Below, one piece after another: positions 1 to 64,000 of a stretch of 64,000 nucleotides of DNA. This DNA is from Sulfuricurvum sp. (GTDB lineage Bacteria; Campylobacterota; Campylobacteria; Campylobacterales; Sulfurimonadaceae), in contig NZ_JAUYFF010000016.1 of assembly GCF_030691015.1 (NCBI RefSeq), positions 1 to 64,000 of the forward strand. Direction: 5' to 3'. Each line of letters starts with the position of its first letter. The stretch's first letter is position 1. Both the position numbers and the translations under genes were made by a program. The notes beneath the pieces were generated by a model. That model ran no database searches. It was not told the DNA's origin and saw only the letters and a list, made by a program, of their open reading frames with translations.

Positions 1-87
1 GGTCCCATTCCGAACCCGGAAGCTAAGACCCTCATCGCTCATAATACTGCATCTTTCAGGTGTGGAAACGTAGGTCGCCGCCTGGCC
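1..87 (+). rRNA. rrf: 5S ribosomal RNA, 3' part
   Basis: The first bases contain the conserved 5S core (CCCATTCCGAACCCGGAAG, then CTAAG) and end in a GTAGGTCGCCGCCTGGC-type 3' terminus, so this is the last three quarters of a 5S rRNA entering from the left. The 5' strand of helix I is outside the window, so the exact 3' end cannot be fixed by pairing; I place it at about base 87. It implies an rRNA operon just upstream. The following T-rich stretch up to base 120 shows no clear terminator hairpin. Confidence 0.88.
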
Positions 88-158
88 TCAGATTTATTCT
101 TCTTCTTCAATACAACCCTCATTTTTAATCAATCACACAAACTATAACAATTACTAAT

Positions 159-187
159 TTGACAAATAAAAAATCACGCGCTACAAT
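159..187 (+). promoter_or_regulatory. Sigma-70 promoter of the ComEA-like gene
   Basis: TTGACA at 159-164 and TACAAT at 182-187 are separated by exactly 17 bases, close to the sigma-70 consensus. Transcription should start near base 194 and give a leader of about 20 bases with AAGG at 204-207, six bases before the ATG at 214. It is the best -35/-10 pair in the window; most others here show only a -10. Confidence 0.75.
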
Positions 188-213
188 CTAATACTTTAAT
201 TTTAAGGTTAGAT

Positions 214-456
214 ATGGTTAAAATAATCACACTACTTGTTCTACTCTTTTCACTGCTATTAGGTTCCATCAACATTAATAAAGCCAATTCGGCACAGCTG
301 CAAACCTTGTATGGAATTGGCCCCTCTAAGGCACAAGAGATACTTAAATACCGAAAATCCCATAACGGATTTAAAACGGTGGATGAACTCGTCAATGTCA
401 AAGGTATCGGTCCTAAAACGCTTCAGAAACTAAAACCTCAAGTGAGTGTTCGTTAA
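214..456 (+). CDS. ComEA-like helix-hairpin-helix DNA-binding protein
   Basis: This 80-residue protein has an N-terminal hydrophobic segment (about residues 5-18, LLVLLFSLLLGS) that serves as a signal peptide or anchor, followed by one HhH domain. It shows the typical NINKANSAQLQTLYGIGPSKA start and a second KGIGPKTL hairpin. The family binds double-stranded DNA without sequence specificity; ComEA is the periplasmic DNA receptor in natural transformation. Small secreted ComEA-like proteins are common in Campylobacterota, so a competence role is likely but inferred. It has its own strong promoter at 159-187. Its stop codon overlaps the convergent pabB stop by four bases (TTAA). Confidence 0.85.
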   Translation: MVKIITLLVLLFSLLLGSININKANSAQLQTLYGIGPSKAQEILKYRKSHNGFKTVDELVNVKGIGPKTLQKLKPQVSVR

Positions 457-1388
457 GGGATATATATCTTATCTAGCATCTCTTTGTATTCGCTCTCGCA
501 AATACTATCGGCGGTGATACCGCCACCGCTTTTATAGGTGAGTTTTCCGTCATTATTTTCAATGAAACGGATAGCTACGGCACTGTAAAGATTCTCTCCG
601 TCAAAATAACCGAAAACACCTGTAAAATAGCCTCTCTCGTATCCTTCAACCTCTTCGATAATCTCAACTGTTTTGCGCTTTGGTGTACCGCTGATACTTC
701 CTGCCGGTAATAAGGCTAATATCAATTCTCCCACATTATCTTTCCAATTGTTATGTAATAAACCGGATATATGAGAACTTACTTGATGAAGTTTCTTGTC
801 TCCGGTATCAATTGTCGTTATGTAGCGGAATGTCTCTACTTTGATATTTTTAGCAACGATTCCTAAATCGTTACGTAAAAGATCGACGATCATCGTGTGT
901 TCTGCGAACTCTTTTGGATCATTGAGTATCGTTTCGATCGCATTAGGAATCGATGCATCAATAGTACCCTTCATCGGATAGGTATGTATGGTGTTTTCCT
1001 CAATTGTAATAAACGGCTCGGGAGAGAAGCAGACAAATTGATCTTTAACACGGAGCTTATAGGGGGCATGCGCCATAGTATAGATCTCATTTAGCGTGTA
1101 TGTCGACTCTATAGGAGTCGGTTGCGTCAAATTGAGCAGGTAGCTATTACCGCGGCGGATATGTTCTTGTACGGCATCGAATTTTTGGCGATAATTTTCT
1201 AAGGATAGTGGAAAAAAGGAGGGCTTGTGTGGGGAATTAGTACAATTAGAATCGCTATTAAATGCAAATTCAATATCTTCGTCTTTGAGTTCATCCAAGG
1301 TGTAACAATGGATATGCTCTCCGGTAAAGTCGGTATAAAAAAAGCAAGGTACCCTCGAAGAGACGAGAGAACTGAACCGTTCAATCAT
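453..1388 (-). CDS. pabB: Aminodeoxychorismate synthase component I (PabB)
   Basis: A 311-residue chorismate-binding enzyme of the anthranilate synthase I/PabB family. It joins chorismate and ammonia to 4-amino-4-deoxychorismate for p-aminobenzoate and folate. Visible motifs are FSPEPF (about 121-126), PMKGT (138-142, whose lysine marks PabB rather than TrpE), HTMIVDLLRNDLG (164-176), GSISGTPK (230-237) and GGGITADS (288-295). It is shorter than full-length TrpE/PabB (450 or more residues) because the N-terminal part is reduced, as usual for this compact type. The start ATG overlaps the pyrB stop by one base (TAATG), so it is the last gene of bioD-pyrB-pabB. No PabC domain is fused. Confidence 0.88.
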   Translation of the reverse strand: MIERFSSLVSSRVPCFFYTDFTGEHIHCYTLDELKDEDIEFAFNSDSNCTNSPHKPSFFPLSLENYRQKFDAVQEHIRRGNSYLLNLTQPTPIESTYTLNEIYTMAHAPYKLRVKDQFVCFSPEPFITIEENTIHTYPMKGTIDASIPNAIETILNDPKEFAEHTMIVDLLRNDLGIVAKNIKVETFRYITTIDTGDKKLHQVSSHISGLLHNNWKDNVGELILALLPAGSISGTPKRKTVEIIEEVEGYERGYFTGVFGYFDGENLYSAVAIRFIENNDGKLTYKSGGGITADSICESEYKEMLDKIYIP

Positions 1389-2257
1389 TAGGCAATAAGT
1401 GCTTTAAGGACAGCCATTCGGATCGCTACGCCGTTGCGTACTTGTTCCAGTACCTTACATCTCGGGTCACCCAGCATCATATCGTCGATATCGATATTAC
1501 GGTGCACCGGTCCCGGATGGAGAAGGATCAGGTCACGATTCCCGACAAGCTCATGGGTGATACAGAAATCCGATCCGTAGTCTTTGAGTGAACCGTAGGT
1601 TTGATGTGAATGGCGCTCCGTTTGGGTACGCAGAGACATAATGGCATCGACATCATCGATGATATCTTGAAGATTATGGGTCATTTTAAGATGGGAGTCA
1701 GGGAGAAAATGGGGAGGGGCTACAAGGGTGATATCCATCCCGAAGCGGGTTAGTAACTCGATATTGCTGTTGGCGACACGGGAGTTTTTGATATCACCGA
1801 CAATAGCGATTTTTTTCCCCTTTACATCCCCGAAATGGCGGCGAAGGGTAAAAAGATCAAGGAGCGCCTGCGTCGGATGGGCGTGGGCACCGTCTCCTGC
1901 ATTGATGATCGAAGCATGGGTGTGTTCGGCGAGGATATTGGGAACTCCGGCGTGGGGATGACGGACGATCATCGCATGCGGTCCCATCGCATCCAGATTA
2001 GCCGCCGTATCGACAAGGCTTTCCCCTTTTTGGGTAGAGCTTTTTTGGACATCCAGATGAACGACTTCCGCACCGAGCCGTTTAGCGGCTATTTCAAACG
2101 AACTTTTGGTACGGGTGGAGTTTTCAAAAAAGAGGGTAATAATAATTTTTTCTTTGAGAATAGGATCAAACTGACCTCCCAAATAGTGTTCTGCATCGTG
2201 TAAAACCTGTAAAACTTCTTCAGTCGTAAAATTGTCAGTCCGAATAAGATGTTTCAT
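1388..2257 (-). CDS. pyrB: Aspartate carbamoyltransferase catalytic chain
   Basis: A 289-residue enzyme of the aspartate/ornithine carbamoyltransferase family that makes N-carbamoyl-L-aspartate, the committed step of pyrimidine synthesis. It carries the carbamoyl-phosphate loop [13 protein letters not shown] (about 43-55), the second loop [10 protein letters not shown] (71-80), the HPTQALLDL motif (127-135) and the C-terminal [12 protein letters not shown] segment. The last separates it from ornithine carbamoyltransferase. Length is normal. No regulatory PyrI subunit lies nearby. It sits between bioD (15-base gap) and pabB (1-base overlap) in a minus-strand operon. Confidence 0.94.
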
Positions 2258-2272
2258 GCTTTTCCCCCGTAT

Positions 2273-2926
2273 TTATAGTGTAATTGTATCTAAAAGTGCT
2301 TGCGCTATGGCATCGATATCTTTATCAATCCGGTAGAATGGATCAAACCGATGTTGAAAATAGGGTAGAGAAGTGACTTCAAATGAGCTATCATCGGATT
2401 GACAGTTTAGTCCCCAGACAAAAGGGAGATCAGCATCTTGGAGAGCTTTGATGCTGAGGAGGGTGTCATTAATACATCCGAGACGGCAGTGGGAAACCAA
2501 AAGGGTCGTTGCATTGAAAAATCGGGGGAGATCAATCATCATACTCTCTTCATCGATCGGAACCATTAATCCGCCGGCCCCTTCAATAATAACGATATCG
2601 CATAAGGCTTCGATTTTTTCCAAAGCTTTTTCAAAGAGGCTAAAATCGATCGCTTTGCCTCCGTTGGCAACAAAGGGGGCGGCGGGAAGAGGGTATTGCA
2701 AGGTGACAATATCGTTTATTGATAGTGAGGCAAGTGAAGGATTATAGATCAGTGCAGATTGATAGAGGAGATTTCCATCAGAGGGAATGGAGGTCACTCC
2801 GGTTTCGATCGGTTTGTAAACACCGACACGCAACCCTAGATGGCTGAGGGCTTTAATCAGTAATTGGGAGGTATAAGTTTTGCCGATATTGGTATTGGTC
2901 GCGGTGATGAAAATGCGTTTAGTCAA
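2273..2926 (-). CDS. bioD: Dethiobiotin synthetase
   Basis: A 217-residue ATPase that carboxylates 7,8-diaminopelargonate to close the ureido ring of dethiobiotin in biotin synthesis. The N-terminus has the modified P-loop TNTNIGKT (about 10-17). KPIETGV follows near 39-45, and an EGAGGLMVPI motif lies in the centre, both diagnostic of BioD. The start codon is TTG. No bio partner gene is in the window; it heads the minus-strand set bioD-pyrB-pabB, so the operon mixes unrelated biosynthetic steps. It diverges from the PLP sulfhydrylase gene across 46 bases. Confidence 0.92.
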   Translation of the reverse strand: MTKRIFITATNTNIGKTYTSQLLIKALSHLGLRVGVYKPIETGVTSIPSDGNLLYQSALIYNPSLASLSINDIVTLQYPLPAAPFVANGGKAIDFSLFEKALEKIEALCDIVIIEGAGGLMVPIDEESMMIDLPRFFNATTLLVSHCRLGCINDTLLSIKALQDADLPFVWGLNCQSDDSSFEVTSLPYFQHRFDPFYRIDKDIDAIAQALLDTITL

Positions 2927-2943
2927 TGGAACTTCTTTTTCGT

Positions 2944-2949
2944 TATAAT
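2944..2949 (+). promoter_or_regulatory. -10 element before the PLP sulfhydrylase gene
   Basis: A perfect TATAAT lies between bioD and the PLP enzyme. The predicted transcript starts near 2956, which rules out the in-frame TTG at 2949 as the translation start and supports the ATG at 2973 or 2976. No good -35 is visible; the upstream region is only T-rich. Confidence 0.55.
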
Positions 2950-2972
2950 TGCCCTATTTTAATATAGGTTTG

Positions 2973-4214
2973 ATGATGAATCGCTTTGAAGAGTTTACAA
3001 CCCGCATTGTTCAGCAAGTGGGAAAAAAAGAGGGGCCGGTTAGTCCCGTTATGGTTAATTCCGCATCATTTGGATACGGCAACAGTGAGAGCGGCGAGGG
3101 GATCTTTGAGGGATCGGTGAAAAAACCTTTGTACGCTCGTGTCGGAAATCCGACATCGGCACAGTTGGAGCAGATATTGGCCTCTATGGACGGGGGGATC
3201 GGCGCAGTAGCCGCATCCTCCGGAATGGGTGCCACGGCTATGGCAACACTCAGCCTTTTACGCACAGGTGATGAGATTATCAGCATCGGGGGACTTTTCG
3301 GAGGAACCTATTCCTATTTTTCCGAGACATTAGAGCGTTTTGGGATTACCACCCATTTTTTCGATGTGGATGAGCTTGGTGGTATCGAGGAAGCGATCAA
3401 TACGGCGACAAAAATACTCTTTTTAGAGAGTGTCGGCAATCCCAATATGCGTCTACCCGATATTGCTAAAATCGCGGAGATTGCGAATCGGCATGGGGTA
3501 GTGTTGATGGTGGATAATACGATTACCCCGCTGAGTGTAGCTCCCTTAGCATTGGGTGCCGATATCGTGGTCTATTCTACTACGAAAATTATTACCGGAA
3601 ATGCTTCCTCATTAGGCGGTGCCGTTATTTTCCGCGCTATTGCGGAGGGTGAGGATAAGTTTAAAGGGGAGCGTTATAAAGATTTACACCCGTTTATCAA
3701 AAAAATGGGGTCCATGGCACTGATAGCCAATGCTAAAAAACGGGCATTGCGTGATTTCGGAATGTCGGCAAACGGGTTTGGCAGTTACCTTACCATGTTG
3801 GGATTAGAAACATTGCCGTTGCGTATGGATCGAATCGTAACAACGGTAGAAATTGTTGCCAAAACACTGTATGATAAAGGGTTTAATATTAACCACCCGT
3901 GTTTAGCGCATCATCCTCATCATGAACGGTATGTGAACCAATTTGCAAACGGATGTGGAACGGTTCTTACGATCGATTTGGGGAGCAAAGAGAAAGCTTT
4001 TGAATTCCTCAATCATTCAAAACTTATTACGATCACAGCCAACATCGGAGATAGTCGTACTTTAGGGCTCCATATGGCTTCAACAATTTATCGCGATTTT
4101 GATACACAAACACAGGAATTTTTAGGGATAACAGCGGGGCTTGTCCGTATTTCGATCGGCTTGGAAAGTGCTGAAGCGATTATCGATGATTTTTGCAACG
4201 CGGCAAAAATTTAA
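2973..4214 (+). CDS. Cys/Met-metabolism PLP enzyme (O-acetylhomoserine sulfhydrylase-like)
   Basis: About 413 residues of the trans-sulfuration family of PLP enzymes. It shows YARVGNPT near the N-terminus, ASSGMGAT, the PLP-aspartate region MVDNTITPL and the Schiff-base lysine in YSTTKIITGN, followed by SSLGGAVI. Members include O-acetylhomoserine sulfhydrylase (MetY), O-succinylhomoserine sulfhydrylase, cystathionine gamma-synthase and methionine gamma-lyase. MetY-like direct sulfhydrylation is my best guess, but substrate cannot be read from sequence. ATG codons at 2973 and 2976 both fit; an upstream TTG at 2949 lies inside the -10 box. clpS follows 22 bases later. Confidence 0.78.
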   Translation: MMNRFEEFTTRIVQQVGKKEGPVSPVMVNSASFGYGNSESGEGIFEGSVKKPLYARVGNPTSAQLEQILASMDGGIGAVAASSGMGATAMATLSLLRTGDEIISIGGLFGGTYSYFSETLERFGITTHFFDVDELGGIEEAINTATKILFLESVGNPNMRLPDIAKIAEIANRHGVVLMVDNTITPLSVAPLALGADIVVYSTTKIITGNASSLGGAVIFRAIAEGEDKFKGERYKDLHPFIKKMGSMALIANAKKRALRDFGMSANGFGSYLTMLGLETLPLRMDRIVTTVEIVAKTLYDKGFNINHPCLAHHPHHERYVNQFANGCGTVLTIDLGSKEKAFEFLNHSKLITITANIGDSRTLGLHMASTIYRDFDTQTQEFLGITAGLVRISIGLESAEAIIDDFCNAAKI

Positions 4215-4224
4215 AAAGATTCGG

Positions 4225-4230
4225 TATAGT
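4225..4230 (+). promoter_or_regulatory. -10 element six bases before the clpS start (possible leaderless mRNA)
   Basis: TATAGT at 4225-4230 is followed by TCAATT and then the ATG at 4237. If used, transcription would start at or next to the A of the ATG. No Shine-Dalgarno sequence is present within 15 bases of the start. Confidence 0.4.
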
Positions 4231-4236
4231 TCAATT

Positions 4237-4536
4237 ATGGCTACGAAACATGAACACTCGACACAATTAACTATTTTAGTAGAGCATCCGAAGCAGTATA
4301 ATGTTTTTTTGCTCAATGACGATTACACTTCCATGGATTTTGTGGTTGATATTTTAATGAAACTATTTCGTCGCAATTTTCAGGAAGCTCACGCGATTAT
4401 GATTGAAGTGCACCAGCGCGGTCGCGGTTTATGCGGTGTCTACCCCTATGAGGTGGCGGAAACGAAAGTACATCAAGTGGGGACATTGGCTCGTGAAAAC
4501 GGATTTCCCCTTAAAGCGGTAATGGAGGAAGCATAA
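4237..4536 (+). CDS. clpS: ClpS, adaptor of the ClpA protease
   Basis: A 99-residue adaptor that delivers substrates with N-terminal Leu, Phe, Tyr or Trp to ClpAP. The core is recognisable: YNVFLLNDDYTSMDFVVDIL, with the N-degron pocket Asn-Asp-Asp and Met, then the MIEVHQRGRGLCGVY segment carrying the conserved histidine and Gly-Val-Tyr, and AETKVHQV. The ATG at 4237 leaves a short disordered tail before the core, as in other ClpS proteins. An upstream in-frame start at 4141 lies inside the preceding gene and adds nothing family-like. clpA begins two bases after the stop. Confidence 0.93.
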   Translation: MATKHEHSTQLTILVEHPKQYNVFLLNDDYTSMDFVVDILMKLFRRNFQEAHAIMIEVHQRGRGLCGVYPYEVAETKVHQVGTLARENGFPLKAVMEEA

Positions 4537-4538
4537 TC

Positions 4539-6713
4539 ATGGTAAGTACAGAACTCAATGCGATTTTTCAAAAAGCGATTGCGTTTGCGAGGCATCAGCG
4601 TCATGAATATCTTACTATAGAACATGTTATGTTTTCTCTACTTAATTCGTCTGATGGAGAAGCGATTATACGCTCGTGCGGTGCAGATGTAGAGATTATT
4701 CGAGAATCGTTGGGTGCCTATCTGATGCAGACGATGGAACCGTTGCCCGATGAGCAGGAACCCTTTGAGACGGTCGCGTTGGCACGAATGATTGATGGGA
4801 TGATGCACCATGTGCGAAGTGCTCAAAAAGAGGCCGCTGATGTAGGTGATTTAATCGCTGCGGTATATGAAGAACATCACACCTATGCGTGTATGCTCCT
4901 CGAAGAGTACGGTATCAGCCGTGTTGATGTTCTCGAAGCGATATCCCATCGTGATATGGAGACGTCGCAAGATGATTCCAAAAATGAGGGGGCACTTCAA
5001 AAATACGCTATCAATCTCATTACGCAGGCACGCAAAGGGAAAATTGATCCCGTCATCGGCCGTGTCAACGAGATTGAGAGAGCGATTCAAACGTTGTGCC
5101 GTCGCAAGAAAAACAATCCTCTCCTCATCGGTGAACCGGGAGTCGGTAAAACAGCGATTGCGGAGGGGTTGGCATTGCGTATTGTGAGCGGTGATGTTCC
5201 CGCATTGCTCGAAGATGCGGAACTTTTTGCTTTGGATTTGGGCGCCATGTTAGCGGGAACCAAATATCGGGGCGATTTTGAGAAGCGGCTCAAAGCGGTG
5301 ATGGATGAAGCCACAGAGCATCCCAATGCAATCTTATTTATCGATGAAATACATACCATTGTCGGAGCAGGTGCAGTGGGTGGAGGGAGTATGGATGCTT
5401 CCAATCAGCTCAAACCGGCACTGGCCTCGGGTGCACTTAAATGTATGGGGGCAACTACCCACGTCGAATATCGAAGCGTCTTTGAAAAAGATCGTGCACT
5501 CAGCCGCCGTTTTGCCCGTATCGAGGTGGGTGAACCGAGTGATGAGGAGAGCTTTTTGATTCTCAAAGGGCTCCGTGCACGGTATGAAAAACATCACGGT
5601 GTCAAATATACCGATAAAGCATTGCGTTCTGCCGTCGAACTCTCTAAAAAATACATTACTGATCGCTTTTTGCCCGATGTTGCCATCGATCTGATCGATG
5701 AAGCGGGGGCGTCGTTTCATCTTAAAACCCATAAGCGTTCCACCATTACCCCTCATGATATCGAAGCGATTATTGCTAAAATGACGGGAATACCTGCTTC
5801 AAAAATGGGAACGGATGAACGTGAAAAACTCGCTTCTTTGGAATCCGATCTTAAAGCACTGGTCATCGGTCAAGATAGCGCGGTTTCAGAGGTCGTTAAG
5901 TCCATTAAACGCTCCTACGCAGGGCTCAGTGCCCCGCAAAAACCGATAGCCTCTTTTTTATTTTCCGGTCCTACCGGGGTAGGAAAAACGGAATTGGCTA
6001 AATCGTTGGCGGAAACGATGGGGATCTATTTTGAACGATTTGATATGTCCGAATATATGGAAAAACACGCCCTCAGTCGTCTCATCGGTGCCCCTCCGGG
6101 ATATGTGGGATTTGAGCAGGGGGGATTACTGGTCGAGACGGTACGAAAGCATCCGTATATGGTTCTATTACTGGATGAGATCGAAAAAGCTCATCCTGAT
6201 TTGATCAATGTACTGCTACAGGTGATGGACAGCGCAACCTTGACCGACAATACGGGGTTTAAAGCAAACTTTGCAAATGTCGTTCTTGTCATGACCTCCA
6301 ATATCGGAGCCAGTGAGCGGAGTGTAATGGGCTTCAATGCCGACAGCTCACTCTCCCATCATGAAGCCCTTAAATCGTTTTTTACCCCAGAGTTTCGCAA
6401 CCGTCTTGATGGGGTAATCGAATTTGCCGCATTGCCCCTTAGTGTAGTAGAGGGAATCGTCGATAAATTCATTCGACAACTCAATACACAGCTCAAGCCT
6501 AAGAAAGTGACGGTAACCCTGAGTGATAAAGCAAAAGGGTACATCGCGAAAATCGGATATGACAAAGCGATGGGAGCCCGACCCCTCTCACGTGTCATCT
6601 CCGATAAAATTAAAGACCCGCTGGTGGATGAGATGCTTTTCGGCCGTTTAGCCGGAGGGGGAAACGTGTCGGTTGATTATACCGATAGACTCATTTTTGA
6701 TTATGCTGAATGA
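4539..6713 (+). CDS. clpA: ClpA, ATP-dependent unfoldase of the Clp protease
   Basis: A 724-residue Hsp100 ATPase with a Clp N-domain (residues 1-140) and two AAA+ modules. Walker A motifs are GEPGVGKT (198-205) and GPTGVGKT (477-484); Walker B of module 1 is ILFIDE (265-270). There is no long ClpB-type middle coiled coil, so this is ClpA rather than ClpB or ClpC. The ClpP-docking loop, Ile-Gly-Leu in E. coli ClpA, appears to read Met-Gly-Phe in a SVMGFN segment just before FFTPEFRNRLDG. It unfolds substrates for ClpP, with specificity set by ClpS encoded immediately upstream. Its stop overlaps the aat start (ATGA). Confidence 0.94.
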   Translation: MVSTELNAIFQKAIAFARHQRHEYLTIEHVMFSLLNSSDGEAIIRSCGADVEIIRESLGAYLMQTMEPLPDEQEPFETVALARMIDGMMHHVRSAQKEAADVGDLIAAVYEEHHTYACMLLEEYGISRVDVLEAISHRDMETSQDDSKNEGALQKYAINLITQARKGKIDPVIGRVNEIERAIQTLCRRKKNNPLLIGEPGVGKTAIAEGLALRIVSGDVPALLEDAELFALDLGAMLAGTKYRGDFEKRLKAVMDEATEHPNAILFIDEIHTIVGAGAVGGGSMDASNQLKPALASGALKCMGATTHVEYRSVFEKDRALSRRFARIEVGEPSDEESFLILKGLRARYEKHHGVKYTDKALRSAVELSKKYITDRFLPDVAIDLIDEAGASFHLKTHKRSTITPHDIEAIIAKMTGIPASKMGTDEREKLASLESDLKALVIGQDSAVSEVVKSIKRSYAGLSAPQKPIASFLFSGPTGVGKTELAKSLAETMGIYFERFDMSEYMEKHALSRLIGAPPGYVGFEQGGLLVETVRKHPYMVLLLDEIEKAHPDLINVLLQVMDSATLTDNTGFKANFANVVLVMTSNIGASERSVMGFNADSSLSHHEALKSFFTPEFRNRLDGVIEFAALPLSVVEGIVDKFIRQLNTQLKPKKVTVTLSDKAKGYIAKIGYDKAMGARPLSRVISDKIKDPLVDEMLFGRLAGGGNVSVDYTDRLIFDYAE

Positions 6714-7393
6714 TCCCCAAGCTCACCCATCATCTCTCGTTTCCTAATCCTTTTCTTCATGCATCAGAGGAGGGAATTATCGCCTACGGCGGCGATCTCT
6801 CACCCTCACGCCTTATGTTGGCATATCGCTCTGGGATATTTCCGTGGTACAGTGCTAAAGATCCGATTCTCTGGTGGTCACCTGACCCGAGGCTCATTTT
6901 GGAGTTGGATGATTTTAAGCTTAGCCGATCATTACGAAAAAAGATGACTCAGTTTGAGATCCGTTTCGACAGTACATTCTCGGAGGTAATACACGAATGC
7001 GCTATCGCACCGCGCCGTGAGCAGAAGGGGAGTTGGATTGTCCCCGAGATGATCGAGGCATACGAAACCCTTCATGCCCTCGGATATGCGCATAGTGTTG
7101 AGGCGTACCAAAACGGTAGTTTGGTCGGTGGACTTTACGGTGTGAGCGTCGGGGGGGTATTTTGCGGTGAATCAATGTTTGCCAAAGTATCCGATGCCTC
7201 CAAGGTAGCCTTGGCCGTTTTAGTGGATTATCTTAGTGAATGGGGATTCGATTTCATCGATTGTCAGGTTCCGACGCCTCATTTAAAAAGTCTTGGGGCA
7301 AAAGAGGTATCAAGAGAGTTCTTTTTACGACGACTTGATAAAGCTGTGAATAGTAGTGCGGGTGAAAATCATTGGAAAATGAGAAATTTTTAA
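6710..7393 (+). CDS. aat: Leucyl/phenylalanyl-tRNA-protein transferase
   Basis: A 227-residue aminoacyl-transferase that adds Leu or Phe from charged tRNA to proteins with N-terminal Arg or Lys, creating the degron read by ClpS. Family motifs are clear: GDLSPSRLMLAYRSGIFPW near the N-terminus, WWSPDPRLIL, and GGLYGVSVGG followed by FCGESMF. Its ATG overlaps the clpA stop by four bases, so clpS-clpA-aat forms one translationally coupled N-degron module. A run of seven G at 7151-7157 lies inside the GVSVGG codons; the frame is intact. Confidence 0.94.
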   Translation: MIPKLTHHLSFPNPFLHASEEGIIAYGGDLSPSRLMLAYRSGIFPWYSAKDPILWWSPDPRLILELDDFKLSRSLRKKMTQFEIRFDSTFSEVIHECAIAPRREQKGSWIVPEMIEAYETLHALGYAHSVEAYQNGSLVGGLYGVSVGGVFCGESMFAKVSDASKVALAVLVDYLSEWGFDFIDCQVPTPHLKSLGAKEVSREFFLRRLDKAVNSSAGENHWKMRNF

Positions 7394-7405
7394 GGTTAAT
7401 TCCTT

Positions 7406-7411
7406 TATACT
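7406..7411 (+). promoter_or_regulatory. Possible -10 element for the DUF3015 gene
   Basis: TATACT at 7406-7411 in the 49-base gap after aat would start transcription near 7418, with AAAGGGG at about 7431-7437 as ribosome binding site for the ATG at 7443. No -35 is visible. Confidence 0.35.
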
Positions 7412-7442
7412 CTTTGTTAATTCTTATGAAAAAGGGGTATAA

Positions 7443-7889
7443 ATGAAAAAAGTTCTTATCAGTATCGCAGCTATTGCGGCACTCTCTACAGCAGGTTTTG
7501 CAACCGTAAACAGCCAAACAGGGTGCGGTCTCGGATCACAAATTATCAAAGATGACAGTTCAGCGGTAATGTTGGCGCTTCAAGCAACAACAAACAGCAC
7601 GTTGGGAAATCAAACGTTTGGTGTTACTTCGGGGACATCAGGATGTAAAAAAGCACAATTTGTTATGAACGAGCGTGCGGCAGAATTCGTTGCGTCGAAT
7701 ATGGATCAACTCTCTCGTGAGATCGCTATCGGTCAAGGTGAAAGTGTGTCCACTTTGGCAGAGCTTTTGAATGTTCAAGACAAAGCGGAATTTGCATCAG
7801 CACTTCAAGCAAACTACAACGCTATCTACACAAGCGAAAAAGCCGATATGGCTACGGTTCTCGATAACGTTTCTACTATCGCCGGATAA
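7443..7889 (+). CDS. DUF3015 family secreted protein
   Basis: A 148-residue protein with a classical signal peptide (MKKVLISIAA start, likely cleavage after residue 20 in GFA). The mature part opens with TGCGLGS, continues with ATTNSTLGNQTFGVTSGTSGC and ends in a helical region. This pattern is the DUF3015 family; its function is unknown. Two cysteines, C28 and C68, could form a disulfide. A strong AAAGGGG ribosome binding site suggests good expression. The DUF4105 envelope protein follows 20 bases downstream and is probably cotranscribed. No catalytic motif is visible. Confidence 0.82.
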   Translation: MKKVLISIAAIAALSTAGFATVNSQTGCGLGSQIIKDDSSAVMLALQATTNSTLGNQTFGVTSGTSGCKKAQFVMNERAAEFVASNMDQLSREIAIGQGESVSTLAELLNVQDKAEFASALQANYNAIYTSEKADMATVLDNVSTIAG

Positions 7890-7909
7890 TCACATTTTCA
7901 GAGCGCTTA

Positions 7910-9733
7910 GTGCGTTCTGAAATATTAAGGTTTTATTTGCCCTTTCTTTTTTTATTATGCGCACTGAGTTTAGCGGTTTATGCGACAACTACCGATGAAC
8001 TGATTGCACACGCTCATACGAAACATCTTTCCGAAGCACGCTATTGGCATCTGCTGATGCACTCCCCTGATAGTGAAAGTGAAATTGATGATCCCGCATT
8101 CTTTCTCTCATCGGAGGGGAAAACAGATCTCTCCTCCGAACTGGATGAAACGATTCGTCGTTTGAATGAAGATACTAACCGAAGCAATGAATCCGTCTTT
8201 TGCCGTTTTCCGGCTCGAAGAGTATGGCTGGAACACGAGCTTAACACCTCATTCGGAGAGGGGGAATGCCGTGAGTATGAAGCCCTTGTTGCGAAGATGG
8301 ATCCACAGAGTGTGACACTGGTATTTCCGAGTGCCCATATCAACTCTCCCGCATCGATGTTCGGGCATACTTTTTTACGGATCGATTCCAAAATGGAGTC
8401 TAAACTTATGTCGTATGCGATCAATTATGCAGCGCACACCGACGAGACCAATGGGTTATTATTTGCGTATAAGGGGCTATTCGGAGGCTATTATGGATTT
8501 TATTCGATGCTCCCCTATTATGAAAAACTCAAAGAGTATCGGGACTCCGAATCCCGAGATGTTTGGGAATACGATCTTAATTTAACGCCTGATGAGGTCA
8601 TGGCGATGGTACGCCATATCTGGGAATTACAGCGGATTAATTCGTGGTACTATTTTTTCGATGAGAATTGCTCCTATCATATGTTGTGGCTCACCGAAAT
8701 CGCCCGTCCTAGCGTTCACTTGAGGGATCATTTCTTCTATTATGTGATCCCTCCCGATACGGTACGCGCTTTCGAGGAAGAGGCTCTGGTAGAAGCAAAA
8801 CATTTTCGCCCCTCAAAACGGACTCAGCTACTTGCGTATGAACGTCATCTCTCTCCTCAAGGGATCTCGGCAGTGAAAGCTTTAAGTACTGCAAAGACAA
8901 ATGGTGCGGAACTCGATACGTTGACTCTCTCCAAACAAGAGCACCGTTTTGTACTTGAAGCGGCTGCGGAATTGGTTGAGTATCAATACATAGAGGGAAA
9001 AATGACTAAAGAGGTGTATGCCGCGCGCTACCATGAACTCCTCTCACGGCGTGCCGCTCTGGGGAAGGGGGAATTAGCTCCTGTAGCTCTTAAAGCTAAT
9101 CCTGATATTGCCCATCACTCTGCCCGTATAGCGGTCTCACAGGGGTGGTTTGAAGATCGTTCACCGCTACTGATTGGGTGGCGTCCGGCGTTTCATGACT
9201 TGAGTGAAGATGATACGGGACATCTATCCGGTGCTCAGATTGAATTTCTTGATACGTTGATCGGTGTGGATCATGATAAAGTGACGTTAGAGAAATTGAC
9301 GGTTCTTTCTCTCGCCTCTATTGCACCGGTAAGTCATTTTTTCACCCCTTTTTCATGGCGTATGAAAAGCGGTTGGGACCGTGAATACGGAGGGGATAGA
9401 GTTAGCTTTGTTACCCGTGTGGGAGCAGGGGCATCCCTCGGAGATGAAGGGATGTACGGGTATGTTCTGAGTGAGCCTGAGGTGAGATTCGGATTTAATG
9501 CCGATGTCGGATTAGGGTTCACTGCAGGGGCAGCGATCAACTGGGGAAGTCGGATGAAGAGCCATATTGAAGCAGGTCATATTTTCTATTTGGATGGTGA
9601 TCATCGAAGCCGTGTTATGGTTTCTCAAGGGTGGCAATGGAGTCCGCTGGGAGGAGTACAGTGCAGTTATGAAGGAATCGATCAAGATTACAGAGAAGAT
9701 CGCTTCAAACTTGGGGTGAACCTCTATTTTTAA
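7910..9733 (+). CDS. DUF4105 (Lnb N-terminal periplasmic domain) envelope protein with barrel-like C-terminus
   Basis: Up to 607 residues. The N-terminal hydrophobic stretch (about 9-26) ends at VYA-TTT and reads as a signal peptide. The DUF4105 core has FPSAHINSPASMFGHTFLRID (split near 139-159, with H143 and H153) and YFFDENCSYH (248-257, with C254). The C-terminal 200 residues are rich in alternating aromatic and Gly-rich strands and end in NLYF, the terminal-Phe signature of outer-membrane barrels. The start is uncertain: GTG at 7910 lies in the loop of a small hairpin without a ribosome binding site, while TTG at 7937 has AAGG six bases before it but a less basic signal peptide. Function is unknown. 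Confidence 0.78.
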   Translation: MRSEILRFYLPFLFLLCALSLAVYATTTDELIAHAHTKHLSEARYWHLLMHSPDSESEIDDPAFFLSSEGKTDLSSELDETIRRLNEDTNRSNESVFCRFPARRVWLEHELNTSFGEGECREYEALVAKMDPQSVTLVFPSAHINSPASMFGHTFLRIDSKMESKLMSYAINYAAHTDETNGLLFAYKGLFGGYYGFYSMLPYYEKLKEYRDSESRDVWEYDLNLTPDEVMAMVRHIWELQRINSWYYFFDENCSYHMLWLTEIARPSVHLRDHFFYYVIPPDTVRAFEEEALVEAKHFRPSKRTQLLAYERHLSPQGISAVKALSTAKTNGAELDTLTLSKQEHRFVLEAAAELVEYQYIEGKMTKEVYAARYHELLSRRAALGKGELAPVALKANPDIAHHSARIAVSQGWFEDRSPLLIGWRPAFHDLSEDDTGHLSGAQIEFLDTLIGVDHDKVTLEKLTVLSLASIAPVSHFFTPFSWRMKSGWDREYGGDRVSFVTRVGAGASLGDEGMYGYVLSEPEVRFGFNADVGLGFTAGAAINWGSRMKSHIEAGHIFYLDGDHRSRVMVSQGWQWSPLGGVQCSYEGIDQDYREDRFKLGVNLYF

Positions 9734-9744
9734 TTATTTTTTGG

Positions 9745-9750
9745 CATAAT
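9745..9750 (+). promoter_or_regulatory. Possible -10 element before the transaldolase gene
   Basis: CATAAT at 9745-9750, preceded by a T-rich stretch, lies 27 bases before the ATG at 9778. GGAG at 9769-9772 is the ribosome binding site, five bases from that ATG. An ATG at 9762 is out of frame and has no such site. Confidence 0.4.
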
Positions 9751-9777
9751 AGTCCTAATTTATGTCTCGGAGTTTTT

Positions 9778-10758
9778 ATGTATTTAGCGCAAGTGCGTTT
9801 TGCCCTTTGGGCCGATTTTATTGAACGAACATTTTTGGATGAAGGATTTAAAGAACTGATAAAAAAAGGGGTTATTAACGGTGCAACGTCCAACCCTGCT
9901 ATTTTTAAAAATGCGATTTTAACGTCACCTGCCTACAAAGAACAACTCTCTACCCTCACACAATTCTCTCCTAAAGAAAAATACGAAGCATTGGCAATCT
10001 TTGATATACAAAAAGCGGCGGATATCTTACGCCCCTTATACGATGCCGGAGATGATGGCTATGTGAGTATCGAAGTCGATCCGTTTTTGTGTGATGATAC
10101 CGAGGCTACCATCGCTGAGGGGATACGGCTTCATGGAAGTATCAATCGCCCCAATGTTATGATAAAAGTTCCCGCAACCGAAGCGGGATACAGTGCAATG
10201 GAAGTACTTGCATCAAAGGGAATTCCTGTCAATGCAACCTTGATTTTTTCGGTTGATCAAGCTCTTAAATGTGCTAGAGCTTTTGACAAGGCGTCGAAAA
10301 AATCATCGGTGGATACGGTTATCAGCGTATTTGTCAGCCGAATCGATAGAGCGATTGACGAGACACTTCGTTCCCAAGGAGTTAAGACGGGACGTATGGG
10401 GATCGTGAATGCTGCCGATATTTACAATCGTGTCGAAGCACTGAATGTTCCGCAATGTCGTGTCTTGTTTGCAAGTACAGGGGTAAAAGGTGATGAGTAC
10501 CGAGCCTCCTATTATATCGATGAACTTTTAGCTCCCAACAGTGTCAATACTGCACCGATCGCTACCATTGATGCTTATGTAAGCGGAGGAGATAGAACAT
10601 TGAAACTCCCAATGAGTACCGATACCATTGAAGAGCATCAAAAAAGTGTAGCGGCCGCAGGGGTGGAGATGGACACCATTATCGCACAGCAGATTGAAGA
10701 AGGATTGGAATCATTCAAAGCCGCTTTCACTGAAATCCTCAACGCATTGGAGTCATAA
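9778..10758 (+). CDS. tal: Transaldolase
   Basis: A 326-residue (beta/alpha)8 enzyme of the non-oxidative pentose phosphate pathway that transfers a dihydroxyacetone unit between sugar phosphates. Diagnostic segments are the N-terminal NGATSNPAIFK, the active-site lysine in RPNVMIKVPATEAG, and NATLIFSVDQALKCARAFD. It resembles the long form (Tal class with about 330 residues) found in Campylobacterota. It ends in TAATG, overlapping the pilT start by one base, so the two genes are translationally coupled although functionally unrelated. Confidence 0.9.
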   Translation: MYLAQVRFALWADFIERTFLDEGFKELIKKGVINGATSNPAIFKNAILTSPAYKEQLSTLTQFSPKEKYEALAIFDIQKAADILRPLYDAGDDGYVSIEVDPFLCDDTEATIAEGIRLHGSINRPNVMIKVPATEAGYSAMEVLASKGIPVNATLIFSVDQALKCARAFDKASKKSSVDTVISVFVSRIDRAIDETLRSQGVKTGRMGIVNAADIYNRVEALNVPQCRVLFASTGVKGDEYRASYYIDELLAPNSVNTAPIATIDAYVSGGDRTLKLPMSTDTIEEHQKSVAAAGVEMDTIIAQQIEEGLESFKAAFTEILNALES

Positions 10759-11954
10759 TGAGTCAGCAAAGTTTTAGTCATGCGGAGTTGGGCGAACTCA
10801 ACTTTGAGGTATTGAAAAAAATTCGGGGGTATTTGCGTCGTATGGTGGATGCGGGGGGAAGTGACCTCCATGTCAAAGCCAACAGTGTCGTACGTGCTCG
10901 TATCAACGGAGAAATTATCCCTCTCTCCGGTGAGATTCTTTCCAAAGATGATGCTTTGATTTTTGCCAAAGAGCTCTTACGCACCCGTTTTCCCGAGTTG
11001 GTAGAGAAAAAAGAGCTGGATTTGGTCTATCCGTTTGATGAAAACACCCGTTTTCGTATTAATATCTTTTTTCAAATGGAAGGGGTATCGGCAGTTTTTC
11101 GTCTCATTCCTGTGAAGATTTTGAGTATTGAAGAACTCAATCTTCCGGAAGTTGTCCATACCTTTGCAGAGATGGAGAGAGGTCTTGTCCTCGTTACGGG
11201 AGTTACGGGAAGCGGTAAATCAACTACCCTTGCCGCCTTGATCGATGAGATTAACTGGAAGCGTCGTAAGCATATTATTACCATTGAAGATCCGATTGAG
11301 TTTGTCCATAAAGATCGTAAATGTATTATCAATCAGCGCAGTGTCGGTCAGGATACGCTTAGCTTTGGAAATGCACTCCGAGCAGCACTGCGTGAAGATC
11401 CCGATATTATTCTTGTCGGAGAGATGCGCGATATGGAGACGATTGAAATAGCACTTCATGCGGCAGATACGGGGCATTTGGTTTTCTCAACGCTTCATAC
11501 GTTAGATGCAAAAGAGACGGTCAACCGGATTATTTCGGTATTCCCGACCGGAGAGCAAAACCGTGTCCGTATGACCCTCTCTTCCGTCCTTAAAGGGGTT
11601 ATTTCGCAACGTCTGATTCCGACAGTGGATGGAAAACGGACGGCGGCATTGGAGATATTGATCCGAACGCCCCGTATAGAGCAGCTTATTGCCGAAAATC
11701 GTGATGTCGAAATCCCTGATACGATTGCGGAGGGTAAAGAACTCTATAAATCACAGACATTTGATCAGGGGATTTTAGACCTTTTTCTCTCCGGACGGAT
11801 AACCAGAGAAGAGGCATTAGCGTCTGCAACGTCGGCTTCGGACTTGAAACTTCGAATGGAGGGGCTTAGTACGACTGTGGAGAAAGGGAAACTCGGGGTT
11901 GATGATGGTCCGAAAGAGTTCCGCGAAGAGGAGTACATCGGCTTAAAAAGCTAA
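10758..11954 (+). CDS. pilT: PilT-like type IV pilus retraction ATPase
   Basis: A 398-residue secretion ATPase (GspE/PilT superfamily). It has the N-terminal PAS-like part with GGSDLHVKA, Walker A GVTGSGKST (148-156), the Asp box TIEDPIEF, Walker B DPDIILVGEMRD (214-225) and the His box HTGHLVFSTLHT-like segment near 237-249. Size and the absence of a PilB-type N-terminal domain indicate PilT or PilU, which power pilus retraction. The canonical C-terminal AIRNLIRE motif is not preserved; the aligned residues 306-315 read RIEQLIAENR. Twitching activity therefore cannot be assumed. Coupled to tal by a one-base overlap. No pilin gene lies in the window. Confidence 0.85.
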   Translation: MSQQSFSHAELGELNFEVLKKIRGYLRRMVDAGGSDLHVKANSVVRARINGEIIPLSGEILSKDDALIFAKELLRTRFPELVEKKELDLVYPFDENTRFRINIFFQMEGVSAVFRLIPVKILSIEELNLPEVVHTFAEMERGLVLVTGVTGSGKSTTLAALIDEINWKRRKHIITIEDPIEFVHKDRKCIINQRSVGQDTLSFGNALRAALREDPDIILVGEMRDMETIEIALHAADTGHLVFSTLHTLDAKETVNRIISVFPTGEQNRVRMTLSSVLKGVISQRLIPTVDGKRTAALEILIRTPRIEQLIAENRDVEIPDTIAEGKELYKSQTFDQGILDLFLSGRITREEALASATSASDLKLRMEGLSTTVEKGKLGVDDGPKEFREEEYIGLKS

Positions 11955-11988
11955 CGTAAGATTTAGAATAAAATAAGCTATATTTAAG

Positions 11989-11994
11989 TATAAT
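11989..11994 (+). promoter_or_regulatory. -10 element before rplY
   Basis: TATAAT at 11989-11994 lies in the 69-base gap after pilT. Transcription would start near 12001, 23 bases before the chosen rplY ATG at 12024. No -35 is visible. Confidence 0.5.
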
Positions 11995-12023
11995 TCGCCT
12001 CATTTTATTTTAAGGACATGATT

Positions 12024-12560
12024 ATGTTAGAAGGCATTGTAAGAGAGAGTATTGGCAAAGTTGCTACTAAAGCATATCGCCGTGATGGTTATCTCATTGC
12101 CAACATCTACGGAAAAGGGCTTGAAAACATTCACGCCGCGTTCAAAATGAACGATTTTATCCGTACGGTGCGCAACAAAGAGACCGTAGCATTTGCAGTA
12201 AACGTAGCGGGTAAAGAGATGAACCTTGTTGTTCAAGGGTATGAGTCTCATCCGGTATCAGGCAACTTGTTGCACGTTGATTTAATGGTTGCGCAACCGG
12301 GTGTTGTCACACACTATCATGTTCCTGTTAACGCAGTAGGAACTCCGATCGGTTTGAAAAACAAAGGTATGTTGTTTGTTGCTAAAAAACGTCTTCGTGT
12401 AAAAGCGGCGATCGAAAACTTGCCAGCGAACATCACTGTCGATGTTGCTCCACTAGATCTTGGTGATTCAGTATTGGTTCGTGATCTTCCACGTGTTGAA
12501 AACGTTACGTTTACTGACTCAGACCGTGTATCGGTTCTTAGTATCATCAAAGCGAAATAA
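12024..12560 (+). CDS. rplY: Ribosomal protein L25 (CTC/TL5 form)
   Basis: A 178-residue 5S-rRNA-binding protein of the large ribosomal subunit, in the long general-stress (CTC) form with an N-terminal L25 domain and a C-terminal beta domain. Segments such as LIANIYGKGLENIHA and HPVSGNLLHVDLM fit the family. Two ATG codons lie near the start. AAGGA at 12012-12016 is seven bases from the ATG at 12024 but only one base from the ATG at 12018, so 12024 is chosen. pth follows two bases after the stop; rplY-pth is a conserved pair in bacteria. Confidence 0.93.
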   Translation: MLEGIVRESIGKVATKAYRRDGYLIANIYGKGLENIHAAFKMNDFIRTVRNKETVAFAVNVAGKEMNLVVQGYESHPVSGNLLHVDLMVAQPGVVTHYHVPVNAVGTPIGLKNKGMLFVAKKRLRVKAAIENLPANITVDVAPLDLGDSVLVRDLPRVENVTFTDSDRVSVLSIIKAK

Positions 12561-12562
12561 GG

Positions 12563-13111
12563 ATGCTTATCGTCGGACTGGGAAACCCCGGCTCGGCGTA
12601 TGCGTCAACCCGTCATAATATCGGATTTATGGTGATCGATGAGCTTTGCCATCGCCACAGTGTCGTGAATGTTTCAAAGAGCTCCTTCGAAGGGGAGTTG
12701 TTTAAAATGGGGTCGCACTTTCTCCTCAAACCCACCACCTTTATGAATCTTTCCGGTCGATCTATCCTCTCCGTTAAAAATTTTTATAAAATCGATGATG
12801 TTATCGTGATTCATGATGATTTGGATCTGGCTTTCGGGGCATTACGCTTCAAAAGCGGAGGCGGTCATGGGGGACATAACGGACTAAAATCCGCAGATGC
12901 CGCAATCGGAGCTGATTATATCCGCGTGCGTATGGGAATCGGAAAGCCTGAACACAAATCACAAGTGGCTGATTATGTACTGCATCCCTTTAGTACAGAA
13001 GAACAATCCAAACTTCCAGAGTGGATCGGTGCAACTGCTGATGCCGTTGAAATGCTTCTTGTAAAGAGTTGTACTGACGTAGCTTCAAAATGCTCCTTGA
13101 AGGGGCTTTGA
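12563..13111 (+). CDS. pth: Peptidyl-tRNA hydrolase
   Basis: A 182-residue enzyme that releases tRNA from peptidyl-tRNAs that drop off the ribosome. Visible motifs are LIVGLGNPGSAYASTRHNIG (catalytic His in TRHN), KPTTFMNLSG with the substrate-binding Asn, and VIHDDLDL followed by GGGHGGHNGLKS. Length is normal. It follows rplY by two bases and shares its transcript, then lptG starts after a 56-base gap with its own -10. This order matches the Campylobacter jejuni block. Confidence 0.96.
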   Translation: MLIVGLGNPGSAYASTRHNIGFMVIDELCHRHSVVNVSKSSFEGELFKMGSHFLLKPTTFMNLSGRSILSVKNFYKIDDVIVIHDDLDLAFGALRFKSGGGHGGHNGLKSADAAIGADYIRVRMGIGKPEHKSQVADYVLHPFSTEEQSKLPEWIGATADAVEMLLVKSCTDVASKCSLKGL

Positions 13112-13133
13112 AAATTTTGCAGGTTTTATTGGA

Positions 13134-13139
13134 TACAAT
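13134..13139 (+). promoter_or_regulatory. -10 element before lptG
   Basis: TACAAT at 13134-13139 lies 28 bases upstream of the lptG ATG (13168). The spacing allows a leader of about 20 bases. No -35 match; the same bare TACAAT form recurs before several genes here. Confidence 0.42.
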
Positions 13140-13167
13140 AAACTTCAATTTTTATATTTAGGCTCCT

Positions 13168-14256
13168 ATGCTCGCATTTACAACTTTATCGTTACTTTAT
13201 TTACGTTATTTTTCGATTGTTCTGATCGCTTTGAGCAGTTTTATGGTCGGATTCGATTTGATGGATAATGCCTCAGAACTCCCGAATTCAGCCAATCTTG
13301 TCTTGATTTATATTATGTATAAATATTTTTATGCGATCGATATGATGCTTCCGATTTCGCTGATTTTTGCGATTATCGCCTCGTTGGTTGAATTGGTTCG
13401 CTCCAATGCATTGGCGGCATATTACGCGTTAGGGTACTCTAAAAGTCGTATAATGGCCCCTTTTTTAACTGTAGCGGGGCTCTTGATCGTCATCTACATT
13501 GCACTTCATGCGACTAATTTTGCCCGCTCAAACGAGTTTGCCAACAATCTGCGAGAAACCTCTCAATTTATCCGTCCTACCAGTAATCTTTTTTTTACCC
13601 ATGAGGGGAGTTATATCTATTTCGGCAATCTCTACCCACTGAGCAAAAGAGCGGAAGATATCCGTATTTTTAGATTTGAAGAAGGGACGTTAAAAGAGGC
13701 GTTAAGTGCTAAAGAGGCGGTCTATGATAACGGGTACTGGAATATTAAAAAAGCCCACTTGATACGTCCCCCTGAGGGGTTTGACCTAAAAGCTTTGGGC
13801 ATTACAACGGAAGCTAAAGAGAATCTCAAAGTACTTCGTGATTTTAAACCTAAAATTTTGGATCAGGTGTATGAGGGAAAAGCCAATTTTACGATCGGTG
13901 ATGGATTAGATGCTCTCGAACTTTTGGAAAATCAGAATGTCGATGTGGCTAAGATCACCAGTGCCATGTACCGTATTTTTATTACTCCATGGTTTGCCCC
14001 TATTTTGATGGTCCTCTTTTTTACCTATGCCCCGGTGAGTGCACGATTTTTAAATCTCTCCTTTTTTAGCTTCGGAGCTATTTTGGTAACCCTGATTGTA
14101 TGGGGCGTCCTTTTTATGTTGGGAGAGCTCTCTAATAACAAAACGCTTATCCCTGAAATGGGGATTATAGCTCCGATTATTCTCTTGTGTTGTGTCATGT
14201 TGTGGCGGCTTGGAAATCCCCTAAGGAGAGTTAGGGTAAAATCGCGACAAAACTAA
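13168..14256 (+). CDS. lptG: LptF/LptG-family permease of lipopolysaccharide export
   Basis: A 362-residue YjgP/YjgQ-family inner-membrane protein. Transmembrane segments lie at about 12-32, 55-80 and 98-118, then a periplasmic beta-jellyroll region of roughly 150 residues, then three more segments near 270-290, 297-320 and 327-347. Together with LptB and LptC it extracts lipopolysaccharide from the inner membrane. The conserved coupling region LVRSNALAAYYALGYSKSRI faces the ATPase. The partner permease is elsewhere, so G versus F is inferred from position in the syntenic block. lysA starts 16 bases later. Confidence 0.85.
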   Translation: MLAFTTLSLLYLRYFSIVLIALSSFMVGFDLMDNASELPNSANLVLIYIMYKYFYAIDMMLPISLIFAIIASLVELVRSNALAAYYALGYSKSRIMAPFLTVAGLLIVIYIALHATNFARSNEFANNLRETSQFIRPTSNLFFTHEGSYIYFGNLYPLSKRAEDIRIFRFEEGTLKEALSAKEAVYDNGYWNIKKAHLIRPPEGFDLKALGITTEAKENLKVLRDFKPKILDQVYEGKANFTIGDGLDALELLENQNVDVAKITSAMYRIFITPWFAPILMVLFFTYAPVSARFLNLSFFSFGAILVTLIVWGVLFMLGELSNNKTLIPEMGIIAPIILLCCVMLWRLGNPLRRVRVKSRQN

Positions 14257-14272
14257 TCAATGAGGATTTAGG

Positions 14273-15475
14273 GTGATCGATTTTAAAGCTCTGGCACAAA
14301 CGTACGGAACGCCATTGTACGTGTATGATTTTGATGCGATGCGTACTCAATTTGAATCATTAAAAGAGGCTTTTCGCGGCCGTAAATCAATTTTAGCCTA
14401 TGCGGTTAAAGCAAATTCAAACCTTAGTGTCGTCAAACATTTTGCACAGATGGGTTCGGGTGCCGATTGTGTCTCTATCGGGGAAGTACGCCGTGCTTTG
14501 ATGGCGGGCGTTCCGAAATACCGTATACTTTTTAGCGGTGTCGGTAAGCGTGATGATGAGATTCGCGAAGCGATTGAGTCGGATATCCTCTACATCAATG
14601 TCGAGAGTGAGGCGGAGCTAGGACGTGTCGAGATGATTGCACGTGAGTTAAAGTCTAAAGCCCGTATCAGTATCCGCGTCAATCCGAATATCGATCCTAA
14701 AACGCATCCGTACATTTCAACGGGGCTTCATGACAACAAATTCGGAGTTGAGATTGTTGCCGCAAAACGGATGTATATTCAAGCAAAAAACTCCGATCAT
14801 CTTGACCCGGTAGGGATCCATTTCCATATCGGAAGCCAGTTGACCGAGTTAGAGCCGATTTATGAAGCGGCGGTAATTGTCGCCGATTTGCTTCGCTCCC
14901 TTCAAGCGATCGATATTGAGTTGAAATTCTTCGATATCGGGGGCGGATTGGGTGTCCGTTACGATAATGAGACGACCATTGCACCGTATGATTACGCACA
15001 GGCGATCCTCTCCGCACTCAAAGGGATCGATGTGACGATCATTTGCGAACCGGGACGTTTTTTGACAGCCAATGCGGGATATTTTTTGACGAAAGTTTTG
15101 TATGAGAAAAACAACGGAGCAAAACGTTTCGTGATGGTGGACGGTGCGATGAACGATCTTATCCGACCGAGTTTATATAAAGCGTATCACCGTATCGAGG
15201 CGTTGGACAAAACGGGTAATGAAAGTATTGCGGATGTGGTCGGTCCTGTTTGTGAGAGCGGCGACTTTTTAGCCAAAAATTATCCACTTCCAGCGATGGA
15301 ACATAACGACCTCCTTGTTGTTCACAGTGCCGGAGCGTACGGTTTCGGGATGGGGAGCAACTACAATACACGCGGACGTTCTGCAGAGATTGCGGTAGAA
15401 GCGGGTAAAGAACGTCTCATTCGACGCCGTGAAACCTATGAAGATGTGATCGCCTTAGAGCGTGAGTATCTCTAG
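14273..15475 (+). CDS. lysA: Diaminopimelate decarboxylase
   Basis: A 400-residue fold-III PLP enzyme that decarboxylates meso-diaminopimelate to lysine. It shows the PLP lysine in YAVKANSNLSV, FHIGSQ, the phosphate-binding GGGLGVRY, EPGRFL and the C-terminal CESGDFLAK and AGAYGFGM motifs that separate it from arginine and ornithine decarboxylases. The start codon is GTG at 14273, preceded by AGGATTTAGGG-like sequence. It is followed after eight bases by a HAD hydrolase, as in C. jejuni. Confidence 0.95.
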   Translation: MIDFKALAQTYGTPLYVYDFDAMRTQFESLKEAFRGRKSILAYAVKANSNLSVVKHFAQMGSGADCVSIGEVRRALMAGVPKYRILFSGVGKRDDEIREAIESDILYINVESEAELGRVEMIARELKSKARISIRVNPNIDPKTHPYISTGLHDNKFGVEIVAAKRMYIQAKNSDHLDPVGIHFHIGSQLTELEPIYEAAVIVADLLRSLQAIDIELKFFDIGGGLGVRYDNETTIAPYDYAQAILSALKGIDVTIICEPGRFLTANAGYFLTKVLYEKNNGAKRFVMVDGAMNDLIRPSLYKAYHRIEALDKTGNESIADVVGPVCESGDFLAKNYPLPAMEHNDLLVVHSAGAYGFGMGSNYNTRGRSAEIAVEAGKERLIRRRETYEDVIALEREYL

Positions 15476-15483
15476 GATTGTTG

Positions 15484-16263
15484 ATGTATTTCATTGATGT
15501 GCAGGGGACGTTGATCGAAGATAACACCAAACTCCCGACCCGTGGGGCGGTAGCGTTTATCGACCATCTCAATGCCCATCAAATCCCCTATATGGTCATT
15601 ACCAACAGTACGAAAAATCCGAGTGATGAGTTTTTAGGGTATTTGAATTCGATCGGTTTGAATATTCCACAAAGTCATTATCTTGATCCGCTGATGTTGC
15701 TGGAGCGCCATATCGATAAAACTAAAAAAGTTGCCGCGTATGGATCGGAGCCCTTTTTAGAGGTTGTTCGGTCGATGGGGTACTCTCTTGATTATACATC
15801 CCCCGATGTCGTTTTGATTGCCATTAAAGAGAACTTTACCCCCGACGAATACGCTCAAATGATTGAGTTTCTCCTCGGCGATGCACAGCTTATCGGTATG
15901 CATGAAACGACCCTTTACGTCAAAAATCATAAACGTTATCCCGGTGTCGGAGCGATTTTAAAAATGTTGGAATTTGCGACATCGACTCCCTATACGGTCG
16001 TCGGTAAGCCGAGTATTCCATTTTTCGAAGAGGCATTATCTCGCCTCGGTGCGCAAAAAGCGGGTGCAGAGTTTTGTGATGTCACCATCATTAGCGATGA
16101 TGTTAAGGGTGATCTCATCGGAGCCCAGAAAATGGGGATGAAAGGGGTATTTGTCCTCAGCGGGAAATATCGCAATGCCGATGAAATTATCCCATCTTTG
16201 AAACCTCACGAGTGTCCGGCAGAAATTTATGCCGATATGCAAGAGATATTGGAGCGTTTATGA
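15484..16263 (+). CDS. HAD-superfamily hydrolase, NagD-like
   Basis: A 259-residue HAD phosphatase with a C2-type cap. The first motif reads YFIDVQGTLIED, where the second Asp of the usual DxDGT is replaced by Gln (DVQGT). Motif II is VITNST, motif III is around GKPSIPFFEEAL and motif IV is VTIISDDVKGDLIGAQ. Members act on small phosphorylated metabolites; no substrate can be assigned. The ATG at 15484 is preferred over TTG at 15478 because AGGA at 15474-15477 is six bases from it. The stop overlaps the pheA start (ATGA). The unusual DVQGT may affect catalysis, since that Asp normally acts as acid/base. Confidence 0.8.
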   Translation: MYFIDVQGTLIEDNTKLPTRGAVAFIDHLNAHQIPYMVITNSTKNPSDEFLGYLNSIGLNIPQSHYLDPLMLLERHIDKTKKVAAYGSEPFLEVVRSMGYSLDYTSPDVVLIAIKENFTPDEYAQMIEFLLGDAQLIGMHETTLYVKNHKRYPGVGAILKMLEFATSTPYTVVGKPSIPFFEEALSRLGAQKAGAEFCDVTIISDDVKGDLIGAQKMGMKGVFVLSGKYRNADEIIPSLKPHECPAEIYADMQEILERL

Positions 16264-17342
16264 AAAGTCTAGAAGAGTGCAGAGCACGAATTGATGAAAT
16301 AGATAATGAAGTGGTCACCTTACTGAACCGCCGCATGGAGGTCGTTCGCCGTGTCGGTGAGATCAAGCATGAGAGTAACAGTGCTATCTACCGTCCGGAA
16401 CGGGAAAAAGCGATTATTGACCGTTTGACCCGCATCAGTGAAGAACAGGGCGGGTTGCTCAATTCTCAAGCGATTGAAGCGGTATTTTTAGAGATTTTTG
16501 CCGTTGCCCGTAATCTGGAACTCCCTGAGCGAATTGCCTATCTGGGACCTGAGGGGAGCTTTACCCATCAGGCGGCAGAGTCACGTTTCGGTGCCATGAG
16601 CGATTATCTCTCTCTCGGCTCCATAGAAGCGGTATTTAAAACCCTCGAAGCCTCTCGTGCTAAATTCGGCGTTGTTCCGATCGAAAATTCTCGGGATGGT
16701 GTCGTGGGCGAAACACTTGATCTGTTGGGTAAAAGCAGCGTTAAAATCGTCGCTGAACTTTATATGCCGATACATATGGCGTTTGCTACCAAAGCGGAAC
16801 AAATTCACCATATCAAAAGAATCTACTCCAAAGACAAAGGGTTCGGTCAGTGCAGAGAATTCTTGGCGGAGCACGGTTTGGACTCTATAGAGCATATTCC
16901 GGTCGAATCAACGGCAAAAGCGGCTATCTTAGCCAGTAAGGATCCTGAAGCTGCCGCGATATGTTCTCACATAGCGGCTAAACTCTACGGCGTTCCGACA
17001 TTGTTTGAAAATATCGAGGATACCCAAAACAATGCGACTCGATTTTTTATTCTCAGTGATTTTAAAAATGGCATCAGCGGAGACGATAAAACATCTATTT
17101 TGGTTCGTCTAAAAGATGCTCAAAAATCAGGGGCATTAGTCCATTTTCTCGAAGATTTCAACAATGCCGATATCAATCTCAGCAAGATTGAAAGCCGTCC
17201 TTCGCGGGATAAAGACGGATTCGGGTATTGGTTTTTCATCGACTTTTTCGGCCATATCGATGAAGAGAGCGTTCAAACATTAATGAAAAAACACAATGAA
17301 GAAGTGACATGGCTGGGAAGCTACGTAAAGGGAGAATTATGA
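16260..17342 (+). CDS. pheA: Bifunctional chorismate mutase/prephenate dehydratase
   Basis: A 360-residue bifunctional enzyme. Residues 1-90 form an AroQ-type chorismate mutase ([20 protein letters not shown], then [11 protein letters not shown]). Residues about 95-275 form prephenate dehydratase ([35 protein letters not shown], and TRFFIL). The last 80 residues are a regulatory ACT domain with [19 protein letters not shown]-like phenylalanine-binding residues. The ATG at 16260 overlaps the preceding stop and begins exactly at the mutase domain. The product phenylpyruvate feeds phenylalanine synthesis. hisC overlaps its end by four bases; it can also act on aromatic substrates. Confidence 0.95.
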
Positions 17343-18433
17343 AATTTAATAAAGCATTAGAGTCTATTAAAACCTATGAAGCGGGTAAGCCGATCGAATT
17401 GGTCGTACGTGAATACGGAATCGACAAAGATTCGATTGTAAAACTTGCCAGTAACGAAAATCCGTTCGGATGTTCCCCTAAAGTCAAAGATGCGGTACGT
17501 TCCATCATCGATAATATGGCTCTTTATCCTGATGATTCGATGGTGAAGCTCAAAGCCGCGTTGTCAAGTAAATACGGGATAAAAGGGAATGAACTCATAA
17601 TCGGAGCAGGGAGTGATCAGGTAATTGAATTCGCGATTCATGCCAAAGCACATAGCGGTTCGAAAGTTCTTGTGAACAGTGTAACTTTTGCCATGTATGA
17701 GATTTATGCTAAACAAGTGGGAGCAGAGATTATCCGCACCGCATCGCGCGAACACAAGATGGATGAGTTTTACGCCCTTTACTGTGAACATAAACCCTCT
17801 ATCATTTTCCTCTGTACACCTAATAATCCTACGGGGGATGGACTTCTTGCGCAGGAAATGGTTGATTTTATTGCTAAAGTTGACAGCGATACCCTTGTCA
17901 TTGTGGATGGTGCCTATATGGAATACGCCCGTTTTAAAAATCCCGCCTATGCGGTTGAGCCGAAAGATTTGATTGCGAAATTTGATAACGTTCTTTTTCT
18001 CGGGACATTTTCGAAAGCGTACGGATTAGGGGGAATGCGAGTGGGCTACGGAATTGCCCAATCGCCTATTATTGAAGCCCTTTATAAAGTACGCCCTCCG
18101 TTTAACATTACGACACTCTCTCTTGAAGCGGCAGCCGTAGCGTTGGAAGATGAAGCGTTCGTTCAAGAGTGTATTCGTGATAATTTTAACGAGATGGTTC
18201 GTTATGAAGAATTTGCACGCTCTAAGGGGATCGATGTGATTGATAGTTATACCAATTTCGTCACATTATCGCTTCCTGAAGAAAAAAATTCATCAAAAAT
18301 TGCGCAAGAACTCTTAAAAAAGGGTATGATTGTACGTGATTTAAGCAGTTACGGATTGAACGCTATTCGTGTTACAATCGGAACCCGAGTACAAAATGAT
18401 CGATTTTTTGAACTCACTGATTCTTTATTATAA
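17339..18433 (+). CDS. hisC: Histidinol-phosphate aminotransferase
   Basis: A 364-residue fold-I aminotransferase. It has [14 protein letters not shown] at the N-terminus, [18 protein letters not shown], and the PLP lysine in [18 protein letters not shown], all typical of HisC. It converts imidazole-acetol phosphate to histidinol phosphate and in some bacteria also serves phenylalanine and tyrosine synthesis. Its position right after pheA suggests that double role here, which is inference. The ATG at 17339 overlaps the pheA stop (ATGA) and fits the family N-terminus; an upstream GTG-type extension lies within pheA. fliF follows 12 bases later. Confidence 0.93.
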
Positions 18434-18445
18434 AAATAGGTAACA

Positions 18446-20164
18446 ATGGATTTTAAGACTCTTTTCGCGCAACTTGTTGTTTTTTTCGGAAAGCTTACCC
18501 AAGCTCAGAGAGCCATTATTGGTGCAGCAGTTGCGGGAATAATAGCTTTTTTGATTTTTTTAGTTGTTTATTCTTCCGAAGGATCTAAGAATGACAATGA
18601 GGGGTATCAGGTTCTTTTCGATCAACTCAGTTCTGAAGATGCGGCGAAAGTAATAGAGCAGCTTGAAAAAGATCAAATTCCTTACCGAATCCCACGTGAA
18701 AATGTGATTGAAGTCCCTAAAGAAGTAGTCTATAAAGAGCGTATTACGATTGCCTCAATGGGAATTCCCAAAGAGGGGCATGTCGGATTTGAACTTTTTG
18801 ATAAGCAAGAGTTCGGTGCTACGAATTTCGATCAGGAAGTAAAATTTCGACGTGCATTAGAGGGGGAACTCGCCCGCTCTATAGACTCCCTCTCTCCTGT
18901 AGAAAAATCAAGCGTCTCTCTCGCTCTTCCTAAAGAGACTCTGTTCGTTGCCGAAGAAGTTCCCCCCTCCGCATCGGTCATGGTACAGCTTTATCCCGAT
19001 CGAAAATTGACCCCTAAGCAGATTCGCGGGATTAAAAAACTCGTTGCGGCTGCTGTTCCGAAGTTGACTCCCGAAAATGTAGCATTGATCGATTCCGAGG
19101 GTGAAACTCTCGGAGATGACGATGCTGCTAGTGCTATGGGTGAACTCTCTGCAATACAGCAAATGTATAAAGCCAAAGAAGAGAAAAAGCAGGAAGAGAA
19201 AATTATTAATGTTCTTGCCCCTTTTATCGGCGGGAAAGATCGCGTCGTCGCAAAAGTGACCATCGAGTATGATTTTTCAGAACAAAGTTCAACATCGGAA
19301 AAATACGATCCTGAAAATGTCGTGCGCAGCGAACAGTCCTCCGAAGAAAAACGTGACGGAGCAACCCCTCCGCAAGTGGGAGGCGTTCCGGGTGCGGTCA
19401 GCAACATCGGTCCGGTAGAAGGGCTTGCGGGCAGCGGCGGTGAAAAATTCGAAAAAACAACCGGAACCACAAATTACGAAGTCTCTAAAACGGTTTCGAC
19501 CACCAAGATGGAATTTGCACGTATTAAACGGATGACGGCCGCCGTTGTCGTAGACGGTAAGTACGAAGCGAAAAAAGATCCCGCAGGAGAGGCGACCGAT
19601 GAGATAGCGTACGTTGCACTGGATGAGACACAAATTCAGGCTATTGATGCATTGGTTAAGCAATCTATCGGTGTAGATGAGCAGCGAGGGGATCAGGTTA
19701 CGGTTCGTAATTTTGAATTCCAAGCCTCTAAAGACGGGTTGCAGCCCAAAGATGCGGCTTCTAAAACATCCGAGTTTATCGCTACGTATATCACACCGTT
19801 TGCCCCTATCTTCAAGTATCTTTTAGTAGCGGTTATTTTATTTATTGCGTACAAAAAAATCATTATCCCGTTTGCGGAACGTATGCTTGAATTCAGTCGA
19901 GAAGAAGAAGAATTTGAAAAGCCGAATCTTGAAATTGCCGATGATGAAGATGAAGATTTAGCGGAAAAAGTACAGCTTATGCGTAAAAAAGTGGAAAATC
20001 AACTGGGGCTTGGGGAAAATTTCAACGAAGATGAACTTAAATACGATGTCTTATTGGAAAAAGTTCGTGAAATTGCGGAAGACCATCCGGAAGAGATAGC
20101 CTCGTTGATTCAAGCTTTGATCGATGAAGAATCGGTGCCTGCCGATAGTCCACATAAGCGATAG
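18446..20164 (+). CDS. fliF: Flagellar MS-ring protein FliF
   Basis: A 572-residue protein that forms the inner-membrane MS ring of the flagellum. Transmembrane segments lie at about residues 24-46 and 453-475, flanking a large periplasmic region with ring-building motifs (YQVLFDQLSSEDAAKVIEQL, IPKEGHVGFELFDKQEFG) and a Gly/Pro-rich loop near 305-330. The acidic cytoplasmic tail binds FliG, whose gene follows after nine bases. It is transcribed with hisC upstream, as in C. jejuni. Confidence 0.96.
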   Translation: MDFKTLFAQLVVFFGKLTQAQRAIIGAAVAGIIAFLIFLVVYSSEGSKNDNEGYQVLFDQLSSEDAAKVIEQLEKDQIPYRIPRENVIEVPKEVVYKERITIASMGIPKEGHVGFELFDKQEFGATNFDQEVKFRRALEGELARSIDSLSPVEKSSVSLALPKETLFVAEEVPPSASVMVQLYPDRKLTPKQIRGIKKLVAAAVPKLTPENVALIDSEGETLGDDDAASAMGELSAIQQMYKAKEEKKQEEKIINVLAPFIGGKDRVVAKVTIEYDFSEQSSTSEKYDPENVVRSEQSSEEKRDGATPPQVGGVPGAVSNIGPVEGLAGSGGEKFEKTTGTTNYEVSKTVSTTKMEFARIKRMTAAVVVDGKYEAKKDPAGEATDEIAYVALDETQIQAIDALVKQSIGVDEQRGDQVTVRNFEFQASKDGLQPKDAASKTSEFIATYITPFAPIFKYLLVAVILFIAYKKIIIPFAERMLEFSREEEEFEKPNLEIADDEDEDLAEKVQLMRKKVENQLGLGENFNEDELKYDVLLEKVREIAEDHPEEIASLIQALIDEESVPADSPHKR

Positions 20165-20173
20165 GAGGGGTAT

Positions 20174-21199
20174 ATGACTTTGACGCAGTCCCAGCAAGCT
20201 AATTTTGATGAAATGAGTATGTCTCAAAAGATTGCAATTTTGTTGGTGCAGCTCGGAGAAGATGTTACCGCTACTATCTTTTCTCGGATGAATGTCGAGG
20301 CAATTACCGAAGTTTCAAAATACATTGCAAATAACCGTTCTATCGAAAAAAATATCGGTGCGGCTGTTTTAGAAGAGTTTTATGCGATCATCCAATCCAA
20401 TCAATACCTCAATACCGGCGGTATGGATTATGCTCGTGAAATTCTCTACAAAGCGCTAGGGCCTGAAGAAGCGAAAAAGGTATTGGAACGTCTGAGCAAA
20501 ACGATGCAGGGTGCCCAGAACTTTTCGTACTTGTCTAAAATCAAACCGCAGCAGCTCGCCGACTTTATTATGAATGAGCACCCTCAGACCGTTGCGCTAA
20601 TCTTAGCGCATATGGATCCTTCCTCTGCTGCAGAGACCCTCTATATCTTCCCGGATGATTTACGGGCCGAAGTGGCGATGCGTATGGCAAAACTCGGGGA
20701 TATTTCTCCATCGATCATTAAACGGGTCAGTGCCGTTCTTGAATCCAAACTCGAATCTCTTGCTAGCTATAAAGTGGAAGTGGGCGGACCGCGCGCGGTG
20801 GCCGATGTCTTCAACCGTTTGGGAGCGAAAGCTTCCAAAGCGACCCTCACGCAAATCGAACAGCTCGATCAGGAACTTGCGGCATCGATCAAAGAGATGA
20901 TGTTTACGTTCGAAGATATGGTTGATCTGGATGGTAACAGTATCCGTGAAATCCTCAAAGCAGTCGATAAAAACGATCTTATGCTGGCACTTAAAAATGC
21001 GGCGGAAGAGCTTAAAGAGAAATTTTACGCCAATATGTCTCAACGTGCCAAAGATGCTTTTGTCGAGGAGCTCCAATTCTTGGGTGCCGTTAAGATGAAA
21101 GAGGTTGAGAGCGCTCAGCGTAAAATCGTTGATGCGGTTCAGGCATTGGCAGAGCAGGGTATCTTGCAGCTCGGCGAATCTGAAGAGATGGTGGAGTAA
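20174..21199 (+). CDS. fliG: Flagellar motor switch protein FliG
   Basis: A 341-residue rotor protein of the C-ring that takes part in torque generation. The N-domain (SQKIAILLVQLGED) binds FliF. The middle domain carries the EHPQTVALIL segment (EHPQ motif). The C-domain shows MFTFEDMVDLDGNSIREIL and the charged torque helix around ELKEKFYANMSQRAKD. Length is normal. The ribosome binding site is a strong AGGAGGGG. It stands between fliF and fliH. Confidence 0.97.
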   Translation: MTLTQSQQANFDEMSMSQKIAILLVQLGEDVTATIFSRMNVEAITEVSKYIANNRSIEKNIGAAVLEEFYAIIQSNQYLNTGGMDYAREILYKALGPEEAKKVLERLSKTMQGAQNFSYLSKIKPQQLADFIMNEHPQTVALILAHMDPSSAAETLYIFPDDLRAEVAMRMAKLGDISPSIIKRVSAVLESKLESLASYKVEVGGPRAVADVFNRLGAKASKATLTQIEQLDQELAASIKEMMFTFEDMVDLDGNSIREILKAVDKNDLMLALKNAAEELKEKFYANMSQRAKDAFVEELQFLGAVKMKEVESAQRKIVDAVQALAEQGILQLGESEEMVE

Positions 21200-21204
21200 A
21201 CGAG

Positions 21205-21981
21205 ATGGATGTTGTAATTCAGCACAATTCTGCAGGGGCTCATACCATTAGTAAATATCAATTTAAAATTCTCTCATCGCTTTCGGGGTTGAGTGTCGGA
21301 GAAGCAAGCCAAGAGATAGATAATATTTCATCACAAGAGCAGCCTCGGGAACAAAGAAATGAAGAGACAAAATCCTCCAAGGATGAGTTGATTGAGTCTT
21401 TGATGAAAAAAGCCGATGAGATGAGTTCGAATGTGATTAAAATGCAGATGCGGCTTGAATCACTCCAAGAAGAACATGCACTTGCCATCGAAGAGGCAAA
21501 AAAAGTAGCGTATCAAGAGGGTATTGAAGCAGGTATAGCACAAGAGAAATCCCAAAATGAAGGGCAAAGTGCACAATCGCATGATCAACTCGCTTCATCG
21601 GTGAAGACATTGGAAAATGCCGCAGCTGAGTTTGTGAGTGGATTAGGCTCCATTCAAAAAGAGCTTACCCATACGGCATTGGATATTGCCAAAGAGGTGA
21701 TTGGGATTGAAACGGGAGAGCACAGTGCCAAAATAGCGGCGAAGCTTTCGAACGATTTAATCGAAGAGTTGAAAGATGCTTCTAAAATAACGTTGCGGGT
21801 TAATCCGGCTGATCACGGATTTATCTCTGAAAAAGTGGGGTCACTTACCCATGTAGAGGTATTGTCCGATCGTGCTATCAGTGCCGGAGGGGTAGTCGCG
21901 ATCAGTGATGTCGGAAATATCGATTCTGAGATAAAAAAACGTTATGAAAGGCTAAAACGCTCATTGTTGCTTGAATCATAA
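21205..21981 (+). CDS. fliH: Flagellar assembly protein FliH
   Basis: A 258-residue protein related to FliH and V-ATPase subunit E. It regulates the export ATPase FliI and links it to the C-ring. The N-terminal half is charged and coiled-coil-like (about 60-135, with Glu/Lys-rich helices). The C-terminal part, around TALDIAKEVIGIE and LRVNPADHGFI, is the conserved globular domain. It starts five bases after fliG. No fliI follows; dxs is next after 73 bases, the same order as in C. jejuni. Confidence 0.88.
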   Translation: MDVVIQHNSAGAHTISKYQFKILSSLSGLSVGEASQEIDNISSQEQPREQRNEETKSSKDELIESLMKKADEMSSNVIKMQMRLESLQEEHALAIEEAKKVAYQEGIEAGIAQEKSQNEGQSAQSHDQLASSVKTLENAAAEFVSGLGSIQKELTHTALDIAKEVIGIETGEHSAKIAAKLSNDLIEELKDASKITLRVNPADHGFISEKVGSLTHVEVLSDRAISAGGVVAISDVGNIDSEIKKRYERLKRSLLLES

Positions 21982-22005
21982 AGCTTTTTCGCGAACATTC
22001 ACTTT

Positions 22006-22011
22006 TATACT
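22006..22011 (+). promoter_or_regulatory. Possible -10 element before dxs
   Basis: TATACT at 22006-22011 lies in the 73-base fliH-dxs gap and would give a leader of about 37 bases. There is no matching -35. AGGA at 22039-22042 is 12 bases from the dxs ATG, a long but possible spacing. Confidence 0.32.
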
Positions 22012-22054
22012 ATAGACTTCGAACAAAGAATTATTTTTAGGACAGTGCATCATA

Positions 22055-23872
22055 ATGAATATCAAAAATTTTACTTTGCCTCAGCTGGAAGAACTATCTC
22101 AAAAAATACGGGATCGCATTTTAGAAGTGGTGAGCACCAACGGCGGTCATTTAAGCTCTACACTCGGAGCCACCGAGATTATTGTGGCTATGCACAAAGT
22201 ATTTGATGCGGCACAAGATCCTTTTATTTTCGATGTATCTCACCAATCGTACGCGCATAAACTTCTTACAGAAAGATGGGAGGAATTCGCAACGCTTCGT
22301 CAGTTCGGCGGCCTCAGCGGTTACACAAAACCATCTGAATCGGATAAGGACTATTTCGTAGCAGGGCATAGTTCGACCTCTATCTCTTTGGGTGTCGGAG
22401 CGGCAAAAGCGATTGCCCTTAAAAATGAGCAAGCGAACCGTATCCCCGTTGTGGTTATCGGAGATGGGGCAATGTCTGCGGGGATGGCGTATGAGGCGAT
22501 GAATGAACTGGGTGATCGTAAATACCCGATGGTTATTATTCTCAACGACAATGAGATGTCTATCGCCAAACCGATCGGAGCGATCAGCCGAATGCTTAGT
22601 TCCGCAATGGCCAGCCCTTTTTATCAGCGGTTTAAACGAAAAACAGAGCAGTTTGTCGATAATTTCGGAGAAGGGGCCCACTATCTCGCGAAGCGATTTG
22701 AAGAGTCATTCAAACTCATTACGCCGGGAATTATGTTCGAAGAGATGGGGATCGAATATATCGGCCCCATCGACGGGCATGATCTCAAATCGTTGATTGA
22801 GACGTTTGAAATTGCCAAAGGGATGGGTAAACCGGTATTGGTTCATATCCAGACCATTAAGGGCAAAGGGTACGAGATTGCCGAGGGGAAACATGAGAAA
22901 TGGCACGGTGTCTCACCGTTTGATCTAAAAAGCGGTACGGCCAACGCTAAAAGTTCACTTAAAAGTGCTACGCAGATTTATGCGGACGCCCTTATGGAAC
23001 AAGCGCTCAAGAACGAAAAAATTGTCGGCGTTACTGCGGCTATGCCGAGCGGAACAGGCTTGTCGGCATTGATGGAAAAATATCCAGAACGTTTTTGGGA
23101 TGTGGCGATAGCCGAACAGCATGCGGTAACGTCAATGGGAGCATTGGCAAAAGAGGGTTTTAAACCGTTTTGTACGATTTACTCCACCTTTTTACAACGG
23201 GGATTTGACCAAGTGATCCACGATGTCTGTCTGATGGATTTGCCGGTTGTTTTTGCACTCGATCGTGCCGGAATCGTCGGGGAAGACGGAGAAACCCATC
23301 AAGGGGCGTACGATATCAGCTTTTTACGTCTTATCCCTAATATGACCCTTTGTGCACCGCGTGATGAGCTCTCTTTTCATCAGATAATCGAGTTTGCATC
23401 GACGTATGAACATCCATGTGCCATCCGTTACCCGAGAGGTGCCTTCGCAGAAGCTGATTTGATTGAATCGGTTTCGTATGAGAGCGGAAAATCCCAACTT
23501 CTTATTTCCAACGACTCTAACCGGTTGTTTATCGGATACGGAAACGGTGTCGGACGTGCGGCGCAAACGATGGCTTTTATGGAGGAACAACCTTCATTGC
23601 TGGATTTGCGCTTTGTTAAGCCTCTTGATATACAGATGCTTCGCCAAATGGCGCAAGAACATAAACAATGGTACATTTTCAGTGATTCGGCACGAATCGG
23701 TGGAGTGGGCAGTGCATTGCTCGAATGGCTCAGTGAAGAGAAAATTACCGATGTAGAAGTGGTGAGTTTCGAATACGATGATACGTTTATCAAGCACGGC
23801 AATACTAGGCTTGTAGAAGAGTCTTTGGGGCTTCTCCCTGAACAATTAGCCGCTCGGGTTATCGGAGGATAA
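22055..23872 (+). CDS. dxs: 1-deoxy-D-xylulose-5-phosphate synthase
   Basis: A 605-residue thiamine-diphosphate enzyme that condenses pyruvate and glyceraldehyde 3-phosphate, the first step of the MEP isoprenoid pathway, also supplying thiamine and pyridoxal precursors. It shows GGHLSSTLGATEII, the TPP motif GDGAMSAGMAYEAMN to NDNEMSIA, the IEYIGPIDGHD segment and, in the second domain, DVAIAEQHAVT and FALDRAGIVGEDGETHQG. It is complete. Its last 14 bases overlap the end of the convergent pgeF gene. Confidence 0.96.
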   Translation: MNIKNFTLPQLEELSQKIRDRILEVVSTNGGHLSSTLGATEIIVAMHKVFDAAQDPFIFDVSHQSYAHKLLTERWEEFATLRQFGGLSGYTKPSESDKDYFVAGHSSTSISLGVGAAKAIALKNEQANRIPVVVIGDGAMSAGMAYEAMNELGDRKYPMVIILNDNEMSIAKPIGAISRMLSSAMASPFYQRFKRKTEQFVDNFGEGAHYLAKRFEESFKLITPGIMFEEMGIEYIGPIDGHDLKSLIETFEIAKGMGKPVLVHIQTIKGKGYEIAEGKHEKWHGVSPFDLKSGTANAKSSLKSATQIYADALMEQALKNEKIVGVTAAMPSGTGLSALMEKYPERFWDVAIAEQHAVTSMGALAKEGFKPFCTIYSTFLQRGFDQVIHDVCLMDLPVVFALDRAGIVGEDGETHQGAYDISFLRLIPNMTLCAPRDELSFHQIIEFASTYEHPCAIRYPRGAFAEADLIESVSYESGKSQLLISNDSNRLFIGYGNGVGRAAQTMAFMEEQPSLLDLRFVKPLDIQMLRQMAQEHKQWYIFSDSARIGGVGSALLEWLSEEKITDVEVVSFEYDDTFIKHGNTRLVEESLGLLPEQLAARVIGG

Positions 23873-24608
23873 TTACCCCCGCTATTCTCCCTGTATGCTG
23901 CTTATCCGCTCGGTACGAAAAGTATCGCTCATGATGGCATGAGGTACACTCCTGAATCACTTCTATTTTTTCAATCCCTAGCCGTTTTAATTGCATTAAC
24001 AGAATCGTATTAACATCCAAAAAGAGTTTTTTATCCTCTCGTCGCAAGGCACAGCTATACCCTTTTTCTTCACATTCTGAGGCAATCGTTTCGTTGATCT
24101 CATAACAGCATCCGCCGATAGAGGGGCCAAGTACGATACACAAATCCTCTTTGTGCGATCCGAATGTTTGGTTCATGGCATCGATCGTTTTTGGGAGGAT
24201 GGTATTTAGTGCCCCGGATCGTCCCGCATGGACTGCCCCTATTGCTTTATGGATGGGGTCATAGATTAATATCCCAGTACAATCGGCACTCATAACCATG
24301 AGCGGTGTATTAGAACGGTTGGTGATAAGGGCATCGCATTCGGGCGGCGTATCGAAATTGAGGGTTTCATCAACGATGACGATCCGATCGGAGTGGATTT
24401 GATGCATATGGATGAGAGAATGACGATTGTAGGCTAGTTTATCGGCAAGTAGATCGTGATTTTTTACAACGTCTTCGGGGTTGTCTCCGACATGAAACGC
24501 GAGATTCGCATCAGTATAGGGAGCTTTTGAAATGCCGCCGAGCCGTGAGGTAAAGGCGGCAGTAATAGTGGAAAATGACGCTAAAAGAGCGGGAGAGACG
24601 GTTTTCAT
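23859..24608 (-). CDS. pgeF: Laccase-domain purine nucleosidase/peptidoglycan-editing factor (PgeF/YfiH)
   Basis: A 249-residue protein of the multicopper polyphenol-oxidase (DUF152) family, represented by E. coli YfiH/PgeF and human LACC1. Metal-binding residues appear in MHQIHSDRI, MSADCTGILI and GAVHAGRSGAL. Members act on purine nucleosides, and PgeF prevents misincorporation of serine into peptidoglycan. Neither role can be chosen from sequence. The ATG at 24608 has TATACT on the same strand seven bases upstream and no Shine-Dalgarno, so the mRNA may be leaderless. Its 3' end overlaps dxs. Confidence 0.88.
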   Translation of the reverse strand: MKTVSPALLASFSTITAAFTSRLGGISKAPYTDANLAFHVGDNPEDVVKNHDLLADKLAYNRHSLIHMHQIHSDRIVIVDETLNFDTPPECDALITNRSNTPLMVMSADCTGILIYDPIHKAIGAVHAGRSGALNTILPKTIDAMNQTFGSHKEDLCIVLGPSIGGCCYEINETIASECEEKGYSCALRREDKKLFLDVNTILLMQLKRLGIEKIEVIQECTSCHHERYFSYRADKQHTGRIAGVIILR

Positions 24609-24615
24609 GAGAATG

Positions 24616-24621
24616 AGTATA
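24616..24621 (-). promoter_or_regulatory. -10 element seven bases before the pgeF start (possible leaderless mRNA)
   Basis: On the minus strand TATACT is followed by CATTCTC and the ATG at 24608. There is no purine-rich ribosome binding site between them. Confidence 0.42.
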
Positions 24622-24656
24622 CCGTGACTCTCTTTGGGAAAGAATAAATGTATCGG

Positions 24657-26261
24657 TTAGGTTCGGTAGGTAGAAATTTGTGCCGTCATCTCTGCGGCTA
24701 CGTGGTGAAGATGTTCGGCTGCTGCTGCGATCTCTTCCACATTTCGGACATTGGATGCCGACATGATGCTGATCTTATTGATCTCATCAATGATTGTGTC
24801 ATTACGTTTAGTATTGCTTTCCGCTTTCTGTGCGACTTCGTGCATCCCCTCAACCGTATCTGTAAGGGTATTGACCGCCATCTCAGTATGCGATTCGACT
24901 TCACTTGAGAGATGGGAGAGTTTTTCCATACGGTGAACATTGTCATTCATTTGTTCCGACATATCCATAATGGACTGGACAATGACATTCACGGTTGCAT
25001 TCGTCTCGACAAGGCTCTTTTGGGTCCGTTCGGCGAGTTTACGTACTTCATCGGCCACTACGGCAAAACCACGACCGTGCTCACCAGCCCGCGCTGCTTC
25101 GATAGCCGCATTGAGCGCTAAAAGGTTCGTTTGATCGGCAATATCGGAGATAACTGTAAGGACATTTTTCACTTGCTCCGCTTCATGGGTCAGCGAGTTA
25201 AGTTTTTCGTTCATCGCGGCTTCAATTTCTACCGTTTGATTGAGTGATTCAACCGTCTCTTTGAGAGCGCTCTGTGCCGCGTTGAGGTTGGTTCGCGCAT
25301 TGGTCGCCATATCGCTTACCGCATGGGTTCGGATAACGGCTTCGTTCATCTCATTTTTGATTATATTGGCGTTTTCAGTGGTTTCCATGACAATTTTAGA
25401 GGCATCTTCCGCCTGCTTGCCAATCGATAAGGTGGTTGCGGAGAGCTCTGTCGCCACCGAGAGGTTTTCGGATGAGGAGTGTTGCGCTGTGGCAAATGTA
25501 TCGCGTAGCGCATTGGTTAGTGCGTTGATATTATCGGCGACTTCGGTCAGCTCATTTTTACCCGGCAATGTTATCGCATGGGTGAGATCTTTATTACTCA
25601 CCATCGTATGGACGTTTTCATTCAATGTTTTAACGGCGCGGCTGATGGTAGAGGTCGTTAAATAGGCTACAATTAATCCGATGAGGGTTGAAAACACCCC
25701 TAATAAAAATGTTGTTGTTGCAGAAAAATTGGATTTATCCATCGTATTGGTTAAGTTATCGGAGGCCTCTTTGATTTGAGTCGCTTTTAGCTTATCAATA
25801 TTTTCTGCTAATTTTCCAGTCATTTGATCGAATTGCCCCATTGCATCATTTCCCTCGGAAGTACTGCGTCCATAGGCGCTCTTCATCTCTTTACCCGCTT
25901 CGAGCAATGCGGCAGCATCTTTTTTGATAGCTTCTACACTGGATAACGCTTGGGTATCATGTTCTTCTTTGAACATTTTTTCAAATGAATCCATATCCTC
26001 TAAAAATGCGGTATGTGCTTTGTTGGCTTCCTCAACCGATCCCTCTTCTTGGGTTAATGCGGCATCGGTCAAAAATTGTTGCATTTGGCATGATTGGTAT
26101 TTTGCATCAGCCGCTTTAAACGCGTACGGTACTGACTCCGTGGAGGTTTCCTCCACTAAAGTACTGATATTGTTACTATTAACTGTCCCTATGAATGCAT
26201 TGAGTGCTACGAGAAAAATAACCGCACCGATCCCATAGCTGAGCTGTTGCTTTATCGTCAT
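24657..26261 (-). CDS. Methyl-accepting chemotaxis protein
   Basis: A 534-residue transmembrane chemoreceptor. TM1 is at about 7-27 and TM2 at about 180-200, bracketing a helical periplasmic sensor of roughly 150 residues with a [18 protein letters not shown] segment typical of four-helix-bundle receptors. A HAMP-like region follows, then the signalling domain with the conserved hairpin tip [19 protein letters not shown]. There is no C-terminal pentapeptide for CheR/CheB docking. The ligand is unknown. It is the second of two adjacent receptor genes on this strand. Confidence 0.92.
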
Positions 26262-26308
26262 GTGTAAATCCCTTCACTAAAGTTATTTATATAATAATAC
26301 TCTAAAGA

Positions 26309-26325
26309 TGGTCACGTACTGGTCA
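26309..26325. repeat. Direct repeat TGGTCA, 11 bases apart
   Basis: TGGTCA occurs at 26309-26314 and again at 26320-26325, one helical turn apart, 48-64 bases upstream of the chemoreceptor start at 26261. The layout resembles a dimeric response-regulator site, but no regulator can be named. Confidence 0.4.
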
Positions 26326-26397
26326 TAAACGGATAAATTAGTAAAAAAACAGTCAAAATGTTACTTTATTAATAAGCAATTGATAATTTATTATTTT

Positions 26398-28302
26398 TTA
26401 CGCTTCCGATAACATCGTATCCATGAGAACAAATAATTCGTGCGATGCTTTTTCCATTTCTTGAAAGTTTTCAATAATTTTATCTGCATGATCGATACAT
26501 TTATCTTGATTTGCGTGAACAAATTTTAGATTTTCATTTGCTTTTTCGTGGACTGTTTCATGCGGAGTTTTTAGTTGCGGATAACTGCGGGTATTTCCAA
26601 ATCGGCGTTTCCCTTCGTTGTCATACCATTGTCCCATATGGCAGTGATGGGTATCCATTGTTTCGAGTTGTTGTTCGCAGGTCATAATACTGTTGTAGGC
26701 ACGAGATTTGTAGAGAATATGTTCGATTTTTGCCAATACGACGAAGACGTTGTTCTCCATTTTATAGGAAGAATCAACGATGCGCGATGAACTCTCGTTG
26801 AGTTTAATCAGGGTGTGTTCGAAGTCATTTATTTTCTCACTGGAACTCTCTACAACATTGTTCATCTCTTCGGCACTGGTTTGAATTTCACTCATATCTT
26901 GTTGCAAGGAGTTGATAGATACGGAGATTTCTCCGGTTGCTTTGTGGGTTCTTTCGGCGAGTTTGCGCACTTCATCGGCAACCACCGCAAAACCGCGTCC
27001 GTGTTCTCCCGCGCGCGCTGCCTCGATAGCGGCATTAAGGGCTAAGAGATTGGTTTGATCGGCGATATCGGTGATAAATTCGATAATAGAGGTAATTTCG
27101 GCAGCACGGGTAGAAATATGAGAAATTGCATCGTTATTGTTAGTGACTTTTTCAGTTAACATTCCGAGTTCAGTAATGATTTCACCGATAGTCTGACGGC
27201 TGTTGTCGGCCAAGGTAGCGGCATCTTTGGTTGCCGAAGTGACTTGTTTGAGATTTTGAATATTGTTGTGTAAATCATGTTGAATAACGCCGAGGCTCTC
27301 GGTCACCTGTATATTGAGGTGACTGAGTTGCGCATTCATGGAGTCGCGTCGTTTTTTTAACTCCTGGTCTTTCATAACATCGATACTTTCTCGCACTCGT
27401 CCTATTGCATCCACAAAAGCTCCATGCATCCCTGCATCCGTGATCGGTTGAGAAAAATTGCCATGAGTAGCATTGGTGATGGAGGTATTGATTTGGGAGA
27501 TAAAGTTTTCAATTTGCTCAAGAAGCTGCTGCAGGGCATCGGCCATGACCCCTAGCTCTGTTCCGGGACTGGCATCGATATGGGTATCGGAAAAATTACC
27601 TTCGGCAACTTTTTTGATAACACGGGTAAAACTCTCTAATGCTTTGATAATTGAAGATTGGATAAGGGAAGCAAATGCGAAAATAATGATGGCTACGGTA
27701 ATACCGCAAATGAGAACAAAGAGTTTATAGAAAGTGATTTCCGTATGCAGATCGGTAGAGGCACTCTCTAATGCCGTTTGTTTGATTTTAACAACCTGTT
27801 GGAAATCATCACGTGAGGCATCGGCATAAGGGGTTAATTCTTCTTTATATTTTGCGTAAATTTCAATACTGTTCGAAGTGATGGTGTCGGGATTCAGTGA
27901 TTTCATCATCACATAAGAGTTGTCCAAAAATTGGGTAGTACTCTTTTTGGCATGTTCAATTAATGTTTTAGATTCTTGATCGGTTGAGGTCTCTTCGAGT
28001 TTGGAAAAAGCGGCATTAATTTTTTCGATACGCTCACTGAGTTTTGCCATATTTTTATCATAGCTTCCCCCTAGCATGATATCTCGGCTGGTACGACTTA
28101 CATAGTTGAGATCTTTTTCGATTTCCAGAGCGAGTAAAGCCCCCTGTGTCGAATTTTTTTGGAGCGTTTCGTATTGAGACTCAATACTGCTGAGGGCAAA
28201 GAAAACGAAAACCGAGGCACCGACGACAGAAAATGTAGCTGCGATGACAAGATAACGCATCCGTTGTCGGATACTCAGGCGGTGAAGCAGGGTGTTAAAC
28301 AT
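26398..28302 (-). CDS. Methyl-accepting chemotaxis protein with C-terminal CZB zinc-binding domain
   Basis: A 634-residue receptor. TM1 is near 15-38, a periplasmic helical sensor spans to about 185 and TM2 lies near 190-212. A HAMP region follows, then a second HAMP-like stretch and the signalling hairpin [19 protein letters not shown]. The last 110 residues are a CZB domain with putative zinc ligands in [19 protein letters not shown] and TPHETVH. CZB domains bind zinc and have been linked to sensing of oxidants such as HOCl. The ATG at 28302 is chosen: AAGG is seven bases upstream, and the 57 codons before it resemble no receptor N-terminus. Confidence 0.9.
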
Positions 28303-28340
28303 TGAAAAACCTTTATAAAAATTGATGAACATGTATTTGA

Positions 28341-28368
28341 ATAATACGCGAATGTGACAAGATTGTAA
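28341..28368 (-). promoter_or_regulatory. Possible sigma-70 promoter of the CZB chemoreceptor gene
   Basis: On the minus strand TTACAA (28368-28363) and TATTAT (28346-28341) are separated by 16 bases, 38 bases before the ATG at 28302. The region is AT-rich, so chance matches are likely. Confidence 0.38.
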
Positions 28369-28492
28369 TATTATAATATGATTTGTAGATTCTGCGTAAT
28401 AATCTTGAGTTAAACGGTAGGGTTCGCATTTAGCAAAAGGGTAGATGGAAATAGGATAAAATACTTTAAACAATGGAAATAAGGGTAGAACG

Positions 28493-29911
28493 GTGTTAGA
28501 GAAACAGATAAACTCGGTACATTTGGATGGCGAAAAGACGGTACTTAAACGTCAAGAACTAAGTGCATATTTTCATCAGAGCTTTGATTTATTTGAATCA
28601 CTTTTTGAGCTTCTAAAGTCGGACGAGGTCTTTTACCGACAATCTGAGCCGACGCGTCATCCGATGATCTTCTATTTCGGTCATACGGCTATTTTTTACA
28701 TTAATAAGCTTGTTGCTTCCGGTGCGTTAAAAGAGCGAATTAATCCCCATTTTGAAGAGTTGTTCGCTGTCGGAGTCGATGAGATGACGTGGGATGCGCA
28801 GAGTGATACTTTGAGATGGCCGAGCGTTGATGAGGTTCGCCAATACCGTGATAAAGTTCGTCACCTTGTGGATGAGCTGATTATGTCGATGCCGATGAAG
28901 CTTCCCATCACCAAAGAAGATCCGTTTTGGGCAATTTGGATGGGAATCGAGCATGAACGGATACATATTGAGACCTCCAGTGTTCTCCACCGTCAGATGC
29001 CGATAGAATTTGTCCGCGCGCACAAGGATTTTCCGGCTTGTCCTATTCAAGGGGACGCTCCTGAAAACAGTATGGTCGATTTTAATGCCGCTGAGATCAA
29101 GCTTGGTAAAGGAGATTCGGATAAAGGGCTATACGGTTGGGACAATGAATACGGAAGTGCCACCTATTTCGTAGAGCCGTTTCAAGCGTCCAAATATTTG
29201 GTGAGTAACGGCGAATTTATGGATTTTGTTGCCGCAAACGGGTATGGAGTTAGCAGGTGGTGGGATGAAGAGGGGTTAAAATTTCTCAAAATTCGAAAGG
29301 CTACCTGTCCGCCATTTTGGGTTCAACAAGAAGATGGAACGTATAAATATCGCTCTTTAACGCATGAGATTGATATGCCTTATAACTGGCCGGTAGAGGT
29401 GAACGCTCTCGAAGCGGAAGCATTTTGTCGCTGGAAGAGTGCTCAAGAGGGGGCGACTTATCGGCTCTCTAGTGAAGCGGAATGGGCAGTGATGGCACAA
29501 GAGGGCGGTATGAGTGAGGAGATATTTGACGATTCTCGCGCCAATATTAATCTCGCCCACTATGCCTCATCGGTCCCCGTCGATACCTTCGCCCATGGAG
29601 AATTGTACGATGTGGCAGGAAACGTATGGCAATGGACACAAACCCAAATGGATGCGTATGAGGGATTTGTGACCCATCCGTGGTATGCCGATTTTTCAGA
29701 GCCGACGTTTGACGGTAAGCATAACCTTATTAAAGGGGGATCGTGGATTTCGACCGGTAATGAGATCCTCTACCCCTCACGCTATGCGTTCCGTCGCCAT
29801 TTTATTCAGCATGCCGGATTTCGGTACGTCATCGGCGAGGGTGAAAACGAAACACTCAAATATGAGCGTATCGAGCAGATGTTTGCGAAATGGAAAAAAC
29901 GGTATGGATGA
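28493..29911 (+). CDS. ovoA: 5-histidylcysteine sulfoxide synthase, OvoA N-terminal type, without methyltransferase domain
   Basis: A 472-residue non-haem iron enzyme with a DinB-like helical domain followed by an FGE-sulfatase-like C-type lectin domain. The iron ligands are visible: H64 in [13 protein letters not shown] and the HX3HXE motif in [13 protein letters not shown] (H154, H158, E160). The [11 protein letters not shown] and [11 protein letters not shown] segments are those I associate with OvoA rather than EgtB. OvoA joins cysteine to histidine at C5 with oxygen, the first step to ovothiol. Known OvoA proteins continue into a SAM methyltransferase of about 250 residues; here the protein stops right after the lectin domain. 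GTG start with AAGGG upstream. It overlaps the next gene by eight bases. Confidence 0.85.
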
Positions 29912-31067
29912 GTTCCGGTTTATTGACCGCAGTGCGACGAATGCCGAAAAATATATGCTTCGGCAAAAACTGTTTCATACCGAAGCGGTTATCCCCATGT
30001 GGGTAGCTGATATGGATATTATGACTCCCGAATGTGTGATTCATGCCGTGCAGGAACGGTTGCTTCATCCGATCCTCGGGTATGAAATCATGCCCGATAG
30101 CGCTTACGCCGCACAGATTGAGTGGGTGAGAGAGCATCATAGTTTTGAGATAAAAGGTGAATGGCTCAGCTACTCACCCTCGGTGGTGGCGTCGATCGGG
30201 TGTGCGATTCGAGCGCTGAGTGAGGCGGGGGATGAAGTGATCGTAATGGACCCCGTCTATCCCCCTTTTTATTCTATGGTGCGCGATAACAATCGTCAGC
30301 TTATCCTTCATCCGCTGAAACAAGATAATGAGGGGATATATCGCTTCGATATCGAGCGCCTACGTGCTCAAATCACACCGAAAACTAAACTGTTATTACT
30401 CTGCTCGCCTCATAACCCTATCGGACGCGTGTGGAGCCGTGATGAGCTTTTAGCGCTGGGGGAATTGTGTCTAAAGCACGGGATCCGTATTATCAGTGAT
30501 GAAATTCATTCCGATATCGTCTTTACACCGCACACGCATATTCCGATTACGTCACTCTCTGATGAGCTTTTACATAATACGATCACTCTAATAGGACCAG
30601 GGAAAACGTTTAATATGGCGGGATTCTCGATTTCTACCGTTTGTATCGCTTCAGATGAACTGCGCACTTTTTATGACAAAGAGGCTCATTGTGTCCACTT
30701 TGGTGATGGTGCGGCACTCTCTCATGTAGCGTTTGAAGCAGCCTATACGTACGGTGAGAAGTGGCATAGGCGGTTACTGCAACATTTGGAACGTAACGTT
30801 CAAAGGATCGAAGAGTGGATCACAGACCATCCTCAGCTTAAATTTCATCCCCCCGAGGCAACTTATTTGGCATGGCTTGATTGTCGAGAACTGGGTTTAG
30901 GAGATCGGGAATTGAGAGAGTTTTTTAGTAGTAAAGCCGGATTGGGACTGAGCCCAGGACTTAGTTTCGGTAAAGAGGGATCAGGTTTTATGCGGCTTAA
31001 TTTTGCCGTCCCTACCGAGGTCTTGGAAGATGCCCTAAGCCGTTTAAGCGGAGCGTTACATGGATAA
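29904..31067 (+). CDS. PatB/MalY-type PLP C-S lyase, probable OvoB-like sulfoxide lyase
   Basis: A 387-residue fold-I PLP enzyme of the cystathionine beta-lyase (PatB/MalY) group. It has VIPMWVADMDIMTPE at 29-43, DPVYPPFY, SPHNPIGRVW (168-177), SDEIHSD (198-204) and the PLP lysine K234 in GPGKTFNMAGF. Such lyases split C-S bonds beta to an amino group. Because the gene is translationally coupled to the ovoA-type gene (eight-base overlap), I infer it cleaves 5-histidylcysteine sulfoxide to 5-thiohistidine, the OvoB step. General cystathionine beta-lyase activity for methionine synthesis is the alternative. The ATG at 29904 begins exactly at the family N-terminus; the frame open upstream lies inside ovoA. 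Confidence 0.8.
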   Translation: MDEFRFIDRSATNAEKYMLRQKLFHTEAVIPMWVADMDIMTPECVIHAVQERLLHPILGYEIMPDSAYAAQIEWVREHHSFEIKGEWLSYSPSVVASIGCAIRALSEAGDEVIVMDPVYPPFYSMVRDNNRQLILHPLKQDNEGIYRFDIERLRAQITPKTKLLLLCSPHNPIGRVWSRDELLALGELCLKHGIRIISDEIHSDIVFTPHTHIPITSLSDELLHNTITLIGPGKTFNMAGFSISTVCIASDELRTFYDKEAHCVHFGDGAALSHVAFEAAYTYGEKWHRRLLQHLERNVQRIEEWITDHPQLKFHPPEATYLAWLDCRELGLGDRELREFFSSKAGLGLSPGLSFGKEGSGFMRLNFAVPTEVLEDALSRLSGALHG

Positions 31068-31473
31068 AAAAATAATCTCTTTTATTCAAAACCACCATCT
31101 TCTCTCTCTTGCAACAATGGGGGAGCGGCTATGGTGCTGTTCGATGTTTTACGCGTATGATGCAGAAACTATATCGTTTATCGTTGCTTCCGATGAGACG
31201 ACAGAACATATGAATAATGTTTCAGGATGTTCATCCGTAGCGGGTACGGTAGCATTTGAGACCAAAACGGTCGGGAAAATTCAGGGGATACAGTTTAGCG
31301 GAGTGATGGCACAAGCGGAAACAAAAGGATATGACCTTTATTTCAAGGCGTTTCCCTATGCACGGATTATGAACCCGACGTTGTGGGAAATACGGCTCGA
31401 TGAGGTCAAAATGACCGATAACACCTTGGGATTTGGGAAAAAGGTTATTTGGAAACGCTCTTTTTCGGAGTGA
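31060..31473 (+). CDS. YhbP-like pyridoxamine-phosphate-oxidase-fold protein
   Basis: A 137-residue split-barrel protein of the FMN-binding PNPOx-like superfamily, closest in pattern to the UPF0306/YhbP group: LLSLATMGERLWCCSMFYAYD, then ISFIVASDETTEHMNN and IQGIQFSGVMAQAE. Such proteins bind flavin, haem or F420 in various cases; function of YhbP is not established. The start overlaps the PLP lyase stop by eight bases, so it is the third coupled gene of the ovoA operon. A redox or sulfoxide-handling role there is only inferred. Its last 29 bases overlap a convergent Cys-rich gene. Confidence 0.75.
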   Translation: MDKKIISFIQNHHLLSLATMGERLWCCSMFYAYDAETISFIVASDETTEHMNNVSGCSSVAGTVAFETKTVGKIQGIQFSGVMAQAETKGYDLYFKAFPYARIMNPTLWEIRLDEVKMTDNTLGFGKKVIWKRSFSE

Positions 31474-31621
31474 AGTAAGAACAAGGTGCCCCGCTGGAAC
31501 TCTGAACGACCATTGATGGGATCATTTTTGCTTTAAACCCGTACGCTTTACACCCGTGAGGCTGATGGGCTTCCCATGTGACAAAATAATAGGTGCATTT
31601 ATGACAATTTATTTTTTCCAT
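31445..31621 (-). CDS. Small Cys-rich protein, possible zinc-binding
   Basis: A 58-residue protein beginning MEKINCHKCTYYFVTWEAHQ. Cysteines C6, C9, C24 and C47 (CxxC, then GCKAYGFK, then GAPCSYF) could bind one zinc ion. I recall similar short proteins in Campylobacterota and other proteobacteria carrying the name uracil-DNA glycosylase, but none of the glycosylase motifs is present, so that name should not be used. The ATG at 31621 starts right before the Cys motif; the open frame upstream is not conserved-looking. It lies convergent to the YhbP-like gene and divergent from dut. Confidence 0.68.
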   Translation of the reverse strand: MEKINCHKCTYYFVTWEAHQPHGCKAYGFKAKMIPSMVVQSSSGAPCSYFTPKKSVSK

Positions 31622-31637
31622 TAGCGGAATATTACCG

Positions 31638-31643
31638 TATAAT
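31638..31643 (+). promoter_or_regulatory. -10 element before dut
   Basis: TATAAT at 31638-31643 predicts transcription from about 31650. AAAAGGA at about 31655-31661 is the ribosome binding site and fixes the ATG at 31667 rather than the TTG at 31652. Confidence 0.5.
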
Positions 31644-31666
31644 TTCACAGATTGAAAAGGATAGAT

Positions 31667-32353
31667 ATGAATAAATTGCTCTGTATGGTAGAACTCCAAC
31701 AAAAATTGAATGATGCAACTAACGGGTTAGGTTGGGAAAAAGGGGTAACGAAAGAGGGAAAAGCGATCAATTGGCGTCGTTGTATTACTATGGAATCGGC
31801 TGAGATGATCGATTCGTTCGGATGGAAACATTGGAAAAGTATTGCACAGCCGACCGATTATGCCAATCTTCAAATCGAGATTGTCGATGTATGGCATTTT
31901 GTGATGAGTTTGCTTCTAGAGTTTACCCATAACAATGGAGCGGAAAGTATTGGAGAGTTGGCGGAACGGATGTCCAAGACTCCGGAATATCAACGATTAA
32001 ATACGGCGATATCTCTTGAATTCGGCAGTGACCCGCTTTTAATGACTAAAATAGAAAATGTTATGCGTCTTTCCCTTATCCCTGTCTCTGCGGAGATGGT
32101 CGGTGCCTTGATCGAGGAGTTTTTTGAACTGGCCTATTTGGGAGCGTTAAATACGACAGAGCTTTACCGTTTGTATGTCGGTAAAAATATCCTCAATCAG
32201 TTTCGCCAAGATCACGGCTACAAAGAGGGAAGCTATATCAAGCTTTGGAACGGTTTAGAAGATAACGTGGTAATGAAACGCGCTTGGGAAACCAATCCCG
32301 ATATGACCCCTGAAGAGTTGTACGACGCACTTAAAGCCGCTTATCCGGCATAA
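31667..32353 (+). CDS. dut: Dimeric dUTP diphosphatase (all-alpha NTP pyrophosphatase)
   Basis: A 228-residue all-helical dUTPase of the MazG-related dimeric class found in Campylobacter. It hydrolyses dUTP (and dUDP) to dUMP, keeping uracil out of DNA. The metal-binding pattern is visible as ITMESAEMIDSFGWKHWK (ExxE-type helix) and IEIVDVWHFVMS (ExxD helix), with a late helix carrying KNILNQFRQDHGYKEG. It is unrelated to the trimeric beta-fold Dut. Its stop lies two bases from the convergent htrB stop. Confidence 0.88.
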   Translation: MNKLLCMVELQQKLNDATNGLGWEKGVTKEGKAINWRRCITMESAEMIDSFGWKHWKSIAQPTDYANLQIEIVDVWHFVMSLLLEFTHNNGAESIGELAERMSKTPEYQRLNTAISLEFGSDPLLMTKIENVMRLSLIPVSAEMVGALIEEFFELAYLGALNTTELYRLYVGKNILNQFRQDHGYKEGSYIKLWNGLEDNVVMKRAWETNPDMTPEELYDALKAAYPA

Positions 32354-32355
32354 AG

Positions 32356-33237
32356 TTAGGCCGAATATATCTCTTTGTATTCGCCTTTCCACCGTTTGTG
32401 GCACCAGAACCAGAGTTTCGGATGCGCTCGAATGAGACGCTCCAGTGCATCGATCTGTTCTCCCGTAGCTGCTACAATCGCCTCTTCGTTTACCCCCTCC
32501 ACATCAATAGGATCTTCAAAGGCAACGGTGTAGTTTTTTTCATCTTCGCTTGTAATGTAGACACCCACAATCGGAGTATTAAATTTACTCGAAAGATGGG
32601 CTGCCGTGGAGGAGTGATAGGCAGGATAACCGAAAAAGTCGGCGGATACCCCATATTGTGGATTGCTCCCCTGATCGATCATCAATAAAACCGAGCCGTT
32701 GTTTTTGAGGGTTTTTGCCATATGTTTAAGGGCACCTTTTTTTTCGGCTAGTGCCATTTTATGACGTGAGCGAGCCTCTAATAAATACGAATCGAATTCA
32801 CTTCGACTAAACCCTTTATAGATAGAGGAGAGCGGGGTGATAAGAGAAGAGAGAGCCGCACCTCCCAATTCCCAATTTCCGAAATGGGCGGAGACAAAAA
32901 TAATTCCGCTCCCCTGCGCCAAAATAGCATCCACTTTTTCACGATTTTTAAACGTTACCACTTTGGCTATATCCTCGGCCGAATTTCGTCTGTTTTCCAT
33001 TGTCTGGAGCAGATTGAGGGCTAGATTGCGATAGCAATAGCTTTCAATTTCTCTCTTTTCATCGTGAGAGAGTTCATTTTTAAACGCAAAAGAGAGATTT
33101 TGCTGAATGATACGGTTGCGTTGTGACGCGATTTTATGCGCCAATGCAGCGAGTGACGTAAAGAGCCCTTTTCGCCAAGGGTAAGGGAGTGACATTAAAA
33201 AAGCGTCCAGAATTAAAAAGAGGCGAAATAAAATCAT
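32356..33237 (-). CDS. htrB: Lipid A acyltransferase, LpxL/HtrB family
   Basis: A 293-residue membrane-bound acyltransferase that adds a secondary acyl chain to lipid A precursors. An N-terminal hydrophobic anchor (FRLFLILDAFLMSLPY) is followed by the catalytic HX4E motif in FVSAHFGNWELGG, the KGFSRSEFDSYLLEAR region and MIDQGSNPQYG. The gene overlaps waaC by four bases (ATGA-type junction). The waaC-htrB pair also occurs in C. jejuni as part of the lipooligosaccharide locus. Confidence 0.9.
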   Translation of the reverse strand: MILFRLFLILDAFLMSLPYPWRKGLFTSLAALAHKIASQRNRIIQQNLSFAFKNELSHDEKREIESYCYRNLALNLLQTMENRRNSAEDIAKVVTFKNREKVDAILAQGSGIIFVSAHFGNWELGGAALSSLITPLSSIYKGFSRSEFDSYLLEARSRHKMALAEKKGALKHMAKTLKNNGSVLLMIDQGSNPQYGVSADFFGYPAYHSSTAAHLSSKFNTPIVGVYITSEDEKNYTVAFEDPIDVEGVNEEAIVAATGEQIDALERLIRAHPKLWFWCHKRWKGEYKEIYSA

Positions 33238-34235
33238 ACTAAAAGTTCCTTGGCTTTTTGAAGTATCACGGAAGGGTCAATCTCCCGAATTGAAAAATCG
33301 TTTCGGTTGATTTTCAGAATATTGACGGATGAGGGAGATTTTATCCCAAGATTGCTAACGGTTGGGAAAATCATCCGCTCGTTTGTGGGGCCGAAAAGGG
33401 TGATGGAAGGGCGGTTCATTGCCCACCCCATATGGGTAGGTCCCGTATCGTTACCGATGATGAGATCGCAATGGCCGATAAAACTGACCAACTCAATCAG
33501 CGACATTTTTGGAGCAACGTGCGCGTTGGAAGAGTGCTGTGCAATCCATTGTGCATCAAGACGCTCATTCTCACTTCCCCAGATCAAAAAACATGGATAG
33601 GATAGGGCGTCGCATAATGATGCAAAATGCTCTTTTGGATAGCACTTGCTCGGCCAAGACGCTCCGATAACGCAGGCAATATTTTTTAGTGGGGTGAGCT
33701 CTTGAGGTCTCTTGAGGAGAGGGAAAAGAGGCTCTTTGTTTAGAATATCGTTTTCATTATAGGGGATGTGCAGTGCTTCGGTTATGACGAGAACATTACG
33801 TTTGATAACATTCATCTCATAAGGGATTGCGGAGGTTGCATCGTAAAACCATGCGGCAATCGCCTCACGTGCACTGTGACGGTCAAAACCGTGTACTTTT
33901 CCTTTTAAAAACGAGGCGACAAGCGCCGATTTTAATAACCCTTGCGCATCGATAATCTGATCGTAGGGGGGAGTAGATTTGAGGGAGCTGATCGTCTCTC
34001 TAAGAAGTGCGAAACTTTTGTTTTTCTTGATTCGTTTGAGGGGGACGGGGATCACTTCATTGATGAGAGGATGGCTTTGTAAAATCGAGGCGAATGCTTC
34101 CTCAACATACCAGTCAATGGTTGCATTAGGGTAATATTTACGGATAATCTGCAAGACTACGGCAGTATTGACGATGTCGCCCAATGCGCTTAAGCGTACA
34201 ATAGCGATTCGGAAATTTCGAGTATTCATAAGCAT
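33234..34235 (-). CDS. waaC: Lipopolysaccharide heptosyltransferase I
   Basis: A 333-residue GT-B glycosyltransferase of family GT9. The N-terminus IAIVRLSALGDIVNTAVVLQ carries the catalytic Asp of the RLSALGDI motif. The C-terminal half has LIGNDTGPTHMGWAMNRPSITLFGPT, the ADP-heptose site. It adds the first heptose to Kdo in the inner core. ATG codons at 34235 and 34229 are both in frame; a TATAGT seven bases before 34229 would make the second one a leaderless start. htrB follows with a four-base overlap. Confidence 0.9.
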   Translation of the reverse strand: MLMNTRNFRIAIVRLSALGDIVNTAVVLQIIRKYYPNATIDWYVEEAFASILQSHPLINEVIPVPLKRIKKNKSFALLRETISSLKSTPPYDQIIDAQGLLKSALVASFLKGKVHGFDRHSAREAIAAWFYDATSAIPYEMNVIKRNVLVITEALHIPYNENDILNKEPLFPLLKRPQELTPLKNIACVIGASWPSKCYPKEHFASLCDALSYPCFLIWGSENERLDAQWIAQHSSNAHVAPKMSLIELVSFIGHCDLIIGNDTGPTHMGWAMNRPSITLFGPTNERMIFPTVSNLGIKSPSSVNILKINRNDFSIREIDPSVILQKAKELLV

Positions 34236-34236
34236 A

Positions 34237-34242
34237 ACTATA
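34237..34242 (-). promoter_or_regulatory. -10 element close to the waaC start (possible leaderless mRNA)
   Basis: Minus-strand TATAGT lies seven bases before the ATG at 34229 and overlaps the approach to the ATG at 34235, which favours the inner start if this promoter is used. No ribosome binding site is visible. Confidence 0.35.
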
Positions 34243-34254
34243 GCGCAACTAAGC

Positions 34255-34260
34255 TACAAT
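34255..34260 (+). promoter_or_regulatory. -10 element before the PDC-sensor gene
   Basis: TACAAT at 34255-34260 predicts a leader of about 29 bases that contains a strong purine-rich ribosome binding site (AAGGAGAGGAG around 34281-34291). Confidence 0.42.
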
Positions 34261-34295
34261 CCGCATCAATTACAGGTGTAAGGAGAGGAGAGATA

Positions 34296-35204
34296 ATGGT
34301 TGTTCAAGATATTCAGCAGTTTGCAGAAATCCGCCCGAAAGCACGAGCCTATTTTTGTTATTTATTCCATAAAAATCTCCCGAATCATCTCCCGTCCGTT
34401 TCGATAGAATCCCTAACCGCCCGTTTGCTAAAAATACGGGGTGATCTTAAAGGACTTGAAGCGGCGTATGTCCTTGACGCAAAAGGGGATCAAGTCACTC
34501 CGACTTATCTTAAAAGCGGAAAAAATGAGGAAGATATCGGGGTAAGCCGCTCTACACGAGCCTATTACTATCGTGCTATGCATGAGCGCAGATGTACTAT
34601 CACCGATCCCTATCCCTCTTTGCTTAACGACGAATTGACCGTTACCGCATCGGAGCCTATTTTCGACGAACACGGTGAAATCGTTTACGTAGCCTGTATC
34701 GATATGCCGTTGGCAGAAGTGTTGAAAATTGCTCATCCCATGGCGCTTGAATCGGTAGCAGGGCGTTTTTTCAGAGTAGCGTACGGGGCATTTACCGTTG
34801 TCCTCGCATTGGTCTCTTTACTCCTTTTTGTCAAAGGGATAGAGGGATTTTTGTCGTATGGAATGGGTCAGTATGATCGAATCGAGATTAAAGATATTTT
34901 TGAAGCGACCATTCTCTTGACACTCTCTTTGGCGATATTGGATTTGGTAAAAACGCTCTTCGAGGAGGAAGTGTTAGGACGTCCTAAAAGCGATCCCTCA
35001 TCGAGCATTCATAAAACTATGGTCCGTTTTTTAGGTTCGATTATCATTGCCCTCTCGATTGAAGCGTTGATGCTCGTCTTTAAGTTCGCGATGACCGAAC
35101 CGCATATGCTAGTAAATGCGATTTACATTATCGGCGGAGTGGCGATGCTCCTTGTCGGGCTTGCCGTATACATCCGTTTTACAAACCTAGGAGAACGTCA
35201 TTGA
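34296..35204 (+). CDS. PDC/Cache-sensor membrane protein of unknown function
   Basis: A 302-residue protein. Residues about 20-155 look like a single PDC/Cache sensor: LKGLEAAYVLDAKGDQVTPTYL, then STRAYYYRAMHERRCTITDPYPS and LTVTASEPIFDEHGEIVYVACID. No transmembrane segment precedes this domain. Four hydrophobic segments follow at about 165-187, 203-222, 243-264 and 274-296, and there is no kinase, GGDEF or receptor signalling output domain. I recognise no family for the membrane part. It precedes hisH with a four-base overlap, so it may share a transcript with hisHA. It could sense a small molecule inside or outside the cell; topology is unclear. Confidence 0.75.
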   Translation: MVVQDIQQFAEIRPKARAYFCYLFHKNLPNHLPSVSIESLTARLLKIRGDLKGLEAAYVLDAKGDQVTPTYLKSGKNEEDIGVSRSTRAYYYRAMHERRCTITDPYPSLLNDELTVTASEPIFDEHGEIVYVACIDMPLAEVLKIAHPMALESVAGRFFRVAYGAFTVVLALVSLLLFVKGIEGFLSYGMGQYDRIEIKDIFEATILLTLSLAILDLVKTLFEEEVLGRPKSDPSSSIHKTMVRFLGSIIIALSIEALMLVFKFAMTEPHMLVNAIYIIGGVAMLLVGLAVYIRFTNLGERH

Positions 35205-35812
35205 TAGCTATCGTCGATTACAACATGGGCAATCTTGCCAGTGTCAAAAATGCTTTTGATCTTTTGGGTGAAAAGGTAGTGGTTGAGTCCGATCCCGAGA
35301 AGCTGAAGACGTATGATCGTATTATTCTCCCCGGTGTCGGTGCATTCGGAGATGCGATGGAGCATTTGCGGGAGCGCGGGATGGATGAAGCGGTGCGTGA
35401 ATACGCACAAAGCGGAAAATACCTTCTCGGAATTTGTCTCGGGATGCAGCTTTTGTTTGAATCGAGCGAAGAGTTCGGTATTTCCGAGGGGCTTGGATTG
35501 ATTCAAGGTCGGGTTGTGGCGTTTGATACGAGCCGTTTTCACACCCCTCTGAAAGTTCCTCATATGGGATGGAATCGGATGTTTACGACGGATCATCCGC
35601 TGTTTCAGGGGCTTGACGCGGCTCATTATCTTTATTTCGTCCATTCGTATCATGCCCTCTGTACCTCACAAAGTGACAGTATCGGTGAAAGTGTCTATGG
35701 ATACCGCTTCAGTAGTGCCGTGGCGCATGAGAATGTGATGGGAATACAGCCCCATCCTGAAAAAAGCCACGATAACGGGCTGAATATACTCAAAAATTTT
35801 ATTAACCTCTAA
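35201..35812 (+). CDS. hisH: Imidazole glycerol phosphate synthase glutaminase subunit
   Basis: A 203-residue class-I glutamine amidotransferase. It starts with [17 protein letters not shown]. The nucleophile elbow is [12 protein letters not shown], with the catalytic Cys, and the His-Glu pair is in [13 protein letters not shown]. It supplies ammonia to HisF. The start codon is TTG at 35201, supported by AGGAGA at 35189-35194 six bases upstream. hisA follows after 13 bases; hisF is not in the window. Confidence 0.95.
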
Positions 35813-35825
35813 AGGATTTACGTTT

Positions 35826-36524
35826 ATGACTATTTTTCCGGCAATTGATTTAAAAGACGGCAAAGCGGTACGTCTGACCAAAGGGTTGATGGAGAGTGCA
35901 AAGATTTACTCGGATACTCCTTGGGAACTCGTTAAAACCTTTGAAGAGATGGGTGCGCAGTGGATACATCTGGTTGATTTGAACGGTGCATTTGCGGGAG
36001 AGCCGAAAAACTTGGAGCAAATCCGTGCCATTCGAGAACATTGTAACGTCAAACTGCAACTCGGCGGGGGGATTCGGGATGAAGCGACGATTCAGCGTTA
36101 TTTGGATTTGGGGATTGATCGGTTGATTTTAGGCTCGATCGCTCTCCGTGATCCCGAGTTTGTTAAAACGATGGCGGCTAAGTATCCTATAGTCGTCGGT
36201 ATCGATGCGATTGACGGCTATGTCGCAGTTGAGGGGTGGGGTGAAGTAAGTACTATGAAAGCCACTGATTTGGCTCGCGCCTTCGCCGATGCGGGGGTAG
36301 AAGCGATTATTTGTACCGATGTCGGACGTGACGGTACACTTATTGGTGTAAATGTCGATTTTACCCTTGAGATTGCTCGTGCATCCGGTATACCTACGAT
36401 AGCCAGCGGCGGCGTAAAAGATGAGAGTGACATTGAAGCGTTGCTCAAAAGCGGTGAAGTTTCCGGCGCAATCGTCGGAAAAGCTTTTTATGAGGGGAGA
36501 ATTGACCTCAAACGCTTTTTTTAA
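35826..36524 (+). CDS. hisA: Phosphoribosylformimino-5-aminoimidazole carboxamide ribotide isomerase
   Basis: A 232-residue (beta/alpha)8 isomerase of histidine synthesis. The catalytic Asp pair is in [14 protein letters not shown] and [12 protein letters not shown]. Phosphate-binding glycine motifs are LQLGGGIRD and [11 protein letters not shown]. Length is typical. It follows hisH on the same strand. A 72-base gap separates it from cheY. Confidence 0.94.
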
Positions 36525-36596
36525 ACTTACCGCAAAGTTGGTTAGGTTATCATTGGGTATTAATTCTGTAAAAATGTATCATTAAAAGGACGTACT

Positions 36597-36971
36597 TTGA
36601 AATTATTGGTTGTAGATGATAGCTCGACAATGCGCCGTATTATCAAAAATACACTTTCTCGACTCGGTTATGAAGATGTCTTAGAAGGTGAAGACGGTGT
36701 TCAAGGATGGTCGGTTCTGAATGAAAACCCCGATATGGGGATGTTGATTACTGACTGGAATATGCCGGAGATGAACGGTTTGGAATTGGTTAAAAAAGTA
36801 CGAGCTGATGCCCGCTTTACCGATCTTCCTATTATCATGGTAACGACGGAGGGGGGAAAAGCGGAAGTTATTACCGCCCTCAAAGCCGGTGTAAACAACT
36901 ATATTGTTAAACCGTTCACTCCTCAAGTTCTCAAAGAAAAGCTTGCTGCAGTACTTGGTACAGAGGGTTAA
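36597..36971 (+). CDS. cheY: Chemotaxis response regulator CheY
   Basis: A 124-residue stand-alone receiver domain. The acidic pocket is D7-D8 in LLVVDDSSTMRR, the phosphorylated Asp is D53 in LITDWNMPEMNG, and Thr and Lys follow in MVTTEGGK and NYIVKPFTP. Phospho-CheY binds the flagellar switch, including FliG-FliM encoded in part here. The start codon is TTG at 36597 with AAAAGGA at 36584-36590. It overlaps prmA by one base (TAATG). cheY-prmA-ftsH is the order in Helicobacter pylori. Confidence 0.95.
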   Translation: MKLLVVDDSSTMRRIIKNTLSRLGYEDVLEGEDGVQGWSVLNENPDMGMLITDWNMPEMNGLELVKKVRADARFTDLPIIMVTTEGGKAEVITALKAGVNNYIVKPFTPQVLKEKLAAVLGTEG

Positions 36972-37807
36972 TGCAAGATTACTATTATATGTTGGTGGTG
37001 AAACCATCATCGCATCTTGAGTTATTTAGTGATTTTTTAGTTGATGTTTTACCGGTCGGATTTGAAGAGATTGATGATGGGTTTATCGTTCGAAGTGAAG
37101 AAGACTTAGAGACGGTAATGTGGGGGATTGAACAATTCGCCGAAGCGCTTCAGCGTGCATTGGGTGAAGTTGTTGATGTTGATATGACCCTCACAAAAGA
37201 AAAAAATGATGATTGGATTGCGCAGTATCAACAGGGAATTACCCCCATTGAAATTGCACCGTTTTATATCCATCCGACATGGGAAGCACCGAAAGAAGGG
37301 ATGTTGAACATCGCTATCGATCCTGCACTCGCATTCGGAACCGGACATCACCCTACCACTGCTTCGTGTTTACGCGGGATTGCTAAATACGTCAAAACGG
37401 GCAATGAGGTAATGGATGTCGGATGCGGCAGCGGGATTTTAGCGATTGCGGCCATCAAAAAAGGGGCCATCGTCGATGCGTGCGATACCGACCCCCTCTC
37501 AGTAGAGAATGCCATGGTCAATGCAGGACAAAACGCTATTAGCTATCGTCGTTTATGGGAAGGGCCGATTAACGATACTAATGAGAAGTATGACGTTATT
37601 ATCGCCAATATTGTTGCGGATGTGTTGGTATTTATTGCCAGTGATCTTAAAAAACGGTTACGCGAGGGGGGCATTTTGATCCTCTCAGGGATTATGGACA
37701 AATATGAAGATAAAGTTCTCCGTGCGTACAAAAGTTTTGAACTGACAGAGCGTTTTGTCGAAAACGAATGGGTAACACTCGTGGTAACTCAAAAAGGAAA
37801 TGAATAA
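36971..37807 (+). CDS. prmA: Ribosomal protein L11 methyltransferase
   Basis: A 278-residue SAM-dependent methyltransferase that trimethylates ribosomal protein L11. The substrate-recognition domain occupies about the first 90 residues. It is followed by IAIDPALAFGTGHHPTT, the SAM motif VMDVGCGSGILAIAA and the NIVADVL motif (NxxxxVL type). Length is slightly shorter than E. coli PrmA. It is coupled to cheY by a one-base overlap and followed directly by ftsH. Confidence 0.93.
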   Translation: MQDYYYMLVVKPSSHLELFSDFLVDVLPVGFEEIDDGFIVRSEEDLETVMWGIEQFAEALQRALGEVVDVDMTLTKEKNDDWIAQYQQGITPIEIAPFYIHPTWEAPKEGMLNIAIDPALAFGTGHHPTTASCLRGIAKYVKTGNEVMDVGCGSGILAIAAIKKGAIVDACDTDPLSVENAMVNAGQNAISYRRLWEGPINDTNEKYDVIIANIVADVLVFIASDLKKRLREGGILILSGIMDKYEDKVLRAYKSFELTERFVENEWVTLVVTQKGNE

Positions 37808-37808
37808 C

Positions 37809-39761
37809 ATGGCTCAGAACGAATCGAATCCGAATCCGGATAAAAACGACAATTTTTTTAATAAAAATCCTTTAATTACTTTTGCACTTTTCTCGATTGT
37901 TGTTATTATCCTTTTTAAAGCGCTTATCGGTGATGAAAATGATCTCTCAGGAAAGATTAGCGGTCAAAATGTTACCCGTACCCAAGAGATCAGTTATGCC
38001 GATCTAAAACGTCTCATTCAAGACAAGCAGGTTGAAAAAGTCTCTATCGGTCAAACCTATATCCGTGCGATTGGCAGTGACGGAACGGGTAAAGTTGCGT
38101 ATACGACTCGTATCGTAGGGCCCGATACGACCCTAATCCCATTGTTGGATGAAAAAAAGATTAACTATGTCGGATTTTCGGAGAGTAACTGGTTTACCGA
38201 AATGTTCGGATGGCTTTTCCCATTTTTGATTATTATTGCTATTTGGATGTTTTTTGCGGGACGAATGCAAAAAAGTATGGGTGGCGGTATCTTGGGGATG
38301 GGCAATTCTAAAAAATTGATCAACTCAGAAAAACCGAAAACCAAGTTTGATGATGTTGCCGGTGCCCAAGAGGCAAAAGAAGAGGTATTGGAGATCGTTG
38401 ATTTCTTGAAATCTCCGGATCGTTATGTTGAGCTTGGAGCAAAGATCCCTAAGGGAGTTTTGCTCGTCGGTAGTCCCGGAACCGGTAAAACATTGTTGGC
38501 TAAAGCGGTAGCGGGAGAAGCGGAAGTACCTTTTTTCTCCGTATCAGGATCAAGCTTTATCGAAATGTTCGTTGGAGTCGGTGCGGCACGTGTTCGTGAT
38601 TTGTTCGAACAGGCCAAAAAAGATGCCCCATCGATTATCTTCATCGATGAGATCGATGCGATCGGTAAAAGCCGTGCAGCCGGTGGAATGATGGGGGGTA
38701 ACGATGAGCGTGAACAAACCCTCAATCAACTTCTTGCAGAGATGGACGGATTCGGAACTGATACACCGATCATTATCCTTGCGGCGACCAATCGCCCTGA
38801 AATCCTTGACCCTGCGCTCCTTCGTCCGGGACGGTTTGATCGTCAGGTATTGGTAGATAAACCCGATTTCCAAGGGCGTATTGACATCTTGAATGTACAC
38901 GCTAAAGGGGTTAAACAAGATGCCGATGTCGATCTTGAAGAGATTGCACGCCTCACCGCAGGTCTTGCAGGAGCTGATTTAGCGAATATCGTCAATGAAG
39001 CGGCATTGCTGGCCGGTCGTAAAAGTCAAAAAACGGTTCGTCAAGCCGATATGCGTGAAGCCGTAGAGCGGGCCATCGCAGGATTGTCTAAGAAAAGCCG
39101 ACGTATCGATGAAAAAGAGAAGCGTATCGTTGCGTATCACGAAAGCGGTCATGCGTTATTGGCGGAGACAACCAAGGGAGCTAAAAAAGTTTCAAAAGTT
39201 TCGATTGTTCCACGCGGATTAGCGGCATTAGGCTATACCCTGAATACACCAGAAGAGAATAAATATTTGATGCAGCGTCATGAGTTATGGGCTGAAGTAG
39301 ATGTTCTTCTTGGCGGGCGTGCGGCTGAAGAGGTCTTTATCGGTGAAATCTCTACCGGAGCGGCAAACGATTTGGAACGTTCAACCGATATCATCAAAGC
39401 AATGGTTCAAATGTACGGTATGAGTGACGTTGCAGGGCTGATGGTACTTGAAAAGCAACGCAGTACCTTCCTTGGCGGCGGTATGACACAAGCTCGCGAG
39501 TACAGTGATAAAATGGCTGAAGATATGGATGCGTTTATCAAACAATCACTCCAAGAGCGTTATGTCGACGTTAAAAAACGGTTGGAAGAGTACCGTGATG
39601 CAATCGAAAAAATTGTAGAATTGTTATACGCAAAAGAGAATATTTCCGGTGATCAAGTACGTGAAATCATTGAAGCGTATGAGAAAGAACATGGTATTGA
39701 AACGAAACTCGAACCGCGTAAAGAGACCCCCTCGAGCAAAAAAATAGTTATTGACGAATAA
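37809..39761 (+). CDS. ftsH: ATP-dependent zinc metalloprotease FtsH
   Basis: About 650 residues. Two N-terminal transmembrane segments (about 23-41 and 137-155) flank a small periplasmic domain. The AAA+ module follows, with Walker [10 protein letters not shown], Walker [10 protein letters not shown], the pore motif FVGVGAARV and the second region of homology [19 protein letters not shown]. The zinc site is [13 protein letters not shown]. It degrades membrane and short-lived cytosolic proteins. The ATG at 37809 lies ten bases after AAAAAGGA, whereas ATG 37800 overlaps the prmA end and is only one base from it, so 37809 is preferred. Confidence 0.96.
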
Positions 39762-39773
39762 AAGGAATATACG

Positions 39774-40421
39774 ATGAGCGTTCAAAACGATACTTTTATC
39801 CTCTCTTCACGAGGTTGGCTTATATCAGCGGTGATCGGCTCTCTCTTTTTATTTTTTACCATGACGGCTCTGCATCTTTTTCAGTTTATTACCGGAGCAT
39901 TGCTCCTGAGCGTATTGGCAATTTTTCGGAACCCTGAACGTAATACGGCCGAGAGTGAATCAGATGCAGTCATAAGCAGCGTGGATGGTGTTGTCCTCTC
40001 TATAGAAGAGACCATCGTAGATGAGCAAAAAATGTCTAAAGTGACCATTATGAACTCACTATGGGATGTTTCGATGCTTCGTGCACCGTTTGATTGTGTA
40101 GTCGAAGGATTTAAAATCCGTCACGGCGCATCGTTACCTTTGTATAATCCCCTCTCTGATACGCTGAATGAAAAAGCGGTACTATCGTTTCGCTCTACCA
40201 AAGGGGATGAAATCTATATTGAGCATTTGAGCGAGCAAAGTTGTTTTCCGATCGGTATAGAAGTGGAAAAAACGCAAAAATTCAAAGAGGGTGGGCGCTA
40301 TGGCTTTTTAGCCAAAGGGCGAAGTATCATATATCTCCCAGCTCATACCCGTTTGTCTGTGAATGCCGGATCAAGTGTTCGTGCAGGTGAGAGTGTCATC
40401 GGATATCTAAACGCCGCGTAA
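39774..40421 (+). CDS. Phosphatidylserine-decarboxylase-related protein lacking the cleavage serine
   Basis: A 215-residue protein with two N-terminal hydrophobic helices (about 14-50) and the fold signature of short, archaeal-type phosphatidylserine decarboxylases: SSVDGVV with the conserved Asp, DVSMLRAPFDCVVEGF and the C-terminal SVRAGESVIGYL. Active PSDs self-cleave at a Gly-Ser in a FGSR-type motif to form the pyruvoyl group; the aligned region here (180-189) reads AKGRSIIYLP. The conserved His before NRxP is Ser. It therefore looks like an enzyme relative without the pyruvoyl chemistry. It lies between ftsH and pssA, where H. pylori also has an uncharacterised gene. Confidence 0.72.
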   Translation: MSVQNDTFILSSRGWLISAVIGSLFLFFTMTALHLFQFITGALLLSVLAIFRNPERNTAESESDAVISSVDGVVLSIEETIVDEQKMSKVTIMNSLWDVSMLRAPFDCVVEGFKIRHGASLPLYNPLSDTLNEKAVLSFRSTKGDEIYIEHLSEQSCFPIGIEVEKTQKFKEGGRYGFLAKGRSIIYLPAHTRLSVNAGSSVRAGESVIGYLNAA

Positions 40422-40425
40422 TCCG

Positions 40426-41148
40426 ATGCGTCAATCTCCTCCTCCTATCGCCTATCTTCTCCCTAACCTTTTTACCGCTGCATCTATTTTTACAGGATTT
40501 TACGCTATTGCATTAGCACTAGAGGGTTCTTTTGAATCGGCGGCTTGGTTCATCTTCTTAGCGCTTATCTTTGACGGTTTAGACGGACGTGTCGCTCGTA
40601 TGACCAATACGGCAAGCCATTTCGGTGTTGAGTTTGATTCGCTTGCCGATATCGTAGCATTTGGAGTCGCTCCTGCATTATTACTCTATCTCTACATTGG
40701 TGAGAGTTATGGCAGAATCGGGATTATGGTCAGTGCCCTCTTTATTATTTTCGGTGCAGTAAGGCTTGCACGGTTTAATGTCACGACATCACGGATTGAA
40801 CCGAGCGTTTTTATCGGATTACCGATTCCGACAGCGGCGATTATGATATCGATTGCAATTTTAGTGATTGAACGCTACGAAGAGTTTGTACCGTTTAAAG
40901 TATTTATTCTCCCTCTCGCACTGGTGTTAGCAATTTTGATGGTGAGTAATATCCGCTATCCCAGCTTTAAAAAAATGAATTTTAAAACCTTTCATTTTAT
41001 CCGGTTTCTCATTGGACTGATTGTTGTTGCGATGGGCGTTTTTATTTATCCGATTGAAGGAATGGCACTATTGGCGGCAGGATATTTATTTTATGGACCG
41101 CTGCGCGCCTCTTTTTATCTGCTTCGACGCCTCTTTTACAGAGGGTGA
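40426..41148 (+). CDS. pssA: CDP-diacylglycerol-serine O-phosphatidyltransferase
   Basis: A 240-residue polytopic membrane enzyme that makes phosphatidylserine from CDP-diacylglycerol and serine. The CDP-alcohol phosphotransferase signature is complete: DG-RV-AR, eight residues, G-VEF-D-SLA-D, within about residues 50-75. About six to eight hydrophobic segments follow the short LPNLFTAASIFTGF start. Type-II (Bacillus-like) PssA is the best fit. The final 13 bases overlap the convergent TPR gene. Its product would need a functional decarboxylase elsewhere to make phosphatidylethanolamine. Confidence 0.93.
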   Translation: MRQSPPPIAYLLPNLFTAASIFTGFYAIALALEGSFESAAWFIFLALIFDGLDGRVARMTNTASHFGVEFDSLADIVAFGVAPALLLYLYIGESYGRIGIMVSALFIIFGAVRLARFNVTTSRIEPSVFIGLPIPTAAIMISIAILVIERYEEFVPFKVFILPLALVLAILMVSNIRYPSFKKMNFKTFHFIRFLIGLIVVAMGVFIYPIEGMALLAAGYLFYGPLRASFYLLRRLFYRG

Positions 41149-43484
41149 TATTTTTGAGGCTCATTGGCGAGTTTTTCAGTATCGATTTCGAAATCAAAAT
41201 AGCGTGAAATAAATCCTGTATTTCCCATCTTAGCCAGTTGGATTACTGCTGCAGGATTGTTTTGAATCTGCATATAAAGAAGCCCGAGTGCGTACCTAGT
41301 TTCTAAAAATGCCGGGTTTTTAAGTTTGGAAAGTTCCAATAATGCAATGGCATTTTCATAGTGTTCGGCTCCGATAGAGGCATAGGCTCCCATAAAGAGA
41401 GTTTTTTCATCACGAACCTTATGGGTATCAATCAGCTGATTGTAAAGGGTGTAGGATTTTTCATAATCTTTATTGTAGAAATAGGCTTGTGCCAGTGCTC
41501 CCATAATATCAGCGGTATGATCCGTAGTCGTTTGAAGCCTTGTTTCAAGACGCTGAATAAAAGGGGTTAATTGACCCGTCATGGCGGACATGAGGATTGC
41601 TTTATCGCGTGTTAGCTGAGGACCGAAATAGAGATCATCATAGTGAAAAGATTGCTTTTTGAGATAGTTGATAGCCGATGAGGCGAATGCTTTGGGTGTT
41701 TGAGCACTAAAGTGGGTATCTATTACCATCAAATGAGGCAGGATATCGTTTGGTTGAAGTTCAGACAGCCGTTTGGCCTGTTTTCTAGCGAGATCCATTT
41801 GTCCCATTTCACGAGCAATGTCGACTTCAAGTGCGAGATAGAGCGGGCGTTTTTTATAGGGATTTTCGAGCCATTTAGAGGCGCTTGGCATGTTGTTTTG
41901 GGTAATGTCCAACATCGCACGATAGAGTGCAAATTCTTCTTTATTAGGTTCTTGCGAAAGATTATCTTTGAGAATTGAGATGAGTTTCGGATTGCTTTTA
42001 CCGATCATTTCAGAACTCATAACGGCAAAAATTCCGGACATATAGTTATTAGCATCAAGATGATAGGATCGTAAGAAATGATCGTATGCCTTGGTCATAT
42101 CACCGAGTTGAGCATAGGTTAATGCCAGATTATAGTGGAGAATAGAATGTTGAGGGTTACGTTTCAAAAGTGCCAAGAGCTGTTGATTCGCATCTCTTAG
42201 TCGAAATTTGAGCGCTTTTTGTATGGAGAGAGCAATACCGTAGTCGACGCTGGATGCTTGAGTACTTGTTTGAAGATACTCTTTAGCACTGGCAATATCA
42301 TCGATGAAGATATTGGCATTCCCTTTTTGAATATAACGGAGGGTCTGGTCCGCGTTAAAAATTTTATAAGGGGCAAAGTAAAAGATAGTCTGATAAATTT
42401 TTAGACGATTATCGTGTTTTGAATCACGGTAGAGACGCTGGATCTCATCCGGATTATAAAGGGATGGTTTGAGAAAGACACGGATTGGATAGGGTGTATA
42501 AACTTCGTCGGGATAGGTATCACTCATTTCTTTTACGAGCTTCGAACCGTTTTCTTGCATCCCTGACTTTATATAAACGAAGGCTAGGGCAAGTTTCTCT
42601 TGTATCGGTTTGTCATTTTGTAAAATTGCATCTTGGAGATATTTTGTTGCTGAGGGAACATTGCCGAGATTAGCATACATAAGCCCAAGGGAAAAAGAGT
42701 CTTCTTCCTGAGCGGGGTTTTCAAGGGCAGTGATCGCATCGTCAAAACTTCCAAACATGGCGCTGATTTTGGCACGCAATTTATTTTGTGTGGTTTGATA
42801 CTCTTCGGTCGTCGGATGCTTGAGGGCACTGAGAGCTTCGAGGTAGTTTCCTTTATAATAATTGATTAATGCATAATAATAGGAGTACATCGGTGATCCG
42901 CTCTCTTGAGGGAGATACGATTGTGCCATAGTGATGTAGGTATTGAAATCTTTTTCACGTTTGAGATTGAGACAGCAAACAGCCGCATTGATGGCACTGA
43001 CACATCGGTTTTCACTGTTTGCGATAGAGCGTTTGAAATTTTCAAGGGCTGCTTTGTACTCTCCCTCTTTGAGCTGGACAACTCCGAGATTGTATTGGGA
43101 AATAGCTTCAGAGTAGAGGGCAATTTTCTCATAGAGTTTGAGCGCTTCGGTCGCATTGCCGTTAGCATAGAGATAGTTTGCCCTCTCAATCATGTTTTCA
43201 AGTTGGCTAGGCTCAATCACATTCTCGTCAGTGGAGGCAGTTTTTTCGGCAATAGGTTGTTCGATCGGCTTGGCTACTTCTGTAGAGTGCCCCAAGAAAA
43301 ACATCAATCCTCCCCCGATTAAGAGGAGTAAAAGGAGAATACCAGCCACAAAAACGATGAGACGTTTGTTCTTAAACGGACTTGGCTTTTTAGTCGAAGC
43401 CTCAGAGGTGTCTGCCGCTGTTTTTTCGACGCCGGCAGCATCCGATTCTTCGATGATGATTATCTCTTCTTGATCTTCAGCCAT
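41136..43484 (-). CDS. Membrane-anchored TPR-repeat protein
   Basis: A 782-residue protein. An acidic cytoplasmic tail (residues 1-37) leads to a transmembrane helix at about 44-66 (IVFVAGILLLLLLIGGGLMFF), and the remainder is helical repeats facing the periplasm. TPR-like units are clear at NATEALKLYEKIALYSEAISQY, around 130-165, near 430-470 (HYNLALTYAQLGDMTKAYDHF) and near the C-terminus (AYFYNKDYEKSYTLYNQL). The family is a scaffold without catalytic residues. It follows serS by 18 bases; a TPR membrane protein also sits next to serS in C. jejuni. Its role is unknown. Confidence 0.85.
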   Translation of the reverse strand: MAEDQEEIIIIEESDAAGVEKTAADTSEASTKKPSPFKNKRLIVFVAGILLLLLLIGGGLMFFLGHSTEVAKPIEQPIAEKTASTDENVIEPSQLENMIERANYLYANGNATEALKLYEKIALYSEAISQYNLGVVQLKEGEYKAALENFKRSIANSENRCVSAINAAVCCLNLKREKDFNTYITMAQSYLPQESGSPMYSYYYALINYYKGNYLEALSALKHPTTEEYQTTQNKLRAKISAMFGSFDDAITALENPAQEEDSFSLGLMYANLGNVPSATKYLQDAILQNDKPIQEKLALAFVYIKSGMQENGSKLVKEMSDTYPDEVYTPYPIRVFLKPSLYNPDEIQRLYRDSKHDNRLKIYQTIFYFAPYKIFNADQTLRYIQKGNANIFIDDIASAKEYLQTSTQASSVDYGIALSIQKALKFRLRDANQQLLALLKRNPQHSILHYNLALTYAQLGDMTKAYDHFLRSYHLDANNYMSGIFAVMSSEMIGKSNPKLISILKDNLSQEPNKEEFALYRAMLDITQNNMPSASKWLENPYKKRPLYLALEVDIAREMGQMDLARKQAKRLSELQPNDILPHLMVIDTHFSAQTPKAFASSAINYLKKQSFHYDDLYFGPQLTRDKAILMSAMTGQLTPFIQRLETRLQTTTDHTADIMGALAQAYFYNKDYEKSYTLYNQLIDTHKVRDEKTLFMGAYASIGAEHYENAIALLELSKLKNPAFLETRYALGLLYMQIQNNPAAVIQLAKMGNTGFISRYFDFEIDTEKLANEPQKYHPL

Positions 43485-43502
43485 AGCCTCTCTTTGTCCC
43501 GA

Positions 43503-44747
43503 TTAGAGATATTTTTGGAGCACGGCAGGGATGATGATACTGCCGTCTTCTTGTTGGAAATTTTCCATAATAGCTATCATCGTCCGTCCGACCGCTAAAC
43601 TTGAACCGTTTAGGGTGTGAGCGAGGATATTTTTTCCCTCTTCTTTGTAGCGGATCTTTGCTCGACGGGCTTGGAAGTCACGAGTGTTGGAAACAGAACT
43701 GATTTCACGATAGGTATTTTGTCCCGGTAACCACACTTCGAGATCGACCGTTCGTGCCGCACCGAATCCTAAATCACCCGTGCATAGGGTGACAAGACGG
43801 TGAGGAAGTCCAAGAGCACTCAGGAGATCGGAAGCACACGCAACCATCTCTTCGAACACCGCGTCGCTTTGATCGGCGCGGGTGATGGAGACGAGTTCAA
43901 CTTTGTGAAACTGATGCTGGCGGATCATACCGCGCACGTCACGTCCGCCGCTTCCCGCTTCTTTACGAAAACACGATGTATATCCCGTCATTTTGATCGG
44001 CAATTCGGCACCGTTTAGGATTTCGTCTTGGTAGAGGTTGGTGAGAGGTACTTCCGCCGTCGGAATGAGATAAAGTTCTTCCTCTTCGACTTTGAAGAGA
44101 TCGTCTTCAAACTTCGGAAGCTGTCCCGTCCCCTCTAGCGCACGGCGGTTGACGAGCATCGGAACACTGAACTCTTCGAAACCGCGTTCACGGTTGAAAT
44201 CGAGCATAAAGTTGATGAGGGCGCGCTCCAATCGGGCACCCATACCGCCCACAACACTGAAACGGCTTTTGGCGAGTTTAACACCCCGTTCAAAATCGAT
44301 CCAGCCGTTTTGCTCAGCGAGTTCCCAATGCTCTTTAGGAGTAAAAGTGAATGTTGGAGGGGTGAGGACTTTGCGAATTTCAATATTATCGTTTTCATCC
44401 GCGCCATCAGGTACGTCTGCATCGGGGATATTAGGAACACGCATAATGATCGCATCGAGGGATTCTTCGGCGGAGCGTTGGGTATCGAGGAGATCACCCA
44501 GGGTTACTTTGTTGGCATCGACTTCGATTTTCAGTTCGTCGGTACTTTTCCCCTCTTTTTTGTACTGACCGAAAAGTTTACTCAACTCATTTTGTTTGGC
44601 TTGCAATGTCTCGTAGGCGAGTTTAGCGGTTTTGAGGGTTTCATTGGCGGATTTCAGTTCAGCGATTATTTCGCTTGAGACTTTTTTGCGCATCAACGCG
44701 GTTGCGGTTTCGTCAAAATTTTTCTGGAGAAGTTTTACATCGATCAT
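43503..44747 (-). CDS. serS: Seryl-tRNA synthetase
   Basis: A 414-residue class-II aminoacyl-tRNA synthetase. The N-terminal antiparallel coiled coil (about 25-100) grips tRNA-Ser. Class-II motif 2 is seen in [25 protein letters not shown]-type sequence around residues 255-280 and motif 3 in [18 protein letters not shown]. Length is typical. A TATAAT on the same strand at 44780-44785 is its likely -10. A perfect palindrome GGAATATTCC (44751-44760) contains the ribosome binding site. The TPR gene follows. Confidence 0.96.
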
Positions 44748-44779
44748 AAGGGAATATTCCTGCTATTTAATAATGATCG

Positions 44780-44785
44780 ATTATA
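44780..44785 (-). promoter_or_regulatory. -10 element before serS
   Basis: Minus-strand TATAAT in the 55-base gap between metF and serS. The predicted leader is about 26 bases and includes AGGAA, nine bases from the ATG. Confidence 0.48.
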
Positions 44786-44802
44786 GCCAAAAGAGGCTGA
44801 AA

Positions 44803-45705
44803 TTAGCTCAAAATCGCCTTAGCGAGTTCAAACTGATTGGCCGTCATAATGTGGATTTTCGGATGGAGTGCTTTGAGTTCTTCGAAAAGGGTTTTGCTTA
44901 GCTCAAATCCGACTCTGTACTCTTCTTCTGGGCTGATGAGGGATGCCGCTTCGAGTGCTTCGACCCATGCATGAGGCACATAAATCCCCGGAACGTTTTC
45001 ATCTAAAAAGCGGGCAGTACGGAGTTTCGTGATCGGAAAATAGCCCAAAACGAGGACACAAGAGCCATTGTTCTCACGGTTGGCTTCCGCCATCATATCG
45101 AGTAATTTTTTGGCGTTTTCGAGATCGTAGACGGGTTGGGAGATAATGCCGATGGCTCCGTGAGCTACTTTTTTGGTCATTTTCTTTTGGAGTGTCGCGG
45201 AACTTTTGGCATAGGCGTCGATAACGGCGAAGGGGTAAATCTCTTGTACGGGGGCGAGAAGTTTCTGCTCTGCCAAGTCGGTGCCGTTGTTGAGGGTTGT
45301 GATGATGTCGAGGAGGAGTTTGCTGTTCCCCTCAAAAACCCCTTTGGCGTGCGGTTGATCGGAGTAGTGGGCGCTGTCACCTGTGAGGGCAAGGATGGCA
45401 CGGACATTGGATTCATTTGCACCGAGGAGATCGGATTGCAAAGCGATACGGTTGCGGTCGCGCATACTCATCGTGGCCAGTGTCGGGAGTCCGAAACGAT
45501 CTTGGAGTTTCATCGCGGCGAAGAGGGCGTTGTATTTGAGTTTGGCAAGAGGATTGTCGGTGGTGCTGAAACCATCGACGAGTTTATCGAGACCCAATGC
45601 GGCGATTTTCTCAATCGTCGGGGCGAACTGAGCAGAACGCGACGGGGTTGTCTCTAAAGTAATATAGGTGCTGTTTCGTAGTTTATCTATAAAGGTTTCG
45701 AACAA
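44803..45705 (-). CDS. Divergent methylenetetrahydrofolate reductase
   Basis: A 300-residue (beta/alpha)8 protein of the MetF superfamily: ITLETTPSRSAQFAPTIEKI at the N-terminus, LATMSMRDRNRIALQSDLLG in the middle (folate region) and LALTGDSAHYSDQPHAKGVF. Later come GAIGIISQPVYDLENAKKLL and LGYFPIT. It would reduce 5,10-methylene-THF to 5-methyl-THF for methionine synthesis. The canonical FEFFPPK start is replaced by LETTPSR, so it belongs to a divergent branch, and the electron donor is unknown. The start codon is TTG, with AAAGG six bases before it, and it is transcribed divergently from serB. Confidence 0.78.
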   Translation of the reverse strand: MFETFIDKLRNSTYITLETTPSRSAQFAPTIEKIAALGLDKLVDGFSTTDNPLAKLKYNALFAAMKLQDRFGLPTLATMSMRDRNRIALQSDLLGANESNVRAILALTGDSAHYSDQPHAKGVFEGNSKLLLDIITTLNNGTDLAEQKLLAPVQEIYPFAVIDAYAKSSATLQKKMTKKVAHGAIGIISQPVYDLENAKKLLDMMAEANRENNGSCVLVLGYFPITKLRTARFLDENVPGIYVPHAWVEALEAASLISPEEEYRVGFELSKTLFEELKALHPKIHIMTANQFELAKAILS

Positions 45706-45719
45706 AAGGTGCCTTTGGA

Positions 45720-45737
45720 TATAATTGCGTCATTATA
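45720..45737. promoter_or_regulatory. Facing -10 elements of the divergent serB and metF-like genes
   Basis: TATAAT at 45720-45725 (plus strand, serB) and ATTATA at 45732-45737 (a minus-strand TATAAT for the MTHFR gene) form a perfect inverted repeat with six bases between. Predicted start sites are near 45732 (plus) and 45725 (minus), so both polymerases could not bind at once. Confidence 0.58.
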
Positions 45738-45758
45738 ACAAAATGTGGGAAATCTATT

Positions 45759-46391
45759 TTGATAAAATTAGCGGTATTTGATTTTGATTCGACATTGATG
45801 GATGGCGAAACTATCGATTTTTTTGCGGAAGCACTAGGCATCGGTGAACAAGTGAGTGCAATCACGGAGCGGGCGATGAATGGAGAACTCGATTTTTTCG
45901 AGTCTTTACAGCAGCGTGTCACTCTTTTAAAAGGGTTGGAATTTGGTCTTGTCGAAGAGATTTGCCAAAACCTCCCTTACATGAACGGTGCGGTAGAGAC
46001 AATCGCGGCACTGAAAGAACGCGGTATCAAAGTGGTCTGTTTTAGCGGTGGCTTTCGAACGGCGACCTCGTACGCGAAAAATATCCTCGGATACGATGCC
46101 GATTTCTCCAATGTTCTTCATGCGAAAGAGGGAAAGCTCACGGGGCTTGTCGGCGGAGATATGATGTTTGATTTTTCCAAAGGGGATATGCTGAAGCGTC
46201 TGCAAGGACTTTTCGGCATCAGCGAAGAAGAGACAATGGTGGTGGGTGACGGTGCGAACGATCGTTCGATGTTTGCCCATGCCGGAACCCGTGTTGCGTT
46301 TTGCGCCAAAGAGATCCTCAAAAAAGAGGCAAATGTTATCGTAGATACAAAAGACCTCACACAGATTATTACAAAGGTATTTCCATGTTAG
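45759..46391 (+). CDS. serB: Phosphoserine phosphatase
   Basis: A 210-residue HAD phosphatase. Motif I is FDFDSTLMDGET with the nucleophile and acid Asp residues, motif II is VVCFSGGFRTATSYAK, and motifs III and IV are LKRLQGLFG and VVGDGANDRSMFAHAG. It removes phosphate from L-phosphoserine, the last step of serine synthesis. It lacks an N-terminal ACT domain, so it is the short form. The start codon is TTG at 45759 with GGGA about eight bases before it. It overlaps the next small gene by seven bases. Confidence 0.92.
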   Translation: MIKLAVFDFDSTLMDGETIDFFAEALGIGEQVSAITERAMNGELDFFESLQQRVTLLKGLEFGLVEEICQNLPYMNGAVETIAALKERGIKVVCFSGGFRTATSYAKNILGYDADFSNVLHAKEGKLTGLVGGDMMFDFSKGDMLKRLQGLFGISEEETMVVGDGANDRSMFAHAGTRVAFCAKEILKKEANVIVDTKDLTQIITKVFPC

Positions 46392-46726
46392 AAAATTCAT
46401 TGTGGCTTCGCTACAACCCGACTAAAACGATCCGTGAAGTGTTGGCGCGGCTTTATGAGTGCAGTGCGGTAGAGATCGGGGCGGATGAACGTGCATTGTA
46501 CGCATCACTTAAACGTCACCTTACCAAAAAAGAGTTTCGGATGGTTATGATGAGTGAGGCGGGACTCTCGCCGGAAGAGATCGGAGCTGAAGTCGGACTG
46601 GTCGGTGAGGAACTTACCAAAGCACAATATAAGGCGTATCGTAAAATTCGTCAAGACAAAATCCGATTGGAAGTTCGTGCAAGCAAAGTGAAAGAAGAGG
46701 CTGATCCGGAGATTGAAGCAGAATAA
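46385..46726 (+). CDS. Small uncharacterised protein with HTH-like segment
   Basis: A 113-residue, charged, all-helical protein starting MLENSLWLRYNPTKTIREVL. The middle LTKKEFRMVMMSEAGLSPEEI followed by GAEVGLVGEELTKAQYKAYRK resembles a helix-turn-helix such as sigma region 4, but no family is recognised. There is no signal peptide or membrane segment. The C-terminal 25 residues are highly charged. Its start lies inside the serB end (seven-base overlap), so it is translationally coupled to serB. DNA or RNA binding is only a guess. Confidence 0.7.
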   Translation: MLENSLWLRYNPTKTIREVLARLYECSAVEIGADERALYASLKRHLTKKEFRMVMMSEAGLSPEEIGAEVGLVGEELTKAQYKAYRKIRQDKIRLEVRASKVKEEADPEIEAE

Positions 46727-46748
46727 AGTGTGAGAGTTTGATACATTT

Positions 46749-46776
46749 TTGATAAAAAAAGCCAAAAATCTATCAC
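46749..46776 (+). promoter_or_regulatory. Possible promoter of the cytochrome c gene
   Basis: TTGATA at 46749-46754 and TATCAC at 46771-46776 are 16 bases apart. If used, the leader is about 120 bases long and includes the hairpin at 46833-46874. Match is moderate. Confidence 0.28.
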
Positions 46777-46832
46777 ATTAACATTCAGTTAAAGCTCCAT
46801 TTATCCTTTATCCGATATCATTAAAGCGTATC

Positions 46833-46874
46833 AAGGCACCTTCACTGTTTTTTCGAAAATGTTGAAGGTGTCTT
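46833..46874 (+). promoter_or_regulatory. Long stem-loop in the cytochrome c leader
   Basis: AAGGCACCTTCA (46833-46844) pairs with TGAAGGTGTCTT (46863-46874) in a 12-base stem with one G-U pair. The 18-base loop can add an inner TTTT/AAAA pairing. It ends 28 bases before the ATG at 46903. There is no U-tract after it on the plus strand, so it is not a normal terminator. It may stabilise or regulate the message. Confidence 0.5.
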
Positions 46875-46902
46875 AAAATCAATAATTTCGAAGGAGAACG
46901 AC

Positions 46903-47235
46903 ATGAAAAAGTCAGCTTCATGCTTCCTTGCAGCTCTTGTTGCCGTAGGGATGATGAGTACAACGGCATCTGCCGATGTTAAAAAAGGTCAAAAAGTTTA
47001 TTTGAAAACTTGTAAAAATTGTCATGGTAACGGTACTAAAGGTGCTGCTATGCATACACAAGACGAGTGGGATGACCTTTTTGCTAACGGCGGTGCAAAC
47101 ATTATTAAAGCACACGCAAATGATAAATCAGCAGCATATTTCAACGGTGATGCATTTAAAAGCCAATCACAAGATCTACGCGATTTCTTGTTTGAATACG
47201 GTTCTGATTCAGGCAACGTCCCTTCTTGCGGCTAA
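46903..47235 (+). CDS. Periplasmic monohaem cytochrome c
   Basis: A 110-residue class-I cytochrome c. It has a signal peptide (MKKSASCFLAALVAVGMMST, cleavage near TASA-D), then GQKVYLKTCKNCHGNG with the haem motif CKNCH at 37-41. M48 in GAAMHT is one candidate axial ligand. The mature protein is about 86 residues and ends in SCG, leaving one free cysteine. It probably carries electrons in the periplasm to a terminal oxidase or reductase; the partner is not in the window. Strong ribosome binding site AAGGAGAA. It has a structured leader and a clear terminator, so it is a single-gene unit. Confidence 0.9.
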   Translation: MKKSASCFLAALVAVGMMSTTASADVKKGQKVYLKTCKNCHGNGTKGAAMHTQDEWDDLFANGGANIIKAHANDKSAAYFNGDAFKSQSQDLRDFLFEYGSDSGNVPSCG

Positions 47236-47240
47236 TGCCT

Positions 47241-47282
47241 TAATACCCCTCTGGGGGTGTTACCTCTCTTCCTCTTTTTTTT
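47241..47282 (+). terminator. Rho-independent terminator of the cytochrome c gene
   Basis: TAATACCCC (47241-47249) pairs with GGGGTGTTA (47254-47262) in a nine-base stem with one T-G pair and a four-base loop. It is followed by a pyrimidine-rich run ending in eight T at about 47275-47282. It begins six bases after the stop codon and is the clearest terminator in the window. Confidence 0.82.
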
Positions 47283-47354
47283 GCTAATCCGCTTTGAATT
47301 CCTTTAAATACGCAACTCAATTATTTCTTTAAACGTATCGTACTACCATTAGGC

Positions 47355-47360
47355 TACAAT
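47355..47360 (+). promoter_or_regulatory. -10 element before the SDR39U1 epimerase gene
   Basis: TACAAT at 47355-47360 gives a leader of about 18 bases with AAAGGG at 47373-47378, six bases from the ATG at 47385. That spacing favours 47385 over the ATG at 47379. Confidence 0.42.
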
Positions 47361-47384
47361 AGACCCCGAATTAAAGGGATGCGC

Positions 47385-48248
47385 ATGAAAATAGTAATAT
47401 GTGGTATAAGTGGATTTGTGGGAAGTGCATTGAAACGTTTTTTTGAAGAGAGAGGAGATTCGGTAATCGCGCTGAGTGTCCGTTCGGAAATTTCTGTTGA
47501 AACTATTGCACAGAAGTTGGAGGGGAGTGATGTTCTGATTAACCTTGCCGGAGCCAATATCTTGGGACGTTGGACGAGCGAGTATAAAGAACTATTGCGC
47601 CAAAGTCGTCTGGAGACGACCGATAAACTGGTTAATGCCCTTTCTCGATGCGATCATCCTCCCCATACCTTTTTAAATGCTTCTGCTGTCGGTGTTTACG
47701 ATGCCTATCATCAGCATGATGAATTTTCTTCCCATTATGGAGATGATTTTTTGGCTACCTTGGTGCAAGATTGGGAATATTCGGCATCTAATGCCCAATC
47801 GGAACAGACCCGCGTCTGTATGATGCGCTTCGGAGTAGTTTATGCCAATGGAGGCGGTGCAATGTCTAAAATGATCCCCCCCTTTAAACTTGGATTCGGT
47901 GGAAAGATGGGAGACGGCTTTCAAATGATTTCATGGATACATTTGGATGATTTGGTTCGTGCATGTGCATTTTTGATCGATCATAAAGAGATAAATGGTG
48001 TTGTAAATTTCACTTCTCCTGAACCAATTAGCAACTTAGAACAGACAAAAGCAATGGGGCGAATTTTGCATCGTCCCACTTTTTTTGATCTCCCTGCATG
48101 GGTTGTGAAGCTTGCATTCGGCGAAGGTTCCATCGTGATGTTGGAATCCAAAGAGGTGTATCCCCGTATTTTGCAGGACGCAGGGTTTGCGTTTCGCTAC
48201 CCTACATTTGACAGTGCGATGGAAGAAATTGCTCACGCGCAAGGCTAA
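47385..48248 (+). CDS. SDR39U1/YfcH-family NAD(P)-binding epimerase-like protein
   Basis: A 287-residue extended short-chain dehydrogenase of the TIGR01777 (YfcH, SDR39U1) group. The nucleotide-binding GISGFVGSAL occurs at the N-terminus, followed by LINLAGANILGRWT, LNASAVGVYD, MRFGVVYANGGGAMSKM and FKLGFGGKMGDGFQMISWIHLDDL, all typical of that group. The reaction is not known for the family; roles in cell division or sugar metabolism have been suggested. The 3' end overlaps convergent pfkA by 47 bases, the largest overlap in the window. Confidence 0.87.
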   Translation: MKIVICGISGFVGSALKRFFEERGDSVIALSVRSEISVETIAQKLEGSDVLINLAGANILGRWTSEYKELLRQSRLETTDKLVNALSRCDHPPHTFLNASAVGVYDAYHQHDEFSSHYGDDFLATLVQDWEYSASNAQSEQTRVCMMRFGVVYANGGGAMSKMIPPFKLGFGGKMGDGFQMISWIHLDDLVRACAFLIDHKEINGVVNFTSPEPISNLEQTKAMGRILHRPTFFDLPAWVVKLAFGEGSIVMLESKEVYPRILQDAGFAFRYPTFDSAMEEIAHAQG

Positions 48249-49182
48249 GGAGCTCTTCATCGAGACGGTAAGGGTGCAACGCCACTTCGTCAATCGTTTT
48301 AAAGTTGAAATGGCTTTTGTTGTAGCAAATAACGGAATGACTTTTTCCCTCTAAGAGGGCATCGATTGCATAGGTAACAAATTTATAGGCCATGAGCCGA
48401 TCATAAACACTCGGATTTCCTCCTCGTTGGATATACCCCAAGACAGAGACACGAGACTCAAATCCAAGCTCCTTTTCAAACCATTGAGCCACTTTATTGC
48501 TATCCAACGCTTCTGAGACGACGGCGATAAAATAGTCTCGCCCATGGGCCACTTGGGATTGAAAGCACCCTTTGTAGTCGTTCATATCGATCGGAATCTC
48601 GGGGATAAGGCACATTTCCGCACCCGAGGTAATAGCAGAGATAAGCGTCAGATAGCCGCAGTCACGCCCCATGGTCTCGATAACAAATGCTCTATGGAAG
48701 GAGGATGCGGTATCCCGGATCTGATCGATGGCATCTTTGATCACCCCAAGCGCCGTATCGACCCCCAGACAATAATCGGTGCCGTTGATATCGTTATCGA
48801 TCGTTGAGGGGATACCGCAAAATGCAATACCGCTCTCGTGGTAGAACCGCTCCATCCCGCGAAAACTTCCATCCCCTCCCAATACGATGAGTTTATCAAT
48901 ACCATGAGATCGGAGATTCTCTGCGGCAACGGCACGAAAAGAGGACTCTTTGAAGCGCATTGAACGAGCAGATCCTATTTTTGTCCCACCACGGGTGATA
49001 ATCCCTGCAACGTCATGGTAATCGGCAGGAGTGATAAGGTTGTCGATCAGCCCCTCATAGCCGTTACGGACAAAATAGGGCTGCATCCCTTTAGCATATG
49101 CGTATTCAACAAAACGTTTGAGAGCGGGATTCATCCCTGATACATCCCCACCTGAGCAGAGGATGGCTATTTTTTGATTCAT
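48202..49182 (-). CDS. pfkA: 6-phosphofructokinase
   Basis: A 326-residue PFK-A family enzyme that phosphorylates fructose 6-phosphate. It shows CSGGDVSGMNPAL, the ATP-site GGDGSFRG (102-109), the catalytic Asp in IPSTIDNDINGTDY (124-137) and ETMGRDCGYLTL. G105 in GGDGS favours ATP over pyrophosphate, but the residue equivalent to E. coli Gly124 is Ser126 (PSTIDND instead of PGTIDND), so donor choice is not certain. Many Campylobacter and Helicobacter species lack PFK, so its presence suggests fuller glycolysis or glycogen use. The ATG overlaps the lipoprotein gene by four bases, placing it at the end of the mla operon. Confidence 0.92.
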   Translation of the reverse strand: MNQKIAILCSGGDVSGMNPALKRFVEYAYAKGMQPYFVRNGYEGLIDNLITPADYHDVAGIITRGGTKIGSARSMRFKESSFRAVAAENLRSHGIDKLIVLGGDGSFRGMERFYHESGIAFCGIPSTIDNDINGTDYCLGVDTALGVIKDAIDQIRDTASSFHRAFVIETMGRDCGYLTLISAITSGAEMCLIPEIPIDMNDYKGCFQSQVAHGRDYFIAVVSEALDSNKVAQWFEKELGFESRVSVLGYIQRGGNPSVYDRLMAYKFVTYAIDALLEGKSHSVICYNKSHFNFKTIDEVALHPYRLDEELLSLAREQFLPSHCQM

Positions 49183-49778
49183 TTTGTCTCCTTAATGAGT
49201 GTACTCAACCACAGAATGACTTGGCGGTTGAGTTCAAGAGTTGAATTTTTGAGTGCTTCGACTCCTCCTTGTGCATCCATAGACGCGGATGGAGAACTAA
49301 TAATAAAGCGTTTGGTCGCAAGAAGTCGTTTGGTACGCACATCGATGAGACGGTAAGTAATATCAATATAGCCATCACTGGTATTTTTTGAAAATCGGTG
49401 GTAAAAGGCATTTAAATCCGATTCGAGCATCAAATCGGCTTGAGCAGAGGAGATAGCGGGTGAGAGCGATGCAAATAAATTTTCCTCGTACAGCGATGAA
49501 AGGAGTGCGCGTTGTATCAATACGGTAGGGGTATCACTCCACCTGCTGTAGAGATAAGGGGCAGTTTCACCGTTTTCATGAAGATAAATAATATTTTTTG
49601 TAGAGAGGGAAGCAATGGATTTTCCTGAAGCGACGCTGAGGCTTTTCGAGGATTTAGGAGTACCTTGTTTCACAAGTATCGGAGGGGAGAGAAGGGTGTA
49701 CTCATTGACGGACGGCGCTTTGCTAGAGCATCCTAGCAGCACAAAAATAGTTACGAAATAAAGGATGTATTTACGCAT
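49179..49778 (-). CDS. ABC-transport auxiliary lipoprotein (PqiC/Mla-associated)
   Basis: A 199-residue lipoprotein with an N-terminal lipobox ILYFVTIFVLLGC-SSKAPS (acylated Cys at about 17), then EYTLLSPP and a domain matching the auxiliary component family seen in PqiC/YmbA (DUF330-type): YLYSRWSDTPTVLIQRALLSSL, then SDLNAFYHRFS. Such lipoproteins sit at the inner leaflet of the outer membrane and work with MCE proteins in lipid transport. It follows the MCE gene by three bases and is coupled to pfkA. Confidence 0.82.
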   Translation of the reverse strand: MRKYILYFVTIFVLLGCSSKAPSVNEYTLLSPPILVKQGTPKSSKSLSVASGKSIASLSTKNIIYLHENGETAPYLYSRWSDTPTVLIQRALLSSLYEENLFASLSPAISSAQADLMLESDLNAFYHRFSKNTSDGYIDITYRLIDVRTKRLLATKRFIISSPSASMDAQGGVEALKNSTLELNRQVILWLSTLIKETK

Positions 49779-49781
49779 GCA

Positions 49782-50738
49782 TTACTCTCCTGGACCCGGT
49801 TTCGGGGTTGATTTTTTGAACAGCAAATCGGAAGGACTCTCTCTAAGAGAGCGTAGTGTCATCTCCATTTCGTTTGTGAGGGAACGGGTTTGCTCCAGTA
49901 GGATTGTGAGTTCACTACTGGCCGGAGTAATATCATAATCACCTCGATCGACGTTGGCTTCTAGCTTTTTGATCAGGGTATGGCTCTCTCTTGAGGTTGC
50001 CTCAAGGGATTCGAGGGTTTTTGCCATTTTAGTTTGTACGAGTGTATTGAAATTACCCGAAGCGGTTTTGACGCTGATAGCAGCATCACCTACAGCTCCG
50101 AGAGACTTTGAAGCATTTTTTTCAAAGGCGATACTTTGTCCCAATAAGGCTTTAATCTCCCCTTGATAGTCGTCGATTTGAGCAGTTAAAGAGCGTAAAT
50201 GTTCTAATGATTGGGCAACGTTTTCAACATTTTTATCGCTGAAAATACGATCGGCTCGATCTAGTGTGCGGGAGAGTTTGGAGGCCACGTCACTGAGTGA
50301 TTCATCCAGACGTGTAATTAAAGAGGGGCTGGAGGGGATAGTCGGTATGGTGCCATTTCCGTTAGAGAGGAGCGGTGCATGTCGGGAACCGCCGGCTATT
50401 TCGATAAAGGCTAGCCCCGTAATACCGTAAAATTTGAGCAGTGCATTGGAATCGGTTTTGATCGGGGTCTCTTTTTTGATTTTTAGAGTTAACTCGACCT
50501 CTTCGCTGTTGTGGGGATTGATACGGATCGATTCAACTTTTCCGACGTCAACACCGTGAAATTTAACAGATGCTTCCGGGGCGAGTCCCGAGACCGATTC
50601 GGTAATAAAAACCTTATAACGGCGGTACAATCGCTCATCTTGATTGTATTTCCCCAACCAAAAAGCAAAGGCAACGAGGGCAACTGTGAAGAGGACAATG
50701 AAGACACCCATAGCGGTATAGTTAACACGTGATTCCAT
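49782..50738 (-). CDS. mlaD: MCE-domain lipid-transport protein (MlaD family)
   Basis: A 318-residue protein with an N-terminal transmembrane helix (MESRVNYTAMGVFIVLFTVA, about 8-30) and one MCE domain at about 38-115 (SVSGLAPEASVKFHGVDVGKV, then LKFYGITGLAFIEIAGG). A long helical, coiled-coil-like tail of nearly 200 residues follows. MCE proteins form hexameric rings that pass phospholipids between the membranes. The long tail is more like PqiB/LetB or plant-type MCE proteins than E. coli MlaD. The ATG at 50738 overlaps the mlaF end by 17 bases; the frame open further upstream lies in mlaF. Confidence 0.88.
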   Translation of the reverse strand: MESRVNYTAMGVFIVLFTVALVAFAFWLGKYNQDERLYRRYKVFITESVSGLAPEASVKFHGVDVGKVESIRINPHNSEEVELTLKIKKETPIKTDSNALLKFYGITGLAFIEIAGGSRHAPLLSNGNGTIPTIPSSPSLITRLDESLSDVASKLSRTLDRADRIFSDKNVENVAQSLEHLRSLTAQIDDYQGEIKALLGQSIAFEKNASKSLGAVGDAAISVKTASGNFNTLVQTKMAKTLESLEATSRESHTLIKKLEANVDRGDYDITPASSELTILLEQTRSLTNEMEMTLRSLRESPSDLLFKKSTPKPGPGE

Positions 50739-51477
50739 ACGATCCCTTTTGAAAAAAATAATCGATAATCGGATGCTCGATTGCGAGAACCTCTTCAAGG
50801 CTCCCTTCTGCAATCGCTTTTTTCTCTCCCAATAACGTAAATCGATCCACAATATGATGAATTGTATCCAAATCATGGGTCACCATAATAATAGTAAGCC
50901 CTAAAAGATCACGTAATTGTTGAATTAGTGCATCAAATTGACGTGAGCTTAGGGGGTCTAGTCCTGAGGTCGGTTCATCCAAAAAAAGGAGTTTAGGATC
51001 AAGGGCAAGGGCGCGAGCGAGAGCCGCCCGCTTAATCATCCCGCCGCTGAGCTGGGAGGGGTAGAGATGTTTTGCGTGGGGCGGAAGTCCCACAAGGTTG
51101 ATTTTTAGCCGGATCAACTCCTCGATGAGCTTAGGTGAGAGATTGGTGTATTCGTTGTAGAGGAGTGCGATGTTCTCTCCGACGGTGAGAGAGGAGTAGA
51201 GGGCGCCCGATTGAAATAGTACTCCCCAAGAGCGGCGTAACCCGGCCGCTTCCAGCGGGGTTAGTTTGGAGAGATCGTGCCCCAGAACATGGATGGTGCC
51301 GCTTTGAGGGCGCTCCAAGAGGATCATCTCCCGCATCAGGGTCGATTTACCCGATCCGCTTCCCCCTAACAGGGCGTAGATTTCGTTTTCTCGTACCGTG
51401 CAGTTGATATGGTCGTGAATCAGATGTTCTCCGAATGCAGTAACGACATCACGAACATCGATGATAATCTGTTTCAC
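50722..51477 (-). CDS. mlaF: Lipid ABC transporter ATP-binding protein (MlaF family)
   Basis: A 251-residue ABC ATPase. Walker A is LLGGSGSGKST, the signature is LSGGMIKRAALARALA (LSGGM rather than LSGGQ, as in MlaF), Walker B is LLFLDEPTSGLDP, and the H-loop is MVTHDLDTI. It powers lipid transfer together with the permease encoded just upstream, which it overlaps by four bases. Length and sequence fit the MlaF/TtgA2 group. Confidence 0.92.
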   Translation of the reverse strand: MKQIIIDVRDVVTAFGEHLIHDHINCTVRENEIYALLGGSGSGKSTLMREMILLERPQSGTIHVLGHDLSKLTPLEAAGLRRSWGVLFQSGALYSSLTVGENIALLYNEYTNLSPKLIEELIRLKINLVGLPPHAKHLYPSQLSGGMIKRAALARALALDPKLLFLDEPTSGLDPLSSRQFDALIQQLRDLLGLTIIMVTHDLDTIHHIVDRFTLLGEKKAIAEGSLEEVLAIEHPIIDYFFQKGSYGITC

Positions 51478-52592
51478 AGTTTCAGTTCCGTTAAGAGGAT
51501 AGAGAAAAGTGCATCACAGGCAATGACCAAAAAGATAGCATTTACGACACTTTTGGTGGTATAGCGCCCTATACTCTCCGTATTCATGGAGACTTGAAAT
51601 CCGCGGTAGGTACTTACAAAAGCGATCAAAAAGGCGAAAAAAGGTCCTTTTATGATACCGATGAGGTAATGTTTCAATGCTAATGCACCCTGAAGACGGT
51701 GGATAAATTCAGTGAAACTCAAATGCGAATGTGCCTGTGCAATCACCATTCCTCCGAAAATCCCTACCATATCAGCAAAGAAAATAAGGAGCGGCATAAC
51801 GATCATTAGCGCGAATACTCTCGGCCATACCAAAAAGGTAAAAGGGTCAAATCCCATCGTTTTCATCGCATCGATCTCTTGGGTCATTTTCATGGCACCG
51901 ATTTGGGCGGTAAATGCCGAACCGCTCCGTCCGGCGACGACGATTGCGGTGATCAGGGGGGCGAGCTCACGGGTGAGGGATATTCCGATCATATCGACGA
52001 TAAAGATATCGGCACCGAATTTTTGAAGCTGGACAACACTTTGATAGGCTACAACGACCCCGATCAAAAACGCACTGATAGCGATAATGGGAAGTGCCCG
52101 TGTTCCCGTCTCCACAATATGGGCTCCGATAGAGCGATAACGGATGAGACTCGGATGTTTGAGGGTATAAAACAATAAAACAAATGCTTCACCTAAAAAG
52201 GATAAAAAATTTCCGATCCCTAAAATACTTCGATGTGTTTCTTTCCCAATCTGATAGAGCCAAGAGGGAGATTTAGGCAATGGAGCTTCTTGGAGCGCTT
52301 TTGCATAGAGAAGACGGAAAAGATGGGAATGCTCTTTTTGTTCGCCGATCGTTTCACAGATACATCCCTTCTCTTCAAACCTACGGTTTGAGAGCTGCCA
52401 CAATGCAACTCCCGATGAATCGATGTCAGATATTCCGCTAAGATCCCAAAGGACGTAGGTATGAGGCTGAAGAGTTTCGAGTTGATGCGTCACGGAAAAG
52501 AGATGTTCAATCGTCCATGCACCACTGCACCCTATAAGGGTACGAGAAGCTTCCTCTGTGATGATAAGGGATGCGGATATAGCACTTTGCAT
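51474..52592 (-). CDS. mlaE: Lipid ABC transporter permease with fused N-terminal STAS domain (MlaB-MlaE)
   Basis: A 372-residue protein. Residues 1-100 resemble a STAS domain (YVLWDLSGISDIDSSGVALWQL), the role played by separate MlaB in E. coli. The rest is an MlaE-type permease with about five membrane segments, including IGAHIVETGTRALPIIAISAF, VVAGRSGSAFTAQIGAMKMTQ and EIDAMKTMGFDPF. Fusion of STAS and permease removes the need for a separate mlaB gene. It heads the minus-strand operon mlaE-mlaF-mlaD-lipoprotein-pfkA. TATAAT lies five bases before the ATG with no ribosome binding site. Confidence 0.9.
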   Translation of the reverse strand: MQSAISASLIITEEASRTLIGCSGAWTIEHLFSVTHQLETLQPHTYVLWDLSGISDIDSSGVALWQLSNRRFEEKGCICETIGEQKEHSHLFRLLYAKALQEAPLPKSPSWLYQIGKETHRSILGIGNFLSFLGEAFVLLFYTLKHPSLIRYRSIGAHIVETGTRALPIIAISAFLIGVVVAYQSVVQLQKFGADIFIVDMIGISLTRELAPLITAIVVAGRSGSAFTAQIGAMKMTQEIDAMKTMGFDPFTFLVWPRVFALMIVMPLLIFFADMVGIFGGMVIAQAHSHLSFTEFIHRLQGALALKHYLIGIIKGPFFAFLIAFVSTYRGFQVSMNTESIGRYTTKSVVNAIFLVIACDALFSILLTELKL

Positions 52593-52597
52593 CGTTT

Positions 52598-52603
52598 ATT
52601 ATA
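52598..52603 (-). promoter_or_regulatory. -10 element five bases before the mlaE start (possible leaderless mRNA)
   Basis: Minus-strand TATAAT is followed by AAACG and the ATG at 52592. A second weaker TATAGA lies about a dozen bases further upstream, so a short leader is also possible. Confidence 0.42.
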
Positions 52604-52644
52604 ACGCATTCTATAAAATCTTAATTCATATTTTTAGTGAATGG

Positions 52645-52650
52645 TATAGT
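52645..52650 (+). promoter_or_regulatory. -10 element before dacA
   Basis: TATAGT at 52645-52650 predicts a leader of about 41 bases with AAGGA at 52685-52689, eight bases before the ATG at 52698. No -35. Confidence 0.42.
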
Positions 52651-52697
52651 GTTTGCTTTTTAGTATCACTACAAACATTTTTTCAAGGATTTAAGTC

Positions 52698-53498
52698 ATG
52701 GTAAAACATTTATGCGCACTTCTTTTGGGTTTTTCACTCACCCTCAACGCTCAAATCGATAAAAATGAGCTCAATAAACTCGAAGTAGAAGCGCTGTTAG
52801 TCAAAGATATGACCTCAAAACAGATCCTTTATTCCAAAGAACCGTTTAAAGAGGTTCAACCTGCCAGCCTCACCAAAGTGATGACGGTTATGTTGGCAAT
52901 TGAGCAAGGAAAATTGAATCGTCCCGTGACGATTACACGTGAAATGACAAAAGTAGAACCGACAATCGCGGGTTACCGTCGAGGTGATGTGATTATTCTG
53001 GAAGATTTGATCAAAGCGACAATGATCAAGTCTGACAACGATGCGGCCAAAGCGATTGCGATCACGATCGGCGGGAGTGAAGAGCGATTCGTCGAGATGA
53101 TGAATGCCAAAGCCAGAGCGATTGGGATGACTCACACATCGTTTACCAATCCATGCGGATACGATACCAAGGGGCACTACTCCACGCCAAAAGACCTTCT
53201 GAAAATGGCCGAATATGCGATAAAAAATCGTAAGTTTAATGAAATCAGCAAAATGAACGAACACCGATACCGTGCTCTCAATAAAAATCGCGAATTTTAC
53301 GCCTACACCCATAACCGTCTTTTGAATCGCTATCAGTATGCCGTCGGAATCAAGACGGGTTATACGGCCAAAGCGGGACCGTGTCTAATCGCACGGGCAA
53401 AGAAAGACGGCAAAGATTGCGTGATTGTTATGATGAACGCCAAAGGGGATCGCTGGAAGACGGCGAAAAATATCTTTGAGCAGGTGTTAGAGAGTTAA
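52698..53498 (+). CDS. dacA: D-alanyl-D-alanine carboxypeptidase (short, S11 family)
   Basis: A 266-residue penicillin-binding serine peptidase that trims the terminal D-Ala of peptidoglycan stem peptides. The signal peptide is VKHLCALLLGFSLTLNA. The three active-site motifs are present: SLTK (in PASLTKVMTVML), SDN (in MIKSDNDAAKAI) and KTG (in VGIKTGYTAKAG). It ends shortly after the catalytic domain and lacks both the C-terminal PBP5 beta domain and the membrane-anchoring helix of E. coli DacA (about 400 residues), so it is probably soluble in the periplasm. Its end overlaps the convergent glycosylase by 12 bases. Confidence 0.92.
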   Translation: MVKHLCALLLGFSLTLNAQIDKNELNKLEVEALLVKDMTSKQILYSKEPFKEVQPASLTKVMTVMLAIEQGKLNRPVTITREMTKVEPTIAGYRRGDVIILEDLIKATMIKSDNDAAKAIAITIGGSEERFVEMMNAKARAIGMTHTSFTNPCGYDTKGHYSTPKDLLKMAEYAIKNRKFNEISKMNEHRYRALNKNREFYAYTHNRLLNRYQYAVGIKTGYTAKAGPCLIARAKKDGKDCVIVMMNAKGDRWKTAKNIFEQVLES

Positions 53499-53981
53499 AT
53501 ACGTTTCTAAAAATTCTGTGTAAATTTTTGTTTTTTCTTCACGCGTCATTGCGGCATGCGCGGGTGAGGTGGAGGGGAGAAGCACTTTCTCTACTTTCAA
53601 ATCTTTAAAAAATTTCATAAACAGATCATGGCTTTTTTTCCCCGTAAAGGCGAAGGCTTGTATATTGGGATACTCTTCTAATAGTTTTTTAAAATCATTA
53701 GGGATGCAGTTTTTCAGATTCGTATCACTCGAATTGCTCCTCTCGCATGAACCAATCACGTCCCACAACCCAATCCCTTTTTCGAAGCAAAATGCTTTTT
53801 TCGCCTCATTGGTTTTCAAATGAACATCAAAAATTGATTCCATAATCGGCCAAAATGCGTTGCGGGGATGGGCGTAGTAAAAGGCTTGTTCAAATGATGC
53901 GATACTGGGAAAACTGCCGAGGAAAAGAACACACGTATACTCATCAAGGATGGGTGAAAAAGGGTGAATATAGGGTTTCAT
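53487..53981 (-). CDS. Hypoxanthine-DNA glycosylase (family-6 uracil-DNA glycosylase fold)
   Basis: A 164-residue DNA repair enzyme of the UDG superfamily. It has CVLFLGSFPSIASFEQAFYYAHPRNAFWP at the N-terminus (read as GSFPS plus HPRNAFWP), GIGLWDVIGSCER in the middle and LPSTSPAHA near the end. The asparagine in HPRN and the late PSTSPA loop mark the family-6 glycosylases that remove deaminated adenine (hypoxanthine). With Ung and dimeric dUTPase, three proteins in this window guard against deaminated or uracil bases. TAAAAT lies six bases before the ATG with no ribosome binding site. Confidence 0.88.
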   Translation of the reverse strand: MKPYIHPFSPILDEYTCVLFLGSFPSIASFEQAFYYAHPRNAFWPIMESIFDVHLKTNEAKKAFCFEKGIGLWDVIGSCERSNSSDTNLKNCIPNDFKKLLEEYPNIQAFAFTGKKSHDLFMKFFKDLKVEKVLLPSTSPAHAAMTREEKTKIYTEFLETYLTL

Positions 53982-53987
53982 AGAAGA

Positions 53988-53993
53988 ATTTTA
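53988..53993 (-). promoter_or_regulatory. -10 element six bases before the hypoxanthine-DNA glycosylase start (possible leaderless mRNA)
   Basis: Minus-strand TAAAAT is followed by TCTTCT and the ATG at 53981. The nearest purine-rich stretch (GGAAGG) is about 24 bases upstream, too far for ribosome binding. Confidence 0.35.
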
Positions 53994-54026
53994 TCTCAAT
54001 TTACCTTCCCCTAAACCACCATTTGC

Positions 54027-54032
54027 TACAAT
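54027..54032 (+). promoter_or_regulatory. -10 element before purH
   Basis: TACAAT at 54027-54032 predicts transcription from about 54039. AAAGGA just before 54072 serves the ATG at 54077 and argues against the earlier in-frame ATG at 54047. Confidence 0.45.
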
Positions 54033-54076
54033 TCCACCATTAATTTATGGGCATATGTCCCAATCAAAGGAACTGC

Positions 54077-55612
54077 ATGAAGCGTGCATTGCTCAGTGTC
54101 AGCGATAAAAGCAACATCGTTGAATTTGCCAAATCTCTTATCGGTTTGGAGTATCAAATCATCTCTACGGGCGGAACGTACAAAATGCTCACGGATGCGG
54201 GTGTAAGTGCCATCGAGATCGATGAGGTGACCAAATTCCCTGAGTGTTTCGAGGGGCGTGTTAAAACCCTAAATCCGTACATTCACGGCGGTATCTTGCA
54301 CCGACGTGATAAACAATCACATCTCGATCAAGCGGTTGAACTCGGCGTTGAAGCGATCGATTTGGTGTGTGTCAACCTCTATCCGTTCAAAGCGACGATT
54401 GAGAAAACGGACGATTTCGAAGAGATCATCGAAAACATCGACATCGGCGGCCCTGCGATGGTTCGCTCTGCGGCGAAAAACTTTGATAGCGTTATTATCC
54501 TTACTGATCCGTCAGACTACTCACTTGTTCTCAATGCGATTGCTAACGGTGAAAACACGGTTGAGTTCCGCCGTGATCTCATGATCAAAGCGTATGAACA
54601 CACAGCGGCGTATGATAGTATGATCGCCAACTACATGAACAAGCGTTTCAACAACGGCATGGGGTCTAAACAGTTCATCGTCGGGAACAAAGTAATGGAT
54701 ACCCGTTACGGCGAAAACCCGCACCAAAAAGGTGGATTGTACGAATTTGATACGTTCTTCTCACAAAACTTCAAAACCCTCAAAGGGGAAGCGAGCTTCA
54801 ATAACCTTACCGACATCAGCGGTGCGGTGAAAATCGCGGCGGCATTTGGGAATGAAAACGCGATTTGTATCGTCAAACATGGTAATCCGTGCGGTTTTGC
54901 GATCCGTGAAAACCTCCTCGATGCGTATAATGAGGCTCTTAAATGCGATCCTATCTCCGCGTTCGGCGGTGTCGTCGCGGTGAACGGTGTCGTGACAAAA
55001 GAGCTTGCGGAGAAGATGAATGAAATGTTCCTCGAAGTGATTATCGCAGGCTCTATCGATGAGGAAGCGCGCGCGGTGTTCGAGCCGAAAAAACGTCTCA
55101 AACTCTTCGAATACGGCAGTGATCGTATCGCCCTCAGCAACGACGCAATCGATTTCAAACACATCGACGGCGGATTTGTATTCCAAGACGCCGATCGTGT
55201 AACGGTTGAAGAGATCAAAAACGCGAAACTAGTTACCAAACATGTCGCTAGTGATGCCGCGATGAAAGATGCTGAAATCGCTTATAAGGTCGCTTCACTC
55301 ACTAAATCAAACTGTGTCGTTTATGTCAAAGATGCGGCGATGGTCGCGGTCGGTATGGGGATGACCTCACGTGTCGACGCGGCGCGCTGTGCATTGCGTA
55401 AAGCCGAAGAGATGGGTTTGGATGTGAGCGGTTCGGCGTTAGCGTCTGAAGCGTTCTTTCCATTCCGTGATTCTATCGATGCGGCGGCGGGTGCGGGTGT
55501 TAAAACCGTTATCCAACCGGGCGGTTCAGTACGTGATGAGGAAGTGATTGCGGCAGCGGATGAGCACGGTATGGCTCTTTATTTCACCGGTGTTCGCCAC
55601 TTTTTACACTAA
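54077..55612 (+). CDS. purH: Bifunctional AICAR transformylase/IMP cyclohydrolase
   Basis: A 511-residue enzyme for the last two steps of IMP synthesis. The N-terminal cyclohydrolase (MGS-like) domain starts [18 protein letters not shown] and contains STGGTYKML and [13 protein letters not shown]. The C-terminal transformylase has [13 protein letters not shown], the catalytic KHGNPCGFA and [14 protein letters not shown], and ends in the typical VRHFLH-like tail. It is complete and has its own -10. Translation begins at 54077, where the family N-terminus begins. Confidence 0.96.
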
Positions 55613-55614
55613 GA

Positions 55615-55641
55615 ATAGTTGCGTCATAGAGGCGCAATTAT
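55615..55641 (+). terminator. Weak terminator-like hairpin after purH
   Basis: ATAGTTGCG (55615-55623) pairs with CGCAATTAT (55633-55641) in a nine-base stem with one G-U pair and a nine-base loop. A pyrimidine-rich run (CCATTCCTCCTTTTTCCC) follows. The loop is large and the T-run interrupted, so termination is uncertain. Confidence 0.4.
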
Positions 55642-55684
55642 CCATTCCTCCTTTTTCCCTATCTTACGAGCTCTTCTTTTTAAC

Positions 55685-55719
55685 CTTGATTGACTTTGAC
55701 TCAACTATTCTGTTATAAT
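55685..55719 (+). promoter_or_regulatory. cbpA-hspR promoter with overlapping HspR operator (HAIR)
   Basis: TTGACT (55690-55695) and TATAAT (55714-55719) with an 18-base spacer form a strong sigma-70 promoter. CTTGATT (55685-55691), seven bases, then ACTCAAC (55699-55705) matches the HspR inverted repeat CTTGAGT-N7-ACTCAAG at 12 of 14 positions with exact spacing. It covers the -35, so binding of HspR, encoded downstream, would block this promoter. Confidence 0.75.
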
Positions 55720-55760
55720 TTTTGATAAATAATTAACTATGATTTGAACAGGATACCATT

Positions 55761-56630
55761 ATGTCTAAAAGTTTATACACTACCCTCGAAATCGCTCCCG
55801 GTGCGAGTGAAGCCGAGATTAAAAAAGCGTACCGAAAACTCGCCCGTCAGTATCACCCCGATGTGAACAAAGACCCGAAAGCGGAAGAGAAATTTAAAGA
55901 GATCAATGCGGCGTATGAAGTCCTTAGCGATAAAGAGAAACGTGCCAAATATGATCAGTTTGGTGACTCGATGTTCGGCGGACAAAACTTCCATGATTTT
56001 GCCCGAGGGCAGGGGGGGAATGTCGATTTGGACGATATTCTCCGTAATATTTTCGGTCAAGGGGGCGGTGGCTTTGGCGGAGGCGGTTTCGGCGGCTTTG
56101 GCGGCGGTGGTTTTGGAGGTGGAATGAATCTCGATATCGATGCTAATGTGACGGTTCCGTTTGCCGTTGCCGTATTGGGCGGTAAGCACTCTATCGGTCT
56201 CTCGGGTGAGAGTTTCGATATTAAAATCCCTGCCGGAATCAAAAGTGGTGAAAAGCTTCGTGTTCGCGGAAAAGGGAAAAAACATGGAGCGCAAGTCGGT
56301 GATTTGTACCTACGAATCGATGTCGCCGCCAATCCGGAATATGAACGTGAAGGTGATAACCTCGTCAAAACGTTTAATGTCCCTCTCTATGCGGCACTTT
56401 TCGGCGGTAAAGTAGCGATACAGACCTTGGAGAAAGAGGTGACCCTCAAGGTGCCTGAAAACACGAAAAACGGCCAGCGTTTCCGTCTCAAAGAGATGGG
56501 GGTGATGAACCGTCAGACAAATACGCGGGGAGACTTATACCTCAAAGCCAATATCGTGTTGCCTGCTGTGGATAAAATCGATCCTGATTTGGTCGAAGCA
56601 ATGAAAAAATCCCTTCCACAAGGAGTGTGA
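55761..56630 (+). CDS. cbpA: CbpA-type DnaJ co-chaperone
   Basis: A 289-residue type-B J protein. The J domain (1-70) includes [18 protein letters not shown] with the HPD motif. A Gly/Phe-rich linker of about 25 residues (roughly 98-123) follows, then two C-terminal peptide-binding beta domains. The Cys-rich zinc fingers of classical DnaJ are absent, which identifies CbpA. It stimulates DnaK. It is cotranscribed with hspR, two bases downstream, as in Helicobacter and Campylobacter, under a promoter bearing an HspR-type operator. Confidence 0.92.
56059..56123 (+). repeat. Gly/Phe-coding repeat tract within cbpA
   Basis: Imperfect GGCGGNGGNTTT-type repeats encode alternating Gly runs and Phe in the J-protein linker. 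They keep frame. Slippage in this tract could change linker length without breaking the gene. Confidence 0.6.
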
Positions 56631-56631
56631 C

Positions 56632-57018
56632 ATGCACCATTTTGACGAACCGGTTTATATGATCAGTATTGTTGCCAAGATTTTGGATATTCATCCGCAA
56701 ACCCTTCGTCAATATGAGCGGGAAAATTTGATCGCCCCTTCGCGATCCGATGGGCGCATCCGCCTTTATTCCCAGCGTGATATCGAAAAGATTAAAACAA
56801 TCCTCCGTCTTACCCGTGAGCTTGGGGTAAATCTTGCAGGTGTGGATGTCGTAATGCGCCTCAAAGATAAAATGGAGATGATGGAAAATGAGCTTTCTGA
56901 CCTCCGCAGTGAGGTGTCACGAATGCGCAGCAGTTCCAGTGTCCCCCCTGAGAAATCGTTGGTGACCAAACGGAGTATCTACGAAATGGTTATTTTCGAA
57001 GATGATATTTTAAAGTAA
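56632..57018 (+). CDS. hspR: HspR, MerR-family heat-shock repressor
   Basis: A 128-residue repressor. The MerR-type winged helix-turn-helix occupies residues 5-75 (YMISIVAKILDIHPQTLRQYE, split as seen, then LIAPSRSDGRIRLYSQRDIEKI). A short coiled coil at about 80-105 (KDKMEMMENELSDLRSEV) mediates dimerisation. HspR represses chaperone genes through HAIR sites; one lies upstream of cbpA at 55685-55705, so autoregulation of cbpA-hspR is expected. It has no cysteine-rich metal site, as usual for HspR. Confidence 0.93.
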   Translation: MHHFDEPVYMISIVAKILDIHPQTLRQYERENLIAPSRSDGRIRLYSQRDIEKIKTILRLTRELGVNLAGVDVVMRLKDKMEMMENELSDLRSEVSRMRSSSSVPPEKSLVTKRSIYEMVIFEDDILK

Positions 57019-57022
57019 CGTA

Positions 57023-57709
57023 GTGAGTATCATCCCGATCATCCATGAGAGCTGGAAAGAGGCACTGAAGAGTGACTTCACCCACCCCTATATGGAAGAA
57101 CTCAAAGCGTTTTTAGTTGAAGAGAAAAAAAATTATACTATTTTCCCGCACGGAAGCCATATTTTCAATGCGTTTAATTCCACCCCTTTTGAGAAGGTCA
57201 AAGTGGTCATTTTAGGGCAAGACCCTTACCATGGGGCAGGTCAGGCTCACGGGTTGTCATTCTCGGTACAGCACGGTGTACAACTCCCCCCTTCACTTCA
57301 AAATATCTTTAAAGAACTGGTTTCTGATATCGGATGTGAGTATCCCAAAAGCGGTGATTTAAGCCATTGGGCTGCGGAGGGGGTATTGCTTCTTAACACC
57401 CTTCTTACCGTCCGTTCCGGTGAGCCGTTTTCGCACAAAGAGCGGGGATGGGAACGTTTTACAGATCAGGTAATTCGTACATTGAGTGATCAAAGAGAGC
57501 ATATTGTTTTTATCCTCTGGGGTGCTCCGGCGGGAAAAAAAGCGGCTTTGATTGATGGAGAGAAACATTTGATACTCAAAGCACCGCACCCCTCACCCCT
57601 CTCATCGTATCGGGGGTTTTTCGGCTCAAAACCGTTCAGTCGGAGCAATGCGTATTTAACACAGTTTGGGATTGAACCGATTAAGTGGTGTGCGGTTACT
57701 GCACCTTAA
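57023..57709 (+). CDS. ung: Uracil-DNA glycosylase, family 1
   Basis: A 228-residue repair enzyme that removes uracil from DNA. Motif A is VILGQDPYHGAGQAHGLSFS with the water-activating Asp. LLLNTLLTVR follows, and motif B is HPSPLSSYRGFFG with the catalytic His and intercalating loop. The start codon is GTG at 57023, five bases after hspR, so it is probably transcribed with cbpA-hspR and could be affected by heat-shock control. Its last 14 bases overlap the convergent EEP gene. Confidence 0.96.
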   Translation: MSIIPIIHESWKEALKSDFTHPYMEELKAFLVEEKKNYTIFPHGSHIFNAFNSTPFEKVKVVILGQDPYHGAGQAHGLSFSVQHGVQLPPSLQNIFKELVSDIGCEYPKSGDLSHWAAEGVLLLNTLLTVRSGEPFSHKERGWERFTDQVIRTLSDQREHIVFILWGAPAGKKAALIDGEKHLILKAPHPSPLSSYRGFFGSKPFSRSNAYLTQFGIEPIKWCAVTAP

Positions 57710-58706
57710 ACATTCCAAAGATAGGAAGGTGGTCGGAGTATCCCTCCCCTAGATGGTGTTTCGGATATTTGCGGCTTTGCTGCCAGCGGTACACTTTCCC
57801 TTTGTAAAAAAGGTAATCGGGATCATAGCGGTTGAAACTCCCCCGTACATACTCTATCCCCTTACCATCCGCCAGTGAAGGTGAGATGATCATATTATCC
57901 AGCCCTTCGCCGCGCCCTCGGTATTGGTGACTCCACCGCTTCGCTTCATCCAGTTCATACCAGAGATTGTACAGGTATCCGTTATTATTTTTAAGGGCTG
58001 TGTAGGTAACAGGATTCCCCTCATCGTCGATGGTTTTCAGGATATGATTGATCCCCGTAATCCCTTCGGTATCGTTGTGATGACGGCTTTTGAGAAAGGT
58101 TTTATACTCTTCATAATGGGAGTTAAAATCCCCCAGTAGCACAAACGGCTCATCCGGCGAGAGTTCACCCAGACGGTAAGCGAGCTGTTTGGCACTGAGA
58201 ACACGTTTGCTTTCACCGCCGCTTTTGGACTTCCAATGGTTGACGAAGACCCTTAAACTCTTGCCGTTGATATCGATTTTGGCCTCTAAAATATCACGAT
58301 ATCTGCCATTGTGGCTTACGGTGTGTTTTAGGGCACTTTGGATCGGGTAGCGGCTCAGAAGTGCGACATTGACGTTCGATTTTTTATTTCGGGCAAAGAC
58401 GTGGTAGCGGTAATAGAGACCTTGGCGATTGAGCTGGGCTTTGAGCGCTTTGAGTGCGATCTCCGACTCGATCTCCTGCAATCCGATGATGTCGGCACCG
58501 ATCCCTTGTATCACTGTCGCCGTATTGCGCAATTTGATCTGATAGATCTCTTGCGTCCATCCCGCATCGCCGTTCGGAATATACTCTTCGTATTCATTGC
58601 CGTCCGTGTTCATATCGAACAAATTTTCGACGTTATAGCTCGCTATTTTCACTTCGACCCCTCCCACTAATGAGATCATTAACACCAAAAGCCAAACGAG
58701 ACGCAT
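57696..58706 (-). CDS. Secreted endonuclease/exonuclease/phosphatase-fold protein
   Basis: A 336-residue EEP-superfamily protein with a signal peptide (MRLVWLLVLMISLVGGVEV). Catalytic elements are visible: IASYNVENLFD (Asn), IIGLQEIES (metal Glu), VFVNHWKSKSGG with His, LLGDFNSHYEEY (Asp-Asn pair) and a late SDHLPI motif. The family includes secreted nucleases and phosphodiesterases; use of extracellular DNA or phosphate is plausible. Position right after the M3 peptidase gene (one-base overlap) shows they share an operon. Confidence 0.85.
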   Translation of the reverse strand: MRLVWLLVLMISLVGGVEVKIASYNVENLFDMNTDGNEYEEYIPNGDAGWTQEIYQIKLRNTATVIQGIGADIIGLQEIESEIALKALKAQLNRQGLYYRYHVFARNKKSNVNVALLSRYPIQSALKHTVSHNGRYRDILEAKIDINGKSLRVFVNHWKSKSGGESKRVLSAKQLAYRLGELSPDEPFVLLGDFNSHYEEYKTFLKSRHHNDTEGITGINHILKTIDDEGNPVTYTALKNNNGYLYNLWYELDEAKRWSHQYRGRGEGLDNMIISPSLADGKGIEYVRGSFNRYDPDYLFYKGKVYRWQQSRKYPKHHLGEGYSDHLPIFGMFKVQ

Positions 58707-60658
58707 TACTCAATCCCGCTCAGTCGGAGGAGATTTTTAGAGTCGCACTCCCGACCCATCATCTCCACAAACAGCTCCTGCATACTCTGAGATCCACCCT
58801 TGGCTAAGATGATCTCTTTATACGCTTTAGCGAGGTCGCTTCCGAAAACACCCTCATCCACGATGGCGTAATAGGCATCGGCACTGAGCACTTCCGCCCA
58901 TTTGTAACTGTAATACCCCGCACTGTATCCGCCGCTGAAGATATGGCTGAATCCGTTTTGGAATTTGTTATAAGAGGGAGGTTTGATAAGGGCTGTTTCC
59001 TCGCGAATGGAATCGAGGAGGTTTTGAATCTCTTCTCCCTGATAGAGTTTTGAGTGAAGAGAGAAATCAAAGAGGGAAAATTCGATTTGTCGAAGCATAA
59101 ACATCCCGCTCTGGAAATTTTTGGCACGGATCAGTTTGGCGATCATCTCGTCGCTGAGAACTTCACCGCTTTGGAAATGTTTAGCGAAGAGTTTCAGTAC
59201 TTTCGGCTCATAGGCGAAATTTTCCAAAAACTGAGAGGGAAATTCGACCGCATCCCACTCGACTCCGTTGACTCCACTCACTCCGTGCTCTTTTACTTTG
59301 CTTAAGAGATGATGGAGAGTATGTCCCATCTCGTGAAAAAGGGTGACGACATCATCGTGACGGAGGAGTGAGGGGGAGGTGTCCGAGGAGGGTGGGAAGT
59401 TACAGACGACAAAAGCGCTGGAGAGATGGGTGCACCCTGTCGTATCTTCGCAATGGGTTTGGAAATTGTGCATCCACGCACCGCCTCGTTTGTCTTTACG
59501 GGCTTCGAGGTCGAAATAGACCCGTGCGGTGAGGGTATCGCCCTCATAAATATCGTAAACACTCGCTTTTGGATCCCAAAGCTCGATATTTTGAGGAACG
59601 AAGCGGATGCCGAAGAGTTCATTTAAAAAGGTAAACATCCCCTTCATGACACTGTGTTGTTCGAAATAGGGACGGTATTCTTCTTCATCGATATCGTATT
59701 GGGCTTTTTTGAGAATTTCACCGTAGTAGGCGGTATCGTAGCTTTGCAGATCGATTTCCGGTGCGATGGCGCGGAGTTCTTCAAGCTCTCGCATCCCTTG
59801 TTTACGGGATGCTTCAATGAGGGAGTTTAAAAAGCTGATAACACTTTCCGTACTCGGTGCCATTTTAGAGGCGAGGGAATATTCGGCGTAATTTTCGAAT
59901 CCTAGAAGCTTTGCACTCTCCTGACGAAGCGCCATCAGTTCATCGATGATGGCTCCGTTTTGGGGTGCTCGGGTCGTGTAGGCGCGATACAGCTCTTCAC
60001 GAATCGTGCGGTTGGGGCCGTAGGTCATATAAGCGATGTAAGAGGGCATTTGGAGGGTAAATCGGTATTTGGTGGCACCCTCTTCTTCAAACTTGGCGTC
60101 GTCTAAATCACTCTCCGGTATCCCCTCCACATCCGCTTTATCGGTGATGATCTTTTCATACGCATTGGTCGCATCGAGGACGTTTTGGGAAAAGTCGTTG
60201 GTGAGGGTACTTTTACGTAAATTAATCTCGGCTAAACGCTCTTTGGATGCCTCATCCAGATGGGCTCCCGCGAGTTCGAAATGGAGGATATTGAGATCGA
60301 GGATACGGCGCTGTTCGGTATTTAGATGATCGTACTCACGGGCTTTTATCGCTTTAAACGCTTCGTAGATATCAAGATTTTGTCCGACAAAGGTGGAGTA
60401 ATCGGTGAGAATCGGGAGGGCATCCGCATACACTTTTTGGGACGCTTCGGAATTTTTGATGGCATTGATATGCGAAAGGGGGGTAAAGAGGAGTTCTAAA
60501 TCCTCTTCCATCAAATCAAACGGACGGACAAAATTGGCATACGTTTTATCAGAAATCGCTAATAGATCGGCAATAGTTTTGTGATTAATCTCGATAAGGG
60601 TGTTGAGATCAGCAATAAAGGTCTCTAAGTTGAGTTTAAAATCGGCAAACGGGTTCAT
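58706..60658 (-). CDS. prlC: M3-family oligopeptidase (oligopeptidase A type)
   Basis: A 650-residue zinc metallopeptidase. The HExxH motif is VTLFHEMGHTLHHLL at about 445-460, with a downstream Glu ligand in the EFPSQFLENF segment. The conserved YYSYKWAEVLSADAY lies near the C-terminus. It resembles E. coli OpdA/PrlC, a cytosolic enzyme that degrades small peptides including cleaved signal peptides. No signal peptide is seen. The ribosome binding site is AGGAG. It heads a two-gene minus-strand operon, divergent from nifJ. Confidence 0.93.
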   Translation of the reverse strand: MNPFADFKLNLETFIADLNTLIEINHKTIADLLAISDKTYANFVRPFDLMEEDLELLFTPLSHINAIKNSEASQKVYADALPILTDYSTFVGQNLDIYEAFKAIKAREYDHLNTEQRRILDLNILHFELAGAHLDEASKERLAEINLRKSTLTNDFSQNVLDATNAYEKIITDKADVEGIPESDLDDAKFEEEGATKYRFTLQMPSYIAYMTYGPNRTIREELYRAYTTRAPQNGAIIDELMALRQESAKLLGFENYAEYSLASKMAPSTESVISFLNSLIEASRKQGMRELEELRAIAPEIDLQSYDTAYYGEILKKAQYDIDEEEYRPYFEQHSVMKGMFTFLNELFGIRFVPQNIELWDPKASVYDIYEGDTLTARVYFDLEARKDKRGGAWMHNFQTHCEDTTGCTHLSSAFVVCNFPPSSDTSPSLLRHDDVVTLFHEMGHTLHHLLSKVKEHGVSGVNGVEWDAVEFPSQFLENFAYEPKVLKLFAKHFQSGEVLSDEMIAKLIRAKNFQSGMFMLRQIEFSLFDFSLHSKLYQGEEIQNLLDSIREETALIKPPSYNKFQNGFSHIFSGGYSAGYYSYKWAEVLSADAYYAIVDEGVFGSDLAKAYKEIILAKGGSQSMQELFVEMMGRECDSKNLLRLSGIE

Positions 60659-60681
60659 TATTTTCTCCTAATATGGATGAT

Positions 60682-60687
60682 ATTGTA
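60682..60687 (-). promoter_or_regulatory. -10 element before prlC
   Basis: Minus-strand TACAAT lies 23 bases before the ATG at 60658, leaving a leader of about 17 bases containing AGGAG. Confidence 0.42.
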
Positions 60688-60758
60688 GTCAAGTGTTTCA
60701 AAAACTATTCTAATGGAGAAGATTTAAGAATTTAGAATAAATATTGTTTTTTTTGGGT

Positions 60759-60795
60759 TACAATTGTAGGAGATGCAACCATAATTATCCTACAA
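60759..60795 (+). promoter_or_regulatory. nifJ -10 element and overlapping inverted repeat
   Basis: TACAAT at 60759-60764 lies inside the perfect palindrome TACAATTGTA (60759-60768). TTGTAGGA (60764-60771) and TCCTACAA (60788-60795) form a perfect eight-base inverted repeat 16 bases apart, starting at the predicted transcription start. It could be an operator or a 5' mRNA stem-loop. AGGA at 60803-60806 is the ribosome binding site. Confidence 0.52.
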
Positions 60796-60815
60796 ACAAA
60801 ACAGGAAATTTCATC

Positions 60816-63800
60816 ATGAGTCAATCCGATACTATCACAGTAGACGGTAATGAAGCCGTCGCCCTAGTTGCCCATAAAATCAATGAAGTGATCGCCATTT
60901 ACCCCATCACCCCCTCCTCGCCGATGGGGGAGTTTAGCGATCTTTACAGTTCCAAAGGGCAAAAAAATATCTTCGGCAGTGTGCCGGAAGTTTTTGAGCT
61001 GCAAAGTGAAGGGGGGGCGAGCGGTACGGTTCACGGAGCGTTGCAGGCAGGGTCTCTCACCACCACCTTTACCGCGTCGCAGGGGTTATTGCTGATGATC
61101 CCGAATATGTACAAGATCGCAGGCGAGTTGAGCGCAACGGTATTTCATGTTGCCGCTCGCTCACTGGCGGCGCAGGGACTCTCGATATTTGGAGATCATC
61201 AAGACGTTATGGGGGTTCGACAAACGGGTTTCGCACTTCTAGCGTCCAATTCGGTTCAAGAAGCGCATGATTTCGCCCTTATCTCCCAAGCCGCGACTCT
61301 CCGTTCCCGTATCCCGTTTCTCCATTTTTTCGACGGCTTTCGAACCTCACATGAAGTGAGTCGAATTGAGAAACTCTCCGATGACGTTCTGAAAAAAATG
61401 ATTGATACGGGTTTGGTTGCGGCTCACCGTCGTAGGGGACTAAGCCCCGATCATCCTGTCCTTCGCGGAACGGCGCAGAATCCCGATGTTTATTTTCAAG
61501 GTCGCGAGAGCGTCAACCGATATTATCAGGCGTTACCCGAAATACTTCAAGGGGAGATGGATCGTTTTTCTACACTTACGGGACGCTCCTATCATCTGTT
61601 CGATTACGTCGGTGCGGCGGATGCGGAGCGAGTGATCGTTTTGATGGGCTCAGGTGCCGAAGCGGTGGAGGAGAGTGTCAATTATCTGATTGAGAGAGGG
61701 GAGAGCGTAGGGCTTATCAAAGTGCGTTTGGCACTGCCGTTTGATTCAGAGGCATTTATCGCGGCACTTCCTGCGTCGGTGCAAGCGATCGGGGTACTTG
61801 ATCGTACGAAAGAGCCGGGAAGTGTCGGCGAACCTCTGTATCACGATGTGGTGAGTGTGCTGTTTGAGCGAGGAGAGTCTCTTCCGTTTAAAATGCCTCG
61901 GATCGTGGGGGGGCGCTATGGCCTCTCGTCCAAAGAGTTTACCCCGACGATGATCTTTGCAATTTACGAGGAACTCTCTAAAACCTCCCCGAAAAATCAC
62001 TTTACAATCGGGATTGATGATGATGTGACTTTCACCTCATTAGAGTATGATCATGACCTGATTCTTGAAAATAAAGATCAGTTTCAAGCCATCTTTTACG
62101 GTCTTGGCTCGGACGGTACGGTGGGGGCGAACAAAAATACGATTAAAATTATCGGTACCGAGACGGATCATTATGCGCAGGGCTATTTCGTCTATGATTC
62201 GAAAAAATCGGGTTCGATGACGACGTCGCATCTGCGCTTCGGTACCAAGCCGATCCGCTCGAGTTATCTGATCCAAAAAGCCGATTTCGTAGCGGTACAT
62301 CAGTCGGTATTTTTGGAAAAACTCGATCTCCTTGAGATTGCCAAAGAGGGGGGAATATTTTTGCTCAACACGCCCTATCCCAAAGAGGAGGTATGGCGTC
62401 GCCTCCCCCGTGTGACACAAGAGCGGATCATAGAGAAGAAGTTAAAGTTCTATGCTATCGATGCGTATAAAGTAGCGCACGCATCCAACATGGGTCGGCG
62501 GATCAACACGGTGATGCAGACCTGTTTTTTCGCGATCAGCGGTATTCTCTCTAAAGAGGAGGCGATGGCTAAAATCAAAGGCTCCATCCAAAAAACCTAT
62601 GGTTCCAAAGGGGACGTGATCGTGCAGATGAACTACGCCGCCGTCGACGCGACGTTGGAAAATCTCTACGAAATCGATGTCCCTGCGAGCGCTGATTCTT
62701 TGTTCGAACTTCAAGCAACGCTCAAAGGTGATATGTCTGAATTTACCCGCGAGGTGATCGGAAAAATTACCGCGTTCAAAGGGGATACGCTTCGGGTTTC
62801 CCAAATACCCGATGATGGGACATGGCCGACGGGGACGACGCAGTATGAAAAGCGAAACATCGCTCAGGAAGTTCCTGTGTGGGATGCGGATACCTGTATC
62901 CAGTGCAACAAATGTGTCTCGGCGTGTCCTCACTCGGTAATCCGATCGAGTGTTTTTGATATTTCGTTTTTGAAAAATGCTCCGGCGGGATTCAGTGCCA
63001 AAGGGGCAAAAGGGAAAAACTTCGGGGAGAATGAGGTGTTTAATATCTCGGTTGCTATCGAAGATTGCACGGGATGCGCCCTCTGCGTTGAAGTATGCCC
63101 TGCCAAAAATAAATCCCAAACCAATCTAAAAGCGATTAATATGGTTCCACAGATGGCGTTGCGTGAAGCGGGAATCGCGCAGTGGGATTTTTTCCTCTCG
63201 CTTCCTAAAATGGATAGAGGCTCGCTCGATCCTAGCAACCTCAAAGAGTCACAGTTTTTAGAGCCTTTGTTTGAATTTAGCGGGGCGTGTCCGGGGTGCG
63301 GGGAGACACCGTATGTGAAACTCGCTTCTCAGCTGTTCGGGGATCGGATGGTGATCGCCAATGCGACGGGGTGCAGTTCGATTTACGGCGGTAATCTCCC
63401 GACTACTCCGTGGAAAAAGAATGATGAGGGGAGAGGGCCCGCATGGTCAAACTCGCTCTTTGAAGACAATGCCGAATTCGGGCTGGGATTCCGTCTCTCT
63501 ATCGATGCACAGAATGATCGGGCGCGGGGAGTGCTTGAAACACTGAAACCGCATTTGGATGGGGCACTCGTCGAAGAGATTCTCAGTGCCGATCAGCATG
63601 AAGAATCACAGATCAATGCGCAGCGCGATAGGGTCGAAAAACTCAAATATTCACTGAAAACACTGGACAAGGAGGATGCCAAAACCCTTCTTGAACTTGC
63701 CGATTATCTCGTCAAAAAATCGGTCTGGATTATGGGGGGAGACGGCTGGGCGTACGATATCGGCTATGGAGGATTGGACCATGTCCTCGCCAGCGGTAAA

Positions 63801-64000
63801 AATGTCAATATCCTTGTCCTTGATACACAGGTTTACTCCAATACGGGCGGGCAGCAGTCCAAAGCGACGATGACGGGAGCGGTGGCAAAATTTGCCGCAG
63901 GGGGGAAAGTAGGGGTTCCTAAAGACCTCGCTGCTATGGCCATTGCCTATGAAAACGTCTATGTCGCCAAAGTCGCGATGGGGGCGAACGATACCGCAAC
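60816..64000 (+). CDS. nifJ: Pyruvate:ferredoxin (flavodoxin) oxidoreductase, single-chain, 3' end cut by window
   Basis: An open frame of 1061 codons running off the right edge; family members have about 1180, so about 120 residues are missing. Domain order: alpha-like domain (DGNEAVALVAHKINEVIAIY, YPITPSSPMGEF), gamma-like domain, then two 4Fe-4S clusters in CIQCNKCVSACP and CTGCALCVEVCP, then the thiamine-diphosphate domain with CPGCGETPY, NATGCSSIYGG, GGDGWAYDIG and DTQVYSNTGGQQSKAT. It converts pyruvate and CoA to acetyl-CoA, CO2 and reduced ferredoxin, or the reverse. All subunits are fused in one chain, unlike four-subunit POR. ATG at 60816. Confidence 0.95.
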   Translation, partial: MSQSDTITVDGNEAVALVAHKINEVIAIYPITPSSPMGEFSDLYSSKGQKNIFGSVPEVFELQSEGGASGTVHGALQAGSLTTTFTASQGLLLMIPNMYKIAGELSATVFHVAARSLAAQGLSIFGDHQDVMGVRQTGFALLASNSVQEAHDFALISQAATLRSRIPFLHFFDGFRTSHEVSRIEKLSDDVLKKMIDTGLVAAHRRRGLSPDHPVLRGTAQNPDVYFQGRESVNRYYQALPEILQGEMDRFSTLTGRSYHLFDYVGAADAERVIVLMGSGAEAVEESVNYLIERGESVGLIKVRLALPFDSEAFIAALPASVQAIGVLDRTKEPGSVGEPLYHDVVSVLFERGESLPFKMPRIVGGRYGLSSKEFTPTMIFAIYEELSKTSPKNHFTIGIDDDVTFTSLEYDHDLILENKDQFQAIFYGLGSDGTVGANKNTIKIIGTETDHYAQGYFVYDSKKSGSMTTSHLRFGTKPIRSSYLIQKADFVAVHQSVFLEKLDLLEIAKEGGIFLLNTPYPKEEVWRRLPRVTQERIIEKKLKFYAIDAYKVAHASNMGRRINTVMQTCFFAISGILSKEEAMAKIKGSIQKTYGSKGDVIVQMNYAAVDATLENLYEIDVPASADSLFELQATLKGDMSEFTREVIGKITAFKGDTLRVSQIPDDGTWPTGTTQYEKRNIAQEVPVWDADTCIQCNKCVSACPHSVIRSSVFDISFLKNAPAGFSAKGAKGKNFGENEVFNISVAIEDCTGCALCVEVCPAKNKSQTNLKAINMVPQMALREAGIAQWDFFLSLPKMDRGSLDPSNLKESQFLEPLFEFSGACPGCGETPYVKLASQLFGDRMVIANATGCSSIYGGNLPTTPWKKNDEGRGPAWSNSLFEDNAEFGLGFRLSIDAQNDRARGVLETLKPHLDGALVEEILSADQHEESQINAQRDRVEKLKYSLKTLDKEDAKTLLELADYLVKKSVWIMGGDGWAYDIGYGGLDHVLASGKNVNILVLDTQVYSNTGGQQSKATMTGAVAKFAAGGKVGVPKDLAAMAIAYENVYVAKVAMGANDTA

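Follow-up and report, generated by a model that had tools for sequence, protein, structure and literature searches.

A conserved gene pair in Sulfuricurvum encoding a secreted DUF3015 protein and a candidate outer-membrane acyl enzyme of the Lnb_N family

We analysed a 64,000-nt stretch of the genome of Sulfuricurvum sp. (contig NZ_JAUYFF010000016.1, positions 1 to 64,000; hereafter the window). Its forward strand carries a gene for a DUF3015 protein (7443..7889), an intercistronic RNA hairpin (7896..7922), and a gene for an Lnb_N (formerly DUF4105) barrel protein, referred to below as the enzyme (7937..9733). The open reading frame of the enzyme as listed (7910–9733) starts at GTG 7910. The sequence makes TTG 7937 the likely start instead, since AAGG is found 6 nt upstream of it and the proteins of relatives begin at this same position (LPF/LPI...). 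The 20-base intergenic gap reported in the initial annotation is thus correct for the listed frames and becomes 47 bases with the TTG start, which also lowers enzyme residue numbers by nine; the numbers used here (H153, C254, etc.) count from GTG 7910. The domain architecture, barrel, residue invariance, pairing, hairpin, and codon asymmetry described below were established by sequence comparison or predicted. Directly upstream of the pair, at positions 4234–7393, the window encodes in series clpS, clpA, and aat (leucyl/phenylalanyl-tRNA-protein transferase), an N-degron set that adjoins the pair in Sulfuricurvum, a linkage that does not persist elsewhere. The nearest loci include one that is 96% identical and labelled S. 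kujiense.

The product of the first gene, 148 amino acids long, is a clear member of its family (PF11220, 125 bits against a Pfam cut-off of 25). The gene has a strong Shine–Dalgarno sequence (AAAAAGGGG) and an ATG start. A signal peptide spans residues 1–20, with likely cleavage after ...STAGFA, and both C28 and C68 are present, in agreement with the initial description of a secreted DUF3015 protein of this length with these two cysteines. The protein has two parts, a Gly/Cys-rich module that carries both of these cysteines and a helical module at the C-terminus. Its predicted structure had a pLDDT of 42, too low for use, and sequence searches of the PDB with DUF3015 and with the enzyme gave no credible match for either. 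At three marine loci (L170:3610-3930, L180:3694-3909, and L188:3683-3910), a shortened DUF3015 keeps its start and helical C-terminal half, the Cys module is gone, and the enzyme alongside is intact and still has H153 and C254. The Cys pair is therefore dispensable in some loci, and these versions are a protein dissected by nature.

The enzyme comprises an N-terminal helical domain, DUF7843 (residues 38–109, 8021..8236), a permuted papain-like Lnb_N catalytic domain (residues 124–289, 8279..8776; PF13387, 190.8 bits against a gathering cut-off of 22.2), and DUF7840, a predicted 12-stranded outer-membrane beta-barrel (residues 396–606, 9095..9727; 161.9 bits). DUF7842 was matched at residues 299–384 with 19.5 bits, under its cut-off of 27. 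All 65 aligned relatives combine Lnb_N, DUF7840, and DUF7843. The candidate catalytic histidine, H153 in GHTFLR (codon 8366..8368), precedes the candidate nucleophile, C254 in DENCSYH (codon 8669..8671), and both were located in the enzyme reading frame as first described. Both residues were invariant in 34 of 34 diverse enzyme rows drawn from Campylobacterota and Gammaproteobacteria, paired and unpaired, as were G152, N253, and E239. C98, within DUF7843, was conserved in 33 of the 34 rows and gapped in the other; C120 was likewise found in all but one gapped row, a pattern that suggests a C98–C120 disulphide.

An AlphaFold2 model of the enzyme built with 65 sequences had a mean pLDDT of 87.1 and a pTM of 0.84, with lower values (66–84) over residues 140–190 and below 50 at 211–213. 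In the model, C254 is the first residue of a helix (254–265) and H153 lies just ahead of a strand (155–159), that is, a Cys at a helix start and a His beside a strand, as in permuted papain-like enzymes. Canonical NlpC/P60 enzymes cleave peptidoglycan, and together with the papain-like fold this would fit a peptidase or amidase acting on peptidoglycan or periplasmic proteins, with DUF3015 as its substrate or inhibitor. We consider such an activity quite improbable, as permuted members of known activity work on acyl bonds (PMC12994826) and the Pfam scan of the enzyme revealed no peptidoglycan-binding domain.

DUF4105 was placed among papain-like families in a 2023 classification (PMC10318531), and a 2026 study described it as one of five permuted NlpC/P60 clades, sister to the phospholipase Tox-Act1 (PMC12994826). 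The permuted, His-before-Cys arrangement proposed in the initial annotation is thus supported by both the invariant residues and the family assignment. According to the same study (PMC12994826, citing Armbruster et al. 2024), DUF4105 has been identified as the Bacteroides lipoprotein N-acyltransferase Lnb and forms its catalytic domain. The earlier remark that neither family has an assigned function consequently holds for DUF3015, which is without known function, and fails for DUF4105, which is the Lnb domain and has been renamed Lnb_N. Membership of the permuted group and identity with the Lnb domain make the chemistry suggested at the outset, that of a thiol hydrolase or acyltransferase, a good guess.

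The enzyme is not Lnb itself: against the NCBIfam Lnb equivalog NF051878 it scored 21.3 bits, with a cut-off of 550, although the weak match (E 1e-4, residues 149–255) does span both candidate catalytic residues. A profile comparison of the enzyme with YiiX/YaeF by hhalign was not significant (E 0.31). Replacement of Lnt, proposed for DUF4105 in PMC12994826, was rejected for Campylobacterota, as Lnt was found in all 249 Campylobacterota genomes surveyed (in 243 above the cut-off) and also in this genome. The same counts bear on the idea that the enzyme is an additional lipoprotein N-acyltransferase that would do the work of Lnb on lipoproteins in general from the outer membrane. Its catalytic domain does share a family with Lnb (PMC12994826), but with Lnt in every genome, a score so far under the Lnb model cut-off, and the obligate coupling to DUF3015 left unexplained, we think this a poor prospect.

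Twelve strands were modelled at residues 406–606, a confident barrel prediction, and the protein ends in Phe607; the terminal residue was Phe in 32 of 34 relatives. Structure searches with the model matched this part to known outer-membrane barrels, with Z of 10–15: KdgM (TMt 0.65) and NanC (0.63) with Foldseek, EstA (Z 14.8), Tsx (14.5), KdgM (14.0), LpxR (11.8), and OMPLA (11.5) with VIA-align, and also NalP. The fold-search matches reported for the enzyme by these two programs all cover the barrel. Both the barrel-like C-terminus ending in Phe and the outer-membrane anchoring predicted from it in the initial annotation find support here. In a barrel with an even number of strands both ends are periplasmic, so the Lnb_N catalytic domain should face the periplasm.

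OMPLA (PldA) and LpxR are lipid-acting enzymes built as 12-stranded outer-membrane barrels, and the present barrel resembles them among others. This resemblance is one reason to consider that the enzyme is an outer-membrane thiol phospholipase or phospholipid remodeller analogous to OMPLA/LpxR, with DUF3015 as an abundant lipid-binding carrier or inhibitor. Further reasons are that Tox-Act1, from the clade sister to DUF4105, is a phospholipase (PMC12994826) and that a Ysc84/SYLF-like gene adjoins the pair in 16 Sulfurimonas-type loci (21 bits, below the cut-off). The proteins encoded by these genes (L156:2774-3364 and 15 similar loci) are possibly lipid-binding. Nonetheless, the barrel resemblance is generic, and about 71% of genomes have OMPLA whether or not the pair is there, which argues against mutual replacement. 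Overall, we regard the phospholipase reading as rather unlikely. Complementarity between OMPLA and the pair was not seen (OMPLA in about 26 of 36 pair-bearing genomes vs 71% overall). The OMPLA family model PF02253 had no match in the Pfam scan of the enzyme and none in this genome.

The association of the two genes was assessed in 249 Campylobacterota genomes. DUF3015 was detected in 36 genomes and Lnb_N in 46, and all 36 were among the 46 (Fisher p about 1e-34, a value that overstates independence given the kinship of the genomes). Thirty-five of 38 DUF3015 genes in this set lay immediately upstream of Lnb_N on the same strand. Of the 80 loci in GTDB contigs that were closest to the one studied here, four were cut by a contig end, and DUF3015 was just upstream in all 76 others. 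Beyond the phylum, where the evidence comes from nine records of a plasmid collection that includes misfiled chromosomes, all eight gammaproteobacterial DUF3015 matches were located just upstream of DUF4105; the hosts were Acinetobacter, Pseudoalteromonas, Salinivibrio, and Photobacterium. The recurrent pairing of the two families expected at the outset was therefore found, and the full enzyme domain architecture was common to the three gammaproteobacterial loci tested. The flanking genes vary: clpA, aat, tal, and pilT are neighbours of the pair in Sulfuricurvum and a small number of relatives only, and the pair persists where this synteny breaks. On a phylogenetic tree, paired enzymes, gammaproteobacterial ones included, clustered together (two label changes vs a shuffled mean of 11.8), with their monophyly weakly resolved. 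A wider look at relatives yielded one decayed DUF3015 match whose genome (G047) has no Lnb_N. Some barrel Lnb_N proteins occur without DUF3015, which is therefore unnecessary for the fold class.

Several further loci showed variations on this organisation. In a further group of Campylobacterota Lnb_N proteins with the barrel ending (L207–L220 and L058), DUF3015 was a neighbour at L211 only. There, genome G191 has the pair a second time in divergent form (L211:600-2435), with a weak DUF3015 and, again, an intergenic hairpin. L223 encodes a minimal Lnb_N version of 302 aa, and L222 one without the barrel ending. On plasmid pJ9-3 of Acinetobacter baumannii (L191:3770-9195), a DUF4105 gene lies with blaADC between two ISAba1 copies, without DUF3015, and appears to travel as a passenger with the beta-lactamase. 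In Salinivibrio (L190:9218-10037), a linear amide C-N hydrolase is annotated as two adjacent overlapping pieces and is perhaps a frameshifted gene.

The hairpin in the window has an 11-bp stem and a 5-nt loop (folding energy -16.4 kcal/mol, z -4.4) and is terminator- or attenuator-like. It is positioned 6 nt past the DUF3015 stop codon and 14 nt ahead of the likely enzyme start, a spacing into which a new promoter cannot fit. For 72 distinct loci, the 60-nt segment that follows the DUF3015 stop had a median z of -3.9, and z was below -2 in 62 of them, vs 15 of 219 control gene junctions. Across these loci, the stem had a median of 11 pairs and, counted from the first base of the stop codon, started after about 11 nt; its position is conserved, and its sequence varies between loci. 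The hairpin recurred in other Campylobacterota families, Acinetobacter, and Photobacterium; Salinivibrio was without a clear one. Some copies (e.g., L059, L060, and Acinetobacter) resemble intrinsic terminators, complete with a T run, and the one in the window is without a clean T run. Such copies would suit a reading in which the genes are adjacent but functionally unconnected, with a plain terminator between them and a promoter for the enzyme inside DUF3015. That the pair outlasts all other synteny and spans phyla makes this very improbable.

Codon usage differed markedly between the two genes. With 15 ribosomal proteins of this genome as reference and 144 ORFs from six stretches as background, the codon adaptation index (CAI) of DUF3015 was 0.716 (97th percentile, next to rplY), vs 0.456 (21st percentile) for the enzyme. 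At 67 of 71 loci, DUF3015 had a lower effective codon number than the enzyme; in three gammaproteobacteria, its value fell under the range of equal-length enzyme pieces. The hairpin, codon adaptation, and effective codon number together point to DUF3015 being made far in excess of the enzyme. Differential mRNA decay inside operons is documented (e.g., PMC5927463). The term "partner", used for DUF3015 in the initial annotation, would understate this asymmetry, and an abundant client or carrier is probably a better description than a 1:1 subunit. The high codon adaptation of DUF3015 would also be expected of a chaperone or structural protein made in large amounts. The hairpin between the genes and the contrast in codon usage are new in this analysis. 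In the literature searched, which covered few subscription journals, we found no description of the Lnb_N association of DUF3015, its high-expression signals, or the hairpin, and the DUF3015 and Lnb_N barrel pair seems unstudied so far.

Taken together, we propose a low-copy, periplasm-facing outer-membrane Cys-His acyl enzyme with an abundant, dedicated DUF3015 client and an output set by an attenuator, a reading to which we assign about an even chance. The 12-stranded barrel would anchor the permuted papain-like Lnb_N domain, turned to the periplasm. The domain, in which C254 would be the nucleophile and H153 the base, would take an acyl group from an inner-leaflet phospholipid and pass it on, either to an acceptor or to water. 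DUF3015, secreted in large excess, would be the dedicated client of the enzyme, whether it accepts the acyl group, carries lipid, or is a protected substrate, and the intercistronic attenuator hairpin and the differing translation signals would set the unequal output. The steps that we infer are the acyl-thioester chemistry, a phospholipid as the donor, and the client role of DUF3015. A more specific version, in which the Lnb-related barrel enzyme moves a fatty acid from an inner-leaflet phospholipid onto DUF3015, as a form of periplasmic protein acylation apart from Lgt-LspA-Lnt, appears unlikely as it stands.

For the barrel-fused DUF4105 branch, found in genomes that already have Lnt, the obligate linkage to DUF3015, a secreted protein that seems to be highly expressed, supplies an obvious candidate substrate. 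Acylation of DUF3015, if true, would be an extra lipidation route alongside Lgt-LspA-Lnt. The pair occurs in tractable organisms, among them the non-pathogenic Sulfurimonas and Pseudoalteromonas.

Among known systems, Lnb of Bacteroides is likewise an envelope enzyme with an Lnb_N (DUF4105) domain and its conserved His and Cys, whereas the present protein differs in its outer-membrane barrel, its DUF3015 partner gene, and the presence of Lnt in its genomes. Tox-Act1, YiiX, LRAT, and TseH share the papain-like character and the His-before-Cys order and are lipid-acting (PMC12994826). In contrast to these soluble or toxin domains, the present domain is fused to a barrel and sits in housekeeping-like loci. 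OMPLA and LpxR have the same number of barrel strands (Z 11.5 and 11.8 to the present barrel, respectively), but they carry their active sites on the barrel, whereas the present protein has a separate predicted periplasmic domain with a candidate thiol centre.
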